Assembly: GCF_031180965.1 (NCBI RefSeq)
Contig: NZ_JAPSLH010000007.1
Location: 121,826 to 185,825, forward strand
Reading direction: 5' to 3'
Length of the DNA stretch: 64,000 nucleotides
Origin: Chelativorans sp.
GTDB lineage: Bacteria > Pseudomonadota > Alphaproteobacteria > Rhizobiales > Rhizobiaceae
The notes beneath the pieces are model-generated. The model was given only the letters and a program-made list of their open reading frames with translations. It was not told where the DNA came from and did not search any database. The translations under genes were made by a program, and so were the position numbers. Position 1 is the stretch's first letter; every line of letters starts with the position of its first letter. Below are positions 1 through 64,000 of this stretch, piece by piece.

Positions 1-1
1 C

Positions 2-751
2 AACCGCAAATATATGCGCGAGACGGAGCGGGCGGAGGCCGCCAACAGGGCCAAGTCCGAATTCCTGGCCAACATGTCGCATGAGCTCAGAACGCCGCTC
101 AACGCCATCATCGGCTTCTCCGAGCTGATGCAGCAGGGACTGTTCGGGCCGCTCGGCAGCGAACGCTACAAGGAATATGTGAGCGACATCTACGCCAGCG
201 GCACCTATCTGCTCGGCGTGATCAACGACATCCTGGACATGTCGAAGATCGAGGCCGGCCAGTTCTCCATCCACCGCGAGATGATCGACCTCTCCCCGCT
301 CATCCGCGAGACGATGCGCGTGGTGACCCTGCAGGCCAGCAAGAAGGCGATCGAGCTTACCACCGACATTCCCGACTCGGTCGCTCTCTTCGCCGACCGC
401 CGGGCCGTGAAGCAGATCCTCATCAACCTGCTCTTCAACGCCGTGAAATTCACCGGGCAGGGCGGGAAGGTCACGCTGCGCGCGCGCAGGGTCGCCGGCT
501 CGCTGATGCTGACCATCGTCGATACGGGCTGCGGCATCCCGCGCGAGGCGCTGCGCAAGCTCGGGCGTCCGTTCGAGCAGGTGGAGAACCAGTATTCGCG
601 CAGCCACAACGGCTCGGGGTTGGGGCTGGCCATCTCGCGCTCCCTTGCGGAGCTTCACGGCGGCGCGTTGCGCATCCGCTCGGCGGAGGGCGTCGGCACC
701 GCCGTCTGCGTGCGGCTGCCGCTACGCCCCCAGGCGAAAGCGGCGGCATAA
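2..751 (+). CDS. pleC: PleC-like sensor histidine kinase, C-terminal part (5' truncated by window edge)
   Basis: The reading frame is open from the first bases of the window, so only the C-terminal ~249 residues are present. Visible parts are the HisKA phosphoacceptor helix with H-box [14 protein letters not shown] (His near residue 27) and a complete HATPase_c domain with N-box ([11 protein letters not shown]), G1 (DTGCGIP) and G2 (GSGLGLAIS). The H-box belongs to the PleC/DivJ/PdhS group of alphaproteobacterial kinases that act on DivK. Placement convergent to glnE matches what I remember for pleC in rhizobia, so the symbol is inferred from context; another PdhS-family member is possible. 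PAS and membrane domains would lie upstream of the window. Confidence 0.8.
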
Positions 752-798
752 CGGCCCCGTTCCATCCTTGCCCAATTCCAGCTGGTTGCAGGGCGCCG

Positions 799-3700
799 TC
801 AGCCCTTCCGCAGCAGGCGGTCGAAATGCCCCCTCACCCGTCTGGCGGTATCGGCAAGATGTGCCTCCAGGACGGTAAGATCGGGCAGATCGACACTGCG
901 CAGGAGAATGTCGGCAAGGCCAGGCGGCACGTCCTGTGGGTCGAGCGGGCCGGTGAGGCACAGGCGCACGATCTGCGTCAGCATCATATAGAGGCGGTGC
1001 GCCTCCACCAGCTCCTCGCGCATCTGCGCGTCGGCAAAGTCGGGCGCAAGCGCGGCCAGGATCTCCCCTGTCCCGGTCGGGCGGGGATCGGCGAGGCACT
1101 GGCCGGAGAGCGAGGCGACCTGGGCGATGAATTCCAGATCGATGATGCCGCCCTTGACCAGCTTCAGGTCCCAGATGTCCCTTGCCGGCTTCTCCTGTTC
1201 GAGGAGATCGCGCATCTCCACCGCGTCGCGTCCCAGCTTGGCCCTGTCGCGCGGCATGGAGATGATCGCCTGCACCTCCTCCCTGGCCTCCTCGGCTAGG
1301 GAAGCGTCACCGGCCACCGGCCGCGCGCGCGTCAGCGCCATGTGCTCCCAGGTCCAGGCTTCGGTCCGCTGATACTTGCGGAAGGAATCGATGTGGGTCG
1401 CCACCGGCCCCTTGTTGCCGGAGGGCCGCAGCCGCAGGTCCAGCTCGTAGAGCACGCCCTCGGCCGTGGGTGCGGAGACGGCGGCGATCAGTCGCTGGGT
1501 GAGCCGGGCGTAATAATGCGACGGAGCGAGCGGCTTCCCGCCATCCGATTCCTCCGCGTCCGGCGCATGGTCGTAGAGCAGGATCAAATCCACGTCGGAG
1601 CCCGCCGTCAGCTCGCGGCTGCCGAGCTTGCCCATGCCGAGGATCGCTGCGTGGCCGCCCGTCACCCGCCCGTGGGAGCGGGCAAATTCCTCCTGGACCG
1701 CCTCGAAAGCTGCGCCGATCGTGAGGTCGGCAAGGTCGGAGAACGCCTTGCCGGCGCGGCTGGCATCAATGCTGCCGGTGAGCAGCCTGATGCCGATCAG
1801 GAATTTCTGCTCGGCAGCGAATATGCGCAGGCGATCCAGCTGGTCCTCGAAGGCGCGCGCGCCGGAAAGGAACGTCTCCAGCCGCTCGGAAAGATAGGCC
1901 CGGTTGGGCAGCTCCGACAGAAGCGCAGGATCGAGCAGGCCGTCGAAGACGTGCGGCCGGCGCGTGATGATCGCGGCAAGCCGAGGCGCGGTCCCCATGA
2001 TGGTGGCAAGCAGGTTGAGGAGCCGCGGATTGGACTGCAGGAGCGAGAAGAGCTGAATGCCGCTCGGCAGGCCAGAAAGGAACTCATCAAAGCGCAGCAG
2101 CGCCTCGTCCGCGCGCTGGGTGCGCCCGAAGGTTTCGAGCAGTGCCGGAGCAAGCTCCGTCAGCCGCTCCCGCGCCTCGGCCGACTGGGTCACGCGGTAA
2201 CGCCCGAAATGCCAGCCGCGGATGACCCGGCAGATATCGCTCGGACGCTCGAAGCCGAGTTCGGAGAGCGTGTTCAAGGTGCCCGGATCGTCCACATCGC
2301 CCGTGAAGACCAGATTGCCCACACCGCGCGAAAGCTGCGGCGCCGTCTCGAACAGCGCTGCATAGTGGCGCTCGACCGTGTGCAGCGCCTGGCGGAAGGC
2401 GCCGGCGAAGGCCTCGCCGCCGGGGTAGCCGAGCAGGCGGGCGATCCGCTCCAGGTCCTCCGCGCTTTCGGGCAGAAGATGCGTCTGCTCGTCCGCCACC
2501 ATCTGGACGGCGTTCTCGACCTCGCGCAGGAACCAGTACTGTGCGGTCAGCTCCTCCCCCGCCTCGGCGGTGATCCAGCCGCGCTCGGCGAGTTTTTCCA
2601 GCATCGCGGCGGTCTCGCGGCCGCGCAGTTCCGGAAAGCGGCCGCCGGCGATAAGCTGCTGCGTCTGCACGAAGAACTCGATCTCGCGGATGCCGCCGCG
2701 CCCAAGCTTCACATTGTGGCCGAGAACAGCGATCTCGCCATGGCCCTTATGGGCGTGGATCTGGCGCTTGATCGAATGCACGTCGGCAATCGCCGCATAG
2801 TCGAGATATTTGCGCCAGACATAGGGCTGCAGTTCGCCCAGGAACCGCGTCCCTGCCTCAAGGTCCCCGGCGATGGGCCGGGCCTTGATCATGGCCGCGC
2901 GTTCCCAGTTCTGGCCACGGCCCTCATAGTAGTTGAGGGCCGCCTCCACTGGCAGCGCCAGCGGCGTCGAGCCGGGGTCCGGCCTCAGCCGCAGGTCGGT
3001 GCGGAAGACATAGCCGTCCTCCGTGCGGTCCTGCAGGATGCGCACAAGCCGCCGCGTAAGCCGCACGAAGAGATCGACCGCCTCCAGCGGCTCGACGATA
3101 GCCGGCGCGGCGGGATCGATGAGGACGATGAGGTCTATGTCGGAGGAATAGTTGAGCTCGCGCGCGCCGAGCTTGCCCATGGCAAGCAGGATCCATCCGC
3201 TCCCCTTCGCGGGTTCCGATGCATCGGGCAGGCGCAGCTTGCCCTGGCGGTCAGCGTCGCGCAGGAGAAAATCGGCCGCCGAGCGTATGCAGGCCTCGGC
3301 AAGGAAGCTGAGCCGCGAGACGGTCCTGGCAGCATTCGCCTCTCCAGCCAGACTGCCGAGGGCGATCAGGAAATGTGCCTCGCGCTTCAGCCGGCGCAGC
3401 GCCTTCATGACGCTTGCCTCGCTGGCACCCTCCGCCAGTCCCGCCGCGCCGATCTCGCTGTTCAGCCGGTCGAGCCGCGCCTGCAGCCCTTCGCCGAAAA
3501 GCGCTTCAAGGTTTTGCGGCGCGCGCCGGGCGCAATCGCGCAGATAAGGCGAAAGATCGAACACGGCGCCGAGGAAGTCCGCCAGCGGCCCGCCTTCCGA
3601 AAGGAGCGCGGCCAGCTGCGGGCAGTCCCGCTCTCCCGCGACTTTGCCGAGCGAGGCCAGTTCCTCCCTCGCATGGGCCGCGTCGAGGGGAACGAGCTTG

Positions 3701-3816
3701 CGCATGGGCATGCCGAACCAGGCGGCGCCGTCCGCGCCATTCAGCGGTTGGTCATCGGCCATGGCAGCCAACGAGGTTTCGAGCGGCGGCGCGCCGTCCG
3801 TGGTCTCTTCTGCCAT
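799..3816 (-). CDS. glnE: Bifunctional glutamine synthetase adenylyltransferase/adenylyl-removing enzyme
   Basis: This 1005-residue protein has the duplicated architecture of GlnE, which adenylylates and deadenylylates glutamine synthetase in response to PII (GlnB). Two nucleotidyltransferase cores are visible: an N-terminal one (GKLGARELNYSSDIDLI, near residue 225) expected to remove AMP, and a C-terminal one (GMGKLGSRELTAGSDVDLI, near residue 740) expected to add AMP. Helical GlnE linkers separate them. The length is normal for the family. It begins 18 nt after the upstream histidine kinase gene and is probably the last gene of that operon. The long plus-strand ORF across it is an antisense shadow. 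Confidence 0.96.
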   Translation of the reverse strand: MAEETTDGAPPLETSLAAMADDQPLNGADGAAWFGMPMRKLVPLDAAHAREELASLGKVAGERDCPQLAALLSEGGPLADFLGAVFDLSPYLRDCARRAPQNLEALFGEGLQARLDRLNSEIGAAGLAEGASEASVMKALRRLKREAHFLIALGSLAGEANAARTVSRLSFLAEACIRSAADFLLRDADRQGKLRLPDASEPAKGSGWILLAMGKLGARELNYSSDIDLIVLIDPAAPAIVEPLEAVDLFVRLTRRLVRILQDRTEDGYVFRTDLRLRPDPGSTPLALPVEAALNYYEGRGQNWERAAMIKARPIAGDLEAGTRFLGELQPYVWRKYLDYAAIADVHSIKRQIHAHKGHGEIAVLGHNVKLGRGGIREIEFFVQTQQLIAGGRFPELRGRETAAMLEKLAERGWITAEAGEELTAQYWFLREVENAVQMVADEQTHLLPESAEDLERIARLLGYPGGEAFAGAFRQALHTVERHYAALFETAPQLSRGVGNLVFTGDVDDPGTLNTLSELGFERPSDICRVIRGWHFGRYRVTQSAEARERLTELAPALLETFGRTQRADEALLRFDEFLSGLPSGIQLFSLLQSNPRLLNLLATIMGTAPRLAAIITRRPHVFDGLLDPALLSELPNRAYLSERLETFLSGARAFEDQLDRLRIFAAEQKFLIGIRLLTGSIDASRAGKAFSDLADLTIGAAFEAVQEEFARSHGRVTGGHAAILGMGKLGSRELTAGSDVDLILLYDHAPDAEESDGGKPLAPSHYYARLTQRLIAAVSAPTAEGVLYELDLRLRPSGNKGPVATHIDSFRKYQRTEAWTWEHMALTRARPVAGDASLAEEAREEVQAIISMPRDRAKLGRDAVEMRDLLEQEKPARDIWDLKLVKGGIIDLEFIAQVASLSGQCLADPRPTGTGEILAALAPDFADAQMREELVEAHRLYMMLTQIVRLCLTGPLDPQDVPPGLADILLRSVDLPDLTVLEAHLADTARRVRGHFDRLLRKG

Positions 3817-3834
3817 TAGCCATACTGCTCGCCA

Positions 3835-5241
3835 TCACCCATTCTTGCCCGTGGGGAAGACCATCGCAACCGTGAGACCGCCGCCCTCCCCGGAAAGTTC
3901 CAGCCGTCCGCCGTGGAATGTCATCACGGCCTTGGCGAGGCTTAAACCCAAGCCGGAGCCCGGCTGGCTGCGGCTTGCTTCGAGCCGCACGAAGCGCTCG
4001 GTCGCGCGTTCCCGGTCTTCTTCCGGTATTCCCGGCCCGTTGTCGCGCACGCCGAGCCGCACCGCCTGAGCCTCCCAGCGCAGGAAGACCACGACGGAAG
4101 GCTTATCGCCGAAGCCGGCCGAATATTTCATGGCGTTGTCGACGATATTCGACAGGGCCTGGCCAATGAGCTCGCGATTTCCCTCCACCTGCACGGTCTC
4201 GGTCGCTTGGGCGCGCAGGTCCACTCCCATCTGCTCCGCCACCGGCTCATAGAGCTCCACCACATCGGCGACGATGGCGGCGAGATCGACCTGCGCCGTG
4301 CTCTCGGCCGAATAGCCGGCCTCGAGCCGCGAGATCATCAGGATGGCGTTGAAGGTGCGGATGAGCTGGTCGGACTCGGCGATGGTCTGCTCCAGCGCCT
4401 CGCGGGCCGCGGCCGGCCCCGCATTGCCGTTCAGGGCCGCTTCGGCGCGGTTGCGCAGGCGCGTCAGCGGCGTCTTCAGATCATGGGCTATGTTGGCGGA
4501 GACCTGCTTCAGCCCCTCATTCAGCGCGGCGATGCGGTCGAGCATTGCGTTGAGGTTTTCCGAAAGCCGGTCGAATTCGTCGCCGGCTCCGGTGACGGGA
4601 AGCCGGCGCGACAGGTCGCCTCCCATGATCTGACGGCTTGCCTCCGAAACGCTGTCGATGCGCCGCAACGCGTGGCGGCCGACAAAGAACCAGATCAGAA
4701 GCGCGCCGAGCCCCATCATGCCCAGGGCGGCGGCGAGCGCACGCCGGATGACCCGGCGAAACTGCTCCGGCTCGCCGAGATCGCGGCCGACGAGCAGGAT
4801 CATCTGGTTGGGCAGGCGGATCACCTGCGCCACCGCCGTGTGATCGCTGTCGCTGCGCATGGCGCCGCGTTCGCCGTAGCGGCGGTAGAAGAAGGGGCGC
4901 TCGGTCCACCCCGGCTCGTCGAGGGCGCCGGGCTGGATGCTCTCCACATTTCCCGACAGGATGAGGCCGTTCGGATCGGCGATGAGATAGAGGTTGGCGC
5001 CCGGCTGGCGCGCCCTGATCTCCACCAGGCGCACGAGGCCGGGCAGGCCGGCGCGCTGATAGGCCCGCGCCAGGTCGGAGACCTCCTCGACGATGGCGTC
5101 CTGGGTCTGCGCCGTCAGCATGCGGGCGGAGAGCGAGCTGACATAGATCACCAGCACGACCGCGCAGGCGGCAAACAATACCAGATAAAGCGCGGAAAGC
5201 CGCGCGGCCGTCGTCTTCATGATGGCCGGGAGAGCGGCCAT
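3835..5241 (-). CDS. OmpR-family partner sensor histidine kinase
   Basis: This is a 468-residue membrane kinase. A first transmembrane segment lies at about residues 15-35 (LSALYLVLFAACAVVLV), followed by a periplasmic sensor region, a second transmembrane segment near residue 170-190, a HAMP linker, HisKA with H-box NIAHDLKTPLTRL (His near 252), and HATPase_c with NIVDNAMKYSA, DNGPGIP and GSGLGLSLAK. The start codon abuts the stop of the response regulator gene (TGA then ATG), so the two are co-transcribed. A second Met at residue 8 is an alternative start. It probably senses an envelope signal, given degP upstream; the ligand is unknown. Confidence 0.92.
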   Translation of the reverse strand: MAALPAIMKTTAARLSALYLVLFAACAVVLVIYVSSLSARMLTAQTQDAIVEEVSDLARAYQRAGLPGLVRLVEIRARQPGANLYLIADPNGLILSGNVESIQPGALDEPGWTERPFFYRRYGERGAMRSDSDHTAVAQVIRLPNQMILLVGRDLGEPEQFRRVIRRALAAALGMMGLGALLIWFFVGRHALRRIDSVSEASRQIMGGDLSRRLPVTGAGDEFDRLSENLNAMLDRIAALNEGLKQVSANIAHDLKTPLTRLRNRAEAALNGNAGPAAAREALEQTIAESDQLIRTFNAILMISRLEAGYSAESTAQVDLAAIVADVVELYEPVAEQMGVDLRAQATETVQVEGNRELIGQALSNIVDNAMKYSAGFGDKPSVVVFLRWEAQAVRLGVRDNGPGIPEEDRERATERFVRLEASRSQPGSGLGLSLAKAVMTFHGGRLELSGEGGGLTVAMVFPTGKNG

Positions 5242-5916
5242 TCAGTCGGCCCGGAGCATATAGCCCGCGCCGCGCACTGTATGGAGGATGGGTTTTTCGA
5301 AACCCTTCTCGATCTTCCCCCGCAGGCGCGAGATGTGCACGTCGATCACATTGGTCTGAGGGTCGAAGTGATAGTCCCAGACATTTTCCAGAAGCATGGT
5401 GCGCGTGACCACCTGCCCGGCATGGCGCATCAGATATTCGAGAAGGCGGAATTCGCGCGGCTGAAGCGTGATCTCCTGGCCGCCGCGCCGCACGGTGTGC
5501 GAAAGACGGTCGAGCTCAAGGTCGCCCACCCTGTAGACCGTCTCCACGTCGCGCGCGCCGGCGCGGCGCTTCAGCACCTCGACACGCGCGAGAAGCTCCG
5601 AAAACGCGTAGGGCTTGGTCAGGTAGTCATCGCCGCCGGCGCGAAGGCCCGTCACGCGGTCGTCCACTTCGCCCAGCGCGGAGAGGATCAGCGCCGGCGT
5701 GGTGTTCCCCTTGGCCCGGAGGCCGGCAATCACCGACAGGCCGTCGCGGCGCGGCAGCATGCGGTCGATCACGAATACGTCGTAGTTCCCGTTGTCGGCG
5801 AGCGCGAAACCGGCGTCTCCGTCGGCGGCGAGATCGGCCGTATGCCCGGCCTCGGAAAAGGCTTTCTTGAGAAAGCTCGCCGCCTCGCGATCGTCTTCTA
5901 TGATCAGAATCTTCAT
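5242..5916 (-). CDS. OmpR/PhoB-family response regulator
   Basis: This is a 224-residue regulator. The N-terminal receiver domain has the acidic pair IIEDD, the phospho-acceptor Asp in FVIDRMLP (near residue 51) and Lys in LTKPY. The C-terminal winged-helix trans_reg_C domain runs from about 130 to 222 (LQPREFRLLEYLMRH, NVIDVHISRLRGKI, TVRGAGYML). It precedes its kinase with no intergenic gap. degP lies 111 nt upstream on the same strand, in an order I remember from other rhizobia, so it may respond to or control envelope stress. That link is inference. Confidence 0.94.
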   Translation of the reverse strand: MKILIIEDDREAASFLKKAFSEAGHTADLAADGDAGFALADNGNYDVFVIDRMLPRRDGLSVIAGLRAKGNTTPALILSALGEVDDRVTGLRAGGDDYLTKPYAFSELLARVEVLKRRAGARDVETVYRVGDLELDRLSHTVRRGGQEITLQPREFRLLEYLMRHAGQVVTRTMLLENVWDYHFDPQTNVIDVHISRLRGKIEKGFEKPILHTVRGAGYMLRAD

Positions 5917-6027
5917 GGCGCCCGACTATACACTAACTGCCGCGCATCCCGGCCGCCCATGTGAAAGCGGCGGCGGGTTCGCCCCGCCACCGCCGCCGGA
6001 AAGCGTCCGTGGGTCCGCGCCCGCGGC

Positions 6028-7542
6028 TCAGCCGATCGGCAGAGCGACGAAGCGGTTCGCGTCGTCGCGGACGACCTGCAGGAGAACCGCGCCGCGGCCC
6101 GCCTCGCCCGCAGCCTCCACCGCTGCCGACAGATCCTCGGCCGACTTCACCGGCCTGGAGTTGACGGCGCGGATGACGTCGCCGGGCATGATGCCATTGT
6201 CCTCCGCCGCGCTGCCAGGCTCGACATTGGTGACGACAAGCCCGTTGCCGTCATCGGACGGGGTGACGGTCATGCCGAAGCTCGTGGTCTCGGCCTGCCC
6301 ATCGCTTCGCCTCTCGGGCGCGGCGGAAGCCACCTGGTCCGTGTCGGGCATCTCGGCCACCTTGACGGTGATCTCCTGGGACTTGCCGTCGCGCCACACC
6401 GTCACGTTGATGTTCTTGCCGATGTCCTGCTCCGCGACGATGCGCGCAAGCTCGCGCGGCGAGGCGACCGGCTTGCCGTCGAGCGCGATCACGACGTCGC
6501 CGGCCTGAATGCCGGCCTCTGCGGCGGGCTGGCCTTCCTGGGGCTCGACGATGAGGGCGCCCTTCTGATCCTTCAGACCGAGGGACTCGGCGATCTCCGG
6601 GGTCACCTCCTGGATCTGCACGCCGATATAGCCGCGCTCCACCGTGCCGTCGTCGATGAGGTCCTCCACAACGGTCTTCGCCAGGGAGGCGGGGATCGCG
6701 AAGGCGATGCCGACATTGCCGCCGGAAGGAGAGAAGATGGCGGTGTTCACGCCGACCACCTCGCCGGCTAGGTTGAAGGTCGGGCCGCCCGAATTGCCCT
6801 GGTTGACCGCGGCGTCGATCTGCAGGAAGTCGTCATAGGTGCCCGCGCCGATATAGCGCCCGCGCGCCGAGACGATGCCCGCGGTCACCGTGCCGCCGAG
6901 GCCGAAGGGGTTGCCAACAGCCACCACCCAGTCGCCGACGCGCACGCTGTCGTCGCTGCCGAAGCTCACATAGGTGAACTCGCGGTCGGCATCGACCTTC
7001 AGCACGGCAAGGTCGGTGCGCGGGTCCTTGCCGACCAGATCGGCCTTGAGTTCGGTGCCGTCATCAAGCACGACCGTGTACTCGCTGCCGCCCTCGACCA
7101 CGTGATTGTTGGTGACGAGATAGCCGTCGTCGGAGATGAAGAAGCCGGAGCCCTGAGAGATCGGCCGCGGGCGCTGGGGCGCGCGCTCACCGCGCGGAGC
7201 CCCGCTCCGGGGCCCCTGGAACTCGTCGAAGAAGCGCCGCAGCGGGTGGTTCTCAGGCAGATTCTCGAAGCCCGGCATGTCAAAGAAAGGCGTCGCCACC
7301 GTGCCCGCCGCTGGCGCATCGCCGCTCACGCGCACGCTGACCACGGCGGGCGTGACCGCCTGCACCACATCGGCAAAGCTCGGCGCCTGGACCGGCCGCT
7401 CGAGCTTGACGGGTTCGGCAAAGACCGGAACCGTTCCGGTGCTGACGGCGCCGAAGCCGATCGCGCCCGCGATCGCCACCGACGCCACGGCGGCAGCGAG
7501 CCGGGTGCGTGTCTTTGAAGTTACCTTGTTGCCTGCATTCAT
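6028..7542 (-). CDS. degP: Periplasmic Do-family serine endoprotease/chaperone
   Basis: This HtrA-type protease of 504 residues has the catalytic triad visible as His in VTNNHVVEG, Asp in DPRTDLAVLKV and Ser in NQGNSGGPTF. Two C-terminal PDZ domains follow. The start was set at MNAGNKV rather than the longer ORF because it gives a signal peptide (AAAVASVAIAGAIGFGAVS) and has AGAGGAG-like ribosome-binding sequence upstream. It degrades or refolds misfolded periplasmic proteins. Its position between cytochrome c maturation genes and a two-component system suggests a joint role in periplasmic quality control. Confidence 0.95.
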   Translation of the reverse strand: MNAGNKVTSKTRTRLAAAVASVAIAGAIGFGAVSTGTVPVFAEPVKLERPVQAPSFADVVQAVTPAVVSVRVSGDAPAAGTVATPFFDMPGFENLPENHPLRRFFDEFQGPRSGAPRGERAPQRPRPISQGSGFFISDDGYLVTNNHVVEGGSEYTVVLDDGTELKADLVGKDPRTDLAVLKVDADREFTYVSFGSDDSVRVGDWVVAVGNPFGLGGTVTAGIVSARGRYIGAGTYDDFLQIDAAVNQGNSGGPTFNLAGEVVGVNTAIFSPSGGNVGIAFAIPASLAKTVVEDLIDDGTVERGYIGVQIQEVTPEIAESLGLKDQKGALIVEPQEGQPAAEAGIQAGDVVIALDGKPVASPRELARIVAEQDIGKNINVTVWRDGKSQEITVKVAEMPDTDQVASAAPERRSDGQAETTSFGMTVTPSDDGNGLVVTNVEPGSAAEDNGIMPGDVIRAVNSRPVKSAEDLSAAVEAAGEAGRGAVLLQVVRDDANRFVALPIG

Positions 7543-7679
7543 GGCGATATCAGCTCCTCTTGGCTGGCAAATCCTATCGAGCCTTGCAGCTCCGCTGTGC
7601 ATCAGATAGGACCGGGCACCTTACGATGCCATTTCCGCGGCATGAAACTTTCGTAATGTTGTCAGTGCCGGCTCGGAGC

Positions 7680-8147
7680 CTATTCGTTCCGCTCCAGCAC
7701 CTTGCGTAGCGCCGCTTCCTCTTCCGCCGAAAGTCCGGCTGTGGCTTTGCCGCCGCGCCTGCGGAAGGCGAGAAAGGCGAGAATGCCTCCGCCCAGAAGG
7801 AAGAGGGCCGGAGTCGCCCAGAGCACCGCGTTGCGCGGACTGAAGCGTGGCTTCAGCAGCACGAACTCCCCGTAGCGGGAAACGACATAGTCCAGCACCT
7901 CCGCGTCGCTGTCGCCGGCCTCGATGCGTTCGCGCACCAGGACGCGCAGGTCGCGCGCAAGCTCCGCGTCGGAATCGTCGATGGACTGGTTCTGGCAGAC
8001 CATGCACCGCAGCTCGGCGGACAGGTCCCGCGCCCGCGCCTCGAGGGCGGGATCGGCGAGCATCTCATCCGGCTGAACGGCGACGGCAGGGCCGCAGAGG
8101 GCCAGGAGGAGGCCGACGGCAGCCAGTCCTGCCCCAGCCCTCTTCAT
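7680..8147 (-). CDS. ccmH: Cytochrome c-type biogenesis protein CcmH (CycL)
   Basis: This 155-residue protein has an N-terminal signal peptide ([18 protein letters not shown]), the thioredoxin-like motif [11 protein letters not shown] and a C-terminal membrane anchor ([21 protein letters not shown]). It reduces apocytochrome c cysteines so that heme can be ligated to CXXCH sites. The ATG overlaps the ccmF stop in an ATGA tetranucleotide, showing translational coupling. The track ORF of 614 residues covering this stretch has an out-of-frame shadow of ccmF as its N-terminal part. Confidence 0.95.
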
Positions 8148-10129
8148 GCCCCCTCGCCCGCGGCCGCCACCGCCAGCTTGCGCCTTGCCGGAACACCGAC
8201 GCGCAGCCTGCGGTCGAACAGCGAAACCGCCCCGCCGACCATCATGACCAGTGCGCCCAGCCAGATGAGGGTGACCAGCGGCTTCCACCAGATGCGCACG
8301 ACGAGGCCGCTCGCCGTCTCGTCGCCGATCGAGACATAGAGCTGGCTCAGCCCGAACGTCCTGATCCCTGCTTCGGTGGTGGGCATGCCCCGCGCGGCGT
8401 AAAACCGCTTGGACGAGACGATCTCGCCCAGAGATGCCCCGCCTTCGCCTGTCACGGCGAACACAGCGCGGTCCTCGGTGTAGTTGGGGCCGGTGAAGGG
8501 CCGAAGATTCTCGAAAGTCAGCGAATAACCGCCGATCTCGGCGACCTGGCCCGGCCGCATGGTCAGGATGCTTTCGGCTTCCAGCGTCGTCACGGCGACG
8601 ACGCCGAGCGCCGTCAGGCCGAGGCCAGCATGTGCCAGCGCGGTGCCGAACATGGACAGCGGAAGGCCGGCAAGCCTGCCGAGGGCGACAGAGGGCGGGA
8701 CCTTGCCGATGCCGATCTTCAAACAAAGATCCGTCAGCGCGCCGAAGATGAGCCACAGACCGAGCGCAAGCCCGAGGGCCGCGAAAGCCGAGGCGCGGTC
8801 CATGAGAAAATAGCTGACGATCCCGCTCAGCGCCGCCGCAGCAAAGGCGATCTGCAGCCGCTGCGCAGCCGCCAGAAGGTCGCCGCGCTTCCAGGCAAGC
8901 AGCGGCCCGAACGGGACGGCCACCAGCAAGGGCAGGAAGAGCGGGACGAAAGTGAGGTTGAAGAAGGGCGCGCCGACGGAGATCTTTTCCCCCGTGAGCG
9001 CCTCGATGAGCAGCGGATAGAGCGTGCCCACCAGGACCGTCGCTGCCGCGGTGGTCAGGAGCAGGTTGTTGAGGACGAGTGCGCCTTCCCGCGAAATCGG
9101 GTGGAACAGCCCGCCGGGCGCAAGCGCGGCCGCGCGCACCGCGAAGAGCGCAAGCGCCCCGCCGATGAAGAAGACGAGGATCGCCAGGATGAAGACGCCG
9201 CGGGTCGGATCGCTGGCGAATGTGTGGACGGAGGTGAGCACGCCCGAGCGCACCAGAAAGGTGCCGAGCAGCGAAAGCGAGAAGGTGAGTATGGCGAGCA
9301 GCACCGTCCAGATCTTCAGCGCCGACCGCTTCTCCATCACGATGGCCGAGTGGAGCAGCGCCGTGCCGGAGAGCCAGGGCAGGAAGGAGGCGTTCTCCAC
9401 CGGGTCCCAAAACCAGAAGCCGCCCCAGCCGAGCTCGTAATAGGCCCAGTAGGAACCCATGGCGATGCCGCCGGTGAGAAATGCCCAGGCTGCGAGCGTC
9501 CAAGGCCGCACCCAGCGCGCCCACGCCGCATCGATGCGCCCTTCGATCAGGGCCGCAACGGCAAAGGAGAAGGAGATGGAGAAGCCGACATAGCCGAGGT
9601 AGAGCAGCGGCGGGTGGATGGCGAGGCCGATATCCTGCAGGATCGGGTTGAGGTCGCGCCCCTCGATCGGCGCGGGCTGCAGGCGGTTGAACGGATTGGA
9701 CGTGAAGAGGATGAAAAGGAGAAAGGCGCTGGCGATGAGCCCCTGCACGGCCAGCACATTGGCCTTGAGCGTCGGCGGCAGGTTGCGGCCGAAGGCGGCG
9801 ACCAGCGCGCCGAACAGCGCCAGGATGAGCACCCAGAGCAGCATCGAGCCTTCGTGATTGCCCCAGGCGCCGGTGATCTTGAAGAGAAGCGGCTTGGCAG
9901 AGTGGGAATTCTCCCAGACATTCAAGACGGAAAAGTCTGACTGGACATAGGCGAGCACGAGCGCCGCGAAGGCGGCCGCGACCAAGGCAAAGCCGGTGAT
10001 GGCCACCGGCTCGCCGACACGCATCAGGGGAAGGCTCCCGATGCGCGCGCCCATGAGCGGCGCAGCGGACTGCACCAGCGCCAGCGCGAGCGCCAGCACC
10101 AGGGCGAAATGGCCGAGTTCGACGCTCAC
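8144..10129 (-). CDS. ccmF: Heme lyase subunit CcmF (CycK)
   Basis: This is a polytopic membrane protein of 661 residues with many transmembrane helices and the WWD-type heme-handling motif [19 protein letters not shown]. It forms the cytochrome c heme-ligation complex with CcmH and CcmI. I chose the GTG start at [18 protein letters not shown] because a GAGGGAG ribosome-binding site lies just upstream and it begins 10 nt after ccmE. The longer GTG start in the ORF track would overlap ccmE by 20 nt. The stop overlaps the ccmH start by four bases. Confidence 0.95.
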
Positions 10130-10139
10130 ATCCGCTCCC

Positions 10140-10574
10140 TCACTGCTCCTGCCACACACCCTCCTCCTTCAGCCTTTCGGCCACCTCGCGCGGCATATAG
10201 GTCTCGTCGTGCTTTGCGAGCACCGTGTCCGCCACGAATACCCCGTCCGATCCCAGCGTTCCTTCGGTGACCACCCCCTGCTCCTCGCGGAAGAGGTCCG
10301 GCAGGATGCCTTGATAGACCACCTCGACCTCGTTTTCGCTGTCCGCGACCACGAAGCGGACGCGGGTCCCCTCGCCGCGCTTGATGGAACCGGGCTGGAC
10401 GAGGCCGCCGAGACGGATGCGCTCGCCCGCCGCGGCATGCTGCGAGAGAAGGTCGGCCGGCATGTAGAAATAGGAGGTCTGCTGTCCCAGCGCATAGAAG
10501 GTCAGGCCCGCCGCCAGGGCGAGAAAGCCCATCCCCGTGCCGATGATGGCCAGCCGCTTCTGCTTGCGCGTCAT
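10140..10574 (-). CDS. ccmE: Cytochrome c maturation heme chaperone CcmE (CycJ)
   Basis: This 144-residue protein has one N-terminal membrane anchor ([22 protein letters not shown]) and the periplasmic OB-fold of CcmE. The conserved heme-binding His sits in [11 protein letters not shown] near residue 122, with Tyr four residues later. It receives heme from CcmC/CcmD (not in the window) and delivers it to CcmF. It is separated from ccmI by 3 nt and from ccmF by 10 nt, consistent with one operon. Confidence 0.96.
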
Positions 10575-10577
10575 GGC

Positions 10578-11717
10578 CTACCTCACCGCCGTGATGCCGA
10601 GCGTGCCGGCAAACTCGGTGAGCGCCTGCCCTTCGGCGCTTTCGGCGCCCAGCGCCGCGAGCGCTCGCCCCAGGGCATCGGCAGCCTCGCCCCTCCTGCC
10701 CAGGACCACATAGGAGCGCAGCAGCCTGCGCCAGCCTTCCGGATCGGCCGGGTTGTCGCGCAGTTTTGCATCGAGGCTGGCAACCATGCCTTCTATCATC
10801 TCCTGGCGCGCCTCGGGCTCCATGTTCCCGGCGGCAGCGATATCTTCCTGCGATGGCCCGGCCGCACCGGCTCCGGCTCTTTGCTGCTGCGCTGCCGCCA
10901 GATTCGCAAGCGCCTGGCCGGCGACGCCTTTCCAGGGGGAATCGTCGGGAAGGCTCTCCGACATCTCCTGCCAGATCGCGCGCGCCTCCTCGTGTCTGCC
11001 TTCCTGCGCCCGCGCCATCGCGGTGTAAAAGCGCGCGCGGGAATTGGCCTTGTCCAGATCCATGGCGCGCCGGAACGCCGCTTCCGCATCGGCGGTCACC
11101 ACGCCCCCGCTCTGCCCTACCATCGCCTCGCCAAGTCCCGCCTCCCTGTCGGCCGTAGCGCCCGCGAGGGCGATGGTACGGCGGTAGGCGGCGATCGCAT
11201 CACCATAGCGTCCGAGCCGCGCATAGACCGGCGCCAGCACTTCCCAGCCGCGTGCGTCCTCGGGATTATCGGCCAGATGGGCTTCCGTGCGCGCGATCAG
11301 CTCGTCGAGCGAGGCGCCGGAGGGGTCCTGCTGCAGCCGGGCTTGGAGCGGCAGGGTCGGCAGGCCCGGTGAGCCGAGCATCGCGTAAAGGCCCCAGCTG
11401 ACCACCGGCACGGCGAGAACGGCGGCCATGGCGATCGCGCCCGCCAGCTTCGCGTGCTGGGGCGCTGCGCCGCTTTTTTCTTGCGCCTTAGTCAGCCGCA
11501 GGATTTTCCGGCCGATCTCCGCGCGCGCCTCGGCGGCGTCGGATTCGGAGATGAGGCCGCGGCGGACCTCCTCGTCCAACTCGCGCAGCTGATCGCGATA
11601 GACGGCGATATCATGCTCGCCTGCGGCCGCATCCTTGTCGGCCTTGCGTAGGAAAGGCTTCATCACCGCAAGCGACGCGGCAAGCGTCAGGAGTGCTGCG
11701 AGGAGCCAGAAAAACAT
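10578..11717 (-). CDS. ccmI: Cytochrome c-type biogenesis protein CcmI (CycH)
   Basis: This 379-residue protein has two N-terminal membrane segments (FFWLLAALLTLAASLAV and IAMAAVLAVPVVSWGLYAML) flanking a cytoplasmic helical loop. A periplasmic domain of TPR-like repeats follows (LADNPEDARGWEVLAPVYARLGRYGDA and similar). CcmI/CycH presents apocytochrome c to the CcmF/H heme lyase. It is the first gene of the ccmI-ccmE-ccmF-ccmH series; from published rhizobial work this corresponds to cycHJKL, found next to feuPQ as here. Confidence 0.94.
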   Translation of the reverse strand: MFFWLLAALLTLAASLAVMKPFLRKADKDAAAGEHDIAVYRDQLRELDEEVRRGLISESDAAEARAEIGRKILRLTKAQEKSGAAPQHAKLAGAIAMAAVLAVPVVSWGLYAMLGSPGLPTLPLQARLQQDPSGASLDELIARTEAHLADNPEDARGWEVLAPVYARLGRYGDAIAAYRRTIALAGATADREAGLGEAMVGQSGGVVTADAEAAFRRAMDLDKANSRARFYTAMARAQEGRHEEARAIWQEMSESLPDDSPWKGVAGQALANLAAAQQQRAGAGAAGPSQEDIAAAGNMEPEARQEMIEGMVASLDAKLRDNPADPEGWRRLLRSYVVLGRRGEAADALGRALAALGAESAEGQALTEFAGTLGITAVR

Positions 11718-11795
11718 GGGTCTTCAATATCCATTCCGGCCGCGGGTGCCAACTCCCGAGCGCTGCGTCCTTTTGGCGGGGCCCGCCGCCGGCGG

Positions 11796-12227
11796 TCAGT
11801 CGAGCAGCGTCCAGCTTCCGTCGGCATTGCGGCATGCCGTGCCGCGCGCCGTGCGGGTCGTTCCGCCAGCGATGACGGAATGGGAATAGGGGCGGCAATC
11901 CTGCGAGCCGACTCGGTAAGGCTGCGCCGCCGTGACGGTGCCGCTGCGCCCGTTTCCTCCGCCCTGCCAGGTCACCGGCTGGCCGGCCGGCGCCGTTTCG
12001 AGGGCGCGATACTCCGCATCGATCGCCGCCAGGCGCTCGCGCCGGCCAAGATCGGCGCCAAGCTCGCGCATGATCAGCCCCCCGCCGGTGATCCCGCCGA
12101 TGGCGGGCTGCGGAGTTTGATTCGGCGAGGGCCTTGCCGCCACGTCGACGGACCGCGGCAAACCATCGGCGGCGCAGCCGGCAAGCGCCAGCGCCGCCCC
12201 CATAACGGCAATCGCCAGAATCTTCAT
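11796..12227 (-). CDS. Small outer-membrane-type lipoprotein, surface-antigen-like
   Basis: The start was set at MKILAIAVMGAALALAGCAAD, which gives a lipoprotein signal with lipobox ALAGC. The mature ~125 residues include a glycine-rich stretch (AIGGITGGGLIM) and a C-terminal beta-rich part with two Cys (GSQDCRPYSHSV, GTACRNADGSW). The pattern resembles rickettsial 17-kDa surface antigen/RT0821-type proteins of alphaproteobacteria, a family without defined function. It lies between feuQ and ccmI on the same strand and could be co-transcribed with feuPQ. Confidence 0.82.
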   Translation of the reverse strand: MKILAIAVMGAALALAGCAADGLPRSVDVAARPSPNQTPQPAIGGITGGGLIMRELGADLGRRERLAAIDAEYRALETAPAGQPVTWQGGGNGRSGTVTAAQPYRVGSQDCRPYSHSVIAGGTTRTARGTACRNADGSWTLLD

Positions 12228-12313
12228 TGCTGCTCCAGCCCCTCGCCTAAAGACGCCCGCGCCTATAGACCATGTTTGACGGAATTTTGTCCACGGGCTG
12301 CCGCGGAAAGCTC

Positions 12314-13738
12314 TCACGGCGAAGGAAGCGACACCTCCGCGCGCAGGCCCCCGAGGGGGGAACGCTCCAGCGCCAACGTGCCCCCATATTCCTTCACCAG
12401 ATCCGCGACGATGGCCAAGCCAAGGCCTGTCCCCGGCTTGCTCTCGTCGAGCCTGCGTCCGCGCTTCAGAGCCTGACGGGCCTGTTCCTCGGGAATTCCC
12501 GGGCCGTCATCCTCGATGATGATGCGGAAGCGGCGCTCGCCCGCCCCTCCTGTCGGGTCGAGCGAAAGGACCACCCGTCCGCTCGCCCATTTCATCGCAT
12601 TCTCCACGAGATTTCCGGTGATCTCCTCCAGGTCCTCCCGCTCACCGGCAAAGACAACCTCCGCCCGCGGCAGCTCCAAATGCAGCCGCTTGTCCGGGTT
12701 CAGCTTCTCGGCGACCCGCGCCAGCCTCGCCAGCGTCTCGTTGACCGGGCTGCGCGAGGCGAGCGTGTTGCGCTGCGCCGCCGCGCGGGCACGCTGGAGA
12801 TAGTGGTCGATCTGCTTCTGCATCGCCTCGGCCTGGCTGGCGATCAGGATTCCCTTCTCGCCGCCCAGCGCACGGCCCTCGTTCATCAGCACGGCAAGCG
12901 GAGTCTTCAGCGAATGGGCAAGATTGCCCACCTGGGTGCGCGCACGCTCGATGATGCGGCGGTTGCTTTCGATGAGCGCATTGGTCTCCTCCGCCAGCGG
13001 CGCGATCTCGCGAGGGAAGTCGCCAGAGAGCCGCTCCGCGGTGCCGGAGCGGATATTGGCGAGGGCAAGGCGGATGCTGCCAAGGGGCTTCAGCGCGAGC
13101 AGGATGGCGAAGACATTGATGGCGATCATGCCGAGGCCGAAGATCGCCAGATAGGCAAAAAGCCGGCCGGCGAAATCGGCAATCTCCTGCTCCAGTTCGC
13201 TGCGGTTGCCCATGACGCGGAAACGCGCGATCCGGTCGATCTGGTCGAGCACGATCTCCGCCTCCAGCGCCTCGATCTGCTCGCCGCCCGGCCCTTCGGC
13301 GAGGTACTTGCGCCGGAAGCCGCGGTCGAACGGCACCGCCTCCGCCGAAGGTGAAGCCACCGGCATGACCAGCGAGGGCGACTGCAGCCGGTTGCGCAGC
13401 GCCTCCGATGCGGGTTCCACGGACCAGTACCATCCCGACAAGGGTTCGGAAAACCGCAGGTCGCCGAGATTGGGGCTGCCCACCAGCCGGCCGTCCTCGG
13501 TGGCGCTCACCGAGGCGATCAGGTTGAACAGGTGGGCCGAAAGCACATTGTCGAAGCCGCGCTCGCTCACCTGGCGGAAAAGCGCCGAGATCACGGTCGC
13601 GATCACCACAAGCGCGATGATGGCCCAGATGGAAGAGAAGGCGACGACGCGAAAGGTGAGCGTGCGCGGCAAGGTCCTCAGCCGCGATTTGATCGACGCC
13701 AGCGGGCTCTTTCTTGCGGCCGGCGCCGCGTCAGCCAT
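12314..13738 (-). CDS. feuQ: Sensor histidine kinase FeuQ
   Basis: This 474-residue kinase has two membrane segments (VVAFSSIWAIIALVVIATVI; IFGLGMIAINVFAILLAL) flanking a periplasmic sensor domain, then HAMP, an H-box NLAHSLKTPLAVL (His near residue 273) and HATPase_c with NLVENAMKWA, DDGPGIP and GTGLGLAIV. The PhoQ-like H-box and linkage to feuP and ccmI (cycH) match feuQ of rhizobia, implicated in iron uptake in Rhizobium leguminosarum and in osmoadaptation and symbiosis in Sinorhizobium. Its start overlaps the feuP stop by 8 nt. The name rests on sequence style and synteny recalled from the literature. Confidence 0.9.
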   Translation of the reverse strand: MADAAPAARKSPLASIKSRLRTLPRTLTFRVVAFSSIWAIIALVVIATVISALFRQVSERGFDNVLSAHLFNLIASVSATEDGRLVGSPNLGDLRFSEPLSGWYWSVEPASEALRNRLQSPSLVMPVASPSAEAVPFDRGFRRKYLAEGPGGEQIEALEAEIVLDQIDRIARFRVMGNRSELEQEIADFAGRLFAYLAIFGLGMIAINVFAILLALKPLGSIRLALANIRSGTAERLSGDFPREIAPLAEETNALIESNRRIIERARTQVGNLAHSLKTPLAVLMNEGRALGGEKGILIASQAEAMQKQIDHYLQRARAAAQRNTLASRSPVNETLARLARVAEKLNPDKRLHLELPRAEVVFAGEREDLEEITGNLVENAMKWASGRVVLSLDPTGGAGERRFRIIIEDDGPGIPEEQARQALKRGRRLDESKPGTGLGLAIVADLVKEYGGTLALERSPLGGLRAEVSLPSP

Positions 13739-14396
13739 GCGGCTCGCGCATGCGGTAGCCCATGCCTCGCACTGTTTCGATCAGATCAAGGCCCAGCTTC
13801 TTGCGCAGCCGGCCTACAAACACCTCGATCGTGTTGGAGTCGCGGTCGAAATCCTGGTCGTAAAGATGCTCCACCAGTTCCGTCCGCGACACCACGGAAC
13901 CCTTGTGGTGCATCAGATAGGCGAGCATCCGGTACTCATGCGAGGTGAGCTTCAGCGGCACGCCGTTGATGTCGGCCTTGGAGGCCTTGGTGTCGAGCCT
14001 CAGCGGCCCGCAGAGGAGTTCCGGCGAGGCATGGCCCGCGGCGCGGCGGATGAGCGCCCGCAGCCGAGCCAGTATTTCCTCCATGTGAAAGGGTTTTGTG
14101 ACGTAGTCGTCCGCGCCGGCGTCGATTCCCGAAACCTTGTCGCTCCAGCGGTCCCGCGCGGTGAGGATGAGCACCGGCATCGTGCGCCCGTCGCGCCGCC
14201 ACCGCTCCAGGACGCTGATCCCGTCCATCTGCGGCAGGCCAATGTCGAGCACCACCGCGTCATAGGGTTCGGTGTCGCCCAGGAAATGCCCCTCCTCGCC
14301 GTCGAAGGCGCGATCGACCACGTAGCCCGCATCCTCCAGCGCGGCACAGATCTGCCGGTTCAGGTCCTTGTCGTCTTCGACAACGAGAATGCGCAT
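13731..14396 (-). CDS. feuP: OmpR-family response regulator FeuP
   Basis: This 221-residue regulator has a receiver domain with VVEDD, phospho-acceptor Asp in VVLDIGLP, Lys in VTKPF, and a C-terminal winged-helix domain (LTSHEYRMLAYLMHH, TIEVFVGRLRKKLG, TVRGMGYRM). The segment LILTARDRWSDKV and the overall sequence are typical of the FeuP/PhoP-like subgroup as I remember it. It overlaps feuQ by 8 nt and follows a small exported protein by 56 nt, giving a likely feuN-feuP-feuQ operon. Confidence 0.92.
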   Translation of the reverse strand: MRILVVEDDKDLNRQICAALEDAGYVVDRAFDGEEGHFLGDTEPYDAVVLDIGLPQMDGISVLERWRRDGRTMPVLILTARDRWSDKVSGIDAGADDYVTKPFHMEEILARLRALIRRAAGHASPELLCGPLRLDTKASKADINGVPLKLTSHEYRMLAYLMHHKGSVVSRTELVEHLYDQDFDRDSNTIEVFVGRLRKKLGLDLIETVRGMGYRMREPHG

Positions 14397-14452
14397 GGAT
14401 TCAACCGCCTAAGCCGCCACACGTCGAAAGTGAATCAAGAAGTTTTGGTACT

Positions 14453-14743
14453 TTACCGCGCCGGAACGGTGATTTCCATGCGCCGCGGCCTCTCGCCGTC
14501 CCGAGCCGGCACAAGGACGACGATCCGGCACACCACCGAGCCGCCCCGCGACTCCGCGGAAGCGCCGGCGAGCGTGCCTCCCTGCTCGGCCGCCACCTGC
14601 TGACCGATGGCATAGCAGTCGGCTCCGCCCTGCGCCAAAAGCGTCGTGGCTCCGGCCGACGGCTCTTCATGTGCGCTCGCTCCTGCCAGAAGCAACGCAA
14701 ACGCCGCGACCCCACCTGCACTTATGAGACGGATGTTCTTCAT
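14453..14743 (-). CDS. Small exported protein, PepSY-like; FeuN candidate
   Basis: This 96-residue protein starts at MKNIRLISAGGVAAFALLLAGASA, a clear Sec signal peptide. The mature ~70 residues contain two cysteines (GGADCYAIG and SVVCRIVVL) that could form a disulfide, and a C-terminal strand pattern (AAEQGGTLAGASAESRGGSV then MEITVPA) resembling PepSY-type inhibitor domains. It sits 56 nt upstream of feuP on the same strand. In Sinorhizobium, a small periplasmic protein named FeuN represses FeuQ; this gene has the right place, size and location signal, but identity is inferred. Confidence 0.75.
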   Translation of the reverse strand: MKNIRLISAGGVAAFALLLAGASAHEEPSAGATTLLAQGGADCYAIGQQVAAEQGGTLAGASAESRGGSVVCRIVVLVPARDGERPRRMEITVPAR

Positions 14744-14857
14744 GGCCTTTGTGTAGCCGAAGCGGGCTGAATGGGGAATGAACAATTGCGCGGCTGGCCA
14801 CAGGCAACGGCGGCCCGGATCCCGCATGCGCAGTCCGGCTGCGCATGCGGGCTCGGG

Positions 14858-15426
14858 TCAGCCGATCCGGCTATCGGCCGCCAGCCGGCCCCGCTTCCGG
14901 CAGCATGGGGAAGGTGACGACCGGTATCTCCCGCCGCCTTGAACGCCTGCCTGTCCGTCAGCTTGTCCCGCGACCATCGCGGCGGCGAGCTCGCAAGCAA
15001 GCTCCACGATGCGTGGCATCGATGAGGGAGAGTGCGGCGGCCAGGTCTGCATCGCTTCTTTTCTGCTTGTCTGCGGCGCGTTCGGGCAGGCGGTTCATCT
15101 CGCCTAGCTTTTCGACCATCCTCAGCATCGAGGACAGCGCGTCGATTTGGCTCTTGTCGTAGGCGCCGGTCGCCCGCCCTCCGGCGCTCGCCGTCTCGAG
15201 GTCGCCGATCAGCCGATCCGAGAGCGCGACCAGCCGCCTGTCTAAGGCTTCCGGATCCGCGTCCGAAAGAAGGGGCGCCAGGCGCCAGCCCTCCTTTTTC
15301 GCGCGCCGCGCCAGATATTTCTCGGTACATCCGCTCGCCTGCGCCAGCAGCGGCAGGGTTGGCGCGCGCGCCCTCGGCCATTGCCTGAACCGCCGCCCTC
15401 TGGACGGCCGCCGATCTGTTTCGCAC
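14858..15426 (-). pseudogene. Frameshifted HTH-type hypothetical protein
   Basis: A coherent protein can be read only by joining three frames. It starts at a GTG with a GGAGG site 6 nt upstream (RNRSAAVQRAAVQAMAEGAR), shifts inside the GCGCGCGCC tract near 15362-15371 to PTLPLLAQASGCTEKYLARRA and DKSQIDALSSMLRMVEKLGEM, then shifts near 15017 from SLIDA to RIVELACELAAAMVAG. Each shift is explained by one extra base. The first half has HTH-like character (TLPLLAQASGCTEKYLARRA). I do not recognise a named family. Two independent shifts suggest a decayed gene, though assembly error is possible. Confidence 0.6.
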
Positions 15427-15767
15427 GGTTCACCTCCGGACAAGAAAAAAGCGCTGGCCGGGGGGCGCAGCGCTTGCCGAAATTCACGGGTGGTTGGGGG
15501 TCTCGGATGTGCGGGGCGGCAAGGCGCCTGAGCGACCTGCGCCGGACCCACTTTTCCGACGATGCCTGAACCCTACCAGACCGCCGTCACGCTGTCAAGG
15601 ACTATTTTCCTATGCAAAAATATCACGGCTGCGGCCCCTTAACTTGAACCCGGATTGCCGCTACGGGATTATTAAACTTGATAGGTCTGTGTTCGATACA
15701 CATCTTGTCGTAGCGCCGTTCCGCGACAGATGCTTCAGCTGTGGGTATGGGCCGGCGGGCGAGTGAC
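15427..15767. other. Intergenic region between pseudogene and PBP1a gene
   Basis: About 340 nt between divergent genes with no supportable ORF. The right half is lower in GC and holds a short imperfect inverted element (attttcctatgcaaaaat) and a TTGATA hexamer near 15679 that could be part of a promoter for the penicillin-binding protein gene. No confident -10 element could be paired with it. Confidence 0.4.
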
Positions 15768-17918
15768 ATGGAAGAGAAGCGCAGATCGAGAAAGGGGAAG
15801 GCGCCGAGGGCCACGGTTTTCCTCGACATCGACGCGTGGATCGATTCCAGCCTCTACGAGATCGGCTTCAAGGCCTCGGAATTCTGGGAAAACCTCACCA
15901 TCTTCTCCCGCCGCTTCCGCGTCTACGGGGCCAAGCGCGCGGCGGCCGAGCTTTTCAGCGAAGGCTGCACCATGCTCGCCGTGGGGGCCGTCGTCATGCT
16001 GGCGCTCGCCATGCCCGCCTTCCAGGAGACGAAGGGCGACTGGCGGGCGCAGGACGATTATGCCGTCACCTTCCTCGACCGCTTCGGCCAGGAGATCGGC
16101 CAGCGCGGCATCCGCCAGCGCGACTCCGTCCCGGTCGACGAGATGCCGGACCATGTCATCAAGGCGGTGCTGGCCACCGAGGACCGGCGCTTCTTCGAGC
16201 ATTTCGGCATAGACTTCATCGGCCTCCTGCGCGCCACGGCGGTGAACATGCGCGCCAACTCCGTCGTCCAGGGCGGCTCCACCCTCAGCCAGCAGCTCGC
16301 AAAGAACCTGTTTCTGACCAACGAGCGGACGGTCGAGCGCAAGATCAAGGAGGCCTTCCTCGCCCTTTGGCTGGAAACGAACCTGTCGAAGAAGGAGATT
16401 CTCCAGCTCTATCTCGACCGGGCTTATCTCGGCGGCGGCTCCTTCGGCATCGCAGCGGCTGCCGACTTCTATTTCAACAAGCAGGTGAAGGACTTGACGC
16501 TGGCCGAGGCGGCGATGATCGCCGGCCTCTTCAAGGCGCCGGCGCGCTATGCGCCGCATATCAACCTGCCGGCCGCGCGGGCGCGGGCCAACGAAGTGCT
16601 GTCCAACATGGTCCAGGCCGGCCTCATGACCGAAGGCCAGGTCCTGTCGGCGCGCCTCAACCCGGCGAGCGCGGTCGACAGGGGCAATCGCGAAGCCCCG
16701 GATTATTTCCTCGACTGGGCGTTCGAGGAGGTGAAGAAGATCGTCCCGAAGGGCGCCACGCACGCCCTCATCGCCCGCACCACCATCGATCTCGACCTGC
16801 AGGAGGCGGCGGAGGAATCGCTCGAATTCCACCTGCGCCAATACGGCAAGGACTATGACGTGGAGGAAGGCGCCATCGTGCTGATGGACACGGACGGGGC
16901 TGTGCGCGCGCTCGTCGGCGGGCGCGACTACGGCCAGAGCCAGTTCAACCGGGCCACGCGCGCGCTGCGCCAGCCCGGCTCCTCCTTCAAGCCCTATGTG
17001 TACGCGGCCGCCATGGAAGCGGGCTTCACGCCGAAATCAGTCGTCTCCGACGCGCCGATCTCCTGGGGCAACTGGTCGCCGCAGAATTACGGCCGCAGCT
17101 TCGCCGGTCGTGTCGACCTCATGACTGCGCTCGCCCGCTCCCACAATACCGTGCCGGTACGGCTTGCGCGCGATCACCTGGGCATCCCCGTCATCCAGAG
17201 GCTCGTCGGCGAGATGGGCGTCGAGACGGAGCTCAACGGCCACAAGACGATGGTGCTCGGCTCCTCCGACGTCACGGTCATGGACCAGGCCACCGGCTAC
17301 AGCGTCTTCGCCAATGGCGGCTATACCGGCACGCGCCACGGCATCGTGCAGCTCACCACCCATTCGGGCGAAGTGATCTACGATGTCCGGAAGGACGCCC
17401 CCCCGCCGCGCCGCGTGCTCTCGGAGAAGGCGGTCTCCTACATGAACACCATGCTCGTCGCCGTGCCCGAATGGGGCACGGGCCGCCGCGCCGCCCTCCC
17501 CGGCATCCGCTCCGCCGGCAAGACGGGCACGGCGCAATCCTATCGCGACGCCTGGTATGTCGGCTTCACCGGCAACTACGTGGCCGCGGTCTGGCTCGGC
17601 AATGACGACTATCGCCCGACCAACGAGATGACCGGCGGCACGCTGCCGGCCATGGTCTGGCAGCGCTTCATGGCCTATGCGCATCAGAATATCGAGCTGA
17701 AGCCCATCGTCGGCATCGAAAACCCCATGCTGCCGCCGGACGGCAAGGCGGTCGCCGAAGCTGCGGGAGGGGCTGGCGGGGAAGAGGCCGGATCGCGCCG
17801 GCCGGCCCATTCCATGCCGCTTGCCACACGCGACGTGCTCGACCAGATGGCCGAGCTCTTCCGCTCCGCTCCCGCGCTCAAGGCGGCGCAAGGGCCCGAA
17901 GCCCTCTCGGCCCTTTGA
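15768..17918 (+). CDS. Class A penicillin-binding protein (PBP1a-type)
   Basis: This bifunctional peptidoglycan synthase of 716 residues has an N-terminal membrane anchor (MLAVGAVVMLALAMPAF), a GT51 glycosyltransferase domain (ATEDRRFFEHFGID, GGSTLSQQLAKNLF) and a transpeptidase domain with the SXXK serine in QPGSSFKPYVYA, SXN in ARSHNT and KTG in AGKTGTAQSYRD. It polymerises and cross-links cell wall. The start at MEEKRRSRKGK was chosen because rhizobial relatives begin similarly; GTG and ATG codons 27 and 21 nt upstream are alternatives. The cytoplasmic N-terminus is longer than usual for PBP1a. Confidence 0.93.
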   Translation: MEEKRRSRKGKAPRATVFLDIDAWIDSSLYEIGFKASEFWENLTIFSRRFRVYGAKRAAAELFSEGCTMLAVGAVVMLALAMPAFQETKGDWRAQDDYAVTFLDRFGQEIGQRGIRQRDSVPVDEMPDHVIKAVLATEDRRFFEHFGIDFIGLLRATAVNMRANSVVQGGSTLSQQLAKNLFLTNERTVERKIKEAFLALWLETNLSKKEILQLYLDRAYLGGGSFGIAAAADFYFNKQVKDLTLAEAAMIAGLFKAPARYAPHINLPAARARANEVLSNMVQAGLMTEGQVLSARLNPASAVDRGNREAPDYFLDWAFEEVKKIVPKGATHALIARTTIDLDLQEAAEESLEFHLRQYGKDYDVEEGAIVLMDTDGAVRALVGGRDYGQSQFNRATRALRQPGSSFKPYVYAAAMEAGFTPKSVVSDAPISWGNWSPQNYGRSFAGRVDLMTALARSHNTVPVRLARDHLGIPVIQRLVGEMGVETELNGHKTMVLGSSDVTVMDQATGYSVFANGGYTGTRHGIVQLTTHSGEVIYDVRKDAPPPRRVLSEKAVSYMNTMLVAVPEWGTGRRAALPGIRSAGKTGTAQSYRDAWYVGFTGNYVAAVWLGNDDYRPTNEMTGGTLPAMVWQRFMAYAHQNIELKPIVGIENPMLPPDGKAVAEAAGGAGGEEAGSRRPAHSMPLATRDVLDQMAELFRSAPALKAAQGPEALSAL

Positions 17919-18047
17919 TCATCTTCCCGATCCAGTGTGGTCGGAAGCCCCGCGAGCAATCTTCCGCCCGGCTCAATCAGGTCATTGACCTCCGGCCTGT
18001 CGGGTGCGACACGCCTCACCGATCCGCAAACCTCTCTGCAGCGCTCC

Positions 18048-18632
18048 ATGCTGAAAACGGTCTTCCTCACCCTCGTCACGCTCGCCGTCGCCATCGGCGG
18101 AGGGGCCGCCAGCGCCTGGATGATCCTGGAAAACGTGCCGCCGGTCGGCGCCGTCGCCGCCGGGCCGTGGACAGCATTCCCGGATGCGGGCACGCCGGAG
18201 GCCGATCCCTATTCGCGCGCCCGCTTCACGCGTGAAGGCGGCATCCCCCTCGGCCGCTCCGAAGGCCTCGTCTTCACCGCATCGCGCGATTCCGCCGAAC
18301 GCGCGCTGCGGCGCGCCTGCACCTATCGCATCGAGGGCACGATCCCGGCGGCGCGGCTGTGGACGCTGCACGCGGCCGATCCCTCCGGCATGCCCCTTGC
18401 GCCCAAGGGTCGCCGCCAGGCGGCGCTTCATTCCGGCATGATCCTGCACCGCGAGGGCGTTCCCTTCGCGATCACGATCTCGCCGCACCCGGCGCCGGAC
18501 AATTGGCTCGCGGTCACCGGCAGCGGGCCGATGCAGCTCGTCTTCACGCTGCTCGACACACCGGTCTCGACCGGCGTGTCGCTCGGCGAACTCGCAATGC
18601 CGGACATCCTCCAGGTGCGTTGCGATGCTTAG
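18048..18632 (+). CDS. DUF1214 membrane-anchored protein
   Basis: This 194-residue protein starts at MLKTVFLTLVTLAVAIGGGAASAWMIL, a single N-terminal membrane anchor or uncleaved signal. The rest matches the DUF1214 pattern (YRIEGTIPAARLWTLHAAD, HPAPDNWLAVTGSGPMQLVFTLLDTP). Its stop overlaps the start of the DUF1254 gene by 8 nt, so the two are translationally coupled. In other bacteria DUF1254 and DUF1214 are often fused in one protein, which supports a physical complex here. The biochemical function is not established. Confidence 0.88.
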   Translation: MLKTVFLTLVTLAVAIGGGAASAWMILENVPPVGAVAAGPWTAFPDAGTPEADPYSRARFTREGGIPLGRSEGLVFTASRDSAERALRRACTYRIEGTIPAARLWTLHAADPSGMPLAPKGRRQAALHSGMILHREGVPFAITISPHPAPDNWLAVTGSGPMQLVFTLLDTPVSTGVSLGELAMPDILQVRCDA

Positions 18633-19176
18633 GCTGCTCTACGCCCTCCTCCTCGGCCTTTTGGGGGCCGGCATCGTCCACATCGCCATCCTCTTCATGC
18701 TGCCCGCCCATTCGGAGCGGGACATCTGGTCGAGGCTGTCGGCGGCGGCGCCGCCCTATGCAATGGTCCGTCTCGGCCCCAACCGGCTCGGCGGCGAAAT
18801 CCCCGCCCCGGTAAATCCGTTCCTCACCGCCGCCGCCTGCCGGTTCGATCTTGCCGACGGCCCGGTCCACGTTGAGGCGGAAGGTGCGGTGCCCTTCTGG
18901 TCCATGTCCATCTACGACAGCAACGGGCTCAACGTCTTCAGCATCAGCGACCGGACGGCAGCCGACGGTGCGCTGGATGTCGTTGCCCTCGATCCCGGCC
19001 AGATGCAGCGGATCCGCGGCGAGCTGCCCGCAGAATTTGCTCAATCGGTCTTCATCGAGACCGGCGTGGAGGAAGGGATCGTTCTCGTGCGCGCCTTCGT
19101 GCCGGACGAGACGTGGCAGGGGGTGGTCGGCAGGTTCTTCAGCGGCCTCAGCTGTACCCCGCGACCGGTCGGCTAG
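18625..19176 (+). CDS. DUF1254 membrane-anchored protein
   Basis: This 183-residue protein has an N-terminal membrane helix (LLYALLLGLLGAGIVHIAILFML) and a DUF1254-type periplasmic domain (PYAMVRLGPNRLG, NPFLTAAACRFDLADGPVHV, PFWSMSIYDSNGLNVFSI). It overlaps the upstream DUF1214 gene by 8 nt. The split, membrane-anchored pair downstream of a PBP gene is typical of rhizobial genomes as I remember them. A role in the envelope is plausible but undefined. Confidence 0.87.
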   Translation: MLRLLYALLLGLLGAGIVHIAILFMLPAHSERDIWSRLSAAAPPYAMVRLGPNRLGGEIPAPVNPFLTAAACRFDLADGPVHVEAEGAVPFWSMSIYDSNGLNVFSISDRTAADGALDVVALDPGQMQRIRGELPAEFAQSVFIETGVEEGIVLVRAFVPDETWQGVVGRFFSGLSCTPRPVG

Positions 19177-19277
19177 AGAATTCAAGGGCAAGTCGAAATC
19201 ACCTGCCGTTGCACAAATTCGGCCAAAGAAACAATGAGCGAAGGCGCGACCTAATCTGAGCATTCCGCTCTAGCAGG

Positions 19278-19460
19278 TCAGCCTTTGCGGCGATGCTTGC
19301 GCTCGCGCCGCATGCCGGCGGCGCTCCCGCGCCGGTCGTCGCGGCCATCAAGCCGCTCGTAGCGCACCCCGGGGAAAATGATGATCGTAGCCCCGCCCTC
19401 GGGCGGCGCCCGGTCGGGCTTTTGCGCCGTTCTCGGCCTGAAACCTAGGATCATCGCCAT
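19278..19460 (-). CDS. Small conserved rhizobial protein
   Basis: This 60-residue protein starts at MAMILGFRPRTAQKP, followed by a hydrophobic strand and charged turn (GGATIIIFPGVRYERLD) and a basic tail (MRRERKHRRKG). The TIIIFPGVRYERLD signature recurs in small proteins annotated across Rhizobiales as hypothetical. The longer ORF start was rejected because upstream residues lack this pattern. No function can be given. Confidence 0.65.
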   Translation of the reverse strand: MAMILGFRPRTAQKPDRAPPEGGATIIIFPGVRYERLDGRDDRRGSAAGMRRERKHRRKG

Positions 19461-19674
19461 GCGTCTAAGTCCCGCTCGCGTCTGGCCCGGACACGCAACG
19501 CGGCCCACCGCGATAAACACATGGTTTGGTTAACAGTTCCTTATCGCAGGGGCGGAGTAGTGAACACTATGCTTAATTTTGCGGTTAATGGCCCGCTAAC
19601 GCATTCGCGCTACCTTTCACCGGCCGGCATTTTGCCCGGAGCGTCGTGTTCTCAAGCGTTAGGCGTATCGCTGC

Positions 19675-20598
19675 GTGTCAGCCGCGGATTTCAGGCATAT
19701 TGCTTTGGGCAGGGGACCGCGCCACTGCGAGCGTATATTTCGTTCCGCCGTGTCGGCCTTCTGCGCGTTGCCGCGGCCGACGCGCGACGAGGCGGCCCAG
19801 CTTGACGATCTTGCACTGGGGCTTTTAGACGTCATCCCCGCAGAAACGCGCCGCTTTGCTGCCGCGGCCCTTTGCGAGTGCGACGCGGCGCCGCGCGGTC
19901 TCGTCCGCCGGCTGGCCGAGGAGTCGGTCGAGATCGGCGCTCCTCTCCTCGTCCGCTCGCGCGCGCTGAGCGACGTCGATCTCATCGCGCTGATCGCCCG
20001 GCAGGGCGTTCCGCATGCCCGCGCCATCGCCCGGCGTGACGAGCTCAATCCCGTGGTCGCAGCGCTCATCCGCGCCCTGCTCGCCCGCGCGGAAACCGAC
20101 CCGCCCCCTGCAGCCGCGGCCACCCCGCCCGAAGAGGCCGGCAACGCCTTGGAAGCGGTGCGCGGTCAGCTCCGCATCCTCATGCAGGACGGCGCGGGCG
20201 AGGAGGAAGAAGGCTCTGCCCCGCTCTCCTCGACCCCGGCGGACCCGTACCCCGCCATCCGCGAAGCGGCGCTTTCCGGCGAGACGCGCCGGTTTGCCGA
20301 GGCCCTTGCCGCCGCGCTCGGCCTCACGGTCGCCCGCGCCCGCAGCCTCATCGACGGCGTCACCTATTCAGACCTGCTTTTTGCCTTGAGGGCACTCGAG
20401 CTTTCGCCGGAACAGGCTTTCGTCCTCGCCGCGGCGGCTTACCCGGCGCAGGTGACAAATCCGGCGGCGATCCGGCTGTTTCACGTCCGCTACGAAGCCC
20501 TCCCGGCGGCAGCGGCCCTGGAGAAGGTTCAGGCTTGGCGGCAGCAGGACCGGAGCGACCGGGCCACGGCCGCTCAGTCGCTGACAAGGGTCAAATAG
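19675..20598 (+). CDS. DUF2336 domain-containing protein
   Basis: This 307-residue, mostly helical protein has a DUF2336 pattern (DVDLIALIARQGVPHARAIARR, RALELSPEQAFVLAAAAYP). An acidic, proline-rich linker near residues 140-190 separates two helical halves. It begins at a GTG. DUF2336 proteins are common in alphaproteobacteria, some resembling HEAT-repeat scaffolds, without established function. Its 3' end overlaps the convergent DUF1491 gene by about 25 nt. Confidence 0.85.
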   Translation: MSAADFRHIALGRGPRHCERIFRSAVSAFCALPRPTRDEAAQLDDLALGLLDVIPAETRRFAAAALCECDAAPRGLVRRLAEESVEIGAPLLVRSRALSDVDLIALIARQGVPHARAIARRDELNPVVAALIRALLARAETDPPPAAAATPPEEAGNALEAVRGQLRILMQDGAGEEEEGSAPLSSTPADPYPAIREAALSGETRRFAEALAAALGLTVARARSLIDGVTYSDLLFALRALELSPEQAFVLAAAAYPAQVTNPAAIRLFHVRYEALPAAAALEKVQAWRQQDRSDRATAAQSLTRVK

Positions 20599-20918
20599 CC
20601 GGAAAGCTCCGCCGCCGTCTCGACCTCGACCACCCAGACGTCTGGATCGAAGCGCAGTTCGCGGGCGAGGCGCTTTTCCACCTCTTCCTCCTCGCCGGTC
20701 ACCAGGACGGAGACGAACTGTCTCTCGCCCGGCCGGGCCGCGTCGTAGCTCGTCTGCGGCGCGGGGCTGTATAGCTCCAGTTCGCCGATGCGCGTGCGGT
20801 GCAGGATGAAGATGGCGCCTGCCTCCCGGGCGCCTTTGCGGCGGACCGCGGCAAAGCCTCCGTCGGAGAAGACACGCCTCACCAGCGCCGACACCCACAA
20901 TTCGCTGGTAACCCGCAT
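20574..20918 (-). CDS. DUF1491 family protein
   Basis: This 114-residue protein starts at MRVTSELWVSALVRRVFSDGGFAAV and continues with GAIFILHRTRIGELELYSPAPQ and a C-terminal FDPDVWVVEVE segment, the order seen in the alphaproteobacterial DUF1491 family. No catalytic motif is evident. It is 22 nt downstream of the peptidoglycan-binding gene on the same strand and likely belongs to the divJ transcription unit. Confidence 0.88.
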   Translation of the reverse strand: MRVTSELWVSALVRRVFSDGGFAAVRRKGAREAGAIFILHRTRIGELELYSPAPQTSYDAARPGERQFVSVLVTGEEEEVEKRLARELRFDPDVWVVEVETAAELSGYLTLVSD

Positions 20919-20940
20919 GCTTCCCTCTCACGAGGCGTCG

Positions 20941-21771
20941 TCAGTTGATGAGGCCGATCTCGCGCATCTTGGCGACCGAGGCCTCGTCCGGCTCGCCGGT
21001 CACGGGCAGGCCGAACAGCGACTGAAACTCGCGGAGCGCCTCGCGGGTTCGCGTGCCCATCACGCCGTCCGTTTCCACGGCGTCGTTGCCGAATGCCTTG
21101 AGGCCCGCCTGCACGCGGCGGACCAGCGCATCGCCCGCCTCGACGGAGGCGGTCTGCACCTCGCCTGTCGAGACCTGCGTTGCTTGGGGGCGGCTCTCGG
21201 AGGCCGTGGAGGCTTTCGCCTGCGTCGCGCTGCCGGCAAGACCCAGCTGCTGCAGCAGCGCCGCGTCGATATCGCCATTCGGCTCGAGGCCCACGATCCG
21301 CCGGTAAGTCGTGATGGCCGCGCTGGTCTGCGGGCCCGGCAGTCCGTCGATCGGACCGCGATAGAGGCTGAGATCGCTCAGCACCGACTGCACCGCCCGC
21401 ACCGTGGCATCGCCGCCGGCCTCGGGCACGGAGCCGGTGGACTCCGGTGCGGGTTCTGCGGAAGACTGCTCCTGCTCCGGAGCAGCTGCGCGCTCTTCGC
21501 GCGGAGCGGGCCGCGGGGTGGCCTCGGCGGGCAGCTCCGCGCGGGCAAGCCCCGACGCAAGCACGCGGGTGGACAGGAAAGCGCTTGGATGCACCTGCGG
21601 CTGGTAGAAGACCGCGTTGGCGGAAATGAATGCCAGAGAGACCAGAAAGGCCGTCGTGCCGCCCACCGCCACCGGGTTGCGGGCCACTCCCGCGCCCGCG
21701 CTCGAGATTGCGCTGCGCAGCCAGCCTCCGCGACGCCCGCGCGGACTAGGCGGTTTTGCGTAGCGCGTCAT
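20941..21771 (-). CDS. Membrane-anchored peptidoglycan-binding protein
   Basis: This 276-residue protein starts at MTRYAKPPSPRGRRGG with a basic cytoplasmic N-terminus. One transmembrane helix (VAVGGTTAFLVSLAFISANAVF), a proline/glutamate-rich linker and two PG_binding_1 modules follow (LSLYRGPIDGLPGPQTSAAITTY and VETDGVMGTRTREALREFQ). It probably tethers to cell wall from the inner membrane. The start lies inside the 3' end of the DivJ-like kinase gene (26-nt overlap), indicating co-expression. The first track start was dropped as non-homologous extension. Confidence 0.88.
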   Translation of the reverse strand: MTRYAKPPSPRGRRGGWLRSAISSAGAGVARNPVAVGGTTAFLVSLAFISANAVFYQPQVHPSAFLSTRVLASGLARAELPAEATPRPAPREERAAAPEQEQSSAEPAPESTGSVPEAGGDATVRAVQSVLSDLSLYRGPIDGLPGPQTSAAITTYRRIVGLEPNGDIDAALLQQLGLAGSATQAKASTASESRPQATQVSTGEVQTASVEAGDALVRRVQAGLKAFGNDAVETDGVMGTRTREALREFQSLFGLPVTGEPDEASVAKMREIGLIN

Positions 21772-23536
21772 CGTACCAGTCGCCATTCCAGTTCGCCCCG
21801 CTTTTTGCGGCCTCTGCCTCCCATTCCGCCCGCTCCTCCGCCGGCAGCACCGGCAATGAGACATGGACCCGCGTGCCGGCGCCCGGCGCGCTCTCGATGC
21901 TCAAGCCGCCGCCCTGCAGCCGCACCAGCCCCTTCACCAGGGCCAGCCCCAGGCCCGTTCCCTGATACTGGCGCGTATAGTCGTTACGCACCTGCATGAA
22001 AGGCTTCCCGACTCGCTTCAGATCCTCTTCGGAGATGCCGATCCCCGTATCGCTGACGGTGAATTCCAGGCGGTCGCCGCAGCGCCGCGCGCTGACCTTG
22101 ACCTCGCCGGCGGGCGTGAATTTAACCGCGTTGGACAGAAGGTTGATCAAGACCTGCTGCACCGCCCGGCGGTCGCAATGCACCGTCCCGACATCCTCCG
22201 CGATCTCCGTCGCAAGATGAACCGACTTGGCTTCCGCCTGCTGCGCCGTCATGGCCATGCACAGGCGCACCGCGTCTTCGAAGCGGAAGGCTTCGGTCTG
22301 CAGCGCATAGGCGCCCGACTGCAGCTTCGAAACGTCGAGGATCGCGTTGACGACCGAAAGCAGGTGGCCGCCCGCCTCGCGGATCAGCTCCACATATTCG
22401 CGCTGCTTCCCGTTGGCGAACCTGCCGAACATCTCGTTCGCCAGCACATCGGAAAAGCCGACGATCGCATTGAGCGGCGTCCTGAGTTCGTGGCTGACGG
22501 AGGCGAGCAATTGGTCGCGCGCCAGCACCGCCATTTCTGCCGTGCGCCGCGCCGAGGCGAGCGCCTCTTCCAGCGCCGCGGTGGCGGCATCGTCGCGCAG
22601 CATGACCAGGAAGCCGCCCTCCCCGGCCTTGCCGAGGAATTCGCATATGAAGCTGCGATAGGCGGCGTGGCTCGGGATTCCCGGCTCGGCGGGAACGCGG
22701 ACGCGGACACGCATCGTCCGCGCTTCCGCTCCTTCCCGGAGATCGCTCAGCGCCGACAGCCAGGCGACCCGGTCGGCAACATGGATCCGGTCGAAGAAAC
22801 CTGACCCCAGAAGCATTTCCGGCGCGACGCCGAGCAGCGGCTCGGCCCTTCCGGACACGGAGGTCACTTCCCCCGTCTCCTGCAGCCGAAGGAGAGCGGC
22901 GCCGATGATGTCCTCCAGCGCCGGCGCGGGTTCCTCCGCCGCCTCCCGGCGCTCGGTCCCGAGAACCAGCGGCAGGCGCGCAAGAATGGTCAAGGCATAG
23001 GCCAGCGGCACCATCCATTGCCAGGCGGAGGCTGCGGATATGCCGATGGAGAAGAAGGCAGGCAAGGCTGCGCCGATCGCCAGCGCCGCCGCCGCGGCGG
23101 CTATGCCGAAGCCGATCGCCCGCCGCGAACGGCCCACCCATGCCGATTCCAGCGCCAGCGCCGCGCTCATGGCCGCAAGCGGCGAGGCAAGCCCGCCGCC
23201 GGCGGCAAGAAGGAGACCAAGGCAGATTGCGCCAAAGGAAAGGGCGAGCGGCTCGACCATCCGCCGCTTGGCCGTCGTGATCAGCGCAAAGGGGGCGAGC
23301 AGGCCGATGCCGAACACTAGGGCGATGGAGGCAAGCGCGTCCGCCGCGCCGACCCGCCGAACGGCGACCTCGGCCGTAGCCAACGCCGCCAGGACCGCGC
23401 CGGCGAGCAGAACCTCGACCAGCCGCAGCTGCCGCGCCCGTTCCTCGCCCCCCGTCACGGACGGGTGGAGAAGGCGCGCGCAGGCGGCTTTCAGCCCCTG
23501 GGGCAAATGGACGGGAAGGGAGGCTTTCGTGCTCAA
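21746..23536 (-). CDS. divJ: DivJ-like membrane sensor histidine kinase
   Basis: This 596-residue kinase has an N-terminal region with about six or seven hydrophobic helices, a PAS-like domain (about 225-330), HisKA with H-box [20 protein letters not shown] (His near 349) and HATPase_c with LINLLSNAVKF, DTGIGISEED and GTGLGLALV. The H-box places it in the PleC/DivJ/PdhS group that phosphorylates DivK and controls the CtrA cell-cycle network. The multi-helix N-terminus plus one PAS matches DivJ rather than PleC. The symbol is inferred from architecture. It is co-oriented with a peptidoglycan-binding protein and DUF1491. Confidence 0.85.
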   Translation of the reverse strand: MSTKASLPVHLPQGLKAACARLLHPSVTGGEERARQLRLVEVLLAGAVLAALATAEVAVRRVGAADALASIALVFGIGLLAPFALITTAKRRMVEPLALSFGAICLGLLLAAGGGLASPLAAMSAALALESAWVGRSRRAIGFGIAAAAAALAIGAALPAFFSIGISAASAWQWMVPLAYALTILARLPLVLGTERREAAEEPAPALEDIIGAALLRLQETGEVTSVSGRAEPLLGVAPEMLLGSGFFDRIHVADRVAWLSALSDLREGAEARTMRVRVRVPAEPGIPSHAAYRSFICEFLGKAGEGGFLVMLRDDAATAALEEALASARRTAEMAVLARDQLLASVSHELRTPLNAIVGFSDVLANEMFGRFANGKQREYVELIREAGGHLLSVVNAILDVSKLQSGAYALQTEAFRFEDAVRLCMAMTAQQAEAKSVHLATEIAEDVGTVHCDRRAVQQVLINLLSNAVKFTPAGEVKVSARRCGDRLEFTVSDTGIGISEEDLKRVGKPFMQVRNDYTRQYQGTGLGLALVKGLVRLQGGGLSIESAPGAGTRVHVSLPVLPAEERAEWEAEAAKSGANWNGDWYDDALRKTA

Positions 23537-23974
23537 TTCGACGCGCTCTGTCTGTCCGCTTCACCGGGCTCTTCTTCTCGCTCCGACCCTCGCACTCACC
23601 CTTTAAGGAAAGGATAAATGGCCCGCATTGGAGGCCGTGCCGAAAGGCCAAAACGCAGCGGAGCTGCAAGTTCTGCCCGGTTGAATGCTGCCATGGTTAA
23701 CAAAGGGTCGCCCGGAACCGCGCCTTCGAAGGCAGCGCAACAGCAGGGCTGAAAACGGCCGAAAAGCGGAATTCAGAGCCTCTCGAACAGCTTAGCTGGT
23801 TAGCGAGGGGTAACGAACCCGCTGGGAATCGAGGAGAACTCGATGAAAATGCTGTTTTCCGGCTTTCTTTACGGATTCGTGGCGAATTTTACGCAATTGA
23901 TGGAGCGCTCGGGCGCGCGGAGCTTGCCCCCTGAGGCACCTGCGCGCCGCAACGGAATCGGTGGGAAGAAAGAC
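23537..23974. other. Intergenic region between divergent divJ-like and DUF5330 genes
   Basis: About 440 nt upstream of both divergent genes. No independent gene is supported. Near its right end an ATG at 23843 has a very good ribosome-binding site (GAGGAG, 6 nt upstream) and is in frame with the DUF5330 gene, so translation may start there. GANTC (CcrM) sites occur, for example near 23825 and 23875, as expected around cell-cycle genes but not diagnostic. Confidence 0.4.
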
Positions 23975-24337
23975 ATGGGACTTCTTGTCCGCTCAGCAGC
24001 GGGGCTTTCCCTTCTGTTCCTGATACTGCCGATCGACGTCGGGGAAACGGCCGGCGAGCAGCAACAGCAGGTGGGCCCGATCCAGGCCCTCTTCGCCGCG
24101 CGTGATGCGGTGCTTGATCTCGCGGGCATTTGCGAGCGCCAGCCGGATGTCTGCGCCACGGCGAGGGCTGCGCTGGCCACCATTGTCGCAAGGGCGACGG
24201 AGGCGGTGCGGCTTGCCCAGTCCGTCGGCGACAGCGGCCAGCCGCCCGAAGCGGCAGTTCTACCTGACGCGGCACTGCCCGAGACGGCGCCCGCAATCCC
24301 CATCCCGGCGCAGCGCGAGGCTTCGCCGGCCGGCTAG
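23975..24337 (+). CDS. DUF5330 small membrane/exported protein
   Basis: This is a ~120-residue protein starting at MGLLVRSAAGLSLLFLILPIDVGE, one hydrophobic segment. A helical motif follows (QALFAARDAVLDLAGICERQPDVCATARAAL) with the two-Cys ERQPDVC pattern seen in rhizobial DUF5330 proteins. The start was chosen by family resemblance; the in-frame ATG at 23843 has a better Shine-Dalgarno sequence and would add 44 residues (MKMLFSGFLYGFVANF...). Function is unknown. Confidence 0.75.
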   Translation: MGLLVRSAAGLSLLFLILPIDVGETAGEQQQQVGPIQALFAARDAVLDLAGICERQPDVCATARAALATIVARATEAVRLAQSVGDSGQPPEAAVLPDAALPETAPAIPIPAQREASPAG

Positions 24338-24394
24338 CTGCCACGTGCCGGATTTTTCCGTGACGCCCCGGCGGTGAGGCACTATATGCGGGCC

Positions 24395-24820
24395 ATGGGC
24401 ACCAGCATCGAGACGATCCGCGACGACTTCGCCTTCCTGGACGACTGGGAGGAGCGCTACCGCTATATCATCGAGCTCGGAAACGACGTGCCGGCCTACC
24501 CCGAGGCCGCTCGCAACGAGGCCCACAAGGTGCGGGGCTGCGTGAGCCAGGTGTGGCTCTACACGGAGATCGGCGAGGGACCGGACCCGGTCATCACCTT
24601 CCGCGGCGATTCAGATGCGCATATCGTGCGCGGCCTGGTCGCGATCATGCTGGCGCTGTTCAGCGGCAGGCGCGCGAGCGAGATCCTCGCCACCGATGCC
24701 GAGGAGACGATGCGCACCCTCGGCCTTGACGAGCACCTTACGCCGCAGCGGGCGAACGGGCTGCGCGCCATGGTCCGCCGCATGAAGGAGGAGGCCAGCG
24801 CCGCCATGACGGCGGCGTAG
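24395..24820 (+). CDS. sufE: SufE-family cysteine desulfurase-associated protein
   Basis: This 141-residue protein matches SufE: an N-terminal IETIRDDFAFLDDWEERYRYIIELG, the sulfur-accepting Cys in KVRGCVSQVWL (near residue 52) and VRGLVAIMLALFSG. SufE takes persulfide sulfur from SufS and passes it to the SufBCD scaffold during Fe-S cluster assembly. The start at MGTSIETI was chosen by family resemblance; GTG at 24374 and ATG at 24386 are alternatives. No suf operon is nearby, so it is a stand-alone copy. Confidence 0.93.
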   Translation: MGTSIETIRDDFAFLDDWEERYRYIIELGNDVPAYPEAARNEAHKVRGCVSQVWLYTEIGEGPDPVITFRGDSDAHIVRGLVAIMLALFSGRRASEILATDAEETMRTLGLDEHLTPQRANGLRAMVRRMKEEASAAMTAA

Positions 24821-24829
24821 GCTTCCGGT

Positions 24830-25645
24830 TCAGCGCAGGTTCGGCCGGTATCCCTCGGCCCCCCAATGGAGGATCGCGCGGCGGCGCGGCCGATGCGGCT
24901 CGTAGTGGCGGTTGAGCGCGGCAAGCGCCGTCTTCAGGACCACCTTGGCCGAACGCACCGGCCAGCCGCGCTCCATCTCCACGCGCTCCAGCCCCTTCAG
25001 GAAGCAGCACACATCGACCAGCACCCCGGCAAGCTCGGGACCCACGGCGGAAAGCGCGTTGTCTACCCGCTGGCGCGCGGCGAGCGCCGCGTCGGTCAGG
25101 TCGGCAATCCCGTTCTCGCGGCCGTCGCGCCGCCCGCTCGCCACCGCTTCGCTCCAGTTGGCCCCAAGGCGCGGCATGATCTGCCCGCGCGTATAGTCGG
25201 CGCGAAGCCGCTCGCCGGCGCGGAATTCGCCGTCCTCCAGGAACGACTTTCCGTCCCGCATGCGCAGGCGCGCAAGCTGCGCCAGCGGCGATTCGGACAG
25301 GTTGGCGCGCACGGTCCGCTCGGCGCCGTCAGCAAGGATCCGGCGGGTGCCGATCTCGATCTGCTGCGCCAGGAAAGGCTCGTCCGGAGCCTGCTCGCGC
25401 CTGGCCGAAGCCCTCCCCTCCGGCGAAAGGGTCAGCCGCCCCTCCGCTTCCTCAACGACGCCGCTGCGCGCCAGTGCCGCGAGCGTCGCCACGGCGGCCG
25501 AGATCATCCCGCGCTCGCCGCCGTCAAGGAGCATGGTGCCCTCCTTGGCCGAAGGCCGCGGCAGGGCTGCGCCGCCGGCGAGGAACCGCACCACGCGCAG
25601 CTTCTCTCTCTCGGCGCGCTTCGCATCCATTGAGGACCGCTTCAT
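24830..25645 (-). CDS. DUF6456 domain-containing protein
   Basis: This 271-residue protein has an N-terminal winged-helix-like part (ISAAVATLAALARSGVVEEAEGRLTLSPEG) and a C-terminal domain (FRAGERLRADYTRGQIMPRLGANWSE, VDVCCFLKGLERVEMERGWP, RSAKVVLKTALAALNRHY) that fits DUF6456. Its start overlaps the stop of the DnaA-like HTH gene in an ATGA, so the two are co-translated. The combination of nucleic-acid-binding folds suggests a regulatory or replication-related pair, but no function is established. Confidence 0.85.
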   Translation of the reverse strand: MKRSSMDAKRAEREKLRVVRFLAGGAALPRPSAKEGTMLLDGGERGMISAAVATLAALARSGVVEEAEGRLTLSPEGRASARREQAPDEPFLAQQIEIGTRRILADGAERTVRANLSESPLAQLARLRMRDGKSFLEDGEFRAGERLRADYTRGQIMPRLGANWSEAVASGRRDGRENGIADLTDAALAARQRVDNALSAVGPELAGVLVDVCCFLKGLERVEMERGWPVRSAKVVLKTALAALNRHYEPHRPRRRAILHWGAEGYRPNLR

Positions 25646-26070
25646 CGCAGGACCTCCATGTGCCGGAATGCCGCCGCCGTCACCTGCTCCGTCATATGGA
25701 TGATGCGGTCGAAGTCCTCATCGTCGCGCAAGTCCTCGATCGTGTGGCAGGCATGCAGCACGGTCGTGCGGTCCCGGCCAAAGCCGCGGCCAATATCGTT
25801 CATCGACAGGCGCAGCACCACATGGGCCACATACATGCCCATCTGCCTCACCCGCGCGACCTCGGTCGAGGATCGGCCTGGCCGCCTCAGCTCCTTTCCG
25901 CTGACATTGAAGACCGCGGCGACGATATCCATCACGCATTCGCAGATATCGATCACCCGCTCATCGCTGACGGGGCTGAGCTTGCGCGGGAACGGACTCT
26001 GGGTTCCGAGAAACCCGATCGGCTCCTTATCTGACTGGATTTTTCTTGCGGTGGCTTGCACGGAACACAT
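25642..26070 (-). CDS. Helix-turn-helix protein with DnaA C-terminal-like domain
   Basis: This protein is about 142 residues from the MCSVQATARKIQSDKEPIGFLG start. The C-terminal half resembles DnaA domain IV (IVAAVFNVSGKELRRPGRSS, EVARVRQMGMYVAHVVLRLS, DIGRGFGRDRTTVLHACHTIEDL), with the DNA-contact signature FGRDRTTVLHAC. It lacks the AAA+ ATPase, so it is not DnaA itself but a small DNA-binding paralogue found in rhizobia. A longer ORF starting at 26160 is possible. It is coupled to the DUF6456 gene. Confidence 0.85.
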   Translation of the reverse strand: MCSVQATARKIQSDKEPIGFLGTQSPFPRKLSPVSDERVIDICECVMDIVAAVFNVSGKELRRPGRSSTEVARVRQMGMYVAHVVLRLSMNDIGRGFGRDRTTVLHACHTIEDLRDDEDFDRIIHMTEQVTAAAFRHMEVLR

Positions 26071-26270
26071 CCCATGTTCGAGAGGAATATATTCCTTATA
26101 TCCAGCCTCGCATGGGGTGTGAACAAAAAGAGAACGAATATTTTTCGACGGTGAGGTCAAGCCACTGATTCAGCGGCTTCTTTTTTCTTTGGCCCCGGAT
26201 TTTTGCCCCGAATCTATCCCCACCCCCCGACGCGCGGCGACACTCGCCCTGTCAAAAACAGGAGCCCGTT

Positions 26271-26612
26271 ATGGAGATGTCGCTGCAGCTGGAAGCCAGG
26301 CTTTTTCGCCGGGCGAAGGAGGAAGAGGTCGCGCAGGCGCGCCAATGCGCCGCGTTCTTCCTCATCTCGGGAATAGATTTGTCAGCCGCCCTCGAGACAA
26401 CGGGGACGGAACGGGCGGCGATCCTTGCCCGGCTTCGCCGGCTGATCGAGCGTGAGCGGCTCAAGGGTGCCCGGCGCCACTGGAGCTACGATCTTAACCG
26501 GCACATTGCCCTGAAACAGGCATATGATCGCCTGGACCCACTGGGCGACGAGAAGACAAGGCGCCCGAGGCCGCCGCGCATACGCCGGCGCAAAATGAAA
26601 GCGGCGCCTTGA
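26271..26612 (+). CDS. Conserved hypothetical basic protein
   Basis: This 113-residue, highly charged, helical protein has AGGAG six nucleotides before its ATG. It carries a motif ARRHWSYDLNRHIALKQAYDRL that I recall from short rhizobial hypothetical proteins, and an Arg/Pro-rich basic tail (RRPRPPRIRRRKMK). The middle (ISGIDLSAALETTGTERAAILARLRRLIERERLKG) could be HTH-like. It stands alone and ends in a hairpin shared with the convergent mucR gene. No function can be assigned. Confidence 0.75.
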   Translation: MEMSLQLEARLFRRAKEEEVAQARQCAAFFLISGIDLSAALETTGTERAAILARLRRLIERERLKGARRHWSYDLNRHIALKQAYDRLDPLGDEKTRRPRPPRIRRRKMKAAP

Positions 26613-26624
26613 GAGGCGCCGCTT
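26599..26624. terminator. Hairpin terminator between convergent genes
   Basis: A perfect 10-bp inverted repeat (AAGCGGCGCC, loop TTGAGA, GGCGCCGCTT) overlaps the stop codon of the upstream plus-strand gene and lies 20 nt beyond the mucR stop. The flanking T-tract is weak on both strands, slightly better on the minus strand (CTTTCATTTT). Confidence 0.6.
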
Positions 26625-26643
26625 GAAGCTCAGGTCGAAAACG

Positions 26644-27063
26644 TCACTTGGTCTTGCGCTTGCGCCCCAGCCCCATCTTCTTGGCCAATTGCGAGCGGGC
26701 CACGGCATAGGCCGGCGCCACCATGGGATAGTTCGGATCAAGGCCCCACTTCTCGCGGTATTGCTCCGGAGTAAGACCGTAGTGGGTCATCAGGTGGCGC
26801 TTCAACGACTTGAACTTTTTGCCGTCTTCCAGGCAGATGATGTATTCGTCATGCACCGAACGCTTCGGATTTACCGCCGGCTTCTGCTTTTCGGCAGGCG
26901 CCGGTTCGCTGTTGCGGGTCACACGGCCAAGGGCGGCATGCACGTCCGCGATAAGATTCGAAAGCTCCGCCACCGGAACGGGATTGTTGCTTACATAAGC
27001 AGCAACAACATCCGCAGTCAGTTCCATAAGCGTCTCGTCGCTTTTTGTATGTTGCTCATCCAT
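26644..27063 (-). CDS. mucR: MucR/Ros-family zinc-finger transcriptional regulator
   Basis: This ~139-residue protein has the MucR pattern: N-terminal [20 protein letters not shown] and the Ros/MucR zinc finger C-X2-D-X9-H-X3-H in [20 protein letters not shown], followed by [21 protein letters not shown]. MucR proteins bind AT-rich DNA as oligomers and repress or tune exopolysaccharide, motility and virulence genes, and their own promoter. Of the two nearby Met codons I chose the second (27063), which has AGGA eight bases upstream. The upstream region is AT-rich, consistent with autoregulation. Confidence 0.93.
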
Positions 27064-27176
27064 ATCCATTATCCTGCCCCAACCTAAATCCTGATCCACA
27101 CTCGCATCCTTTGTAGGCCACCGCAACTTAACACCATTCGTTCTGATCATATGGCGCGGACCTCCGTAGTTGCGGG

Positions 27177-27205
27177 GTTATTCACACTTCAATTCGCTCC
27201 GTCAA
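27177..27205 (-). promoter_or_regulatory. Candidate mucR promoter
   Basis: On the minus strand TTGACG is followed after 17 nt by AATAAC, a sigma-70-like arrangement about 115-140 nt before the mucR start. It lies in AT-rich DNA of the kind MucR/Ros binds. This is a pattern match only. Confidence 0.4.
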
Positions 27206-27273
27206 CTCACATTTTTTTTCACAGAGGCCGCCTGCTTAATATTGTTATACTTGCTTCCACTGGCGTTGAAGAG

Positions 27274-27331
27274 CGTGCTCCTGCGGCTTTCCGCCAAACC
27301 TATAAAAAATCATGTAGAGCACGGTTTTTTT
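27274..27331 (+). other. Terminator-like structured element, possible small RNA 3' end
   Basis: CGTGCTC and GAGCACG pair across a 36-nt interval that itself holds a GCGG-CTTT-CCGC hairpin. The second arm is followed by G and seven T. This looks like a plus-strand intrinsic terminator, yet no plus-strand gene lies upstream. It could end a small RNA or be fortuitous. Confidence 0.3.
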
Positions 27332-27446
27332 GCAGCTGACTAGCTTGGAAATGTCGTGAATCCACCCGTTCGGAAGGCACACAGCGGCGGAAACATCCTC
27401 CGATGGATATTTTTGCGGAGAATAGTTTGGCGGGGTGAAGAACTGA

Positions 27447-27806
27447 TCAAGTTTTTCCATCTGGCTGCTGATTCGCGATCTTCGCCATGTCGTCATGCAC
27501 CGATCCGCTCCAGAGCCGGTAGCCGGCGCCATAGGAAGCCTTGGCCAGAAGATGAGCGGAGATCGGCGCCGTCAGTAGAAAGAAGACAACGGCCGCCAGC
27601 GCGCGCGTCACCGTGGCGTGATCCTCGGCATAGATCGCGAGCGCGATCAGCATGAGGCCGGAGCCCAGAGTGCCTGCCTTGGAGGCCGCATGCATGCGCG
27701 TGTAGAAATCCGGCAGGCGCAGCAGGCCGATGGAAGCGACCAGCGCGAAGAGCGCTCCGATCAGGATCAGCGTGCCGACAAGCAGGTTCTGGATCAGCTC
27801 AATCAT
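27447..27806 (-). CDS. mnhG: Na+(K+)/H+ antiporter subunit G (MnhG/PhaG)
   Basis: This 119-residue subunit has three membrane helices ([26 protein letters not shown] and others) and the MrpG signature [25 protein letters not shown]. It is the last gene of the seven-gene Mrp operon; its start at MIELIQNLL overlaps the end of mnhF by 8 nt. The complex exchanges Na+ or K+ for protons across the inner membrane. Confidence 0.94.
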
Positions 27807-28134
27807 CGGCCTTCTCCGCATAGATGCCCAGCGGGTCCGGCGCGACGAACTCCTCCTCGTAGCGCCGGCTCATCACGAAGCGGGCAAAGGCTACCGTCGC
27901 CAGGAACCCGACCAGCCCGAGCGCAATCGCGATGTCGAGATAGAGCGTATAGCCGGTGCGGATGCCGATCACGGCAATGAAGCCTATAGCGATCGCCACC
28001 AGCATGTCGAGCCCGACCACCCGGTCCGGCAAAGCCGGTCCGCGCAGGACGCGCACCACCGTCAGCAGGAAGGAAAGGCTCAATATACCCAGCGCGGCAA
28101 GCTCGGCAAATGCAAGGAATCCCTCTCCGGTCAT
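27799..28134 (-). CDS. mnhF: Na+(K+)/H+ antiporter subunit F (MnhF/PhaF)
   Basis: This 111-residue protein has three membrane helices, including the MrpF motif [24 protein letters not shown]. The start at MTGEGFLAF overlaps the mnhE stop by four bases (ATGA). The C-terminal tail ([20 protein letters not shown]) is acidic and cytoplasmic. The longer track ORF includes an unrelated frame upstream. Confidence 0.93.
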
Positions 28135-28604
28135 CGAAACGCCTCCATGATCCTGCGCTCGAAACCCTCGGCGATGTCCTTGCGCAGCTGCTCCACATCG
28201 GCGCAGTCGAGGGCGTGCACGTAGAGCAGCTTGCGGTCCTCCGACACGTCCACCGAGAGCGTGCCGGGCGTCAGGGTGATCATATTTGCCAGAAGGGTGA
28301 TCTCGAAGTCGCGGTCGACGGTGAGCGGGTAGGAGAAGATGCCCGGCCGCAGTTCCATGCGTGGCGAAAGCACCAGCATCGCGACGCGCCAAGCGGAAAG
28401 GACGAGCTCGTAAAGGAAAAGGCAGGTCAGCGCGATGATCTTGCTGGAGCGGCGGAAATAGCCGAGCGAGCCGACCTGCTCCCGGATGAGATAGAGCGCG
28501 ACCGCGCCGAGTACGAGGCCGAAGATCATGTTGGCGAGGGACAGGGAACCGGTCACCGCGGTCCAGACCAGCGCCAGAAGCAGGTTCATCAGCGGGAGCC
28601 TCAT
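28131..28604 (-). CDS. mnhE: Na+(K+)/H+ antiporter subunit E (MnhE/PhaE)
   Basis: This 157-residue subunit starts at [19 protein letters not shown]. It has N-terminal helices, then the MrpE pattern [19 protein letters not shown] and [28 protein letters not shown]. Both ends overlap neighbouring genes by four bases (mnhD upstream, mnhF downstream), showing strong translational coupling. Confidence 0.93.
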
Positions 28605-30166
28605 GGCCGCGCGCCCTCCGGGAACACCGTATCGATATAGGCCGAGGCATCGAGGATGCCGGCTGCGGCACGTTCCGCGAGCTCGATCACAGGCTGGGGA
28701 TAGACGCCCATGAAGAGCATCGGCAGTGCCAGCGCAGCGAGCGCCAGATACCCCAGAAGCGGGGTCGTCGATGCCGCCGCCATGGGCGCTGCATCGGCCC
28801 TTTCCCGCCAGATGGCGAGGATGAAGACACGGCCCAGGGCAAGCGTGGTGAGGAATCCCGTGGCAAGCACGGCTAAGGCAAGCCATGGCTGGCCGACGTC
28901 CAGCGAGGCGCGCACCAGCATCACCTTCGGCCACAGGCCGGAAGCGGGCGGCAGGCCGGCCGCCGAAAGCATCAGCAGGAGCGCGAAGGCAGCGATCATG
29001 GGATGGGCGGAATAAAGCCCCGAAAGCGTGCGCAGCGAATAGCTGCCGCCGATGCCGTTCATGACGCCGGCGAGCAGATAGAGCGCCGCCATGACGATCA
29101 TCGAATGGAAGGCATAGAAGATGCTGCCGGCCAGCCCCTCGGCGCTTCCCAGGGCGAGCCCCGCCAGCATGATGCCGACGCTGGATATGACGACGAAGCC
29201 CAGCACGCGGCGCAGGTCCGTCTGCGACAGCGCGCCCATGATGCCGATGACCATGGTGCCGGCCGCCACCCAGGCGATCACACCGGAAAGGATGGCGCGC
29301 TCCGGCGGGAACAGCATCACGAGCGTTCGCAGGAGCGCGTAGACACCCACCTTGGTCAGGACGCCGCCGAACAGCGCGGCGGTCACGATGCGCGGGGTGT
29401 GATAGGAGGCCGGCAGCCAGAAATTCACCGGAAAGGCCGCCGCCTTCATACCGAAGGCGAGCAGGAAGAACATCGCTAAGGTCGTCAGAGGCGCGGCCTC
29501 GCGCACGCTGTCGGCCTTGCGCGCGATGTCGGCCATGTTGAGCGTGCCGAAGACGCCGTAGAGCAGCGCGGTGGCGGTCAGGAAGAATGTCGTGCCGATC
29601 AGGTTGAGGATGGCATATTTCGTCGTGCCGTCGAGCTGGCGATGCTCGGAGCCCAGCACCAGCAGCCCGAAGGAGGAGATGAGGAAGACCTCGAACCAGA
29701 CATAGAGGTTGAAGATGTCGCCGGTGAGGAAGGAGCCGCTGACGCCGGCCATCATCAGCATGAGGAAAGGATAAAAGCCGTAGCGCCGCCCGATCGTGCC
29801 GATATCGGTGGTCGAGTAAAACGCGCAGACCAGCGCCACGAGCGTTGCCACCAGCGAAAGCGATGCGCCGAGGATGTCCGCCGTGAAGGAGATGCCGAAG
29901 GGCGGCAGCCAGCGCCCCATGGTCATCACCACCGGCCCCTCATCGAGAATGCGCGCAAGCAGCAGCATGTTGCCGACCAAAGTGGCGGCCAGTCCCGCCA
30001 GCGCCACGCCGGCCTGCGGCTTGGTCTCATGGCGGAACATGAGCAGCACCGCACCCACCAGCAGCGGGATCACCACTGGCGCCACGACGAGCCAGTCGGC
30101 CGCGCCGGTGGGGGCAAGCACCATGGCGCGCGACAGATCAATTGCTTCGGTTGCTCCAACGGCCAT
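28601..30166 (-). CDS. mnhD: Na+(K+)/H+ antiporter subunit D (MnhD/PhaD)
   Basis: This ~521-residue proton-pumping-type subunit is related to complex I NuoM/NuoN, with about 14 membrane helices. Key features are the conserved glutamate in [18 protein letters not shown], the lysine region [41 protein letters not shown], and [19 protein letters not shown] used the ATG at 30166; an internal Met 14 codons later is possible. It begins 5 nt after mnhC. Confidence 0.93.
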
Positions 30167-30171
30167 GTCGC

Positions 30172-30549
30172 TCAGTACCCCAGCGGCGGAAGCTCTTCGC
30201 CCTCGGGCTCGGCGACCCGCATGCCGTCCGTGTCGTCGGTGCCGAGTTCCTGATAGGTGCGGAAAGCAAGCACGAGCAGGAAGGCGAAGAAGGAGAAGGA
30301 GATGACGATGGCCGTCAGGATCAGCGCCTGCGGCAGCGGATTGGCCGTGACCCCGGCCGGCACGTCGAGATCGACCGGGATGATCGGCGGAACCTCGCGC
30401 ACCACCCGGCCCATGGTGAAAATGGTGAGGTTCACCGCGTTGCCGAAGATGGTGATGCCGAGGAGAATACGGATGATGTGTCTCGAGAGCATCAGATAGA
30501 TGGCAACGGCAAAGAATATGCCGACCACCACGGCCAGGATCGCTTCCAT
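30172..30549 (-). CDS. mnhC: Na+(K+)/H+ antiporter subunit C (MnhC/PhaC)
   Basis: This 125-residue NuoK-like subunit has three membrane helices and the MrpC motif RHIIRILLGITIFGNAVNLTIFTMG, then DPLPQALILTAIVIS-type helix three (NPLPQALILTAIVISFSFFAFL). The start overlaps the mnhB stop by one base. It ends in an acidic cytoplasmic tail. Confidence 0.94.
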   Translation of the reverse strand: MEAILAVVVGIFFAVAIYLMLSRHIIRILLGITIFGNAVNLTIFTMGRVVREVPPIIPVDLDVPAGVTANPLPQALILTAIVISFSFFAFLLVLAFRTYQELGTDDTDGMRVAEPEGEELPPLGY

Positions 30550-30968
30550 CAGGCGTGCTCCCTTTCCTCGAGCGCCAGTGCGATGGAGGTGATCGAGCCC
30601 AGCACGACAAAATAGACGCCAATATCGAAAAGGATCACGGTCGAAAAATCGACCGGTAGGCCCAACAGGTCGATGGTGGTCCAGAGTCCGGTCAGGAAGG
30701 GCACGTCGAAGAACAGGGACACGACCCCGGACGTAGCCGAGACCAGAAGCCCGAAGGCGGAGATCGCCATCGGGTGAAAGTAAAGCGCGCGCCGCACGGG
30801 AGAGACGCCGCAGGCGATTCCGTAGATGGCGAATGCGGAGGCGGCGATCAGCCCGCCTATGAAGCCGCCGCCCGGCTCGTTGTGGCCGCGCAGGAGGACG
30901 AATATGGAAAAGAGCACCATCAGGGCCGTGAGGTATGGCGCCGTGGTGCGGAAGATCAGGGTGCGCAT
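30549..30968 (-). CDS. mnhB: Na+(K+)/H+ antiporter subunit B (MnhB)
   Basis: This 139-residue subunit has four membrane helices and the MrpB motif [25 protein letters not shown], then [20 protein letters not shown]. It is encoded separately from mnhA, one nucleotide after its stop. This corresponds to a group-1 Mrp layout with seven separate genes rather than the fused A/B form found in some rhizobial pha operons. Confidence 0.93.
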
Positions 30969-30969
30969 C

Positions 30970-33312
30970 TCAGTCCCTCCCCGCCGGCTTGGCCGCGGGC
31001 TTGCCCGCCTGGATGCGCACCAGCGCCAGGATGGCGAGCCCGGCGATCATCACCACCGCGATCTCGCCGAGCGTGTCGAGGCCACGGAAATCGACGATGA
31101 TGACGTTCACGATGTTTCGCCCATGGGCGATCACGCGAGCGTTTTCCGCGAAGAAGTCGCTGAGCGCGAGATCGAAGGGCAGCTGGCTCACGCGAAGGAG
31201 CAGCAGCCCCAGCGCCGTGCCGCACAGCGCCGCGACAGAAACGTCTAGGGTCCTTTGCCCGAGCGGGCGGTGGTCCGCCGGCGAAAGCCTCAGCCGGGTC
31301 ATCACCAGCGCGAGGATGACAACGGAAAGCGTCTCCACCATGAACTGGGTGAAGGACAGATCCGGCGCGCCCAGCAGCATGAAAAGCAGGGCAACGGCAA
31401 AGCCCTGGATGCCCAATGAGACGATCGCCGTCAGCCGATCGCGCGCATAGACCACGGCGGCAAGGCCGATCAGGGCAATGACGAGAACCGTCCACTCGTA
31501 AAAGCGCAGGGGGACAAAGACCGGCCAGGACGGCAGTTCGCCAAACCTGATCATCGGCACCAGCAGGGACAGCGCAAGCGCGATGAAGGTCGCGGTCATA
31601 TAGATGTCCAGACGACCGTTCTGCACGATGCGCGTGACGAAGACGGACAGGCGGATGGTGCCGCGCACGAACTGGTCGAAGCCTCTGTCCGGCCCCCATC
31701 CGATGGCGGCGAGCAGCCGCGCCATCGCATGGCGCGCCGGATCGAGCGTCAGATAGGCGCCGATGCCGAGGACGATGGTCACGGCGGAAAGGAGAAGCGG
31801 CAGGCCGATATGGGGGACAACCGAAATGGCGATCTCCACCGGCCTGCCGGTCACCGCGCTCGCCATCGGGCTCGACAGGAAATAGTGGCTGAAGCCGGAA
31901 AACAGCGCCGCAAGCAGCCCCGCCGCCGCAAGCACCACCGGCCCCAGCCAGAGGAGGACCGGCCCCTCATGGGCGTGTCTCGGCGTCTCCACCGTCTCGC
32001 CGGTGAAAGGTCTCAGGCCGACCGCAAAGCCGATGGCGAACATCAGCGCGTTGCCGATCAGCGAGACGGCGGTGAAAAAGAGGCTCCAGCTGCCGCCGGT
32101 GCCGATACCCGCATAGATCTCCTCCTTGGCCAGGAAACCGAAGAAGGGCGGCAGCCCGCCCATGGACATGGCGGCGAGGAGGGCGGCGGCAAAGGTGATC
32201 GGCATCGCACGCCGCAGGCCGCCGAGCTTCGTCAGATCGCGTGTGCCCGTCTCGTGGTCGACGGCGCCGGCGACCATGAAGAGCGCGCCCTTGAACATGG
32301 AATGGGCAATGAGGTAGAGCACCGCCGCTTCGACCGCGACCTCCGATCCGAAGCCGGTCAGCATGACGAGCAGCCCGAGCGAGGCGACGGTCGTATAGGC
32401 GAGCATCAGCTTCAAGTCCGTCTGGCGCACCGCCAGAAGCGTGCCGACGATCAGCGTCGTCCCCCCGAAGACCGGCAGGACCGTTTCCCAGAGCGCCGTC
32501 TCCCCCATCACCGGGTTGAGCCGCATGAGGAGATAGACGCCCGCCTTCACCATGGTCGCCGAATGCAGATAGGCGGAGACCGGCGTCGGCGCCTCCATCG
32601 CGTTGGGCAGCCAGAAGTGGAACGGGAACTGCGCCGACTTCGTGAAAGCGCCCCCGAGCACCAGGAGAAGAGCCGCAAGATAGAGCGGCGCCTCGCGCAG
32701 CCCGTCGCCCACCTGAAGCAGCGCCGACAGGGAGTTGGCCCCGGTGGCGTTCCGGATTACCAGCAGCCCTGCCAATAAGGACAGCCCGCCGGCGCCAGTA
32801 ACGATCAGCGCCTGGAGCGCGGCGCGCCGCGCCGCCTCGCGCCCATGATCGAAGCCGATCAGCAGGAACGAGGCGATCGAGGTCAGCTCCCAGAAGACGA
32901 AGAGCATCAGGAAGGAGTCGGCCACCACCAGCCCCTGCATCGCCCCCATGAACATCAGGATGAAGGAGAAGAAGCGGCCCTGCTGCCGGTGGCCTTTGAG
33001 ATAGCCGCCCGAATAGAGGACGATCAGCGTCCCGATGCCTGAAATCAGCAGCGCGAAAGTGAGGGAAAGCCCGTCCAGGTACCAGGAGAAGTCGACATCA
33101 AGGCTGTCGATCCAGGAATAACCCCCGCCCACCGCATCGCCAGCCGCAATCGCGCCGAGAAAGCCGGCGAAGTGGACGAACAGGAAGACTGGTACAAGGG
33201 CGAGCACCCAAGCTGCGTTATGGCCGAGAGCACGGGTGAGAAAGGGAGCGGCGGCGGCGCCGGCAAAGGGCAGGATCAGCGCAACAAAAGTCAGCCACTG
33301 CCCGTCCGCCAT
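30970..33312 (-). CDS. mnhA: Na+(K+)/H+ antiporter subunit A (MnhA/PhaA)
   Basis: This is the 780-residue large subunit of the Mrp complex. The NuoL-like core contains [55 protein letters not shown] and [14 protein letters not shown]. The C-terminal extension carries MbhD/MbhE-like helices ([35 protein letters not shown]). It begins the operon and faces msrB across a 205-nt gap. The Mrp complex supports sodium and alkali tolerance and pH homeostasis. Confidence 0.95.
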
Positions 33313-33517
33313 AGGTTCCCCTTAGCCGTCATTGCGCCCCTTGAGCCAGGACACGCTTTGTATCCATCTGATCGAGGTCGTGACATAGACGTTCAAATCC
33401 CCTCGGGCAAGGCGAGTGCGTCAAGAGGCCATCTCCGCGTGCTGCGACAGTGCGGCGCCGGGGGCTGCAAACCGGACCGACAAGGCCTAAATAAGGGCAA
33501 TCGGAATGGAGAAGATC

Positions 33518-33925
33518 ATGGCTGGCGAGAGACGACTGAAAGTTCAGAAGTCCGATGATGAATGGCGCCGGGAGCTCACCCCCGAGCAGTACCACATCAC
33601 GCGCAAGCACGGCACGGAACGCGCATTCACCGGCCCCTACTGGGACAATAAGCAAAAGGGTCTTTATCGCTGCGTTGCCTGCGGAAGGCCGCTTTTCACG
33701 TCAGAGACCAAATATGATTCAGGCACAGGCTGGCCGAGCTTCTACGCGCCGGTTGAGGAGGATGCGGTGAGCCTGCACAAGGACCGGTCGTGGTTCGTGA
33801 CACGCACGGAGGTGCGCTGCGCCGACTGCGATTCCCATCTGGGCCACGTCTTCGAAGACGGCCCGGCCCCGACCGGCCTGCGCTACTGCATGAACGGCCA
33901 CGCCCTGAAATTCGACGAAGGCTGA
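33518..33925 (+). CDS. msrB: Peptide-methionine (R)-S-oxide reductase MsrB
   Basis: This 135-residue MsrB has zinc-binding pairs CVACG and [23 protein letters not shown], and the catalytic Cys in [13 protein letters not shown]. It reduces methionine-R-sulfoxide in proteins with thioredoxin. The start at MAGERRLKV has GGAGAAGATC immediately upstream as ribosome-binding site; an in-frame ATG four codons upstream is an alternative. It is divergent from the Mrp operon. Confidence 0.95.
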
Positions 33926-34038
33926 TCTGGCCTTCGCAATACCAAACCGCACAAGCCGATCTCTCAACACCGCCGGCTGCCGTCACCGGCGGCGAAGGAA
34001 ATGGTGCCATGTTCCGGAAGTTCCAGGAGTACCCATCC

Positions 34039-36141
34039 ATGCTTGCTAGGTTCGAGTTCCCGTCCATCCCCGCGCCGATCGCCGAGAAGCGCCCGCGCCA
34101 GGACACGCGCCACGGCATCACGCGGACCGACGAATATGGCTGGCTGCGGGCGGAAAACTGGCAGGAGGTGCTCAGGAACCCGGCGGCGCTCGCCGCCGAT
34201 ATCCGCGCCCATCTGGAGGCCGAGAACGCCTATCAGAAGGCAATGATGGCGGAAACGGAGGAGATCCAGAAGCTGCTCTTCGCCGAGATGAAAGGCCGCA
34301 TCAAGGAGGACGACAGCTCCGTGCCGATGAAGGACGGGCCCTTCGCCTATGGCAGCGCCTATCGGGAGGGCGGCGAACATCCGCGGTTCTTCCGCACGGC
34401 GCGCGAGGGCGGCGAGGAAGAAATCCTCCTGGACGGCGACGTGGAAGCGGAGGGGAAAAGCTATTTCAATATCGGCGGAATCAGCCACTCGCCCGACCAC
34501 CGCTACCTCCTCTGGAGCAGCGACGACAAGGGATCGGAATATTTCGCCCTGCGCATCCGCGATCTCGCGTCCCGGCGCGACCTTGAGGAGCGGATCGAAG
34601 GATCGAGCGGCTCCGGCACCTTCACGGCCGACTCGCGCGGGTTTTACTATGCGAGGATCGACGACAATCACCGGCCGTCGAAGATTTTCTTTCATGCGCT
34701 GGGTGCCGATCCCGCCGCGGACCGGCTCGTTTACGAGGAAACGGACCCGGGCTATTTCATGAGCGTGTTCGGCAGCCGCCTGGACGACTGGATATTCATC
34801 AGGATCCACGATCACGAGACCAGCGAATATCGCATCCTGCCGGCGAACCACCCCGAGGCCGCGCCCCGCATCGTCGCGCCGCGGCAGCCTGGCGTGCTCT
34901 ACGACATCGAGCCCGCGGGCGAGGAGTTCTTCATCCTGACCAATCGTGACGGCGCCAAGGATTTCAAGATCATGACCGCGCCGGCGGCCGATCCTTCGCC
35001 CGCCAACTGGCGCGAGCTCGTACCGCACGAGCCGGGGCGGCTGATCATGTCAATTCTCGCCTTCCGGGACTTCCTCGTCCGGCTCGAGCGCTGGGAGGGC
35101 CTGCCGCGCATCGTCGTGCGCGAGCGCGCCACGGGCGAGGAACACGTCATCGCCTTCCCGGAGGAGACCTATTCGCTCGGCCTTTACGGCTCCTACGAAT
35201 ATGACACGGACGTCTTCCGCTTCTCCTATTCCTCGATGACCACGCCGGCTCAGGAATTCGACTACAATATGCGCACGCGCGAGCGCGTGCTCCTGAAGAC
35301 GCAGGAAGTCCCCTCCGGCCACAACCCGGAAGACTATGTCACGCGCCGCCTGATGGCGCCGGCGCCCGACGGCGAACTCGTCCCCATCTCGCTCGTCCAT
35401 CGGCGCGGTCTGCCGCTCGACGGCTCGGCTCCCTGCCTGCTCTATGGCTACGGCGCGTATGGGGCAACGATCAGCGCCTCCTTCCGCACCAATTGCCTGT
35501 CCCTTGTCGACCGGGGCTTCGTCTATGCCATCGCCCACATCCGCGGCGGCAAGGACAAGGGTTTCTCCTGGTATGACGACGGCAAGCGGGAGAAGAAGCA
35601 GAACACCTTCACCGACTTCATTGCCTGCGGCCGGCACCTGGTCGAACTCGGCTATACCAGCCACGACAGGCTCATCGCCGAAGGGGGCTCGGCCGGTGGG
35701 ATGCTGATCGGCGCCGTCGCCAATATGGCGCCAAGGGATTTCTGCGCACTTGTGGCGGCGGTGCCTTTTGTCGACGTGCTCAACACAATGCTCGACGAGA
35801 CGCTGCCGCTCACGCCGCCCGAATGGCCGGAATGGGGCAACCCGATCGCCAGCAAGCGCGATTATGAGACAATCGCCGCCTATTCGCCCTACGACAATAT
35901 CCGCGACCAGGCCTATCCGGCGATCCTTGCGCTGGCGGGTCTCACCGACCCGCGCGTGACCTATTGGGAGCCGGCCAAATGGGTGGCGCGCCTGCGCGAC
36001 CACAATACCGGGCGCAATCCCATCCTCCTGCGCGTCAACCTGGAAGCCGGCCATGCCGGCGCCTCCGGCCGGTTCTCACGCCTGGAGGAAACGGCGCTCA
36101 GCTACGCCTTCATGCTGAAGGTGGTGGGGAAGATGCAGTAG
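34039..36141 (+). CDS. ptrB: Oligopeptidase B (S9A family serine peptidase)
   Basis: This 700-residue protein has a beta-propeller N-terminal domain (DTRHGITRTDEYGWLRAENWQE, IKEDDSSVPMKDGPFAYGS) and a C-terminal alpha/beta-hydrolase catalytic domain. The nucleophile is Ser in EGGSAGGMLIGAVA (near residue 550), with the acid in AGLTDPRVTYWEPAKW and the base His in LEAGHAGASGRFS. It cuts short peptides after basic residues. AGGAG lies 9 nt before the chosen ATG; another in-frame ATG at 34009 (MFRKFQEYPS) is also possible. Confidence 0.93.
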   Translation: MLARFEFPSIPAPIAEKRPRQDTRHGITRTDEYGWLRAENWQEVLRNPAALAADIRAHLEAENAYQKAMMAETEEIQKLLFAEMKGRIKEDDSSVPMKDGPFAYGSAYREGGEHPRFFRTAREGGEEEILLDGDVEAEGKSYFNIGGISHSPDHRYLLWSSDDKGSEYFALRIRDLASRRDLEERIEGSSGSGTFTADSRGFYYARIDDNHRPSKIFFHALGADPAADRLVYEETDPGYFMSVFGSRLDDWIFIRIHDHETSEYRILPANHPEAAPRIVAPRQPGVLYDIEPAGEEFFILTNRDGAKDFKIMTAPAADPSPANWRELVPHEPGRLIMSILAFRDFLVRLERWEGLPRIVVRERATGEEHVIAFPEETYSLGLYGSYEYDTDVFRFSYSSMTTPAQEFDYNMRTRERVLLKTQEVPSGHNPEDYVTRRLMAPAPDGELVPISLVHRRGLPLDGSAPCLLYGYGAYGATISASFRTNCLSLVDRGFVYAIAHIRGGKDKGFSWYDDGKREKKQNTFTDFIACGRHLVELGYTSHDRLIAEGGSAGGMLIGAVANMAPRDFCALVAAVPFVDVLNTMLDETLPLTPPEWPEWGNPIASKRDYETIAAYSPYDNIRDQAYPAILALAGLTDPRVTYWEPAKWVARLRDHNTGRNPILLRVNLEAGHAGASGRFSRLEETALSYAFMLKVVGKMQ

Positions 36142-36215
36142 GGCAGTAGGGCGAAACCACGAGACTTGCCGGTCGTCTAGACGATTAGACAATTCAGGCG
36201 GAGAACCGGAATTCC

Positions 36216-37136
36216 CTATTGCTCATTCCCTTGTTCCTCCACCGCAGGCACCGCCTTCAGATAGGCAGCGATGGCCTCCCGGTCCTCGGCCGGAAGACGG
36301 GCCATATTCTTCTGCACGGGGACCATCGAGCCGCCGACGGAATCGAAATCCGGCGTGAAGCCGCTTTCCAGATAGTAGGCAATGTCGCCTTCCGACCAGG
36401 AGCCGATGCCCCCGCCTGGCGTGATGTTGGGCACCCGGCCCTCCCCTTCGAAAGCGTCCCCGCCGGCAAGCCACTGATCGTATTTCAGGCCGCCGACGAA
36501 ATCGCGCGGCGTATGGCACTCGCCGCAATGGCCGGGCCCTTCGACCAGATAGCGGCCGCGCACCACTGATTCAGACGCGTTCGCGTCCAACGCGATGACC
36601 GGTTCCGGATGCATGTAGAGGCGCTTCCAAAGGCCGAGGCCACGCCGCAGCGTGAAGGGGAAGGAAAGAGTATGGTCGGGCGCGCGCTCGGCGACCGGCG
36701 GCAGCGTCTTTATGAAGGCGAAGAGATCGATGACGTCCTGCGGCTCCATGCGGGCGTAGGACGTATAGGGAAAGGCGGGATAGTAGTGCTCTCCGTCCGG
36801 CGAGACGCCGCGCAGCATGGCGTTGGCGAAATCCGCCTCGCTCCAGGCGCCGATCCCGTTCTCCGGGTCCGGCGAGATATTGGGGGCGATGAAGGTGCCG
36901 AACTCCGTCTCCAGCGCCCCGCCGCCGCCAAGTTGCAGCTCAGTCGCGCCTTCGCCGGGTGCTGTATGGCAGGAGGCGCAGCCGCCCGCGAAAAAGAAGC
37001 GTTCGCCGCGCGCGGGGTCGCCAGGCTGCAGGCCGGAAAGAGCCGACCCGTCGAGCAGTTCCGGCTCGGTCAAGAACCAGAACGCCGCGCCCGCCACGAT
37101 GATGGCGGCCGCCAGGATGAGCAGGACGCGGCGCAT
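36216..37136 (-). CDS. Diheme c-type cytochrome
   Basis: This 306-residue protein starts with a membrane anchor or signal (VLLILAAAIIVAGAAFWFL) and has two heme sites, CASCH (near residue 55) and CGECH (near residue 203). Axial Met candidates are in the IGSWSEGDIAYYL and GGSMVPV segments. The two-domain form resembles cytochrome subunits of membrane-bound dehydrogenases, but no dehydrogenase lies next to it. It is 6 nt downstream of a cytochrome c' gene in the same operon. It depends on the Ccm system encoded at 7.7-11.7 kb. Confidence 0.9.
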   Translation of the reverse strand: MRRVLLILAAAIIVAGAAFWFLTEPELLDGSALSGLQPGDPARGERFFFAGGCASCHTAPGEGATELQLGGGGALETEFGTFIAPNISPDPENGIGAWSEADFANAMLRGVSPDGEHYYPAFPYTSYARMEPQDVIDLFAFIKTLPPVAERAPDHTLSFPFTLRRGLGLWKRLYMHPEPVIALDANASESVVRGRYLVEGPGHCGECHTPRDFVGGLKYDQWLAGGDAFEGEGRVPNITPGGGIGSWSEGDIAYYLESGFTPDFDSVGGSMVPVQKNMARLPAEDREAIAAYLKAVPAVEEQGNEQ

Positions 37137-37142
37137 CGTGCC

Positions 37143-37592
37143 TTAATTCTGGACGCGGAAGTCCTCGTGACAGGAGCTGCAGTTGGAGAGCACCGGCGTC
37201 ACCGCCGCCTGGAAAGCGGCAAGGTCTGCCGGGCCTTGGCGACCTGCGGCCTGCATGGCCGCGGCGGCGTCGGTCTGGAACTTGGCGACCGCCTGCTGGA
37301 ACGCTTCGGGATTCTCCCAGATCGCCGGCGCGGCGGTGGTGTTGCCGCCCGTCTGCGACCCCTCGGGGAAGAAATCGCCCAGTGCCATGGCGGAGGCGTT
37401 GAAATTCGCGATCGCCGCCCTGGCGACGGCGGGATTGTATTCGAGTTCGCCCTTCATCATGGCGCCGGAGACCGCCGCTGCGGCCGCATTGGCCTGCATC
37501 AGCGCCTTGCGCACTGAAATGGGATCATCGGCGGCGGTCACCGCCGCGGTGGACAGAAGGACGGCAGCGAAGGAAAGCACGACTTTCTTCAT
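37143..37592 (-). CDS. Class II cytochrome c (cytochrome c' type)
   Basis: This 149-residue protein has a signal peptide (MKKVVLSFAAVLLSTAAVTAA) and a single heme motif CSSCHEDFRVQN at the extreme C-terminus, the arrangement of four-helix-bundle cytochrome c'. Helices such as VRKALMQANAAAAAVSGAMMKGE support this. Cytochrome c' proteins bind NO or CO in some bacteria or act as electron carriers. It precedes the diheme cytochrome, a plausible electron-transfer pair. Confidence 0.92.
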   Translation of the reverse strand: MKKVVLSFAAVLLSTAAVTAADDPISVRKALMQANAAAAAVSGAMMKGELEYNPAVARAAIANFNASAMALGDFFPEGSQTGGNTTAAPAIWENPEAFQQAVAKFQTDAAAAMQAAGRQGPADLAAFQAAVTPVLSNCSSCHEDFRVQN

Positions 37593-37752
37593 GTGCGAAG
37601 CTCCAAGAATTCCCCTGCGCCACCATAGTCGCGATTTCGGCCGCGGCCATTGGGAATCTTGGCGTCCTTCGATCACGCTTTCGTGAGTAAGTCCTTCATT
37701 CGGTTGGAATGTTTCCGACCGGCGGGTGAGCGCGTCCACGCGCATCCATGAG

Positions 37753-37779
37753 AAAACCCGGCCTTCCGGCCGGGTTTCT
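37753..37779 (-). terminator. Rho-independent terminator downstream of sod gene
   Basis: On the minus strand, AACCCGGCC and GGCCGGGTT form a perfect stem with a short GGAA-type loop, followed by TTTTC. It lies 23 nt past the superoxide dismutase stop codon and upstream of the cytochrome c' gene, separating the two transcription units. Confidence 0.8.
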
Positions 37780-37801
37780 TCAGGTCGTCTGGCCTACCGG
37801 G

Positions 37802-38404
37802 CTAGCCGCGTGCCTGCTCATACATTTCCAGGACATGGTCCCAGTTGATGAGGTTGTCGACGAAGGCTTCCAGATATTTCTGCCGCGCATTGCGGTAGTC
37901 GATATAGTAGGAATGTTCCCACACATCGACGCCGAGGATCGGCGTGCCGCCATGGACGAGCGGGTTCTCGCCATTCGGCGTCTTCATGATCTCGAGCTTG
38001 CCGTTCTTCACCGCCAGCCAGGCCCAGCCGGAGCCGAACTGCGTCATGCCGGCCTGCACGAAATCGGCGCGGAACTTGTCATAGCCGCCGAGATCGCTGT
38101 CAATGGCGGTCTGCAGCGCGCCGGGCAGGCTCTTGCCGCCGCCGCCCTTCTTCATCCATTTCCAGAAATGGATGTGGTTGTAGTGCTGGCCGGCATTGTT
38201 GAAGAGGGGCTGGTTCTTGCCATAGGACTGCTTGACGATCTCCTCCACCGAGAGATTGTCCATCCCGGCCTCGGCCGCCAGCTTGTTGCCGGTGTCCACA
38301 TAGGCCTTGTGGTGCTTGTCGTGATGGAATTCCAGCGTTTCCCGCGACATGTAAGGCTGCAGCGCCTCATAGTCATAGGGCAGGTCCGGCAGTTCAAAGG
38401 CCAT
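37802..38404 (-). CDS. sodB: Superoxide dismutase, Fe/Mn family
   Basis: This 200-residue SOD starts at MAFELPDLPYDYEALQPYMS. Metal ligands are visible as His in LEFHHDKHHKAYV, His in HYNHIHFWKWM, and Asp and His in DVWEHSYYIDYRN. The signature GSGWAWLAV is present. It removes superoxide in the cytoplasm. The Fe or Mn preference cannot be read confidently. It is a single-gene unit with its own terminator. Confidence 0.96.
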   Translation of the reverse strand: MAFELPDLPYDYEALQPYMSRETLEFHHDKHHKAYVDTGNKLAAEAGMDNLSVEEIVKQSYGKNQPLFNNAGQHYNHIHFWKWMKKGGGGKSLPGALQTAIDSDLGGYDKFRADFVQAGMTQFGSGWAWLAVKNGKLEIMKTPNGENPLVHGGTPILGVDVWEHSYYIDYRNARQKYLEAFVDNLINWDHVLEMYEQARG

Positions 38405-38499
38405 GTTGGTCTCCCTCAAAAACAGTGGTTGGAATACACAATCCCAGATGGGGTGCGGGACCGGTTTTGGCAACAGCGCCGCGGCGCCCTCTTAGCAGG

Positions 38500-39378
38500 T
38501 CACCCTGCGCCGGTCGAATGGGCCCATTCCCAGTAGAGTTCGCGCGCCTTTCGGGCCACTGGGCCCGCTTGCAGTTCGCGGTCCTCGATCCGGATCACCG
38601 GGACGACCTTGGAATGGTTGCCGGTCGAGAAAATCTCGTCCGCCCCGAGGAAATCCTCGACGCTGAGACTCTTCTCGATTACCGGCATGCCCGCTTCGGC
38701 AAGAAGGCTCATCACGCGGGCGCGGGTGATGCCGGAAAGGAAAGTGCCGTTCGGCGCGGGCGTGAAGATCTGCCCGTCCCTGACCATGAAGATGTTGGAG
38801 GTGCCGGTCTCGGCGACATTGCCCAGCATGTCCAGCACGAGCGCATTGTCGAAGCCGCGCGCCTTGGCCTCCAGGATCGCTCTGCCATTGTTCGGATAGA
38901 GGCAGCCGGCCTTGGCGTTGGTGGGCATGGTCTCGTAGGTCGGGCGCCGGAAGCGAGAAACGCCAATGGAAAAGCCCGAGGACGGGATCATCGGCGCTTC
39001 GTAAAGGCAAAGGCAAAAGCGCGTGCTTTCGGGATCGGGCGGCACGCTCATATAGCCTCCCTGCTCGGCCCAATACATGGGGCGGATATAGACGGCGGTC
39101 CTGCCGTCGAATTTCTTCAGCCCCTCCCATGTAAGCGCCACCATGTCTTCGGCCGGCACCGTGGCTTTCAGTCCGAGCGCCCGGGCGGATGCGTTGACGC
39201 GCCGGCAATGGCGGTCGAGATCCGGCGCCACGCCCTCGAACCAGCGCGCGCCGTCGAACACGGAGGAGCCGAGCCAGATGGCATGGGTGCGCGGGCCGGC
39301 GATCGGCACATTGCCCTCATGCCAGTCGCCGTCGAGAAAGGTCCAGGTCACCGATTGCGCAGGCGGTACGGTCTTCAT
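38500..39378 (-). CDS. ilvE: Branched-chain amino acid aminotransferase (class IV PLP)
   Basis: This 292-residue class IV aminotransferase starts at MKTVPPAQSVTWTFLDGDWH. The PLP lysine lies in PTNAKAGCLYPNNGRAILEAK, followed by the characteristic ALVLDMLGNVAETGTSNIFMVRDG and a C-terminal TGNHSKVVPVIRI. It transfers amino groups to or from branched-chain keto acids; a D-amino acid or other class IV specificity is possible. The upstream residues in the track ORF are not part of the protein. Confidence 0.9.
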   Translation of the reverse strand: MKTVPPAQSVTWTFLDGDWHEGNVPIAGPRTHAIWLGSSVFDGARWFEGVAPDLDRHCRRVNASARALGLKATVPAEDMVALTWEGLKKFDGRTAVYIRPMYWAEQGGYMSVPPDPESTRFCLCLYEAPMIPSSGFSIGVSRFRRPTYETMPTNAKAGCLYPNNGRAILEAKARGFDNALVLDMLGNVAETGTSNIFMVRDGQIFTPAPNGTFLSGITRARVMSLLAEAGMPVIEKSLSVEDFLGADEIFSTGNHSKVVPVIRIEDRELQAGPVARKARELYWEWAHSTGAG

Positions 39379-39513
39379 GGCTGCTCTCCTGAACATCAGG
39401 GATAGCGCCTGCGGGCGCCCCGTCAACCTTCAGGTCGCGCAAAGCGTCGGTCCAGGGTGCTTGACCGGCAATGGCCTATGCGGTCAAAGTGCCCCTTTCA
39501 GGACCCAGAGCGT

Positions 39514-40176
39514 ATGCGGTTTTCTGCTTTCGTTTTCGATGCTTACGGCACGCTCTTCGACGTGCATGCGGCAGTGCGCCGCCACGCGGAGGAGGCCGGC
39601 CCCGAGGGGCAACTCCTGTCGGAAATCTGGCGCGCCAAGCAGCTCGAATATTCATGGGTCGGAACCCTCATGGAGGACTATACCGACTTCTGGACCTTGA
39701 CCGAACGTGCGCTCGACTTCGCTTTCCGGAAGGTGCCTTCGGTCGATCCGGCGCTCAGGCAGAAGCTGCTCGATGCCTACTGGCGGCTCGACTGCTATCC
39801 CGAGGTACCATCCGTTCTCGCCGCGCTGAAGGCCGGCGGCGCGCGGCTCGCGATCCTTTCCAACGGCTCGGCAGCCATGCTCGAAGCAGCGGTGAAGTCG
39901 GCCGCCCTCGACACGCTCTTCGACGACATCTTTTCCGCCGACATGGTGAGCAGGTTCAAGACGCATCCGGCCGTCTACGAGCTGGTGACTACCGCGCTCC
40001 GCGTCTATCCCGATACGATCTCCTTCCAGTCGTCGAACCGGTGGGACGTGGCGGGCGCGACGAAGTTCGGCTTCCGCACGGTTTGGATCAACCGCAGCGG
40101 CCAACCGGACGAATACGTCCGGCACCAGCCGCAACTGGTCCTTCCCTCGCTCGAGGGCCTGCTCACGGCGCGCTGA
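39514..40176 (+). CDS. Haloacid dehalogenase type II (HAD superfamily)
   Basis: This 220-residue HAD enzyme has the nucleophile Asp in SAFVFDAYGTLFDVHAA, the cap-domain residues of type II dehalogenases (WRAKQLEYSWVGTLM), Ser/Asn in ILSNGSAAML, Lys in MVSRFKTHPAVYEL, and SSNRWDVAGATKFGFRTVWINR. The family converts L-2-haloacids to D-2-hydroxyacids, but the physiological substrate here is unknown. The start at MRFSAFVFD was chosen because the motif must be near the N-terminus. Confidence 0.93.
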   Translation: MRFSAFVFDAYGTLFDVHAAVRRHAEEAGPEGQLLSEIWRAKQLEYSWVGTLMEDYTDFWTLTERALDFAFRKVPSVDPALRQKLLDAYWRLDCYPEVPSVLAALKAGGARLAILSNGSAAMLEAAVKSAALDTLFDDIFSADMVSRFKTHPAVYELVTTALRVYPDTISFQSSNRWDVAGATKFGFRTVWINRSGQPDEYVRHQPQLVLPSLEGLLTAR

Positions 40177-40370
40177 CGAAACCGTGACCTGAGAAGCGTT
40201 GCAGAATTGCAATAGCGGGCGAACAATATGGACTCGCGCCCGTTTCTCCACCTTGCGTCGAGCGCCACAAGGTTGGATTCACCATGACGAGTCTCCTCGG
40301 CAAAGAGTCTTTCGCGTTTCATCCGCGTCCGGCCTGCGACGGGGCCGCATCCCCTAAAGACCAAGAGAAC

Positions 40371-41117
40371 ATGTCCGAATCCGATCAACCCTCCACCCTA
40401 TCCCGCCGCGCATTCCTATCGGGCGCCCTCGCCGGCGTCGCGGTCTTGTCCGGCTGTGCGAATGTGCCGTCGGAGCCGCCGCCGATCGCCTATCGGCCGG
40501 CCCCACCGCCGCCGCCATTCGCCCCGCAGGCCGCATCCATGATGTACGGCGCGATTGTCGACAACGGCTTTGAAATCCCCGCCGTTCCGGTGGAGAAGAT
40601 CGATCCGCGCTATCTGCGCCAGGAGGTCCTTGACCCTACCGGGGAAGCGCCGGGCACCATCGTCGTCGATACCGCGCAGCACTTCCTCTATCTCGTCCGC
40701 GGCGGCGGCCGCGCCTTGCGTTACGGCGTCGGCCTTGGCCGCGAGGGCTTTGCCTGGGCCGGCCGCGCCCAGATCGAGCGCAAGACCATGTGGCCGAGAT
40801 GGCATCCGCCGGAGGAAATGATCCTGCGGCAGCCGGAGCTGGAGAGATACCGCACGACCTATGACAAGGCGACCGGCCGATGGCTGGGTGGCATGGATCC
40901 CGGGATCATGAACCCGCTCGGCGCTCGCGCCCTTTACCTCTACCAGGACGGCAAGGACACGCTCTACCGCATCCACGGCTCGCCGGAATGGTGGACCATC
41001 GGCAAGTCAGTGTCCTCGGGATGCGTGCGCATGATCAATCAGGACGTGATCGACCTTTTCGACCGGGTTCCCGAAGGGACGCCCGTGCTGGTCACCAGCG
41101 GGCTGCGGGCGGTGTAG
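40371..41117 (+). CDS. TAT-type lipoprotein L,D-transpeptidase (YkuD)
   Basis: This 248-residue protein starts with a twin-arginine signal ending in a lipobox (LSRRAFLSGALAGVAVLSGCAN). A proline-rich linker and a YkuD domain with active site HGSPEWWTIGKSVSSGCVRM (Cys near residue 222) follow. It would form 3-3 cross-links in peptidoglycan or attach proteins to it. A TTGCA-GAAT-TGCAA inverted repeat lies upstream at 40199-40212. It is monocistronic, with a hairpin downstream. Confidence 0.92.
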   Translation: MSESDQPSTLSRRAFLSGALAGVAVLSGCANVPSEPPPIAYRPAPPPPPFAPQAASMMYGAIVDNGFEIPAVPVEKIDPRYLRQEVLDPTGEAPGTIVVDTAQHFLYLVRGGGRALRYGVGLGREGFAWAGRAQIERKTMWPRWHPPEEMILRQPELERYRTTYDKATGRWLGGMDPGIMNPLGARALYLYQDGKDTLYRIHGSPEWWTIGKSVSSGCVRMINQDVIDLFDRVPEGTPVLVTSGLRAV

Positions 41118-41162
41118 CGCGTCGGGCGCTTCGGCTCTCCTGAACGGCACGCTTTATCGATC

Positions 41163-41187
41163 GAGGGGGAGCTCCGTGCCTCCCCTC
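41163..41187 (+). terminator. Probable terminator after L,D-transpeptidase
   Basis: GAGGGGGAG pairs with CTCCCCTC (one bulged base) around an eight-base loop and is followed by TTCTCTT. It lies 45 nt after the stop codon, between two convergent genes. The U-tract is interrupted by C, so termination may be partial. Confidence 0.45.
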
Positions 41188-41192
41188 TTCTC

Positions 41193-42734
41193 TTACCGCC
41201 TTCTCCTGAGGCTTCCCAACAGTCCGCGGATGATTTCGCGGCCGAGCGTGGTTCCTACCGAGCGCACCACGGACTTGACGGCAGCTTCCGTGACCGATTG
41301 GCGGCTGGAGCTCCTGGCACGGCCGCGCGAGGCGGGACGGCCGCTCGAGCTTCCGAAATCCGGCAGCGTCCACCCCGATCCGCTCTGCTGCCCGCCTCCC
41401 TGCGCTTCCTGTTCGGCCTGCGCGGCCTTGGCGGCCGTCCGCTTCTGCAGCATCTCGAAGGCCGATTCGCGGTCGACCGTCTGATCATACTGACCGGCCA
41501 TCGGACTTGCCTGCATGATCGAGCGCCGCTCGGCATCAGTGATGGCGCCGAGGCGCGAGGACGGCGGGCGGATGAGCGTCCGCTGCACCATCGAGGGGAC
41601 ACCCTTTTCCTCCAGGGTCGAGACCAGCGCCTCGCCAGTGCCGAGTTGCGTGATCGCCTCAAAGGAATCGAATTCCGGGTTGGGACGGAAGGTCTCGGCG
41701 GCCGTCTTCACCGCCTTCTGCTCCCGCGGCGTATAGGCGCGCAGCGCATGCTGGATGCGGTTGCCGAGCTGCGCCAGCACCGTCTCCGGCACGTCGAGCG
41801 GGTTCTGCGTAACGAAATAGACGCCGACGCCCTTGGATCGGATCAGGCGCACGACCTGCTCCACCCGGTCGATGAGCGCCTTGGGCGCCTCGTCGAAGAG
41901 GAGATGCGCCTCGTCGAAGAAGAAGACCAGATTCGGCTTTTCCGGGTCGCCGACCTCCGGGAGCTCCTCGAACAGTTCCGACAGAAGCCACAGCAGGAAC
42001 GTCGCGTAAAGCCGCGGATTCATCATCAGCTTGTCAGCCGCAAGCACGCTGATCACGCCGCGGCCGTCGCTCGTCGTGCGCATCAGGTCGGCGATGCGCA
42101 GGGCAGGCTCGCCGAAGAAATGCTCGCCGCCCTGCTGCTCCAGGATCAGGAGGGAGCGCTGGATGGCGCCGACGGACTGTTTCGACACATTGCCGTAGCG
42201 CGCGCCGATCTCATCCGCCCGCTCGGCGATGTTCGACAGCAGCGCCTGCAGGTCCTTCATGTCGAGGAGCAACAGGCCCTCCTCGTCGGCGATGCGGAAG
42301 GCGATGTTCATCACGCCTTCCTGCGCTTCCGAGAGGTTCATGAGCCGGGAGAGGAGCAGCGGCCCCATCTCCGAGACCGTGGCGCGGATGGGATGGCCCT
42401 TCTCGCCGAAAAGGTCCCAGAAGACGACCGGGAACTGCTCTGGCTGATAGGGGTCGAGCCGCACATCGGCCGCCCGCTTGACGAGGAAATCCTTCAATTC
42501 GCCCGGCATCGCCACGCCGGAAAGATCGCCCTTGATGTCGGCGGCGAAGACCGGCACGCCGGCCTTGGAGAAGCCTTCGGCAAGGATCTGCAGCGTCACG
42601 GTCTTGCCGGTGCCGGTGGCGCCGGTGACCAGGCCGTGCCGGTTGCCATAGCCGAGCAGCAGCTTTTCCGCCCGCTGATAGCTGTCGTCCTTGTGCCGGC
42701 TCGCACCGATGAAAATGCTATCGTCCGCCGTCAT
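41193..42734 (-). CDS. HerA/DUF853-type ATPase (helicase HerA-like)
   Basis: This 513-residue P-loop ATPase starts at [18 protein letters not shown]. Walker A is [10 protein letters not shown] (near residue 40) and Walker B is [53 protein letters not shown] fits the HerA/FtsK-like DUF853 family. The C-terminal tail ([19 protein letters not shown]) is low in complexity and basic. The biological role of bacterial stand-alone DUF853 ATPases is not established. The track ORF start 130 codons upstream is spurious. Confidence 0.92.
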
Positions 42735-42925
42735 GGCCCCTCCTCGTTCTCCGCCGCAGCACCGATCCGGTATAGTCAGAGCGGCATCGCCGCACAACGC
42801 ATTCTTCCGGCAGCTGCACATTCTGCACATCGCCGGAAGAAAAGGATGCGAGGGCGAAACGGCGCATTGCGACAGGCGTGAGGTCATCCTAAACTTGGCC
42901 CGTGGTGCGCAGAAAGGGAGCCTTG

Positions 42926-44365
42926 ATGGATCGCTCGATCCTGAGCAATGCGGATTTCCCCGCTGTCGATCGAGGGCAGTGGCTGGAGCTTGTCGCGAGG
43001 TCACTGGGCAAGGATACCGATTATGAATCCCTGATCCGCCACACGGACGACGGGATCCCTGTCGAGCCGCTCTACGAGCGCAGCTCCAACCCCTCGCCGC
43101 TCGCCCGCCGCGATCCGGCCTCGCCATGGAAGCTCATCCAGCGCATGGACGATCCCGATCCCGTCCGCGCCAATGCTCAAGCAAGGGAGGACCTGGCGCA
43201 GGGGGCGCAGGGCTTGTCGCTGGTCTTTGCCGGCGCGCCCAACGCATTCCGCTATGGCCTTCCGTCGAACCCGGAGGTGCTCGAGACCGCCCTTGCCGAC
43301 CTGCCGCTCAAGGACATCCACCTGCGCATCGACGTCCATCCGCAGAGCCGCGCCTCCGTGGACTGGCTGGTCGACATCCTGACGAAGAAGCGCGCCGATC
43401 CGGCGCGGCTCAACCTCTCCTTCGGCATCGATCCGGCCTCGCTCTTCGCCGGAACGGGCCGGCTGCGCATGTCCATCGAAGCGCTGGAAGCCTCGATGCC
43501 GCCGTCGCTGGCCGGCTATTTCGCTCTCTCGCTGCCGGGAATCCTGCTCGAGGCGGACGGGCGCGTCTTCCACAATGCCGGCGCGACGGAGGCGCAGGAA
43601 CTGGGCATCATGCTCGCCTCCGCCGTCGCGCATCTGAGGATGTTCGAGGAGGCGCGCCAGCCGCTTGTCTATGCGGTCCCGCATATCGGCTTCGCGTTGA
43701 GCGTGGACCAGGACCAGTTCCTGTCCATGGCCAAGATCCGCGCCCTGCGGAAGCTCTGGGCGCGCATGCTGGAGGCGTGCTCCATAGGACCTTCGCCCGC
43801 CACTGTCCACGCAGAGACCTCCTACCGCATGATGACGGCGCGCGATCCGGAAACCAACATCCTGCGCACCACCATCGCCGCCTTCGCGGCCGCCTGCGGC
43901 GGTGCCGATTCCATCTCCGTTCTGCCGCACACCATCACGCACGGCCTGCCGGACGGCTTTGCGCGCCGGCTCGCGCGCAACGCGCAGCTGATCCTTGCCG
44001 GCGAGAGCCGGCTCGACTTCGTCGCCGATCCGGCGGCCGCCTCCGGCGCGATCGAGGCGCTGACGGACAGCCTGTGCGAAAAGGCGTGGGAAGAATTCCG
44101 CCAGATCGAGAAGGAGGGCGGGGTTCTGCGCAGCCTTGCCCACGGGCATATCCAGAGCCGCATCGACGCCGCCCGGGCAAGGCGCCTTGCCGAGTTTCGC
44201 GAGGGCAACCGCAACATCGTCGGCACCACGCTCTACAAGCTCGCACAGGAGCGGCCATTCACGACGCTCTCCGCCGAGCGCCAGCCCATCCCGACCGACG
44301 GCGCGGTGGCCTGCATCCCGCTTGCCGCGGCCCGCATCGACGAGGGCCTTGGAGAGCCCGCATGA
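42926..44365 (+). CDS. mutA: Methylmalonyl-CoA mutase small subunit
   Basis: This 479-residue subunit starts at [19 protein letters not shown] with GGGAG upstream. It has the mutase TIM-barrel ([82 protein letters not shown]) but no C-terminal cobalamin-binding domain, typical of the non-catalytic small subunit. It overlaps mutB by four bases (ATGA). With MutB it converts (R)-methylmalonyl-CoA to succinyl-CoA in propionate catabolism. Confidence 0.94.
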
Positions 44366-46506
44366 TCCCGGACTTTTCCGCCGTCGCCTGGTCGCCGCCG
44401 GCGGGGATCGAGCCCGGCTGGCCGCAAGGCCGCTGGAAGACGCCCGAGGGCATCGCCATCCGCCGCGCCTATGGTGCGGCCGACATCACGGATCTGCCCT
44501 ATCTCGACACCTATCCCGGCCTGCCTCCCTTCATCCGCGGCCCCTACCCCACGATGTATGTCCAGCGGCCCTGGACGATCCGCCAATATGCCGGGTTTTC
44601 GACGGCGGAAGAATCGAACGCCTTCTACCGGCGCAATCTGGCGGCCGGCCAGAAGGGCCTCTCCATCGCCTTCGACCTTGCGACCCATCGCGGCTATGAC
44701 AGCGACCACCCGCGCGTGGCGGGCGATGTCGGCATGGCGGGCGTCGCGATCGATTCCATCCTCGACATGCGCCAGCTCTTCGACGGCATCCCGCTGGGCG
44801 AGATGACGGTTTCGATGACCATGAACGGCGCGGTTCTGCCGATCCTGGCGCTCTATATCGTCGCGGCGGAAGAGCAGGGCGTTGCCCAGGAGGACCTGGC
44901 GGGCACCATTCAGAACGATATTCTGAAGGAGTTCATGGTCCGCAACACCTATATCTATCCGCCAAAACCGTCCATGCGGATCATCTCGGACATCTTCGCC
45001 TACACGGCGGAGCACATGCCGAAATTCAACTCCATCTCGATCTCCGGCTATCACATGCAGGAGGCTGGCGCGACCGCTGATCTGGAGCTTGCCTACACGA
45101 TCGCCGACGGCATCGAATATATCCGCGCGGGTCTCGCCGCGGGCCTCAACATCGACCGCTTCGCGCCACGTCTGTCCTTCTTCTGGGCGATCGGCATGAA
45201 TTTCTTTATGGAAGTGGCGAAGATGCGGGCCGCGCGCCTCATCTGGGCGGCCCTGGTCAAGAAGAATTTTTCGCCGCGGGACGAGCGCTCGCTGGCGCTA
45301 CGCACCCATTGCCAGACCTCCGGGTGGTCCCTCACCGCCCAAGATCCCTACAACAATATCGTCCGCACCATGGTCGAGGCCATGGCGGCGACGCAGGGGC
45401 ACACGCAGTCGCTGCACACCAACTCCTTCGACGAGGCGCTGGCCCTGCCCTCGGACCACTCCGCCCGCATCGCCCGCAACACGCAGCTCGTGCTGCAGGT
45501 CGAGTCCGGCACCACGCGCATCATCGACCCCTGGGGCGGATCGGCCTTCGTCGAGCGCCTCACGCATGACCTTGCCGCCCGCGCGCTCGCCCATATCGAG
45601 GAGGTGGAGAGCCTCGGCGGCATGGCGGCGGCGATCGAAAAAGGCGTGCCGAAGCTGCGCATCGAGGAAGCGGCGGCGCGCACCCAGGCGCATATCGATT
45701 CCGGCGAGCAGCCCGTCATCGGCGTCAACCAGTTCCGTCCCGAGGAGGACGTGACGGTCGATGTGCTGAAGGTGGACAATGCGGAGGTGCGGGCGCGCCA
45801 GCTCTCAAAGCTTCAGCAGCTGAAGGGCACGCGCGACGTGGCGCGGGTGGAGACGGCGTTGGGCGAACTCACCGAGGCGGCGGAGCGCGGCGCCAATCTG
45901 CTCGAATTCGCCATTCGCGCCGCGCGCGCCCAGGCGACGGTGGGCGAGATTTCCTACGCGCTGGAGAAGGTTTTCGGCCGTCACGTAGCCGACATCCGCA
46001 CCATCTCAGGCGTCTACCGGAAGGAAGTGGGCGAGAATGAGGCCGTCCTGCGAGCCGAAAACAAGGTCGCCCTTTTCCGCGAGCGCACCGGCGGCCCGCC
46101 GCGCATCCTCGTCGCCAAGGTCGGCCAGGACGGCCACGACCGGGGCCAGAAAGTCATCGCCACGGCCTTCGGCGACCTCGGTTTCGAGGTGAGTGTCGGG
46201 GCGATGTTCCAGACGCCGGACGAGGTGGCGAGGCTGGCGGACGAGAGGGACGTTCATGTCGTCGGCGTATCCTCGCTCGCCGCGGGGCATCTCACGCTGG
46301 TGCCGGAGCTGAAACAGGCGCTGAGGCGGCTCGGCCGCGACGACATCCTGATCGCAGTCGGCGGCGTCATCCCGCCCGATGATTTCGATGCTCTTCGATC
46401 AGCGGGCGCGGCCGAAATCTTCCCGCCCGGCACCGTGATTGCCGAAGCGGCGGAGCGGCTGGTCGACAGGTTGCTGGATCCCGCGCGAAACCTTTCGGCT
46501 GCATAA
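44362..46506 (+). CDS. mutB: Methylmalonyl-CoA mutase large, catalytic subunit
   Basis: This 714-residue catalytic subunit starts at [19 protein letters not shown]. The substrate barrel includes [43 protein letters not shown] and [21 protein letters not shown]. The C-terminal B12 domain has [14 protein letters not shown] (cobalt-ligating His near residue 590) and [11 protein letters not shown]. The 1126-residue ORF in the track joins an out-of-frame reading of mutA to this protein and is not real. No MeaB-type chaperone gene is adjacent. Confidence 0.96.
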
Positions 46507-46541
46507 AGCGTCTCCCACTTCTCCGTTCCGGTACCCAGCAG

Positions 46542-47531
46542 ATGATCAAAGTCTACACCACCGATGGCGACCGGCTCAGGGGCGCCGAAATAAAGCCGGG
46601 CGAGCCGCTTCCCGAAGGCGCGCTCTGGATCGACCTGCTCAATCCTTCCGCGGAGGAGGACACGACGGTCGAGAAATGGATCGGCGCGCCGATCCCCACC
46701 GACAAGGACATGGTGGAGATCGAAGAATCGAGCCGCTTCTACATGGAAGAAAAGGTTCAGTACCTCACAGCGCCCATCCTGCACGCGGTCAACGAGCATC
46801 GCGTCATCTCGCCAATCTCCTTCATCCTCGCCGGCAAGCGGCTGGTAACGGTTCGCTACAGCGAGCCCAAGGCATTCTCGATTTTCCTCAACCGCGCCAC
46901 CAAGCCGGGAAATGGGCTCGTGGAGGCGGACTGCACCGGGCTGTCGGTCCTGATCGGGTTGCTCGAGGCGATCACCGACCGGCTCGCGGATATCCTCGAA
47001 CACGTCACGGAGGAGATCGAGTCCGCCTCCAACATGATCCTGCACCGCCACCAGCAGCAGCGCCCCATGAGCACGAAGGAGTTCCGGCGCATCCTGACGC
47101 GCATCGGCAGCCAGGGCGCCTTCCTCTCGAAAGTGCGGGAGAGCCTGTCGGGGATAGGCCGGCTCCTCGCCTATGTCATCGCCAATATGGAAAACGGGCC
47201 GCTCCGCGAGGAAGCACGCTCGCGGCTTGCCTCGGTGGAGCGCGACACGCGCTCGCTCGAGAACTATATCGATTTCCTGTCGAACAAGATCACCTTCCTG
47301 CTCGACACCATCGTGGGGCTCATCACGGTGGAGCAGAACGCCATCATCAAGATCTTCTCGGTGGCCGCCGTCGGGCTGATGCCGCCGACGCTCATCGCCT
47401 CGATCTACGGCATGAATTTTCACTTCATGCCGGAACTCGACGAGGTCTGGGGCTATCCCGCGGCTCTGATCGCCATGGTGCTTTCGGCAATCCTGCCGCT
47501 GATCTTCTTCCGCAGGAAGGGCTGGCTCTGA
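46542..47531 (+). CDS. corA: CorA-family magnesium/divalent cation transporter
   Basis: This 329-residue transporter has a cytoplasmic N-terminal funnel domain (LWIDLLNPSAEEDTTVEKW, ESSRFYMEEKVQYLTAPI), long helices with a Ser/Arg-rich stretch, and two C-terminal membrane helices with the selectivity loop YGMNF (near residue 297). It carries Mg2+ (possibly Co2+ or Ni2+) into the cell. It follows mutB by 35 nt and may be transcribed with it, although functionally unrelated. Confidence 0.94.
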   Translation: MIKVYTTDGDRLRGAEIKPGEPLPEGALWIDLLNPSAEEDTTVEKWIGAPIPTDKDMVEIEESSRFYMEEKVQYLTAPILHAVNEHRVISPISFILAGKRLVTVRYSEPKAFSIFLNRATKPGNGLVEADCTGLSVLIGLLEAITDRLADILEHVTEEIESASNMILHRHQQQRPMSTKEFRRILTRIGSQGAFLSKVRESLSGIGRLLAYVIANMENGPLREEARSRLASVERDTRSLENYIDFLSNKITFLLDTIVGLITVEQNAIIKIFSVAAVGLMPPTLIASIYGMNFHFMPELDEVWGYPAALIAMVLSAILPLIFFRRKGWL

Positions 47532-47559
47532 TAGAGTTTGGGCAACCCGGAGGAGAGCG

Positions 47560-47967
47560 ATGAAGATCGACGGGCAGTGCCATTGCGGTCACGTGACCTA
47601 CGAGGCGGAGATCGACCCGGAGCGCGTCCATATCTGTCACTGTGACGACTGCCAGAGGCTCACGGGCTCGCCCTACCGCGTCTCGGTGCAGGCTGCGCGC
47701 AGCGATATTCGCCTCACCGGAAATCCGCCCAGGGTCTATACCAAGACGGGGGAAAGCGGCCGGAAGCGCCGACAGTATTTTTGTCCCGAATGCGGCTCGC
47801 CGGTTTTCGTATGCGGCGAGGATCCCGATCAGGGCGACTGGGGCATCCGCTGGGGCAGCATCAACCAGCGCCGTGGGCTTTCGCCGAAGCGGCAGATGTG
47901 GTGCCGTTCGGCCATCCCGTGGGCGGCCAGCGCGTTTGAGGACCTGCCGCAACGGGAGACCCAGTAG
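47560..47967 (+). CDS. GFA-family zinc protein (glutathione-dependent formaldehyde-activating fold)
   Basis: This 135-residue protein has the zinc motifs of the GFA fold: CHCGHVTYEAEI, ICHCDDCQRLTGSPYRVSV and YFCPECGSPVFVCGED. GFA proteins are related to glutathione-dependent formaldehyde-activating enzyme, though most members have no demonstrated activity. GGAGGAGAGCG precedes the start. It lies 28 nt after corA. Confidence 0.9.
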   Translation: MKIDGQCHCGHVTYEAEIDPERVHICHCDDCQRLTGSPYRVSVQAARSDIRLTGNPPRVYTKTGESGRKRRQYFCPECGSPVFVCGEDPDQGDWGIRWGSINQRRGLSPKRQMWCRSAIPWAASAFEDLPQRETQ

Positions 47968-48028
47968 GCGCCTGGGGTTCACAGCGCATCGTCCAGCCGG
48001 CCATCGTCCCCTTGCCGAGTGAACCTCC

Positions 48029-48054
48029 GATGTTATATCATGTGTTATAACATC
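48029..48054. promoter_or_regulatory. Palindromic operator upstream of toxin-antitoxin pair
   Basis: GATGTTATA and TATAACATC form a perfect 9-bp inverted repeat separated by eight bases (TCATGTGT), 12 nt before the antitoxin ATG. The AT-rich palindrome next to an AbrB-fold antitoxin is a typical autoregulatory operator and may overlap a promoter. Confidence 0.65.
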
Positions 48055-48066
48055 TGGAGCAGAGCG

Positions 48067-48297
48067 ATGAACGTCACCATCCGCAGAATAGGCAATTCCG
48101 AAGGCGTGATCCTGCCGAAAGAACTGCTCGACCGGCACAACCTCAAAGCCGGCGACGTGCTGAATGTGCTGGAGGAAGGTCACGAATTGCGCCTTCGCCC
48201 CCTCGCGGACGATCCGGAGGAGTTCGAGCGCAAGATGTCGATCGCTCGGCAACGCATGAAGAAGTATGAGGTGGCTTATCGGGCTTTGGCCAAGTGA
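48067..48297 (+). CDS. AbrB/MazE-family antitoxin
   Basis: This 76-residue protein starts at MNVTIRRIGNSEGVILPKELLDRHNLKAGDVLNVLEEG, the swapped-hairpin AbrB/SpoVT fold used by MazE-type antitoxins. A charged helical C-terminal tail (EFERKMSIARQRMKKYEVAYRAL) could wrap the toxin. GGAGC precedes the start. The stop overlaps the toxin GTG start in GTGA, a coupling typical of type II toxin-antitoxin operons. Confidence 0.9.
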   Translation: MNVTIRRIGNSEGVILPKELLDRHNLKAGDVLNVLEEGHELRLRPLADDPEEFERKMSIARQRMKKYEVAYRALAK

Positions 48298-48683
48298 CGG
48301 AGTTCCACAGCCGCGCCTTCGTGGAGGCACTCCATCGGGAGCAGTTGCGGCTCCACGGAGGCGCAGCAGGTCTGCGGGACGAAGGCGCGCTCGAATCCGC
48401 ACTCAGCCGGCCGCTGTACAAAGAAGCTTACGGCCAGCCGGATCTTTGCGAGCTTGCCGCGGCATATCTGTACGGAATCGTGAAAAACCATCCTTTTGTG
48501 GATGGGAACAAGCGGACCGGCTTCGCGGCTGCCGATCTTTTCCTCTATTTCAACGGCCTCAGCCTCGAGGCAAGCCAGGAGGACGTGATCCAGCTCGTCA
48601 CGATGCTCGCCGCAGGCGAGATCGACGAGGAAGGCGCCGCCGCTTTCTTCCGCGACTATACGGTGAGGCGCGAAGAGGAGTAG
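48294..48683 (+). CDS. Doc-type (death-on-curing) Fic-fold toxin
   Basis: This 129-residue protein starts at a GTG inside the antitoxin stop. The Fic/Doc active-site loop HPFVDGNKRTGFAAAD is near residue 65, followed by helices (LFLYFNGLSLEASQEDVIQLVTML). Doc toxins phosphorylate EF-Tu and stop translation. Other parts of the Doc pattern are EALHREQLRLHGGAAGLRDEGALESALSRP. The usual partner is a Phd-type antitoxin; here it is an AbrB-fold one, a combination also seen elsewhere. Confidence 0.93.
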   Translation: MTEFHSRAFVEALHREQLRLHGGAAGLRDEGALESALSRPLYKEAYGQPDLCELAAAYLYGIVKNHPFVDGNKRTGFAAADLFLYFNGLSLEASQEDVIQLVTMLAAGEIDEEGAAAFFRDYTVRREEE

Positions 48684-48721
48684 CGGCACCTATCCTCGTT
48701 TCGGCAGCTACGGGGTACGCG

Positions 48722-50086
48722 ATGAACAGACGCCATCTCCTCAAAGCCAGCGCCGGCTTTGCCGTTCTCGGCCTTGCGGCGCCACGGGCAGCTTTCGGCC
48801 AGGAGGCGCTGTTCCGGTCAATCCGCGGCTCTATCAATGCGGAAGAATTCGGCGTCCGACCCGGTGCCGCCGATGACCAGCGAGACGCCTTCGCAAGAAT
48901 GCTGGAGCGGGCCAGCGCGGAGAACATGCCGATCTTCCTGCCGCCGGGCAACTATATCGTCTCCGATATCGACTTGCCCCCGCGCGTGCGCCTCTTCGGC
49001 GTTGCCGGCGCGAGCCGGATTGTGAATGGCGGCGGCGCGCTCCTCAGCGGCCGGGAGATCGAGCACCTGACCCTCGCGGGGCTGGTGCTCGACGGCGCGC
49101 ATGCGGCTCTTGCCGGCGAGGTCAAGGCACTTCTCGATCTGCGCGGCGCGGAGCATGTCGCCATCAGCGACTGCACCGTCCTCGACAGCGGCGGAAGCGC
49201 CATCCGGCTGGAGCGGGCGGCCGGGCGGGTCGAGAGGACGGATGTCTCTCACGCAGCGGATATCGGCATCCACTCGATCGACGCGACGGGAATCGCGATT
49301 GACGGGAACTCGGTGTCGGACTGCGGCAACGGCGGCATTCTCGTCCACCGCTGGCAGGCGGGCAGCGACGGCTCCATGGTCACGAACAACCGCGTCAGGC
49401 GGGTCAGGGCCGAAAATGGCGGCACGGGACAGCATGGCAACGGCATCAATGTCTATCTCGCCCATGACGTTGCTGTCACCGGCAACCATATCGCCGACTG
49501 CGCCTTCTCCGCCATCCGCTCCAACAGCGGCAGCAATGTGCTGATCGGCGGCAACCATTGCCTCCGCTCGGGCGAAACGGCCATCTACAGCGAATTCTCC
49601 TTCGAGGGGGCGGTGATCGAAGGAAACATCGTCGACGGCGCCGCCAACGGCATTTCCATCGTCAATTTCAACGAGGGCGGGCGAATGGCGACCTGTACCG
49701 GCAACATCGTCCGGAATCTCACCACGGAAGGGCCGTACGAGCCGAGCCCGCCCGGCTTCGGTTGCGGGATCTCCGTCGAGGCGGACAGCACCGTCACCGG
49801 CAATGTCATCGAGAACGCGCCCGCCTGGGCCATGCAGATCGGCTGGGGTCCTTTCCTGCGCAACGTGATCGCGACCGGCAATGTCATCCGCAAGGCGGGC
49901 CTCGGCATCGGCGTCTCCGTGGTCGAGGGCAGCGGCTCGGCGCTCATCACCGACAACATCATCGAAGGCGCCGAGCGCGGCGCCATTGTCGGCCACCGCT
50001 GGGCGGAAGCCGTGACCCGGGATCTGGCGCTGCAGGAGGAAAGCGGCTTTGCCCACCTGACGGTGCGGGGAAACCGCGCCGGCTAG
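48722..50086 (+). CDS. TAT-translocated beta-helix repeat protein (TIGR03808-like)
   Basis: This 454-residue protein starts with a twin-arginine signal (MNRRHLLKASAGFAVLGLAAPRAAFG). A right-handed beta-helix of parallel repeats follows with many GN..V..C/N..GI steps (IDGNSVSDCGNGGILVHRW, NIVDGAANGISIVNFNEGGR). The pattern matches the TAT-exported repeat family TIGR03808 of alphaproteobacteria, function unknown. The GTG-or-longer track start belongs to the shadow frame over the toxin gene. It ends 4 nt inside the convergent asparaginase gene. Confidence 0.88.
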   Translation: MNRRHLLKASAGFAVLGLAAPRAAFGQEALFRSIRGSINAEEFGVRPGAADDQRDAFARMLERASAENMPIFLPPGNYIVSDIDLPPRVRLFGVAGASRIVNGGGALLSGREIEHLTLAGLVLDGAHAALAGEVKALLDLRGAEHVAISDCTVLDSGGSAIRLERAAGRVERTDVSHAADIGIHSIDATGIAIDGNSVSDCGNGGILVHRWQAGSDGSMVTNNRVRRVRAENGGTGQHGNGINVYLAHDVAVTGNHIADCAFSAIRSNSGSNVLIGGNHCLRSGETAIYSEFSFEGAVIEGNIVDGAANGISIVNFNEGGRMATCTGNIVRNLTTEGPYEPSPPGFGCGISVEADSTVTGNVIENAPAWAMQIGWGPFLRNVIATGNVIRKAGLGIGVSVVEGSGSALITDNIIEGAERGAIVGHRWAEAVTRDLALQEESGFAHLTVRGNRAG

Positions 50087-51096
50087 TCCGCGATGGCCAA
50101 GGCGCCAGCGGGGCGCATGAGGCCCACCTCGATCTCCCGCCAGTTCTTCAGCACCGGCCGGGCCATGACGGCAAGCGCCGCCCGCAGCGGATCATCCGCG
50201 GCCAGCAGGAGACGCAGGACGGCGGCCACCATCACCTCCGCCGCCCGCCCTGCCCCGTCGTCGCATTTGAGCGCAATGCCCAGTCCAAGTTCGGGGATAG
50301 CGGCGCAGAACACACCCTCCGCGCCGGTCTTGGTGAAGATGCGCCCCCTCCCGGCCTCCATCATCGCCGTATCGGCCCGCCCGGTGCCGGCCACATAAAA
50401 AGGCTCGGCCATGCAGGCGGAAAGAATCCGCCTGGCGGCGGCCGCCCGCCCGCGTGACAGTCCCGCGCCGGTCGCCATGCGCGCAAAGCCCTGCGCCAAG
50501 TTCTTCAGCGGCACCGCATAGGTGGGGATGGAACAGCCGTCTGTAGCTCGCATGTCGCTGGTGTGCGCGGCCCCGGTCACATCCTCCAGCGCCTCGCGAA
50601 CCATCTCCTGCAACGGATGAGCGTGGCCCACATATCCATGGTGGTCGATGCCCCGATGCACGCAAGTGCAGAGAAACCCGGCATGCTTTCCCGAGCAGTT
50701 GTTGTGGATCTGCCCAGGCTCGCCGCCCGATCGCGCAAGCTCGATGAGGGCCTTGTGTCCCGTCGGCCAATGGGCGCCGCATTCGTAGGCGTCCTCGTCG
50801 AGCCCAGCCTTTGCGAGCATTGTGCGCGCCAACTCGGTATGCGCGGGCTCCCCTGAGTGGGAGGCGCAAGCGAGCGCGATCTCGCGGTTCCCGAAGCCCA
50901 AGGCATCGGCGGCACCGCTTTCAAGAAGCGGCAGCGCCTGGATCGCCTTCACGGCCGAACGGGGAAAGACAGGCCTACCCACATCGCCGATCTCGAGTGC
51001 CAGCCTGCCGTCGGCATCGGCCACGGCTACCGCGCCGCGATGGCGGCTCTCCACCACCCCGCCGCGCAGCACTTCGACCAGCACCGGGTTCGCCAT
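50083..51096 (-). CDS. Asparaginase II (rhizobial thermolabile type)
   Basis: This 337-residue enzyme starts at MANPVLVEVLRGGVVESRHRG. Family signatures are PRSAVKAIQALPLLES with the SxxK-like Ser and Lys, CASHSGEPAH, CGAHWPTG, HNNCSGKHAGFLC (Cys and Lys that bind zinc in the Rhizobium etli enzyme) and MRATDGCSIPTYAVP. It hydrolyses L-asparagine to aspartate and ammonia. This family is unrelated to E. coli-type asparaginases. The track ORF extends upstream spuriously. Confidence 0.93.
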   Translation of the reverse strand: MANPVLVEVLRGGVVESRHRGAVAVADADGRLALEIGDVGRPVFPRSAVKAIQALPLLESGAADALGFGNREIALACASHSGEPAHTELARTMLAKAGLDEDAYECGAHWPTGHKALIELARSGGEPGQIHNNCSGKHAGFLCTCVHRGIDHHGYVGHAHPLQEMVREALEDVTGAAHTSDMRATDGCSIPTYAVPLKNLAQGFARMATGAGLSRGRAAAARRILSACMAEPFYVAGTGRADTAMMEAGRGRIFTKTGAEGVFCAAIPELGLGIALKCDDGAGRAAEVMVAAVLRLLLAADDPLRAALAVMARPVLKNWREIEVGLMRPAGALAIAD

Positions 51097-51154
51097 TCTC
51101 TCACCAACTTCTTGCAATCCGATCCGCCGTTGAAGCCACTTAAGATCGAGCGCC

Positions 51155-51958
51155 GTGCGTAAAATCAAGCTCCTCCTCAGCCTTATCCTGGTCCTTTTCC
51201 TGCTGCCGGCCGGCAGCTTCGCCGGTTGGTGGGCGCTGCAGGACCGGCCCGGCTCCTGGCGCGATGCCGAGTGGAGCTCCTCCGGCCTGCTTCCTCCCGC
51301 CACGGAAAGCCGGGAACCTGCCATTTATGTGCTGGCCGCCCGCACCGGCGGGCTGAAGGGCGCGCTCGCCGTCCATACCTGGATCGTGCTCAAGCCGGGG
51401 GGCGCGGACTACGAGCGCTACGACAAAGTGGGATGGGGCAATCCGGTGCGGCGCAACGCCTATCCGCCTGACGGACACTGGTATTCCAACCGCCCGTATG
51501 TGGTGAAGGCGCTTGTCGGCACCGACGCCGAGCGCCTCATCCCGAAGATGCGCGCGGCGATCGAAAGCTATCCCTATGCCGCGCGCGGCGACTATTCCAT
51601 CTGGCCCGGCCCGAATTCCAACTCCTTCGTCGCCCATGTGGTAAGCCAAGTGCCGGAACTCGGCGCGCTGATGCCGCCCAACGCCATCGGCCGCGACTTC
51701 CGGCCCGGCTGGCTGGTCTTCGAGCATGATGCGGACTGGTCGGATTTCCGCCTCTCGCTCGGCGGCTATGCGGGACTCGCGCTTGGCCTCGATCTCGGCC
51801 TCGAGTTCAATTTCCTCGGCCTGGTGGCGGGCCTCGACTTCCTGCATCCGGCGATAAAGCTTCCCGGCCTTGGCCGGATCGATCTGTGGCCGGCGGCCGC
51901 TCAGCCGTCGCGCAGCAAGCCGGAAACGGAAAAGCCGCCATCCACCACGAGCGTGTGA
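51155..51958 (+). CDS. DUF3750 membrane-anchored protein
   Basis: This 267-residue protein begins at a GTG with a membrane helix (KLLLSLILVLFLLPAGSFAGWWAL). Its periplasmic body carries the DUF3750 pattern AVHTWIVLKPGGADYERYDKVGWG, IESYPYAARGDYSIWPGPNSNSFVAHV and LGGYAGLALGLDLGLEFNFLGLVAGLD. DUF3750 proteins are found in proteobacteria without known activity; His and Asn residues in the central motif recall permuted papain-like folds. Its end overlaps the convergent SDR gene by 58 nt. Confidence 0.88.
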   Translation: MRKIKLLLSLILVLFLLPAGSFAGWWALQDRPGSWRDAEWSSSGLLPPATESREPAIYVLAARTGGLKGALAVHTWIVLKPGGADYERYDKVGWGNPVRRNAYPPDGHWYSNRPYVVKALVGTDAERLIPKMRAAIESYPYAARGDYSIWPGPNSNSFVAHVVSQVPELGALMPPNAIGRDFRPGWLVFEHDADWSDFRLSLGGYAGLALGLDLGLEFNFLGLVAGLDFLHPAIKLPGLGRIDLWPAAAQPSRSKPETEKPPSTTSV

Positions 51959-52638
51959 CCGGTCACGGCGCCCGCCTCGGCGGAAAGTAGGTAGGCCACC
52001 GCAGCACCGACCTCCGCCGCCCTTGCGGCGCGGCGCTGCGGTGTGCGTTCGAGCCAGGCGCCCTCGGCCCCGAACTGAGCCGGGCTGTCTGCCGCCTCGA
52101 CGAGCCCGCAGGCAACGGCGTTGACGCGCACGCCACGGCTTGCAAGCTCCAGCGCCATCACCTCGCCCATCATCCTGACGCCCGCCTGCGAGGCTCCCAG
52201 GGCGGCATGGCCGCTATTGGCCCGCAGGCCGCTGACCGAGACGAGATTGACGACGGCGAGCGCATCACCCATCCGCTCCAGCGCGGCTTCGGCGGCGATG
52301 AAGGAGCCGACAAGATTGACCTCGAGGATCTGACGGAACAGTTCCGCACTGATCTCCTCGAATGGTGCTTCCCGGCGAAGGCCGGCAGCATTGACGAGGG
52401 CGGTGACTGGCCCGAACGCGTCCACCGCCTGGTCGAAAATCTCCGCGATCTCGTCTTCGTCCGTCACATCCGCGGCGAGAAAGATGGCCTCCTCGCCGGC
52501 GAGCATGTCCTCCGCCTCGGCGAGCGCCGCCCGGTCAGCATCCACGATCGCCACTTTCCAGCCATCGCCCAGCAGGCGCTCGGCCACGGCAAGCCCCGTC
52601 CCCGAGGCGCCGCCGGTGACGAGGGCCACCTCGGTCAT
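51901..52638 (-). CDS. SDR-family protein lacking catalytic Tyr and Lys
   Basis: This 245-residue Rossmann-fold protein has the NAD(P) motif TGGASGTGLAVAERL, Asp in ADVTD, VNAAG and Ser in NLVSVSG, with the C-terminal VDGGFSVSG typical of classical short-chain dehydrogenases. The YxxxK site, expected after NSGHAA, reads LGASQ (codons CTG GGA GCC TCG CAG), so both Tyr and Lys are replaced. Oxidoreductase activity is therefore doubtful; it may bind a cofactor only. It is divergent from betI. Confidence 0.88.
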   Translation of the reverse strand: MTEVALVTGGASGTGLAVAERLLGDGWKVAIVDADRAALAEAEDMLAGEEAIFLAADVTDEDEIAEIFDQAVDAFGPVTALVNAAGLRREAPFEEISAELFRQILEVNLVGSFIAAEAALERMGDALAVVNLVSVSGLRANSGHAALGASQAGVRMMGEVMALELASRGVRVNAVACGLVEAADSPAQFGAEGAWLERTPQRRAARAAEVGAAVAYLLSAEAGAVTGHTLVVDGGFSVSGLLRDG

Positions 52639-52816
52639 TTCAGCGCTGTCCTATGGGAGAGCCCTGCCACGCACCCTCTCCTCCGCTCGCCTCTTGGATA
52701 GCATATCGGCGGTGTTTCGTCGTGCTACATGAAGCGGCCGCACGGCCGCAGCCAGGTTTTCCCCTGGTTTCAGCCGCAGCGCACGCAGAGGGTCCGAAGA
52801 GTTCCGCGATTTTTTA

Positions 52817-52836
52817 TTGATTGATGGCTCAATCAA
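52817..52836. promoter_or_regulatory. Perfect inverted repeat, probable BetI operator
   Basis: TTGATTGA and TCAATCAA are exact inverted repeats separated by TGGC, 15 nt before the betI start codon in the AT-rich part of the 213-nt gap to the divergent SDR gene. Such TTGATTGA-type palindromes are typical BetI-binding sites; choline inactivates BetI. Regulation of both flanking units is possible. Confidence 0.7.
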
Positions 52837-52851
52837 AAATAAGCTTTACCC

Positions 52852-53439
52852 ATGCCGAAGATCGGAATGGAACCGCTGCGCCGCCGCGCTCTGATAGACG
52901 CCGCCATAAGCGCAATCGGCGAGCGCGGCTCGCTCGATGTCACCATGTCGGACATAGCCGGCCGCGGCGGCGGCACGCCGGCGCTGGCGCATCACTATTT
53001 CGGCGCGAAGGAGGACCTGCTCTTCTCCGCGATGCGGCACATCCTGGCGGAGCTCGGGCGGGACCTGCGGGAGGCGGTGGCCGGCCTGTCTGGCGCGGCC
53101 CGCATAAGCGCCATCATCGAGGTCAACTTCTCGCCAAAGCAGTTCCGTCCGGAGATCATAGCCGCCTGGCTTGCCTTCTATGTCGAAGCGCAGCGCTCGC
53201 CATCGCTCCGCCGCCTCCTGCGCATCTATGCCCGGCGCCTCAACTCAAACCTCCTCTTCGCGCTGAGGCCGCTGATGCCGGCGGCGGAAGCCGCCCGCAC
53301 CGCCGAAGGCATCGCCGCGCTCGTCGACGGGCTCTATATCCGCCACGCGCTCAAGGACGGCGCGCCGGACGCCGCGTCCGCCATAGCCCTGGTCGAGGAC
53401 TATCTCGCGCTGCGCCTTGGAGGCAGCCGCCATGCTTGA
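52852..53439 (+). CDS. betI: TetR-family repressor BetI
   Basis: This 195-residue regulator starts at [19 protein letters not shown], matching BetI starts. The HTH lies at [31 protein letters not shown]. The C-terminal domain has the BetI pattern [36 protein letters not shown]. Choline relieves BetI repression of the bet genes. The stop overlaps the betA start by 8 nt. Confidence 0.93.
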
Positions 53440-55084
53440 GGCCGACTATGTCATCGTCGGCGCAGGCTCGGCGGGCTGCGCCCTCGCCTACCGGCTTTCC
53501 GAGAGCGGCAAGCATTCGGTCATCGTCATCGAATATGGCGGCAGCGACATGGGGCCCTTCATTCAGATGCCTGCCGCCCTCTCTTTCCCGATGAACATGC
53601 GCCGCTACGACTGGGGTTTTCGCACCGAGCCTGAGCCGCATCTGGGCGGCCGAACGCTCGCCACGCCGCGCGGCAAGGTCCTGGGCGGTTCCTCCTCCAT
53701 CAACGGCATGGTCTATGTGCGCGGCCATGCGCGCGACTACGACCATTGGGCCGAGGCGGGCGCCAAGGGCTGGGCCTTTGCGGACGTGCTCCCTTACTTC
53801 AAGCGCATGGAGAATGTGAAGGGCGGCGAGGAAGGCTGGCGCGGCACGGACGGGCCGCTCCACGTCCAGCGCGGCTCGCGCCTCAACCCGCTCTACCAGA
53901 CGTTTATCGAGGCGGGCCGGGAGGCAGGCTTCGAGATCACCGAGGACTATAACGGCTCGAAGCAGGAAGGGTTCGGGCCGATGGAGCAGACGATCCATAT
54001 GGGCCGGCGCTGGTCAGCCGCCAACGCCTATCTGCGCCCGGCCCTCAAGCGAAAAAATGTGAGTCTCGTCAGAGGTTTCGCGCGGCGGGTGAGGATCGAG
54101 AATCAACGCGCCACCGGCGTCGAGATCGAAGCTCGCAACTCGATTCAAGTGGTTAAAGCGCGGCGTGAGGTGATCATTGCCGCCTCCTCCATCAATTCGC
54201 CCAAGCTCCTGATGCTCTCGGGCATCGGCCCAGCGGAGGAACTGCGCGGCTTGGGGCTGGACGTGGTGGCGGATCGGCCCGGCGTGGGGAAAAACCTGCA
54301 GGACCATCTGGAGCTCTATATCCAGCAGGCCTGCCGCAAGCCGATCACGCTCCACTCCAGGCTCAACCTCTTCTCCAAGGCGCTGATCGGCGCGGAGTGG
54401 CTGTTCTTCAAGTCCGGGCTCGGCGCCACCAATCATTTCGAGGCAGCCGCCTTCGTGCGCTCGCGCGCCGGCGTCGACTATCCCGATATCCAGTACCACT
54501 TCCTGCCGGCGGCGATGCGCTACGACGGCAAGGCCGTCGCAAAGATCCACGGCTTCCAGGCCCATGTCGGGCCCATGCGGTCGAAATCCCGGGGTTCGGT
54601 CACGCTTGCCTCGCCCGACCCCCGGCAAGCGCCCAAAATCCGCTTCAACTATATGTCGCATGAGGAGGACTGGATCGACTTCCGCCGCTGCATCCGCCTC
54701 ACGCGCGAGATCTTTTCGCAGCCGGTCTTCGAGGCGTTCTGCGACTACGAGATCTCGCCCGGAAAGCACGTCGAATCGGACGAGGCCCTGGACGACTTCG
54801 TCCGCCAGCATGTGGAGAGCGCCTATCACCCCTGCGGCACCTGCAGGATCGGCCGCCGCGACGACCCGATGAGCGTCGTTGACCCCGAACTGAGGGTTAT
54901 CGGCGTCGAGGGCTTGCGCGTGGCCGACTCCTCGGTCTTTCCGCGCATAACCAACGGCAATCTCAATGCGCCGACGATCATGGTGGGCGAGAAGGCGGCC
55001 GACCATATTCTGGACAAAGCGCTGCTGCCTCCTGCAAATCTGCAGCCCTGGATCAACCCGCGCTGGCAGGTTTCCGACCGCTGA
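53432..55084 (+). CDS. betA: Choline dehydrogenase (GMC oxidoreductase)
   Basis: This 550-residue FAD enzyme has the dinucleotide motif [18 protein letters not shown] at the N-terminus, the GMC signatures [22 protein letters not shown] and [16 protein letters not shown], and the active-site His in [13 protein letters not shown]. It oxidises choline to betaine aldehyde in the inner membrane. The first ATG after the betI overlap is used. In most bet operons betB precedes betA; here betA is first. Confidence 0.94.
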
Positions 55085-55097
55085 AGGAGGGCGAGTA

Positions 55098-56561
55098 ATG
55101 CGCGCACAGCCGAAGGCCTCGCACTACATCAACGGCAGTTTCGTTGAGGATACCCAAGGAGAGCCGCTTGAGGTGATCTATCCGGCGACCGCGGAAAGCA
55201 TCGCCCGGCTGCACCTTGCCACTCCCAATATCGTCGAGCTCGCCGTCGAGGCGGCGCGCGAGGCGCAGGCCTCCTGGGCGCGGCTGAAGCCCACGGAGCG
55301 CGGCCGCGTGCTGCGCCGCGCGGCGGAGATCCTGCGCGACCGCAATGAGGAGCTGGCGCGGCTCGAGACGCTCGATACGGGAAAGGCCATCCAGGAGACG
55401 CGCGTGGCGGACCCCGCTTCCGCCGCCGACGCGCTCGAATTTTTCGGCTGCGCGGTCGCGGCCCATCACGGCGACCATATCGAGCTCGGCGGCCCCTTCG
55501 GCTATACGCGGCGCGAGCCGCTCGGCGTCTGCGTGGGCGTCGGGGCGTGGAACTATCCGATCCAGATCGCGGCCTGGAAGGCGGCGCCGGCACTTGCCGC
55601 CGGCAATGCCATGGTCTTCAAGCCGTCGGAAAACACGCCGCTCTCGGCGCTGGCGCTGGCTGAAATCTTCACCAAGGCCGGCCTTCCCGACGGCCTCTTC
55701 AACGTCGTCCAGGGCGCCGGCGAGGTGGGAGCCGCGCTCGCCAGCCATCCGGGCGTCGCAAAGATATCGCTCACCGGCTCGGTCGCCACGGGAAAGAAGG
55801 TCCTGGCGCTCGCCGGAGAACATATGAAGGCGGCCACGATGGAGCTCGGCGGCAAGTCGCCGCTCATCGTCTTCGACGATGCCGATGTGGAGAACGCGGT
55901 CGGCGGCGCGATGCTCGGCAATTTCTATTCCAGCGGCCAGATCTGCTCGAACGGAACGCGCGTCTTCGTGCAGAAGGAAATATATGACCGGTTCCTCGGG
56001 CGGCTTACCGAGCGGACCCGCGCCATCCGGCTGGGCGACCCGCTCGATCCGGAGACGCATCTGGGCCCGCTCGTTTCCGCCGCGCAGCGCGACCGGGTTC
56101 TCTCCTACATCGAAACCGGCAAAGCGGAGGGTGCGCGCCTTCATCTTGGCGGCTCCGCCCCTCGCCTTCAGGGGTTCGAGAACGGTTTCTTCGTCGAGCC
56201 CACCATCTTCACGGACGTGCAGGACCACATGCGCATCGCGCGCGAGGAGATTTTTGGTCCGGTGATGTGCGTGTTTTCCTTCGAGACCGAGGAAGAGGCG
56301 ATCAAGCGCGCCAACGATACCGAATTCGGCCTTGCCGCGGGCGTCTTCACGCGCGATCTGGCGCGCGCGCACCGGGTGATCGCACAGCTTGAGGCGGGCA
56401 CTTGCTGGATCAACAGCTATAATCTGACCCCGGTGGAGCTTCCCTTCGGCGGGATGAAAAGTTCCGGCATCGGCCGGGAGAACGCCCTTGCGGCGCTCGA
56501 CCACTACTCCCAGATCAAGTCGGTCTATGTGGAGACGGGCGACGTCTCCAGCCCTTATTGA
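55098..56561 (+). CDS. betB: Betaine-aldehyde dehydrogenase
   Basis: This 487-residue aldehyde dehydrogenase has NAD-binding [22 protein letters not shown] and [10 protein letters not shown], the catalytic Glu in [12 protein letters not shown] and the catalytic Cys in [33 protein letters not shown] fits BetB. It converts betaine aldehyde to the osmoprotectant glycine betaine. GGAGG lies about ten bases before the ATG and the gene is 13 nt after betA. No betC (choline sulfatase) is present. Confidence 0.94.
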
Positions 56562-56629
56562 ATCGTCGCCTGCCGACCTTTCGGCTTGCGAAGGCTTTGT
56601 GCGGCGGCTATAAGCCCGCCGTCTGGTCG

Positions 56630-56706
56630 CGGAGTGTAGCGCAGTCTGGTAGCGCACCTCGTTCGGGACGAGGGGGTCGCAGGTTCAAATCCTGCCACTC
56701 CGACCA
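56630..56706 (+). tRNA. tRNA-Pro (anticodon CGG)
   Basis: A 77-nt cloverleaf can be drawn. The acceptor stem is CGGAGTG with CACTCCG, the D-arm is GCGCAGTCTGGTAGCGC, the anticodon stem is CCTCG/CGAGG with loop TTCGGGA (anticodon CGG), the T-arm has GGTTCAAATCC, and CCA is encoded after discriminator A. It reads CCG. Phage-like accessory genes begin right after its 3' end, making it a likely integration site. Confidence 0.95.
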
Positions 56707-56845
56707 GAAAAATCAACGGCTTACCCGAAAGCTACAGACCTCCCCATCCGGCCACGCAATGTTTCCGCAATGATTGGGAAGGTTTTGGCATGCTGACCCT
56801 CGCCGCCGCCACCGTCATCACCTGCTTACACCTCGCCGCTGTGGA

Positions 56846-57010
56846 CTAAGAGTCCCGCTCAGCTTCCCGGCGTTCCAGTTCGCGTTCGACGGCTTCACGG
56901 ATGAAGTCGGAACGCTTCTCCTTCGGCTTCAATACGGCATCCATTCGCGCGAGCGTTCCTTCCGGGAAGCGCGCCGGCATCTGCTCGTGATTGATCTGCT
57001 TCCTGCCCAC
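56846..57010 (-). CDS. Small ribbon-helix-helix-like protein (YlcI/YnfO-type)
   Basis: This is a ~54-residue protein in the reading MPARFPEGTLARMDAVLKPKEKRSDFIREAVERELERREAERDS preceded by GRKQINHEQ, matching the compact RHH DNA-binding pattern of YlcI/YnfO-like phage proteins (strand then two helices, SDFIREAVERELERRE). I placed the start at a GTG (57010); the ORF can be extended to 57070. The TGATATCA core and GATATCACCTA repeats lie just upstream, so it may regulate itself and the divergent genes. Confidence 0.65.
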   Translation of the reverse strand: MGRKQINHEQMPARFPEGTLARMDAVLKPKEKRSDFIREAVERELERREAERDS

Positions 57011-57062
57011 CGGTCGGTGGCTACCTGATATCAACAATTCGGTCAATCTCGCCTCCAAAAGA

Positions 57063-57117
57063 GATATCACCTATTGACGGCGATACCTGATATCACCTAA
57101 ATAGAAGATATCACCTA
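57063..57117. repeat. Direct repeat array GATATCACCTA overlapping a divergent promoter
   Basis: GATATCACCTA occurs three times at 57063-57073, 57089-57099 and 57107-57117, and a related TGATATCA core lies at 57026-57033. TTGACG at 57074 and TAAATA at 57098 (18-nt spacing) form a plausible plus-strand promoter inside the array. The arrangement is that of an operator for the neighbouring RHH-like regulator, facing the gene at 57131. Confidence 0.65.
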
Positions 57118-57130
57118 AGGAGGCAAGAAC

Positions 57131-57493
57131 ATGAAGGAAGTTTGCTACACGGTTCGAGGGGCATGGCCGTTCCCGCTGGACATGCTCCGGCATGACGGTT
57201 CACGAGCAGCAAGTCCGGAAGACCAGTCCAAGATCGATCGCTACGCAGCGGATCACGCGCCGGACAGAAGCGTGTTCGAGCCTGTCGAGATCAGCCTTGT
57301 TGGCCCGCACAAGCCGAACACGGCGCGCTGGGAGAGCTTCACATGGTCGGTTCCGGCGGACGCTGATTATGCCATGATGAAGGAGCACCGCGCGAGAGGA
57401 CTAGAACGCAAGAGGCTCCGCGACGCAGCGCTATCTAAACTGTCGCGTGAAGAGCGAGAGGCACTAGAGTGGTATGCCGGGAAGGCGCTATGA
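57131..57493 (+). CDS. Hypothetical phage-type protein
   Basis: This 120-residue protein starts at MKEVCYTVRGAWPFPLDMLRHDGSRAAS with GGAGG upstream. A SWSVPAD-like strand and a charged helical C-terminus follow (MMKEHRARGLERKRLRDAALSKLSREEREALEWY). I do not recognise a family. It is the first gene of the plus-strand island operon behind the repeat array and overlaps the HNH gene by four bases (ATGA). Confidence 0.75.
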   Translation: MKEVCYTVRGAWPFPLDMLRHDGSRAASPEDQSKIDRYAADHAPDRSVFEPVEISLVGPHKPNTARWESFTWSVPADADYAMMKEHRARGLERKRLRDAALSKLSREEREALEWYAGKAL

Positions 57494-58161
57494 CCCGCCT
57501 CTGCTCGGTCGAAGGGTGCGGCAAGGCCGCCTATTGCACACAAACGGTGTGCCGCAACCACTGGCTTGCTTTAAAAAGATATGGGAACACCGGCCGGATG
57601 CGCGACCAGTCGTGTGTGCATTGCGGCGTCATCTACCGAACCAACGAGCCCAAGTCGGTCCACTGCAGCGAGCTTTGCCGCTTTGAAGAGAAGGTCGACA
57701 AATCAGCCGGGCACGGACCCGACGGTACTTGCTGGCAATGGACCGGAACCAAACACGGGAAAGGCTACGGCCATTTCAGTTCCGGCCAAGGGTCAGCACG
57801 CGTGGTCGACAAGGCGCATCGTGTTGCCTTTCGACTTTATTGTGACCACGAGCCTGGCAACCTGCTCGTCTGCCATACCTGCGACAACCCAGCCTGTGTA
57901 AACCCGGATCACCTGTTCCTCGCTACGAACACCGTGAACCTTCTTGACCGTCAAAAGAAGGAGCGCCAAGCTCGCGGCGAGATGGCAGGACGCGCGCGCT
58001 TACGCGCCGATGAGGTAAGGGCGATGCGGGCGGGGAAGAAAGAAGCGATCGAGCGAGCGCGATCTAGAGGGGTGTCCGATTCTGCGATCCGGCAGGCCCT
58101 CCGCGGGGATTCGTGGAGACACCTCAATTCTGATGCGCCACCGATAAGGCCGACTCGATGA
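57490..58161 (+). CDS. HNH endonuclease
   Basis: This 223-residue protein has an N-terminal cysteine-rich part (LCSVEGCGKAAYCTQTVCRNHW; SCVHCGVIYR; VHCSELCRF) and a C-terminal HNH domain (LLVCHTCDNPACVNPDHLFLATNTVNLLD) of the phage HNH_3 type, with C-X2-C zinc pairs. A basic C-terminal helix (ARLRADEVRAMRAGKKEAIERARSRGVSDSAIRQAL) resembles nuclease-associated modular HTH parts. Homing-type or packaging-associated nicking is possible. It is coupled to genes on both sides by ATGA overlaps. Confidence 0.88.
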   Translation: MTRLCSVEGCGKAAYCTQTVCRNHWLALKRYGNTGRMRDQSCVHCGVIYRTNEPKSVHCSELCRFEEKVDKSAGHGPDGTCWQWTGTKHGKGYGHFSSGQGSARVVDKAHRVAFRLYCDHEPGNLLVCHTCDNPACVNPDHLFLATNTVNLLDRQKKERQARGEMAGRARLRADEVRAMRAGKKEAIERARSRGVSDSAIRQALRGDSWRHLNSDAPPIRPTR

Positions 58162-58526
58162 GCGCCGCCGCAACGATCATTTTTTGCGCTTCGCTCATGG
58201 CCATAGACGGAGATAGCATCCGCTGCGACGGCGAGAACATGCGCCTGCTCGGCCCCGGCCAGCCGAACAAGTCGGGCATCGACACGCCTGAGATCGGGAA
58301 CGCGCAGTGCCAAGCCGAGCGCTTCCTCGGCGAGCAGGCGAAGCGCCGCCTCGAGGAACTGCTGCGGCAGGAGGTGAGGATCGAGGACAGCGGGGTGCGC
58401 GACCGGTACCGCCGGCCGCTGGTGTGGGTGAGGATGCCGAACGGAGAGGACGTCGGCGAAGTGCTTCTGCGCGAGGGCTATGCCCTGCCCTGGCGGCCGG
58501 GGAAGCGTGTCAGCTGGTGCGGTTGA
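58158..58526 (+). CDS. Thermonuclease-like (SNase) protein
   Basis: This 122-residue protein has staphylococcal-nuclease-like features: MAIDGDSIRCDGENMRLLG, GIDTPEI with the catalytic Asp/Glu, and DRYRRPLVWVRMPNGEDVGEVLLREGYAL with the catalytic Arg. It is shorter than typical SNase domains and has no clear signal peptide, so it may act in the cytoplasm on DNA or RNA. It overlaps the HNH stop in ATGA. Confidence 0.85.
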   Translation: MSAAATIIFCASLMAIDGDSIRCDGENMRLLGPGQPNKSGIDTPEIGNAQCQAERFLGEQAKRRLEELLRQEVRIEDSGVRDRYRRPLVWVRMPNGEDVGEVLLREGYALPWRPGKRVSWCG

Positions 58527-58589
58527 CACCCGGAACAAAACAGGAATATATCCCTTTCATTGCGGCGCCCAAAGACACGAGGAACGGTC

Positions 58590-58841
58590 ATGCGCCGCTA
58601 CATCATCCGCACCCTTCAGGATTTGGTCGACCACGAAATGCAGCTCACGGCCCATTGTGGCTCGGCGTTCTGCGGCCACCACAAGGTGCTGGACCTGAAG
58701 GAGATGATCGCCACCTTCGGACCGGACTATTCCTGTATCGGAGACGACAGGCTCAGGAATGCGATCCGCTGCGAGCGGTGCGGTCACAAGGGCGGATCAG
58801 TTACCATATCGGTTGTTACGAAAACGCAGCACGTAGCCTAG
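58590..58841 (+). CDS. Hypothetical zinc-ribbon-like protein
   Basis: This 83-residue protein starts at MRRYIIRTLQDLVDHEMQLTAH with GAGG upstream. Cys pairs (HCGSAFCGHH and IRCERCGHKGG) could bind zinc. DLKEMIATFGPDYSCIGDDRLRN resembles phage or rhizobial hypothetical proteins with CxxC ribbons. It belongs to the island operon. No function is known. Confidence 0.7.
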   Translation: MRRYIIRTLQDLVDHEMQLTAHCGSAFCGHHKVLDLKEMIATFGPDYSCIGDDRLRNAIRCERCGHKGGSVTISVVTKTQHVA

Positions 58842-58854
58842 AGGGGAGAAGCAT

Positions 58855-59103
58855 ATGCCCCTACGGCCACCGCGGCAGGACTGGCCTGCTTCCGTCTATT
58901 CGGTTGACGAGAATTTCGAGATTGTCGAGGAACTGGCCCAGTGCGCCAATTTCGGCATAGGATATGTCGCCTACAAGAAGGCGCTCCAAATGCGCTCCTA
59001 TTCGATCGTTCAACTTTGCGAGAAGGGGCGAATCGTCTGGACGGCAAAGACCGGAGGGGTGGACCCGGAGACCGGCAAGGTAACAATTTTGTGGGAGAAG
59101 TGA
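58855..59103 (+). CDS. Hypothetical island protein
   Basis: This 82-residue protein starts at MPLRPPRQDWPASVYSVDENFEIVEELAQCANFGIGYVAYKKALQMRSYSIVQLCEKGRIVW, with GAGGGGAGAAGCAT just upstream. It shows mixed strands and helices and no recognisable motif. It is 13 nt after the previous gene and 3 nt before the SRAP gene, so it is part of the same operon. Confidence 0.68.
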   Translation: MPLRPPRQDWPASVYSVDENFEIVEELAQCANFGIGYVAYKKALQMRSYSIVQLCEKGRIVWTAKTGGVDPETGKVTILWEK

Positions 59104-59106
59104 CAT

Positions 59107-59787
59107 TTGTGCGGCCGTTTCACCCGATACCTCACCTGGTCCGAGATCCACGGCCTCTACCGCCTGACGCTCGACTGGGAAAAGCAGCGCAATGACGAGC
59201 CGAACTACAACGTCTGCCCTACTGACGAGGTGCCCTTCGTCACAGCCGGCGAGAACGGCGCGCAAAAGCTTCACCTGGGCCGCTGGTGGTTGGTGCCATG
59301 GTGGGCGAAGGAGATGCCCAAGGCAGCCATGTTCAATGCGCGGATCGAGACGGCCGACAGCTCCGGCGCCTTCAAGGATGCATGGAGGACGACGCGCTGT
59401 CTGATCCCAGCCGATGGTTTCTATGAGTGGACAAAGAACCCCGGCGACGACGGCCGCGACCCCTGGCACATTCACCTGCCAGATCATCAGCCGTTCAGCT
59501 TCGCCGGCCTCTGGGCCTATAACAAGAGGCTGGACGTGACGAGTTGCACGATCATCACCATGGCGGCGGCTGAGCCGATCTCGCAGCTGCATGATCGTCA
59601 GCCCGCCATTCTGGACCCGGCCGCTTATGACGAATGGCTGGACCCTTCCACGCCTGGCGAGACGCTGAAGCCGCTGCTGTTCGAAAGGAATATCGACTCT
59701 CAGCTGCGGTTCTACCGCGTCGGCCGGGAGGTTAATTCGAACAAGGCGAAGGGTCCGAAATGCATAGAGCCGGTCAACCCGCTTTGA
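59107..59787 (+). CDS. SRAP (YedK/HMCES-like) SOS response-associated protein
   Basis: This 226-residue protein uses a TTG start, followed directly by Cys2 (CGRFTRY), the active-site nucleophile after removal of Met. The SRAP features WWLVPWWAKE, NARIETADSSGAFKDAWRTTRCLIPADGFYEW and a late His in ISQLHDRQPAIL are present. SRAP proteins cross-link to abasic sites in single-stranded DNA and protect them from nucleases. Placement beside LigD and nucleases suggests a DNA-repair or replication-protection set on the island. Confidence 0.93.
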   Translation: MCGRFTRYLTWSEIHGLYRLTLDWEKQRNDEPNYNVCPTDEVPFVTAGENGAQKLHLGRWWLVPWWAKEMPKAAMFNARIETADSSGAFKDAWRTTRCLIPADGFYEWTKNPGDDGRDPWHIHLPDHQPFSFAGLWAYNKRLDVTSCTIITMAAAEPISQLHDRQPAILDPAAYDEWLDPSTPGETLKPLLFERNIDSQLRFYRVGREVNSNKAKGPKCIEPVNPL

Positions 59788-59805
59788 GTTGGAGGGGAAG
59801 AGCAA

Positions 59806-59964
59806 GTGACACAGGATGAGCCAGTGATCAGGGATTTTGAAGCGCTCAAGGGAAAGAAGTGGGAAGAGGCGACCGAGGAGGAGCGTCGTGATTGGATAGA
59901 GGCGCGAGCCGAGCTCATGCAGATCCTGAACCCACCCTTCGATCCGTCAAAGCGGCAGCGCTGA
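59806..59964 (+). CDS. Small acidic/basic hypothetical protein (too short for ORF track)
   Basis: This 52-codon gene has a GTG start preceded by GGAGGGGAAG and reads VTQDEPVIRDFEALKGKKWE then EATEEERRDWIEARAELMQI and a PFDPSKRQR tail. It sits 18 nt after the SRAP stop and ends just before the run of ten C. Charged helical composition and the ribosome-binding site support it as a real gene. I do not recognise a family. Confidence 0.6.
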   Translation: MTQDEPVIRDFEALKGKKWEEATEEERRDWIEARAELMQILNPPFDPSKRQR

Positions 59965-59967
59965 GCG

Positions 59968-59977
59968 CCCCCCCCCC
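59968..59977. repeat. Homopolymer tract of ten C
   Basis: Ten consecutive C lie between the small gene and ligD, about 60 nt before the ligD TTG start. Such runs can slip in replication and could alter promoter or leader spacing, though they are also prone to sequencing error. Confidence 0.6.
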
Positions 59978-60038
59978 GGAACGAATCACCCCATCGAAGA
60001 TTGAGTCCGGTCTGTTTTGAGTACCGGGAGTTCGAGTT

Positions 60039-61880
60039 TTGGCGATCGGGCGGCGTACAAGTGCCCTTCGTGCGGAGCGGGCGGTTCGATCTGAACCGGC
60101 GCACCGGCCGCCGTCTTGGCTGGAGCAATACCGCGACGCGAAACGAGCGCCCTTCCCCGGCTTCATAGAACCATGCCACCCAACGCTGCGCAAGCGGCCG
60201 CCCAACGGCAATGATTGGGTGCATGAAATCAAGATCGACGGGTACCGGGCGCAGCTGCACGTCAATGACGGCAAGGTGAGGGTCTACACCCGCACAGGCC
60301 TGGACTGGACGGAGCGCTTCGCGCCGATCGCGGAAGCGGCAAAGGTCCTTGCTGGTCGCCAGCTGATCATGGATGGAGAGGCGACGGTCTTCGGCAAGAC
60401 TGGCCTGCCGGATTTTCAGGCTCTGCGGCGTGAGCTGGGAAAGCGAAGCTCGACCCGCCTGACCTTCCAGGCATTCGATCTGCTCTACCTCGACGGACAT
60501 GATCTGCGCGACCTCCCGCTGGTCGATCGGAAGGCCCTCCTGAAGGACCTCCTTGGCGAGCAGGCCGGCACATTGGCCTATGTCGATTTCCTCGAGCTGG
60601 AGGAAGGCGATCAGGTCTACCGGCACGCCTGCAAACTGGGCCTGGAGGGCATCGTCTCGAAACGTCGGGACGCGCCTTACCGATCAGGGCGGCAGGAAAT
60701 CTGGATCAAGGCCAAATGCGCCAAACGGGCCTCTTTCCCGATCATCGCATTTGTGGAGAAGCTGGGCGCGCGCCCGCGCCGGATTGCCTCGCTCTATCTC
60801 GGCCGATGGGAGGAAGACCGCCTGGTCTATGCCGGCAAGGCTGAAACCGGCTACACAATGGCCGCCGCGCGGGCAATCAGGGAAAGGCTCGACCCGCACA
60901 TCACCGGCAAGAGCCCGTTGTCTCATCCGATCAAGAAGCCGAAGGCCACCTGGGTCGAGCCAATTGTCGAGGCCGACATTGCGTATGGCGCAGAGACGGA
61001 TGACGGCCTGCTACGGGAGGCGGTCTTCAAGGGTTTGGTAGAGGAGAGCCAGGCGCCCGTACGCAAGGCCCCGAAAGTCGCGGCAACCCGTAGCGGCGTG
61101 CCCAAGGAGAACATTCTACAGCTGCTGCCGGACGCGGTCGTGCCGTCAAAGGAGCAGCTCGCCAACTACTGGACGCGGGTGGCGGACCGCGCACTGGGAT
61201 TCCTCGGCGGCCGGCCGTTGAAGCTGGTGCGGCACGTTCACGGCACCACGTTCTATCACAAGGGGCCGCTCCCCCCGATCCCGCCGGAGGTGCACCAGCT
61301 GCGCATCCAGAAGCGCGAGGGCGGCGAAGGCGTGCGGCTGTGGGTGGACGATCTTGCCGGCCTCTTGGGCTTGGTCGACATCGGTGTCGTCGAAGTGCAC
61401 CCCTGGGCGGCGGCGATCGACGACATAGAGCATGCGGACACGCTGATTTTCGACCTCGATCCCGGCGAGGGCATTGCGTGGGAGTTCGTGGTCGAGACCG
61501 CGCTGAACCTGCGCGATCGGCTGAAGCAGGAAGGTTTCGCGACATGGCCGAAGCTGACCGGCGGCAAGGGCGTTCATCTCATGGCGCCGCTGCCGGAGAA
61601 GATGACGCACAACGCAGTGCATGCCTACGCCAAGCGACTGGCTCAGGAGTTCGCCGGAACAGACGACCGCTACACCACTTCCGCGCAGGCTGCGCGTCGC
61701 GGGAAGCTCTTCATCGACTATCTCCGCAATGGCCGGGGCACGACCGCGATCGGCACCTATTCGCCACGGGCGAGGTCCGGCTTTCCGGTCGCCGCTCCGG
61801 TCACGTGGCGCGACATTGACCGAGGGATGAGACCGGATGCCTTCACCATTGCTCGTCTGCCAAAGCGGAGGCTGAGATGA
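60039..61880 (+). CDS. ligD: ATP-dependent DNA ligase LigD (ligase and polymerase domains)
   Basis: This 613-residue protein has an N-terminal ATP-dependent ligase domain with the nucleotidyl Lys in HEIKIDGYRAQL (near residue 66), MDGEATVF, LEGIVSKRRDAPYRSGRQEIWIKAK, and a C-terminal LigD-type primase-polymerase domain (TFYHKGPLPPIPPEV, TLIFDLDPGEG, KGVHLMAPL). The usual phosphoesterase domain is absent. The start is TTG after an in-frame stop at 60018, with GGGAG eight bases upstream. It joins double-strand breaks in NHEJ, normally with Ku; no ku gene is in the window. Confidence 0.93.
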   Translation: MAIGRRTSALRAERAVRSEPAHRPPSWLEQYRDAKRAPFPGFIEPCHPTLRKRPPNGNDWVHEIKIDGYRAQLHVNDGKVRVYTRTGLDWTERFAPIAEAAKVLAGRQLIMDGEATVFGKTGLPDFQALRRELGKRSSTRLTFQAFDLLYLDGHDLRDLPLVDRKALLKDLLGEQAGTLAYVDFLELEEGDQVYRHACKLGLEGIVSKRRDAPYRSGRQEIWIKAKCAKRASFPIIAFVEKLGARPRRIASLYLGRWEEDRLVYAGKAETGYTMAAARAIRERLDPHITGKSPLSHPIKKPKATWVEPIVEADIAYGAETDDGLLREAVFKGLVEESQAPVRKAPKVAATRSGVPKENILQLLPDAVVPSKEQLANYWTRVADRALGFLGGRPLKLVRHVHGTTFYHKGPLPPIPPEVHQLRIQKREGGEGVRLWVDDLAGLLGLVDIGVVEVHPWAAAIDDIEHADTLIFDLDPGEGIAWEFVVETALNLRDRLKQEGFATWPKLTGGKGVHLMAPLPEKMTHNAVHAYAKRLAQEFAGTDDRYTTSAQAARRGKLFIDYLRNGRGTTAIGTYSPRARSGFPVAAPVTWRDIDRGMRPDAFTIARLPKRRLR

Positions 61881-62065
61881 TCACCCTGAACGCATTCTTG
61901 AACAAGGACGACACGCAAGTCGCCCTGCAGTTTCCCGAGCTCGACGGCGCGACAGTCACCCTCACCCGCGACGATCTGGACGAGTTCATTGCGGTTCTGA
62001 GAAACATCCGCGAGTGCATGCAGCCGTCCGATGCGCAGCCGCCGCAAAACCAACTGCATTCCTAA
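61877..62065 (+). CDS. Small hypothetical protein coupled to LigD
   Basis: This 62-residue protein starts at MITLNAFLNKDDTQVALQFPELDGATVTLTRDDLDEFIAVLRNIRECMQ. The ATG overlaps the ligD stop in ATGA, so it is translationally coupled. It is acidic with a helical C-terminal half. I cannot name the family; a partner or immunity-type role is speculative. Confidence 0.7.
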   Translation: MITLNAFLNKDDTQVALQFPELDGATVTLTRDDLDEFIAVLRNIRECMQPSDAQPPQNQLHS

Positions 62066-62072
62066 TGAGCGG

Positions 62073-62363
62073 TCAAGCAGACCGAACCGGGACATAGACG
62101 GCAATTCTCCTGCCGTCGGTCAGCGAGACGCAGTTTGCCTCTGTGAAGGCTCCCGCCTCGACATACCTGGGGACTATCTTCAGATCGCTGCCCTCTAGCG
62201 GCTCCCCTTGAAGGGGCGTGTAGGGCGCCGATCTCTCCCCGTCAGTCACGATCACCAAGCCGTCTGAGCGCACATCGGCTACCGTAAGGTCATCGCCTTC
62301 CATGGTCGCCGACCGGGGCAACGATGCCTGGAATTCCTCGTCGTAAGCTGCTTCTTCGTGCAT
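62073..62363 (-). CDS. Hypothetical beta-rich protein
   Basis: This 96-residue acidic protein reads MHEEAAYDEEFQASLPRSATMEGDDLTVADVRSDGLVIVTDGERSAPYTPL. Its strand pattern (LVIVTDGE, LKIVPRYVEAG, CVSLTDGRRIAVYVPV) suggests a small beta-barrel. It is convergent with the ligD operon and lies downstream of the terminator of the lysis-type cassette. No family is recognised. Confidence 0.6.
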   Translation of the reverse strand: MHEEAAYDEEFQASLPRSATMEGDDLTVADVRSDGLVIVTDGERSAPYTPLQGEPLEGSDLKIVPRYVEAGAFTEANCVSLTDGRRIAVYVPVRSA

Positions 62364-62402
62364 GCACCCGGAACGGCAGAACGCGAGGGATGTTCCAAAA
62401 CG

Positions 62403-62434
62403 AAAAAAGCCCCGCCGGCCGGAGCCAGCGGGGC
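62403..62434 (-). terminator. Rho-independent terminator after lysis-type cassette
   Basis: On the minus strand GCCCCGCTGGCTCCGGCCGGCGGGGC folds with a GCCCCGC/GCGGGGC stem and is followed by TTTTTTCGTTTT. It lies about 70 nt past the stop of the last minus-strand cassette gene at 62505. Confidence 0.82.
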
Positions 62435-62504
62435 GAATTGGTACTGAAAGGGATCCCGGGGTGAGGGGCTCCGGTCATCCTAACTGAAGTGCCGGGGAAA
62501 AGTT

Positions 62505-62846
62505 TCACCGCTTCCGGATCGCGTTCCCGAGCTCGCGCATCTCGCGGCGGAGCTCTCCGATCTCCCGCGCCAAGTCTTCGGAGTTCTCGCAGATGGTGTG
62601 AAGCACGGCACGGTTGCGCTCCGCCGCCTGACGGTTTTGCACCTGCTCGACATTGTTGGCTTCGATTGCCGCCGCGAGCTGCTTGACCGCGCCACTATCG
62701 ATCAGCGCTCCCGCGATTTCCATCGTTTGCTCTTCGGGCGGTTTCCGGCGCTGGCCCCACCACAAGCCGAAGGCTGCGAGGATCCCGAGCACGCCGTAGC
62801 CGATGAGCTGGGCAATCGGGACGATCTGTTCAGAGTCCAGGTTCAT
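62505..62846 (-). CDS. Small single-span membrane protein of phage cassette
   Basis: This 113-residue protein has one N-terminal transmembrane helix (PIAQLIGYGVLGILAAFGLWWG) and a long charged coiled-coil-like tail (KQLAAAIEANNVEQVQNRQAAERNRAVLHTICENSEDLAREIGELRREMRELGNAI). The layout is that of phage holin-like or spanin-like small proteins, but I cannot name it. It overlaps the upstream gene by 17 nt and ends the cassette. Confidence 0.7.
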   Translation of the reverse strand: MNLDSEQIVPIAQLIGYGVLGILAAFGLWWGQRRKPPEEQTMEIAGALIDSGAVKQLAAAIEANNVEQVQNRQAAERNRAVLHTICENSEDLAREIGELRREMRELGNAIRKR

Positions 62847-63318
62847 CGCGCTTCACCACCCTCGCCTGCTGTGAAGCACCGACGTCTGCCCATGCTCTGA
62901 AGAGGTTCCACGCGTCCTGCGCCATGGCGGCGAGGTAGATCACCATACCGGTCCCGGCTGCGCCATGGTTGAGCCACGCCAGCATCATGCCCAACGCAAC
63001 CTGTCCCCAGAAGATGCAGGCCGCGAAAGAGGCAAGCCCGCGCATGTGCGGCGAGTATGGGAAAGCTCGGAAGGTGCCGTTGATGACCAGCGCGGTGAGG
63101 CGCAGCAGCCCCACCACGAGGCAAATCACGGCCCAAGTGTCCTCATCCGCCATGCGCGCCAGTTCGGAAAAGGAGGGCGCATTCGCGAAGGTGTTTCCGT
63201 CACCGGAGAGAACCGCGGCCCAGCCGAGTATGGCGCCGGTCAGCACCCATTCCGAAACACGCTGAGGAAAGTGCTCACGGATGCCTGTCGCCAGGCGAAG
63301 AACGATCATCTCCAGCAT
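62830..63318 (-). CDS. Multi-span membrane protein of phage cassette, holin candidate
   Basis: This 162-residue protein has about four hydrophobic segments (WVLTGAILGWAAVLSG, TWAVICLVVGLLRLTALVING, LASFAACIFWGQVALGMMLAWLN, GTGMVIYLAAMAQDAWNLF). Its position within a lysis-type cassette and overlap of both neighbours suggest a holin or pore-forming protein. Sequence does not match a named holin that I recognise. Confidence 0.68.
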   Translation of the reverse strand: MLEMIVLRLATGIREHFPQRVSEWVLTGAILGWAAVLSGDGNTFANAPSFSELARMADEDTWAVICLVVGLLRLTALVINGTFRAFPYSPHMRGLASFAACIFWGQVALGMMLAWLNHGAAGTGMVIYLAAMAQDAWNLFRAWADVGASQQARVVKRDEPGL

Positions 63319-63518
63319 CCTCTCCCCGCCCCGAACGTGTTGTGAGCCGCCACATGTTCTGCGAAGGGTCGGTCATTGCGGATGATGAAATCGCGCGTCG
63401 GTGCTGCCGGCGTCAGCTTGCGCCAGCCGTCGCACTCACTCACAGGTGCCGTCGTCTGACATCCGGCCGCCGAGAGCCCGGCAAAGAGCAGCATCGTCCA
63501 GATTGCGAATTGTCTCAT
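63306..63518 (-). CDS. Rz1-like outer-membrane spanin lipoprotein
   Basis: This 70-residue protein starts at MRQFAIWTMLLFAGLSAAGCQTTAP with lipobox LSAAGC, then CDGWRKLTPAAPTRDFIIRNDRPFAEHVAAHNTFGAGRGCWR, a pattern I recall from phage small lipoproteins next to Rz. It lies partly inside the Rz-like gene in another frame (63436-63518), the classical overlapping Rz/Rz1 arrangement. It would link inner and outer membrane during lysis. Confidence 0.75.
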   Translation of the reverse strand: MRQFAIWTMLLFAGLSAAGCQTTAPVSECDGWRKLTPAAPTRDFIIRNDRPFAEHVAAHNTFGAGRGCWR

Positions 63519-63678
63519 CGGTGGAGTTCCTTTCGCGGAGAAGGTCGACGGAGCGCTCGAGCGCGGCACGGCGCTCGTCATTGGCGCCGGCGCGGTAGGC
63601 TGCGGTGTGCGACCAGGCGAGACCCGCCAGCACTGCGAGCGCCGCACCCAGCTTGATCCATGTTCCAAGGCCGAACAT
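63436..63678 (-). CDS. Rz-like inner-membrane spanin
   Basis: This 80-residue protein starts at MFGLGTWIKLGAALAVLAGLAWSHTAAYRAGANDERRAALE with one N-terminal membrane helix followed by a charged helical periplasmic part, the form of an i-spanin. Its ATG overlaps the stop of the preceding gene by one base, and its C-terminal half overlaps the Rz1-like gene in a different frame. It is short for Rz, so the identity is inferred mainly from the overlapping arrangement. Confidence 0.7.
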   Translation of the reverse strand: MFGLGTWIKLGAALAVLAGLAWSHTAAYRAGANDERRAALERSVDLLRERNSTDETIRNLDDAALCRALGGRMSDDGTCE

Positions 63679-64000
63679 CACACCGCCTCCGGAATGGCGT
63701 CGCCCTCGTCGGTCTGCCGGCTTTTCCACCAGCCGTAAGCGGCCCAGGAGAGGCCACCAAGCACGAGGAGGACCGCGATGATGGTGAGCGCCCCGGACAG
63801 CCATTCGAGGCCGGGAACGCCGGCAAGCCGTTCCGCCGCAATGTCTATCTGCTGGCGCGCGGTCTCAATACCAGCCCCGGTGACGACTGCCGCACCGCCC
63901 TGCTTCGCCTCTTCGGTCTCCAGCGGCCCCAGCGAGCCCGGAACCTCCTCCGGCGCGACCTTGAACGACGACAGAGCGCGCATGGTCTCGGGACCGGCTA
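63678..64000 (-). CDS. Membrane-anchored C-terminal fragment, possible endolysin tail (partial)
   Basis: The frame is open to the window edge; the first Met in the window is at 63983, but upstream codons (GPET before MRALSSF) allow extension. Visible are an acidic linker (APEEVPGSLGPLETEEAKQGG), an amphipathic part and one C-terminal transmembrane helix (LSGALTIIAVLLVLGGLSWAAYGWW). This looks like the C-terminal anchor of a larger phage cell-wall enzyme, by position before Rz-like genes. The catalytic part is not visible. Confidence 0.6.
   Translation of the reverse strand, partial: AGPETMRALSSFKVAPEEVPGSLGPLETEEAKQGGAAVVTGAGIETARQQIDIAAERLAGVPGLEWLSGALTIIAVLLVLGGLSWAAYGWWKSRQTDEGDAIPEAV

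What the first reader, a model, noticed from the sequence alone, without database searches (positions are those of the whole stretch)
56630..64000. tRNA-Pro-associated phage-derived island carrying a DNA-repair and nuclease gene set
Immediately after a CCA-encoding tRNA-Pro, the window switches to compact accessory genes: regulator, HNH, SNase, small unknown proteins, SRAP, a small acidic protein and a two-domain LigD, with ATGA-type coupling in several places and an opposing lysis-type cassette. SRAP plus LigD plus two nucleases in one operon on an element is unusual and suggests a dedicated module for handling abasic sites and breaks, for example during phage replication or host defence.
Basis: partly seen in the sequence, partly recalled or inferred. 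Interest (0 to 1): 0.7.

Follow-up and report, generated by a model that had tools for sequence, protein, structure and literature searches.

The report
Prophage end-joining and abasic-site repair cassette
A virus genome resting in a bacterial chromosome at a proline tRNA gene carries a small operon with a DNA-break-sealing enzyme (LigD) and an abasic-site-binding protein (SRAP), a recurrent but untested repair cassette of temperate phages that would have to borrow its DNA-end-binding partner, Ku, from the host.

Summary
The tRNA-Pro(CGG) is attL of a prophage of about 55 kb. The window's contig ends at 64000; an overlapping contig and the next carry terminase, portal, protease, tape measure, primase, helicase and integrase, ending in a perfect 46-bp copy of the tRNA 3' end. 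Congeners keep betB-tRNA-Pro; the nine examined lack the operon there. The element carries SRAP and a two-domain LigD (ligase + polymerase, no phosphoesterase domain), both with catalytic residues, and no Ku; the host has its own Ku and LigD. A second prophage, at tRNA-Arg, carries the same Zn-ribbon/SRAP/LigD end but lacks the HNH and SNase genes, so the nucleases are not part of a fixed unit. In phage contigs, 11 of 46 SRAP clusters have a LigD-type ligase or Ku within 5 kb (0 of 35 control loci). A four-cysteine protein recurs beside SRAP, Ku and phage ligases, and in one related prophage Ku fills LigD's place. SRAP-Ku/ligase neighbourhoods and rhizobial phage ligases were already described; the Ku-less bifunctional LigD with SRAP in a phage is a new variant. 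Most likely a lysogen-expressed accessory that seals breaks with host Ku. Function is inferred.

The parts
56630..56706 (+). tRNA-Pro (CGG), integration target
   Evidence: ARAGORN
56662..56707 (+). attL core, 46 bp, identical to C52:208949-208994 (minus) = attR
56846..56980 (-). probable short ribbon-helix-helix-like repressor (ORF open to 57070; ATG at 56980 preferred)
   Evidence: phrog_949 E 1e-4; no Pfam support; inference from sequence
57063..57117 (+). three GATATCACCTA repeats (57063, 57089, 57107) in the divergent control region; TTGACG-N17-CTAAAT promoter candidate from 57074; AGGAGG before 57131
   Evidence: only occurrences in the window, 0 of 100 shuffles reach 3
57131..57493 (+). 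unknown phage protein, 120 aa
   Evidence: phrog_11674
57469..58161 (+). HNH endonuclease; no copy at the tRNA-Arg prophage's cassette end
58158..58526 (+). SNase-family nuclease; no copy at the tRNA-Arg prophage's cassette end
58560..58841 (+). small Zn-ribbon-type protein (four invariant Cys), recurrent partner of SRAP, phage ligases and Ku
58855..59103 (+). unknown 82 aa, conserved in the sister loci only
59107..59787 (+). SRAP (YedK/HMCES family), C2, N77, R79, E107, H162 present
59806..59964 (+). small acidic protein, 52 aa
60039..61880 (+). LigD: ligase (KIDG) + primase-polymerase (DLDPG), no phosphoesterase domain
61877..62065 (+). small acidic protein, 62 aa, ATGA-coupled to LigD
62073..63983 (-). 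opposing lysis-type cassette (spanin pair and small membrane proteins), continuing into contig C62

Best explanation
A complete-looking temperate prophage sits in tRNA-Pro(CGG). Next to attL, outside its late genes and convergent with the lysis genes, it carries an accessory operon of its own. I infer that the operon is expressed in the lysogen from its own promoter under a local RHH-like repressor, and that it extends the host's tolerance of double-strand breaks and abasic sites: host Ku binds broken ends, prophage LigD fills in (polymerase domain) and seals (ligase domain), while SRAP caps abasic sites in single-stranded DNA so that they do not become breaks. The Zn-ribbon protein is probably an accessory or regulator of this set. 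The HNH and SNase genes are variable neighbours. Shown: prophage, gene content, intact catalytic residues, no Ku on the element, Ku in the host, recurrence of the partners. Inferred: expression in lysogeny, cooperation with host Ku, benefit.
For: att repeat of 46 bp; integrase, S24 repressor and structural genes; operon spacing and control region. Active-site residues kept in LigD and SRAP. Two host Ku genes beside the host LigD and none elsewhere in the genome. A second prophage with a different att (50 bp at tRNA-Arg) carries the same Zn-ribbon/SRAP/LigD end. Association in viral contigs: 11 of 46 SRAP clusters with LigD-type ligase or Ku within 5 kb against 0 of 35 tail-fibre control loci, Fisher p = 0.002, in many different arrangements, so not one inherited block. 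In related prophage L084, which shares lysis genes, Ku follows SRAP where LigD follows it here. In S. saheli (L055) LigD (76%), two Ku genes, Zn-ribbon and SRAP lie within 5.4 kb. Published contextual link of SRAP with Ku/ATP-ligase and Zn-ribbon proteins (PMC3765255).
Against: No experiment. No Ku on the prophage, and interaction of this LigD with host Ku is untested. About three quarters of phage SRAP clusters have neither ligase nor Ku within 5 kb, partly because contigs end there. No LexA box in or before the operon, so no sign of damage control. The RHH assignment is weak. The control loci differ from the SRAP loci in sampling and probably in hosts.
Confidence: 0.5

Rival explanations
1. 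The genes serve the phage during infection: LigD and SRAP repair or circularise incoming or replicating phage DNA, for instance after nicking or base removal by host defences.
For: Many rhizobial phages keep a LigD-type ligase in the same end region (348 viral contigs encode a relative); glycosylase defences that make abasic sites in phage DNA exist (PMC11078745); phage Mu Gam is a Ku-like end binder (PMC1378119).
Against: The operon lies outside the early/replication block, on the opposite strand, with its own control region; deleting YedK did not change Brig1 immunity (PMC11078745); the phage ligases found in IMG/VR lack the polymerase domain.
Confidence: 0.25
2. Independent cargo: the end of the prophage next to att is a hot spot that collects host genes, and SRAP and LigD merely share it.
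For: The same end also collects HNH, SNase and other variable genes; prophage LigD derives from a Sinorhizobium-type LigD while its SRAP is of another lineage (SRAP of L055 only 28% identical).
Against: Zn-ribbon, SRAP, ligase and Ku co-occur far more than in control loci; the Zn-ribbon gene lies a median 528 bp from phage ligases against 3026 expected, divergent and upstream in 31 of 37; SPbeta pairs SRAP with a LigD-type ligase in Firmicutes.
Confidence: 0.2
3. SRAP is a DNA-damage sensor that helps to trigger prophage induction, as suggested by Aravind and colleagues, with LigD incidental.
For: Proposal in PMC3765255.
Against: The prophage has its own S24 repressor at the other end; no LexA site near SRAP; later biochemistry shows SRAP to be an abasic-site cross-linker (PMC9436759).
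Confidence: 0.05

Closest known systems
SRAP (DUF159) neighbourhoods with Ku and ATP-dependent ligase (Aravind et al. 2013, PMC3765255)
   Same: SRAP next to an end-joining ligase and a small Zn-ribbon protein
   Different: Here on a prophage, without Ku, LexA or a mutagenic polymerase beside it
Bacillus phage SPbeta yoqW-yoqV
   Same: SRAP directly followed by a LigD-type ligase on a temperate phage
   Different: yoqV is ligase only (270 aa), no polymerase domain; unrelated phage; no Zn-ribbon hit
Sinorhizobium phages phiLM21, phi2LM21, phi3LM21 and Rhizobium phage PPF1
   Same: LigD-type ligase in the accessory end downstream of lysis genes or near att; phi2LM21 also has SRAP and the Zn-ribbon (PMC5537653)
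   Different: Ligase domain only, about 40-44% identical to the ligase half here
Sinorhizobium pSymB-type LigD without phosphoesterase domain
   Same: Closest relatives of the prophage LigD, 75-78% identical, same two domains
   Different: Replicon-borne; next to two Ku genes in S. saheli and S. glycinis, no Ku found beside it in S. meliloti 4H41
Canonical bacterial NHEJ locus (Ku + LigD), e.g. this host's C49 locus
   Same: Ligase and polymerase activities
   Different: Host LigD has a phosphoesterase domain, flanking Ku genes and only about 41-43% identity

Membership tests
tRNA-integrated temperate prophage | direct repeat of the tRNA 3' end at both ends | tested here: met
   46 bp identical
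tRNA-integrated temperate prophage | integrase near one end, structural and packaging genes inside | tested here: met
   phrog_1 integrase; terminase, portal, protease, tape measure, tail fibre
tRNA-integrated temperate prophage | site without the element in relatives | tested here: met
   betB-tRNA-Pro kept in congeners; in nine fetched loci no homologue of the operon genes at that place. The right flank is not conserved, so no clean two-sided empty site
tRNA-integrated temperate prophage | excision and infectivity | not testable with these tools
   needs induction
LigD (TIGR02776) | NHEJ-type ligase domain with KxDG and Prim-Pol domain | tested here: met
   470.5 bits against cut-off 373.2; motifs conserved; pol domain alone 202.0 against 214.7 for TIGR02778 but 224.7 against 27.4 for Pfam LigD_Prim-Pol
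LigD (TIGR02776) | phosphoesterase domain (present in many, not all LigD) | tested here: not met
   absent
SRAP (YedK/HMCES) | Cys2 nucleophile and the Asn, Arg, Glu, His active site | tested here: met
   C2, N77, R79, E107, H162 invariant; aligned with YedK chains
Complete NHEJ operon | Ku on the same element | tested here: not met
   Ku only at C49:43084 and 46656
SRAP-Ku/ligase neighbourhood | SRAP beside an ATP-dependent ligase and/or Ku | tested here: met
   window 59107-61880
SRAP-Ku/ligase neighbourhood | associated Zn-ribbon protein of the published family | tested here: inconclusive
   four invariant Cys; identity with the 2013 family could not be checked; fold search gave nothing significant
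SOS-controlled cassette | LexA site upstream | tested here: not met
   no GTTC-N7-GTTC in the element part of the window
Known anti-phage defence system | match to PADLOC models | tested here: not met
   only weak nuclease-domain and marginal hits

The most novel reading that the evidence does not exclude
Temperate phages carry a dedicated SRAP-coupled end-joining system of interchangeable parts (Zn-ribbon, SRAP and either LigD or Ku), each phage supplying one half of the NHEJ pair and borrowing the other from its host, with SRAP protecting abasic-site-bearing ends before joining.
Probability: 0.22. Interest if true: 0.75.

Novelty: new variant of a known kind. Interest (0 to 1): 0.5.

Why it matters
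Two prophages of one strain, in different tRNA genes, bring the same SRAP-LigD set to a host that already has NHEJ, and a related phage brings Ku in the same place. This gives a simple genetic system to test whether SRAP cooperates with end joining, a link so far mostly drawn from gene neighbourhoods. It also offers a candidate reason why so many rhizobial prophages keep LigD-type ligases.

Tried and rejected
(1) Cassette as a bacterial, non-phage island: rejected by integrase, structural genes and att repeat. (2) SOS control: no LexA site. (3) Defence system: no PADLOC support. (4) Phage LigD with polymerase domain in IMG/VR: scans with LigD and with the polymerase domain found none. (5) Fold of the Zn-ribbon protein: AlphaFold mean pLDDT 78, no significant PDB match; the ribbon is inferred from the four cysteines. 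(6) Sigma-70 scan with the E. coli consensus found no promoter; the alphaproteobacterial candidate is read by eye. (7) Host LigD as source of the prophage LigD: rejected by the tree (100/100 with Sinorhizobium LigD). (8) Fixed SRAP-LigD-nuclease unit: rejected, the tRNA-Arg prophage's cassette end has no HNH or SNase. (9) Scan for the lysis protein 62830-63318 to compare the slot in more phages: one relative only.

Full report
Place and extent. The window is G000:C60:121826-185825 and C60 ends at window base 64000. Its last 127 bases are the first 127 of contig C62 (34,905 bp). The far end of C62 overlaps the end of C52 (96% over 141 bp, the difference being an inverted hairpin loop). On C52 a perfect 46-bp copy of the tRNA-Pro 3' end lies at 208949-208994, minus strand. 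The sum is about 55 kb. Contig C61 shares the same 127-mer, so the C60-C62 join is the most likely but not the only one.

It is a prophage. C62 encodes tail fibre (phrog_5616, E 9e-224), tape measure, head maturation protease, portal, terminase, primase, cytosine methylase and helicase; the C52 part has an S24-type repressor and a tyrosine integrase beside attR. GCAATGTTTCCGCAATG occurs next to both att sites, probably integrase arm sites (inference).

Relatives. The betB-tRNA-Pro order is kept in most congeners searched, and no homologue of the operon genes follows the tRNA in the nine loci examined. Several show other sequence after the tRNA, so the site may be used by other elements. LigD of the prophage type (at least 60% identity) was found in 6 of 299 family genomes, this one included; SRAP of this type in 28 of 299.

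Operon. Genes 57131-62065 are colinear with overlaps or short gaps. Upstream lie three GATATCACCTA repeats, the only ones in the window, a TTGACG-N17-CTAAAT promoter candidate and AGGAGG before the first start. A short RHH-like ORF faces away from the operon. The repeats contain TATCACC, resembling the WATCACW heptads bound by the RHH protein omega of pSM19035 (PMC9499535); control by the local RHH protein is inference.

Proteins. LigD has ligase and primase-polymerase domains and no phosphoesterase domain; KIDG and DLDPG are kept. Its nearest relatives are Sinorhizobium LigD proteins at 75-78%, joined with 100/100 support and far from the host's own LigD. In S. saheli and S. glycinis this LigD is followed by two Ku genes; in S. 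saheli the Zn-ribbon and SRAP genes follow as well. SRAP keeps Cys2, Asn77, Arg79, Glu107 and His162. SRAP proteins cross-link abasic sites in single-stranded DNA and react with lyase products at 3' ends (PMC9436759). No Ku lies on the prophage; the host has two beside its own LigD.

Second prophage. C49:669-718 is a 50-bp exact copy of the 3' end of the tRNA-Arg on C64. Beyond it come the Zn-ribbon and 82-aa genes, then C61 with SRAP (96%), LigD (92%) and the 62-aa gene. HNH, SNase and the 120-aa gene have no copy there. C64 carries a different phage body, with only a tail-fibre stretch 87% identical to C62; its integrase was not identified by profile. So two different prophages share this end module. 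A third copy on C46 has SNase, Zn-ribbon and SRAP but no LigD, with luxR and luxI genes between SNase and the Zn-ribbon, and C10 holds a broken LigD.

Recurrence. Of 61 SRAP-bearing viral loci 16 also hold a LigD-type ligase or Ku. After clustering SRAP at 90% identity, 11 of 46 have one within 5 kb, against 0 of 35 loci fetched with the tail fibre. Arrangements differ: SRAP then Ku, ligase then SRAP, divergent, convergent. In L084, which shares the lysis proteins 62505-62846 and 62830-63318, Ku follows SRAP. The four-cysteine protein is within 5 kb in 15 of 46 SRAP clusters, in 37 of 80 ligase loci and in 5 of 8 Ku loci, against 5 of 35 control loci. With ligases it is usually divergent and directly upstream (31 of 37; median gap 528 bp, 3026 expected). 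In family genomes ligases again lie near several SRAP genes. SRAP genes on plasmids can instead sit beside umuD/imuA/Y-family polymerase genes.

Comparison with the literature. SRAP neighbourhoods with Ku, ATP-ligase and Zn-ribbon proteins, and SRAP in SPbeta, were described in 2013 (PMC3765255). ATP-dependent ligases in sinorhizobial prophages, and SRAP in phi2LM21 within an accessory right arm, were described in 2017 (PMC5537653). I found no description of a bifunctional LigD with SRAP on prophages, of the Ku/LigD alternation, or of the link of the four-cysteine protein with phage ligases, in the papers searched.

Limits. The genome is a draft and C62 may be partly collapsed between the two prophages. 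The HMMs used for the survey were built from few sequences, and the control loci differ in sampling. No function was tested.

Noticed in passing
G000:C49:640-718, C64:703-780, C61, C64: Second, different prophage in tRNA-Arg(TCT) of the same genome with a 50-bp att copy and the same SRAP-LigD end; ARAGORN calls the att copy a tRNA.
   Followed up: partly
L012:9294-10858 (G000:C46): A luxR-luxI quorum-sensing pair lies between SNase and the Zn-ribbon gene in a third, apparently remnant copy of the cassette.
   Followed up: partly
window 57022-57117: Three GATATCACCTA direct repeats, plus a further TACCTGATATCA copy, in the divergent control region; heptad-like half TATCACC.
   Followed up: partly
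G000:C62:26831-27868 (L027:11831-12868): DUF4062 protein on the opposite strand beside the terminase region of the prophage; function unknown.
   Followed up: no
G000:C62:348-2147 (L011): O-acetyltransferase (Acyl_transf_3, phrog_3333) next to the lysis/tail region, possibly a surface-modifying lysogenic conversion gene.
   Followed up: no
L117, L118, L122: Nearly identical viral contigs of another lineage with Zn-ribbon, SRAP and Ku in one direction.
   Followed up: no
L347 (S. meliloti ml59 pSymB): A thermonuclease-family gene lies about 3.4 kb upstream of the closest relative of the prophage LigD, echoing the SNase here.
   Followed up: no
G000:C49:43084-47171: Host NHEJ locus with two Ku genes on either side of LigD; a separate stand-alone LigD-type polymerase on C38.
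   Followed up: no
C62/C52 junction: The two contigs differ by inversion of a 7-bp hairpin loop (GCGGCATC-GGACACA-GATGCCGC against TGTGTCC); assembly effect or real variant.
   Followed up: no
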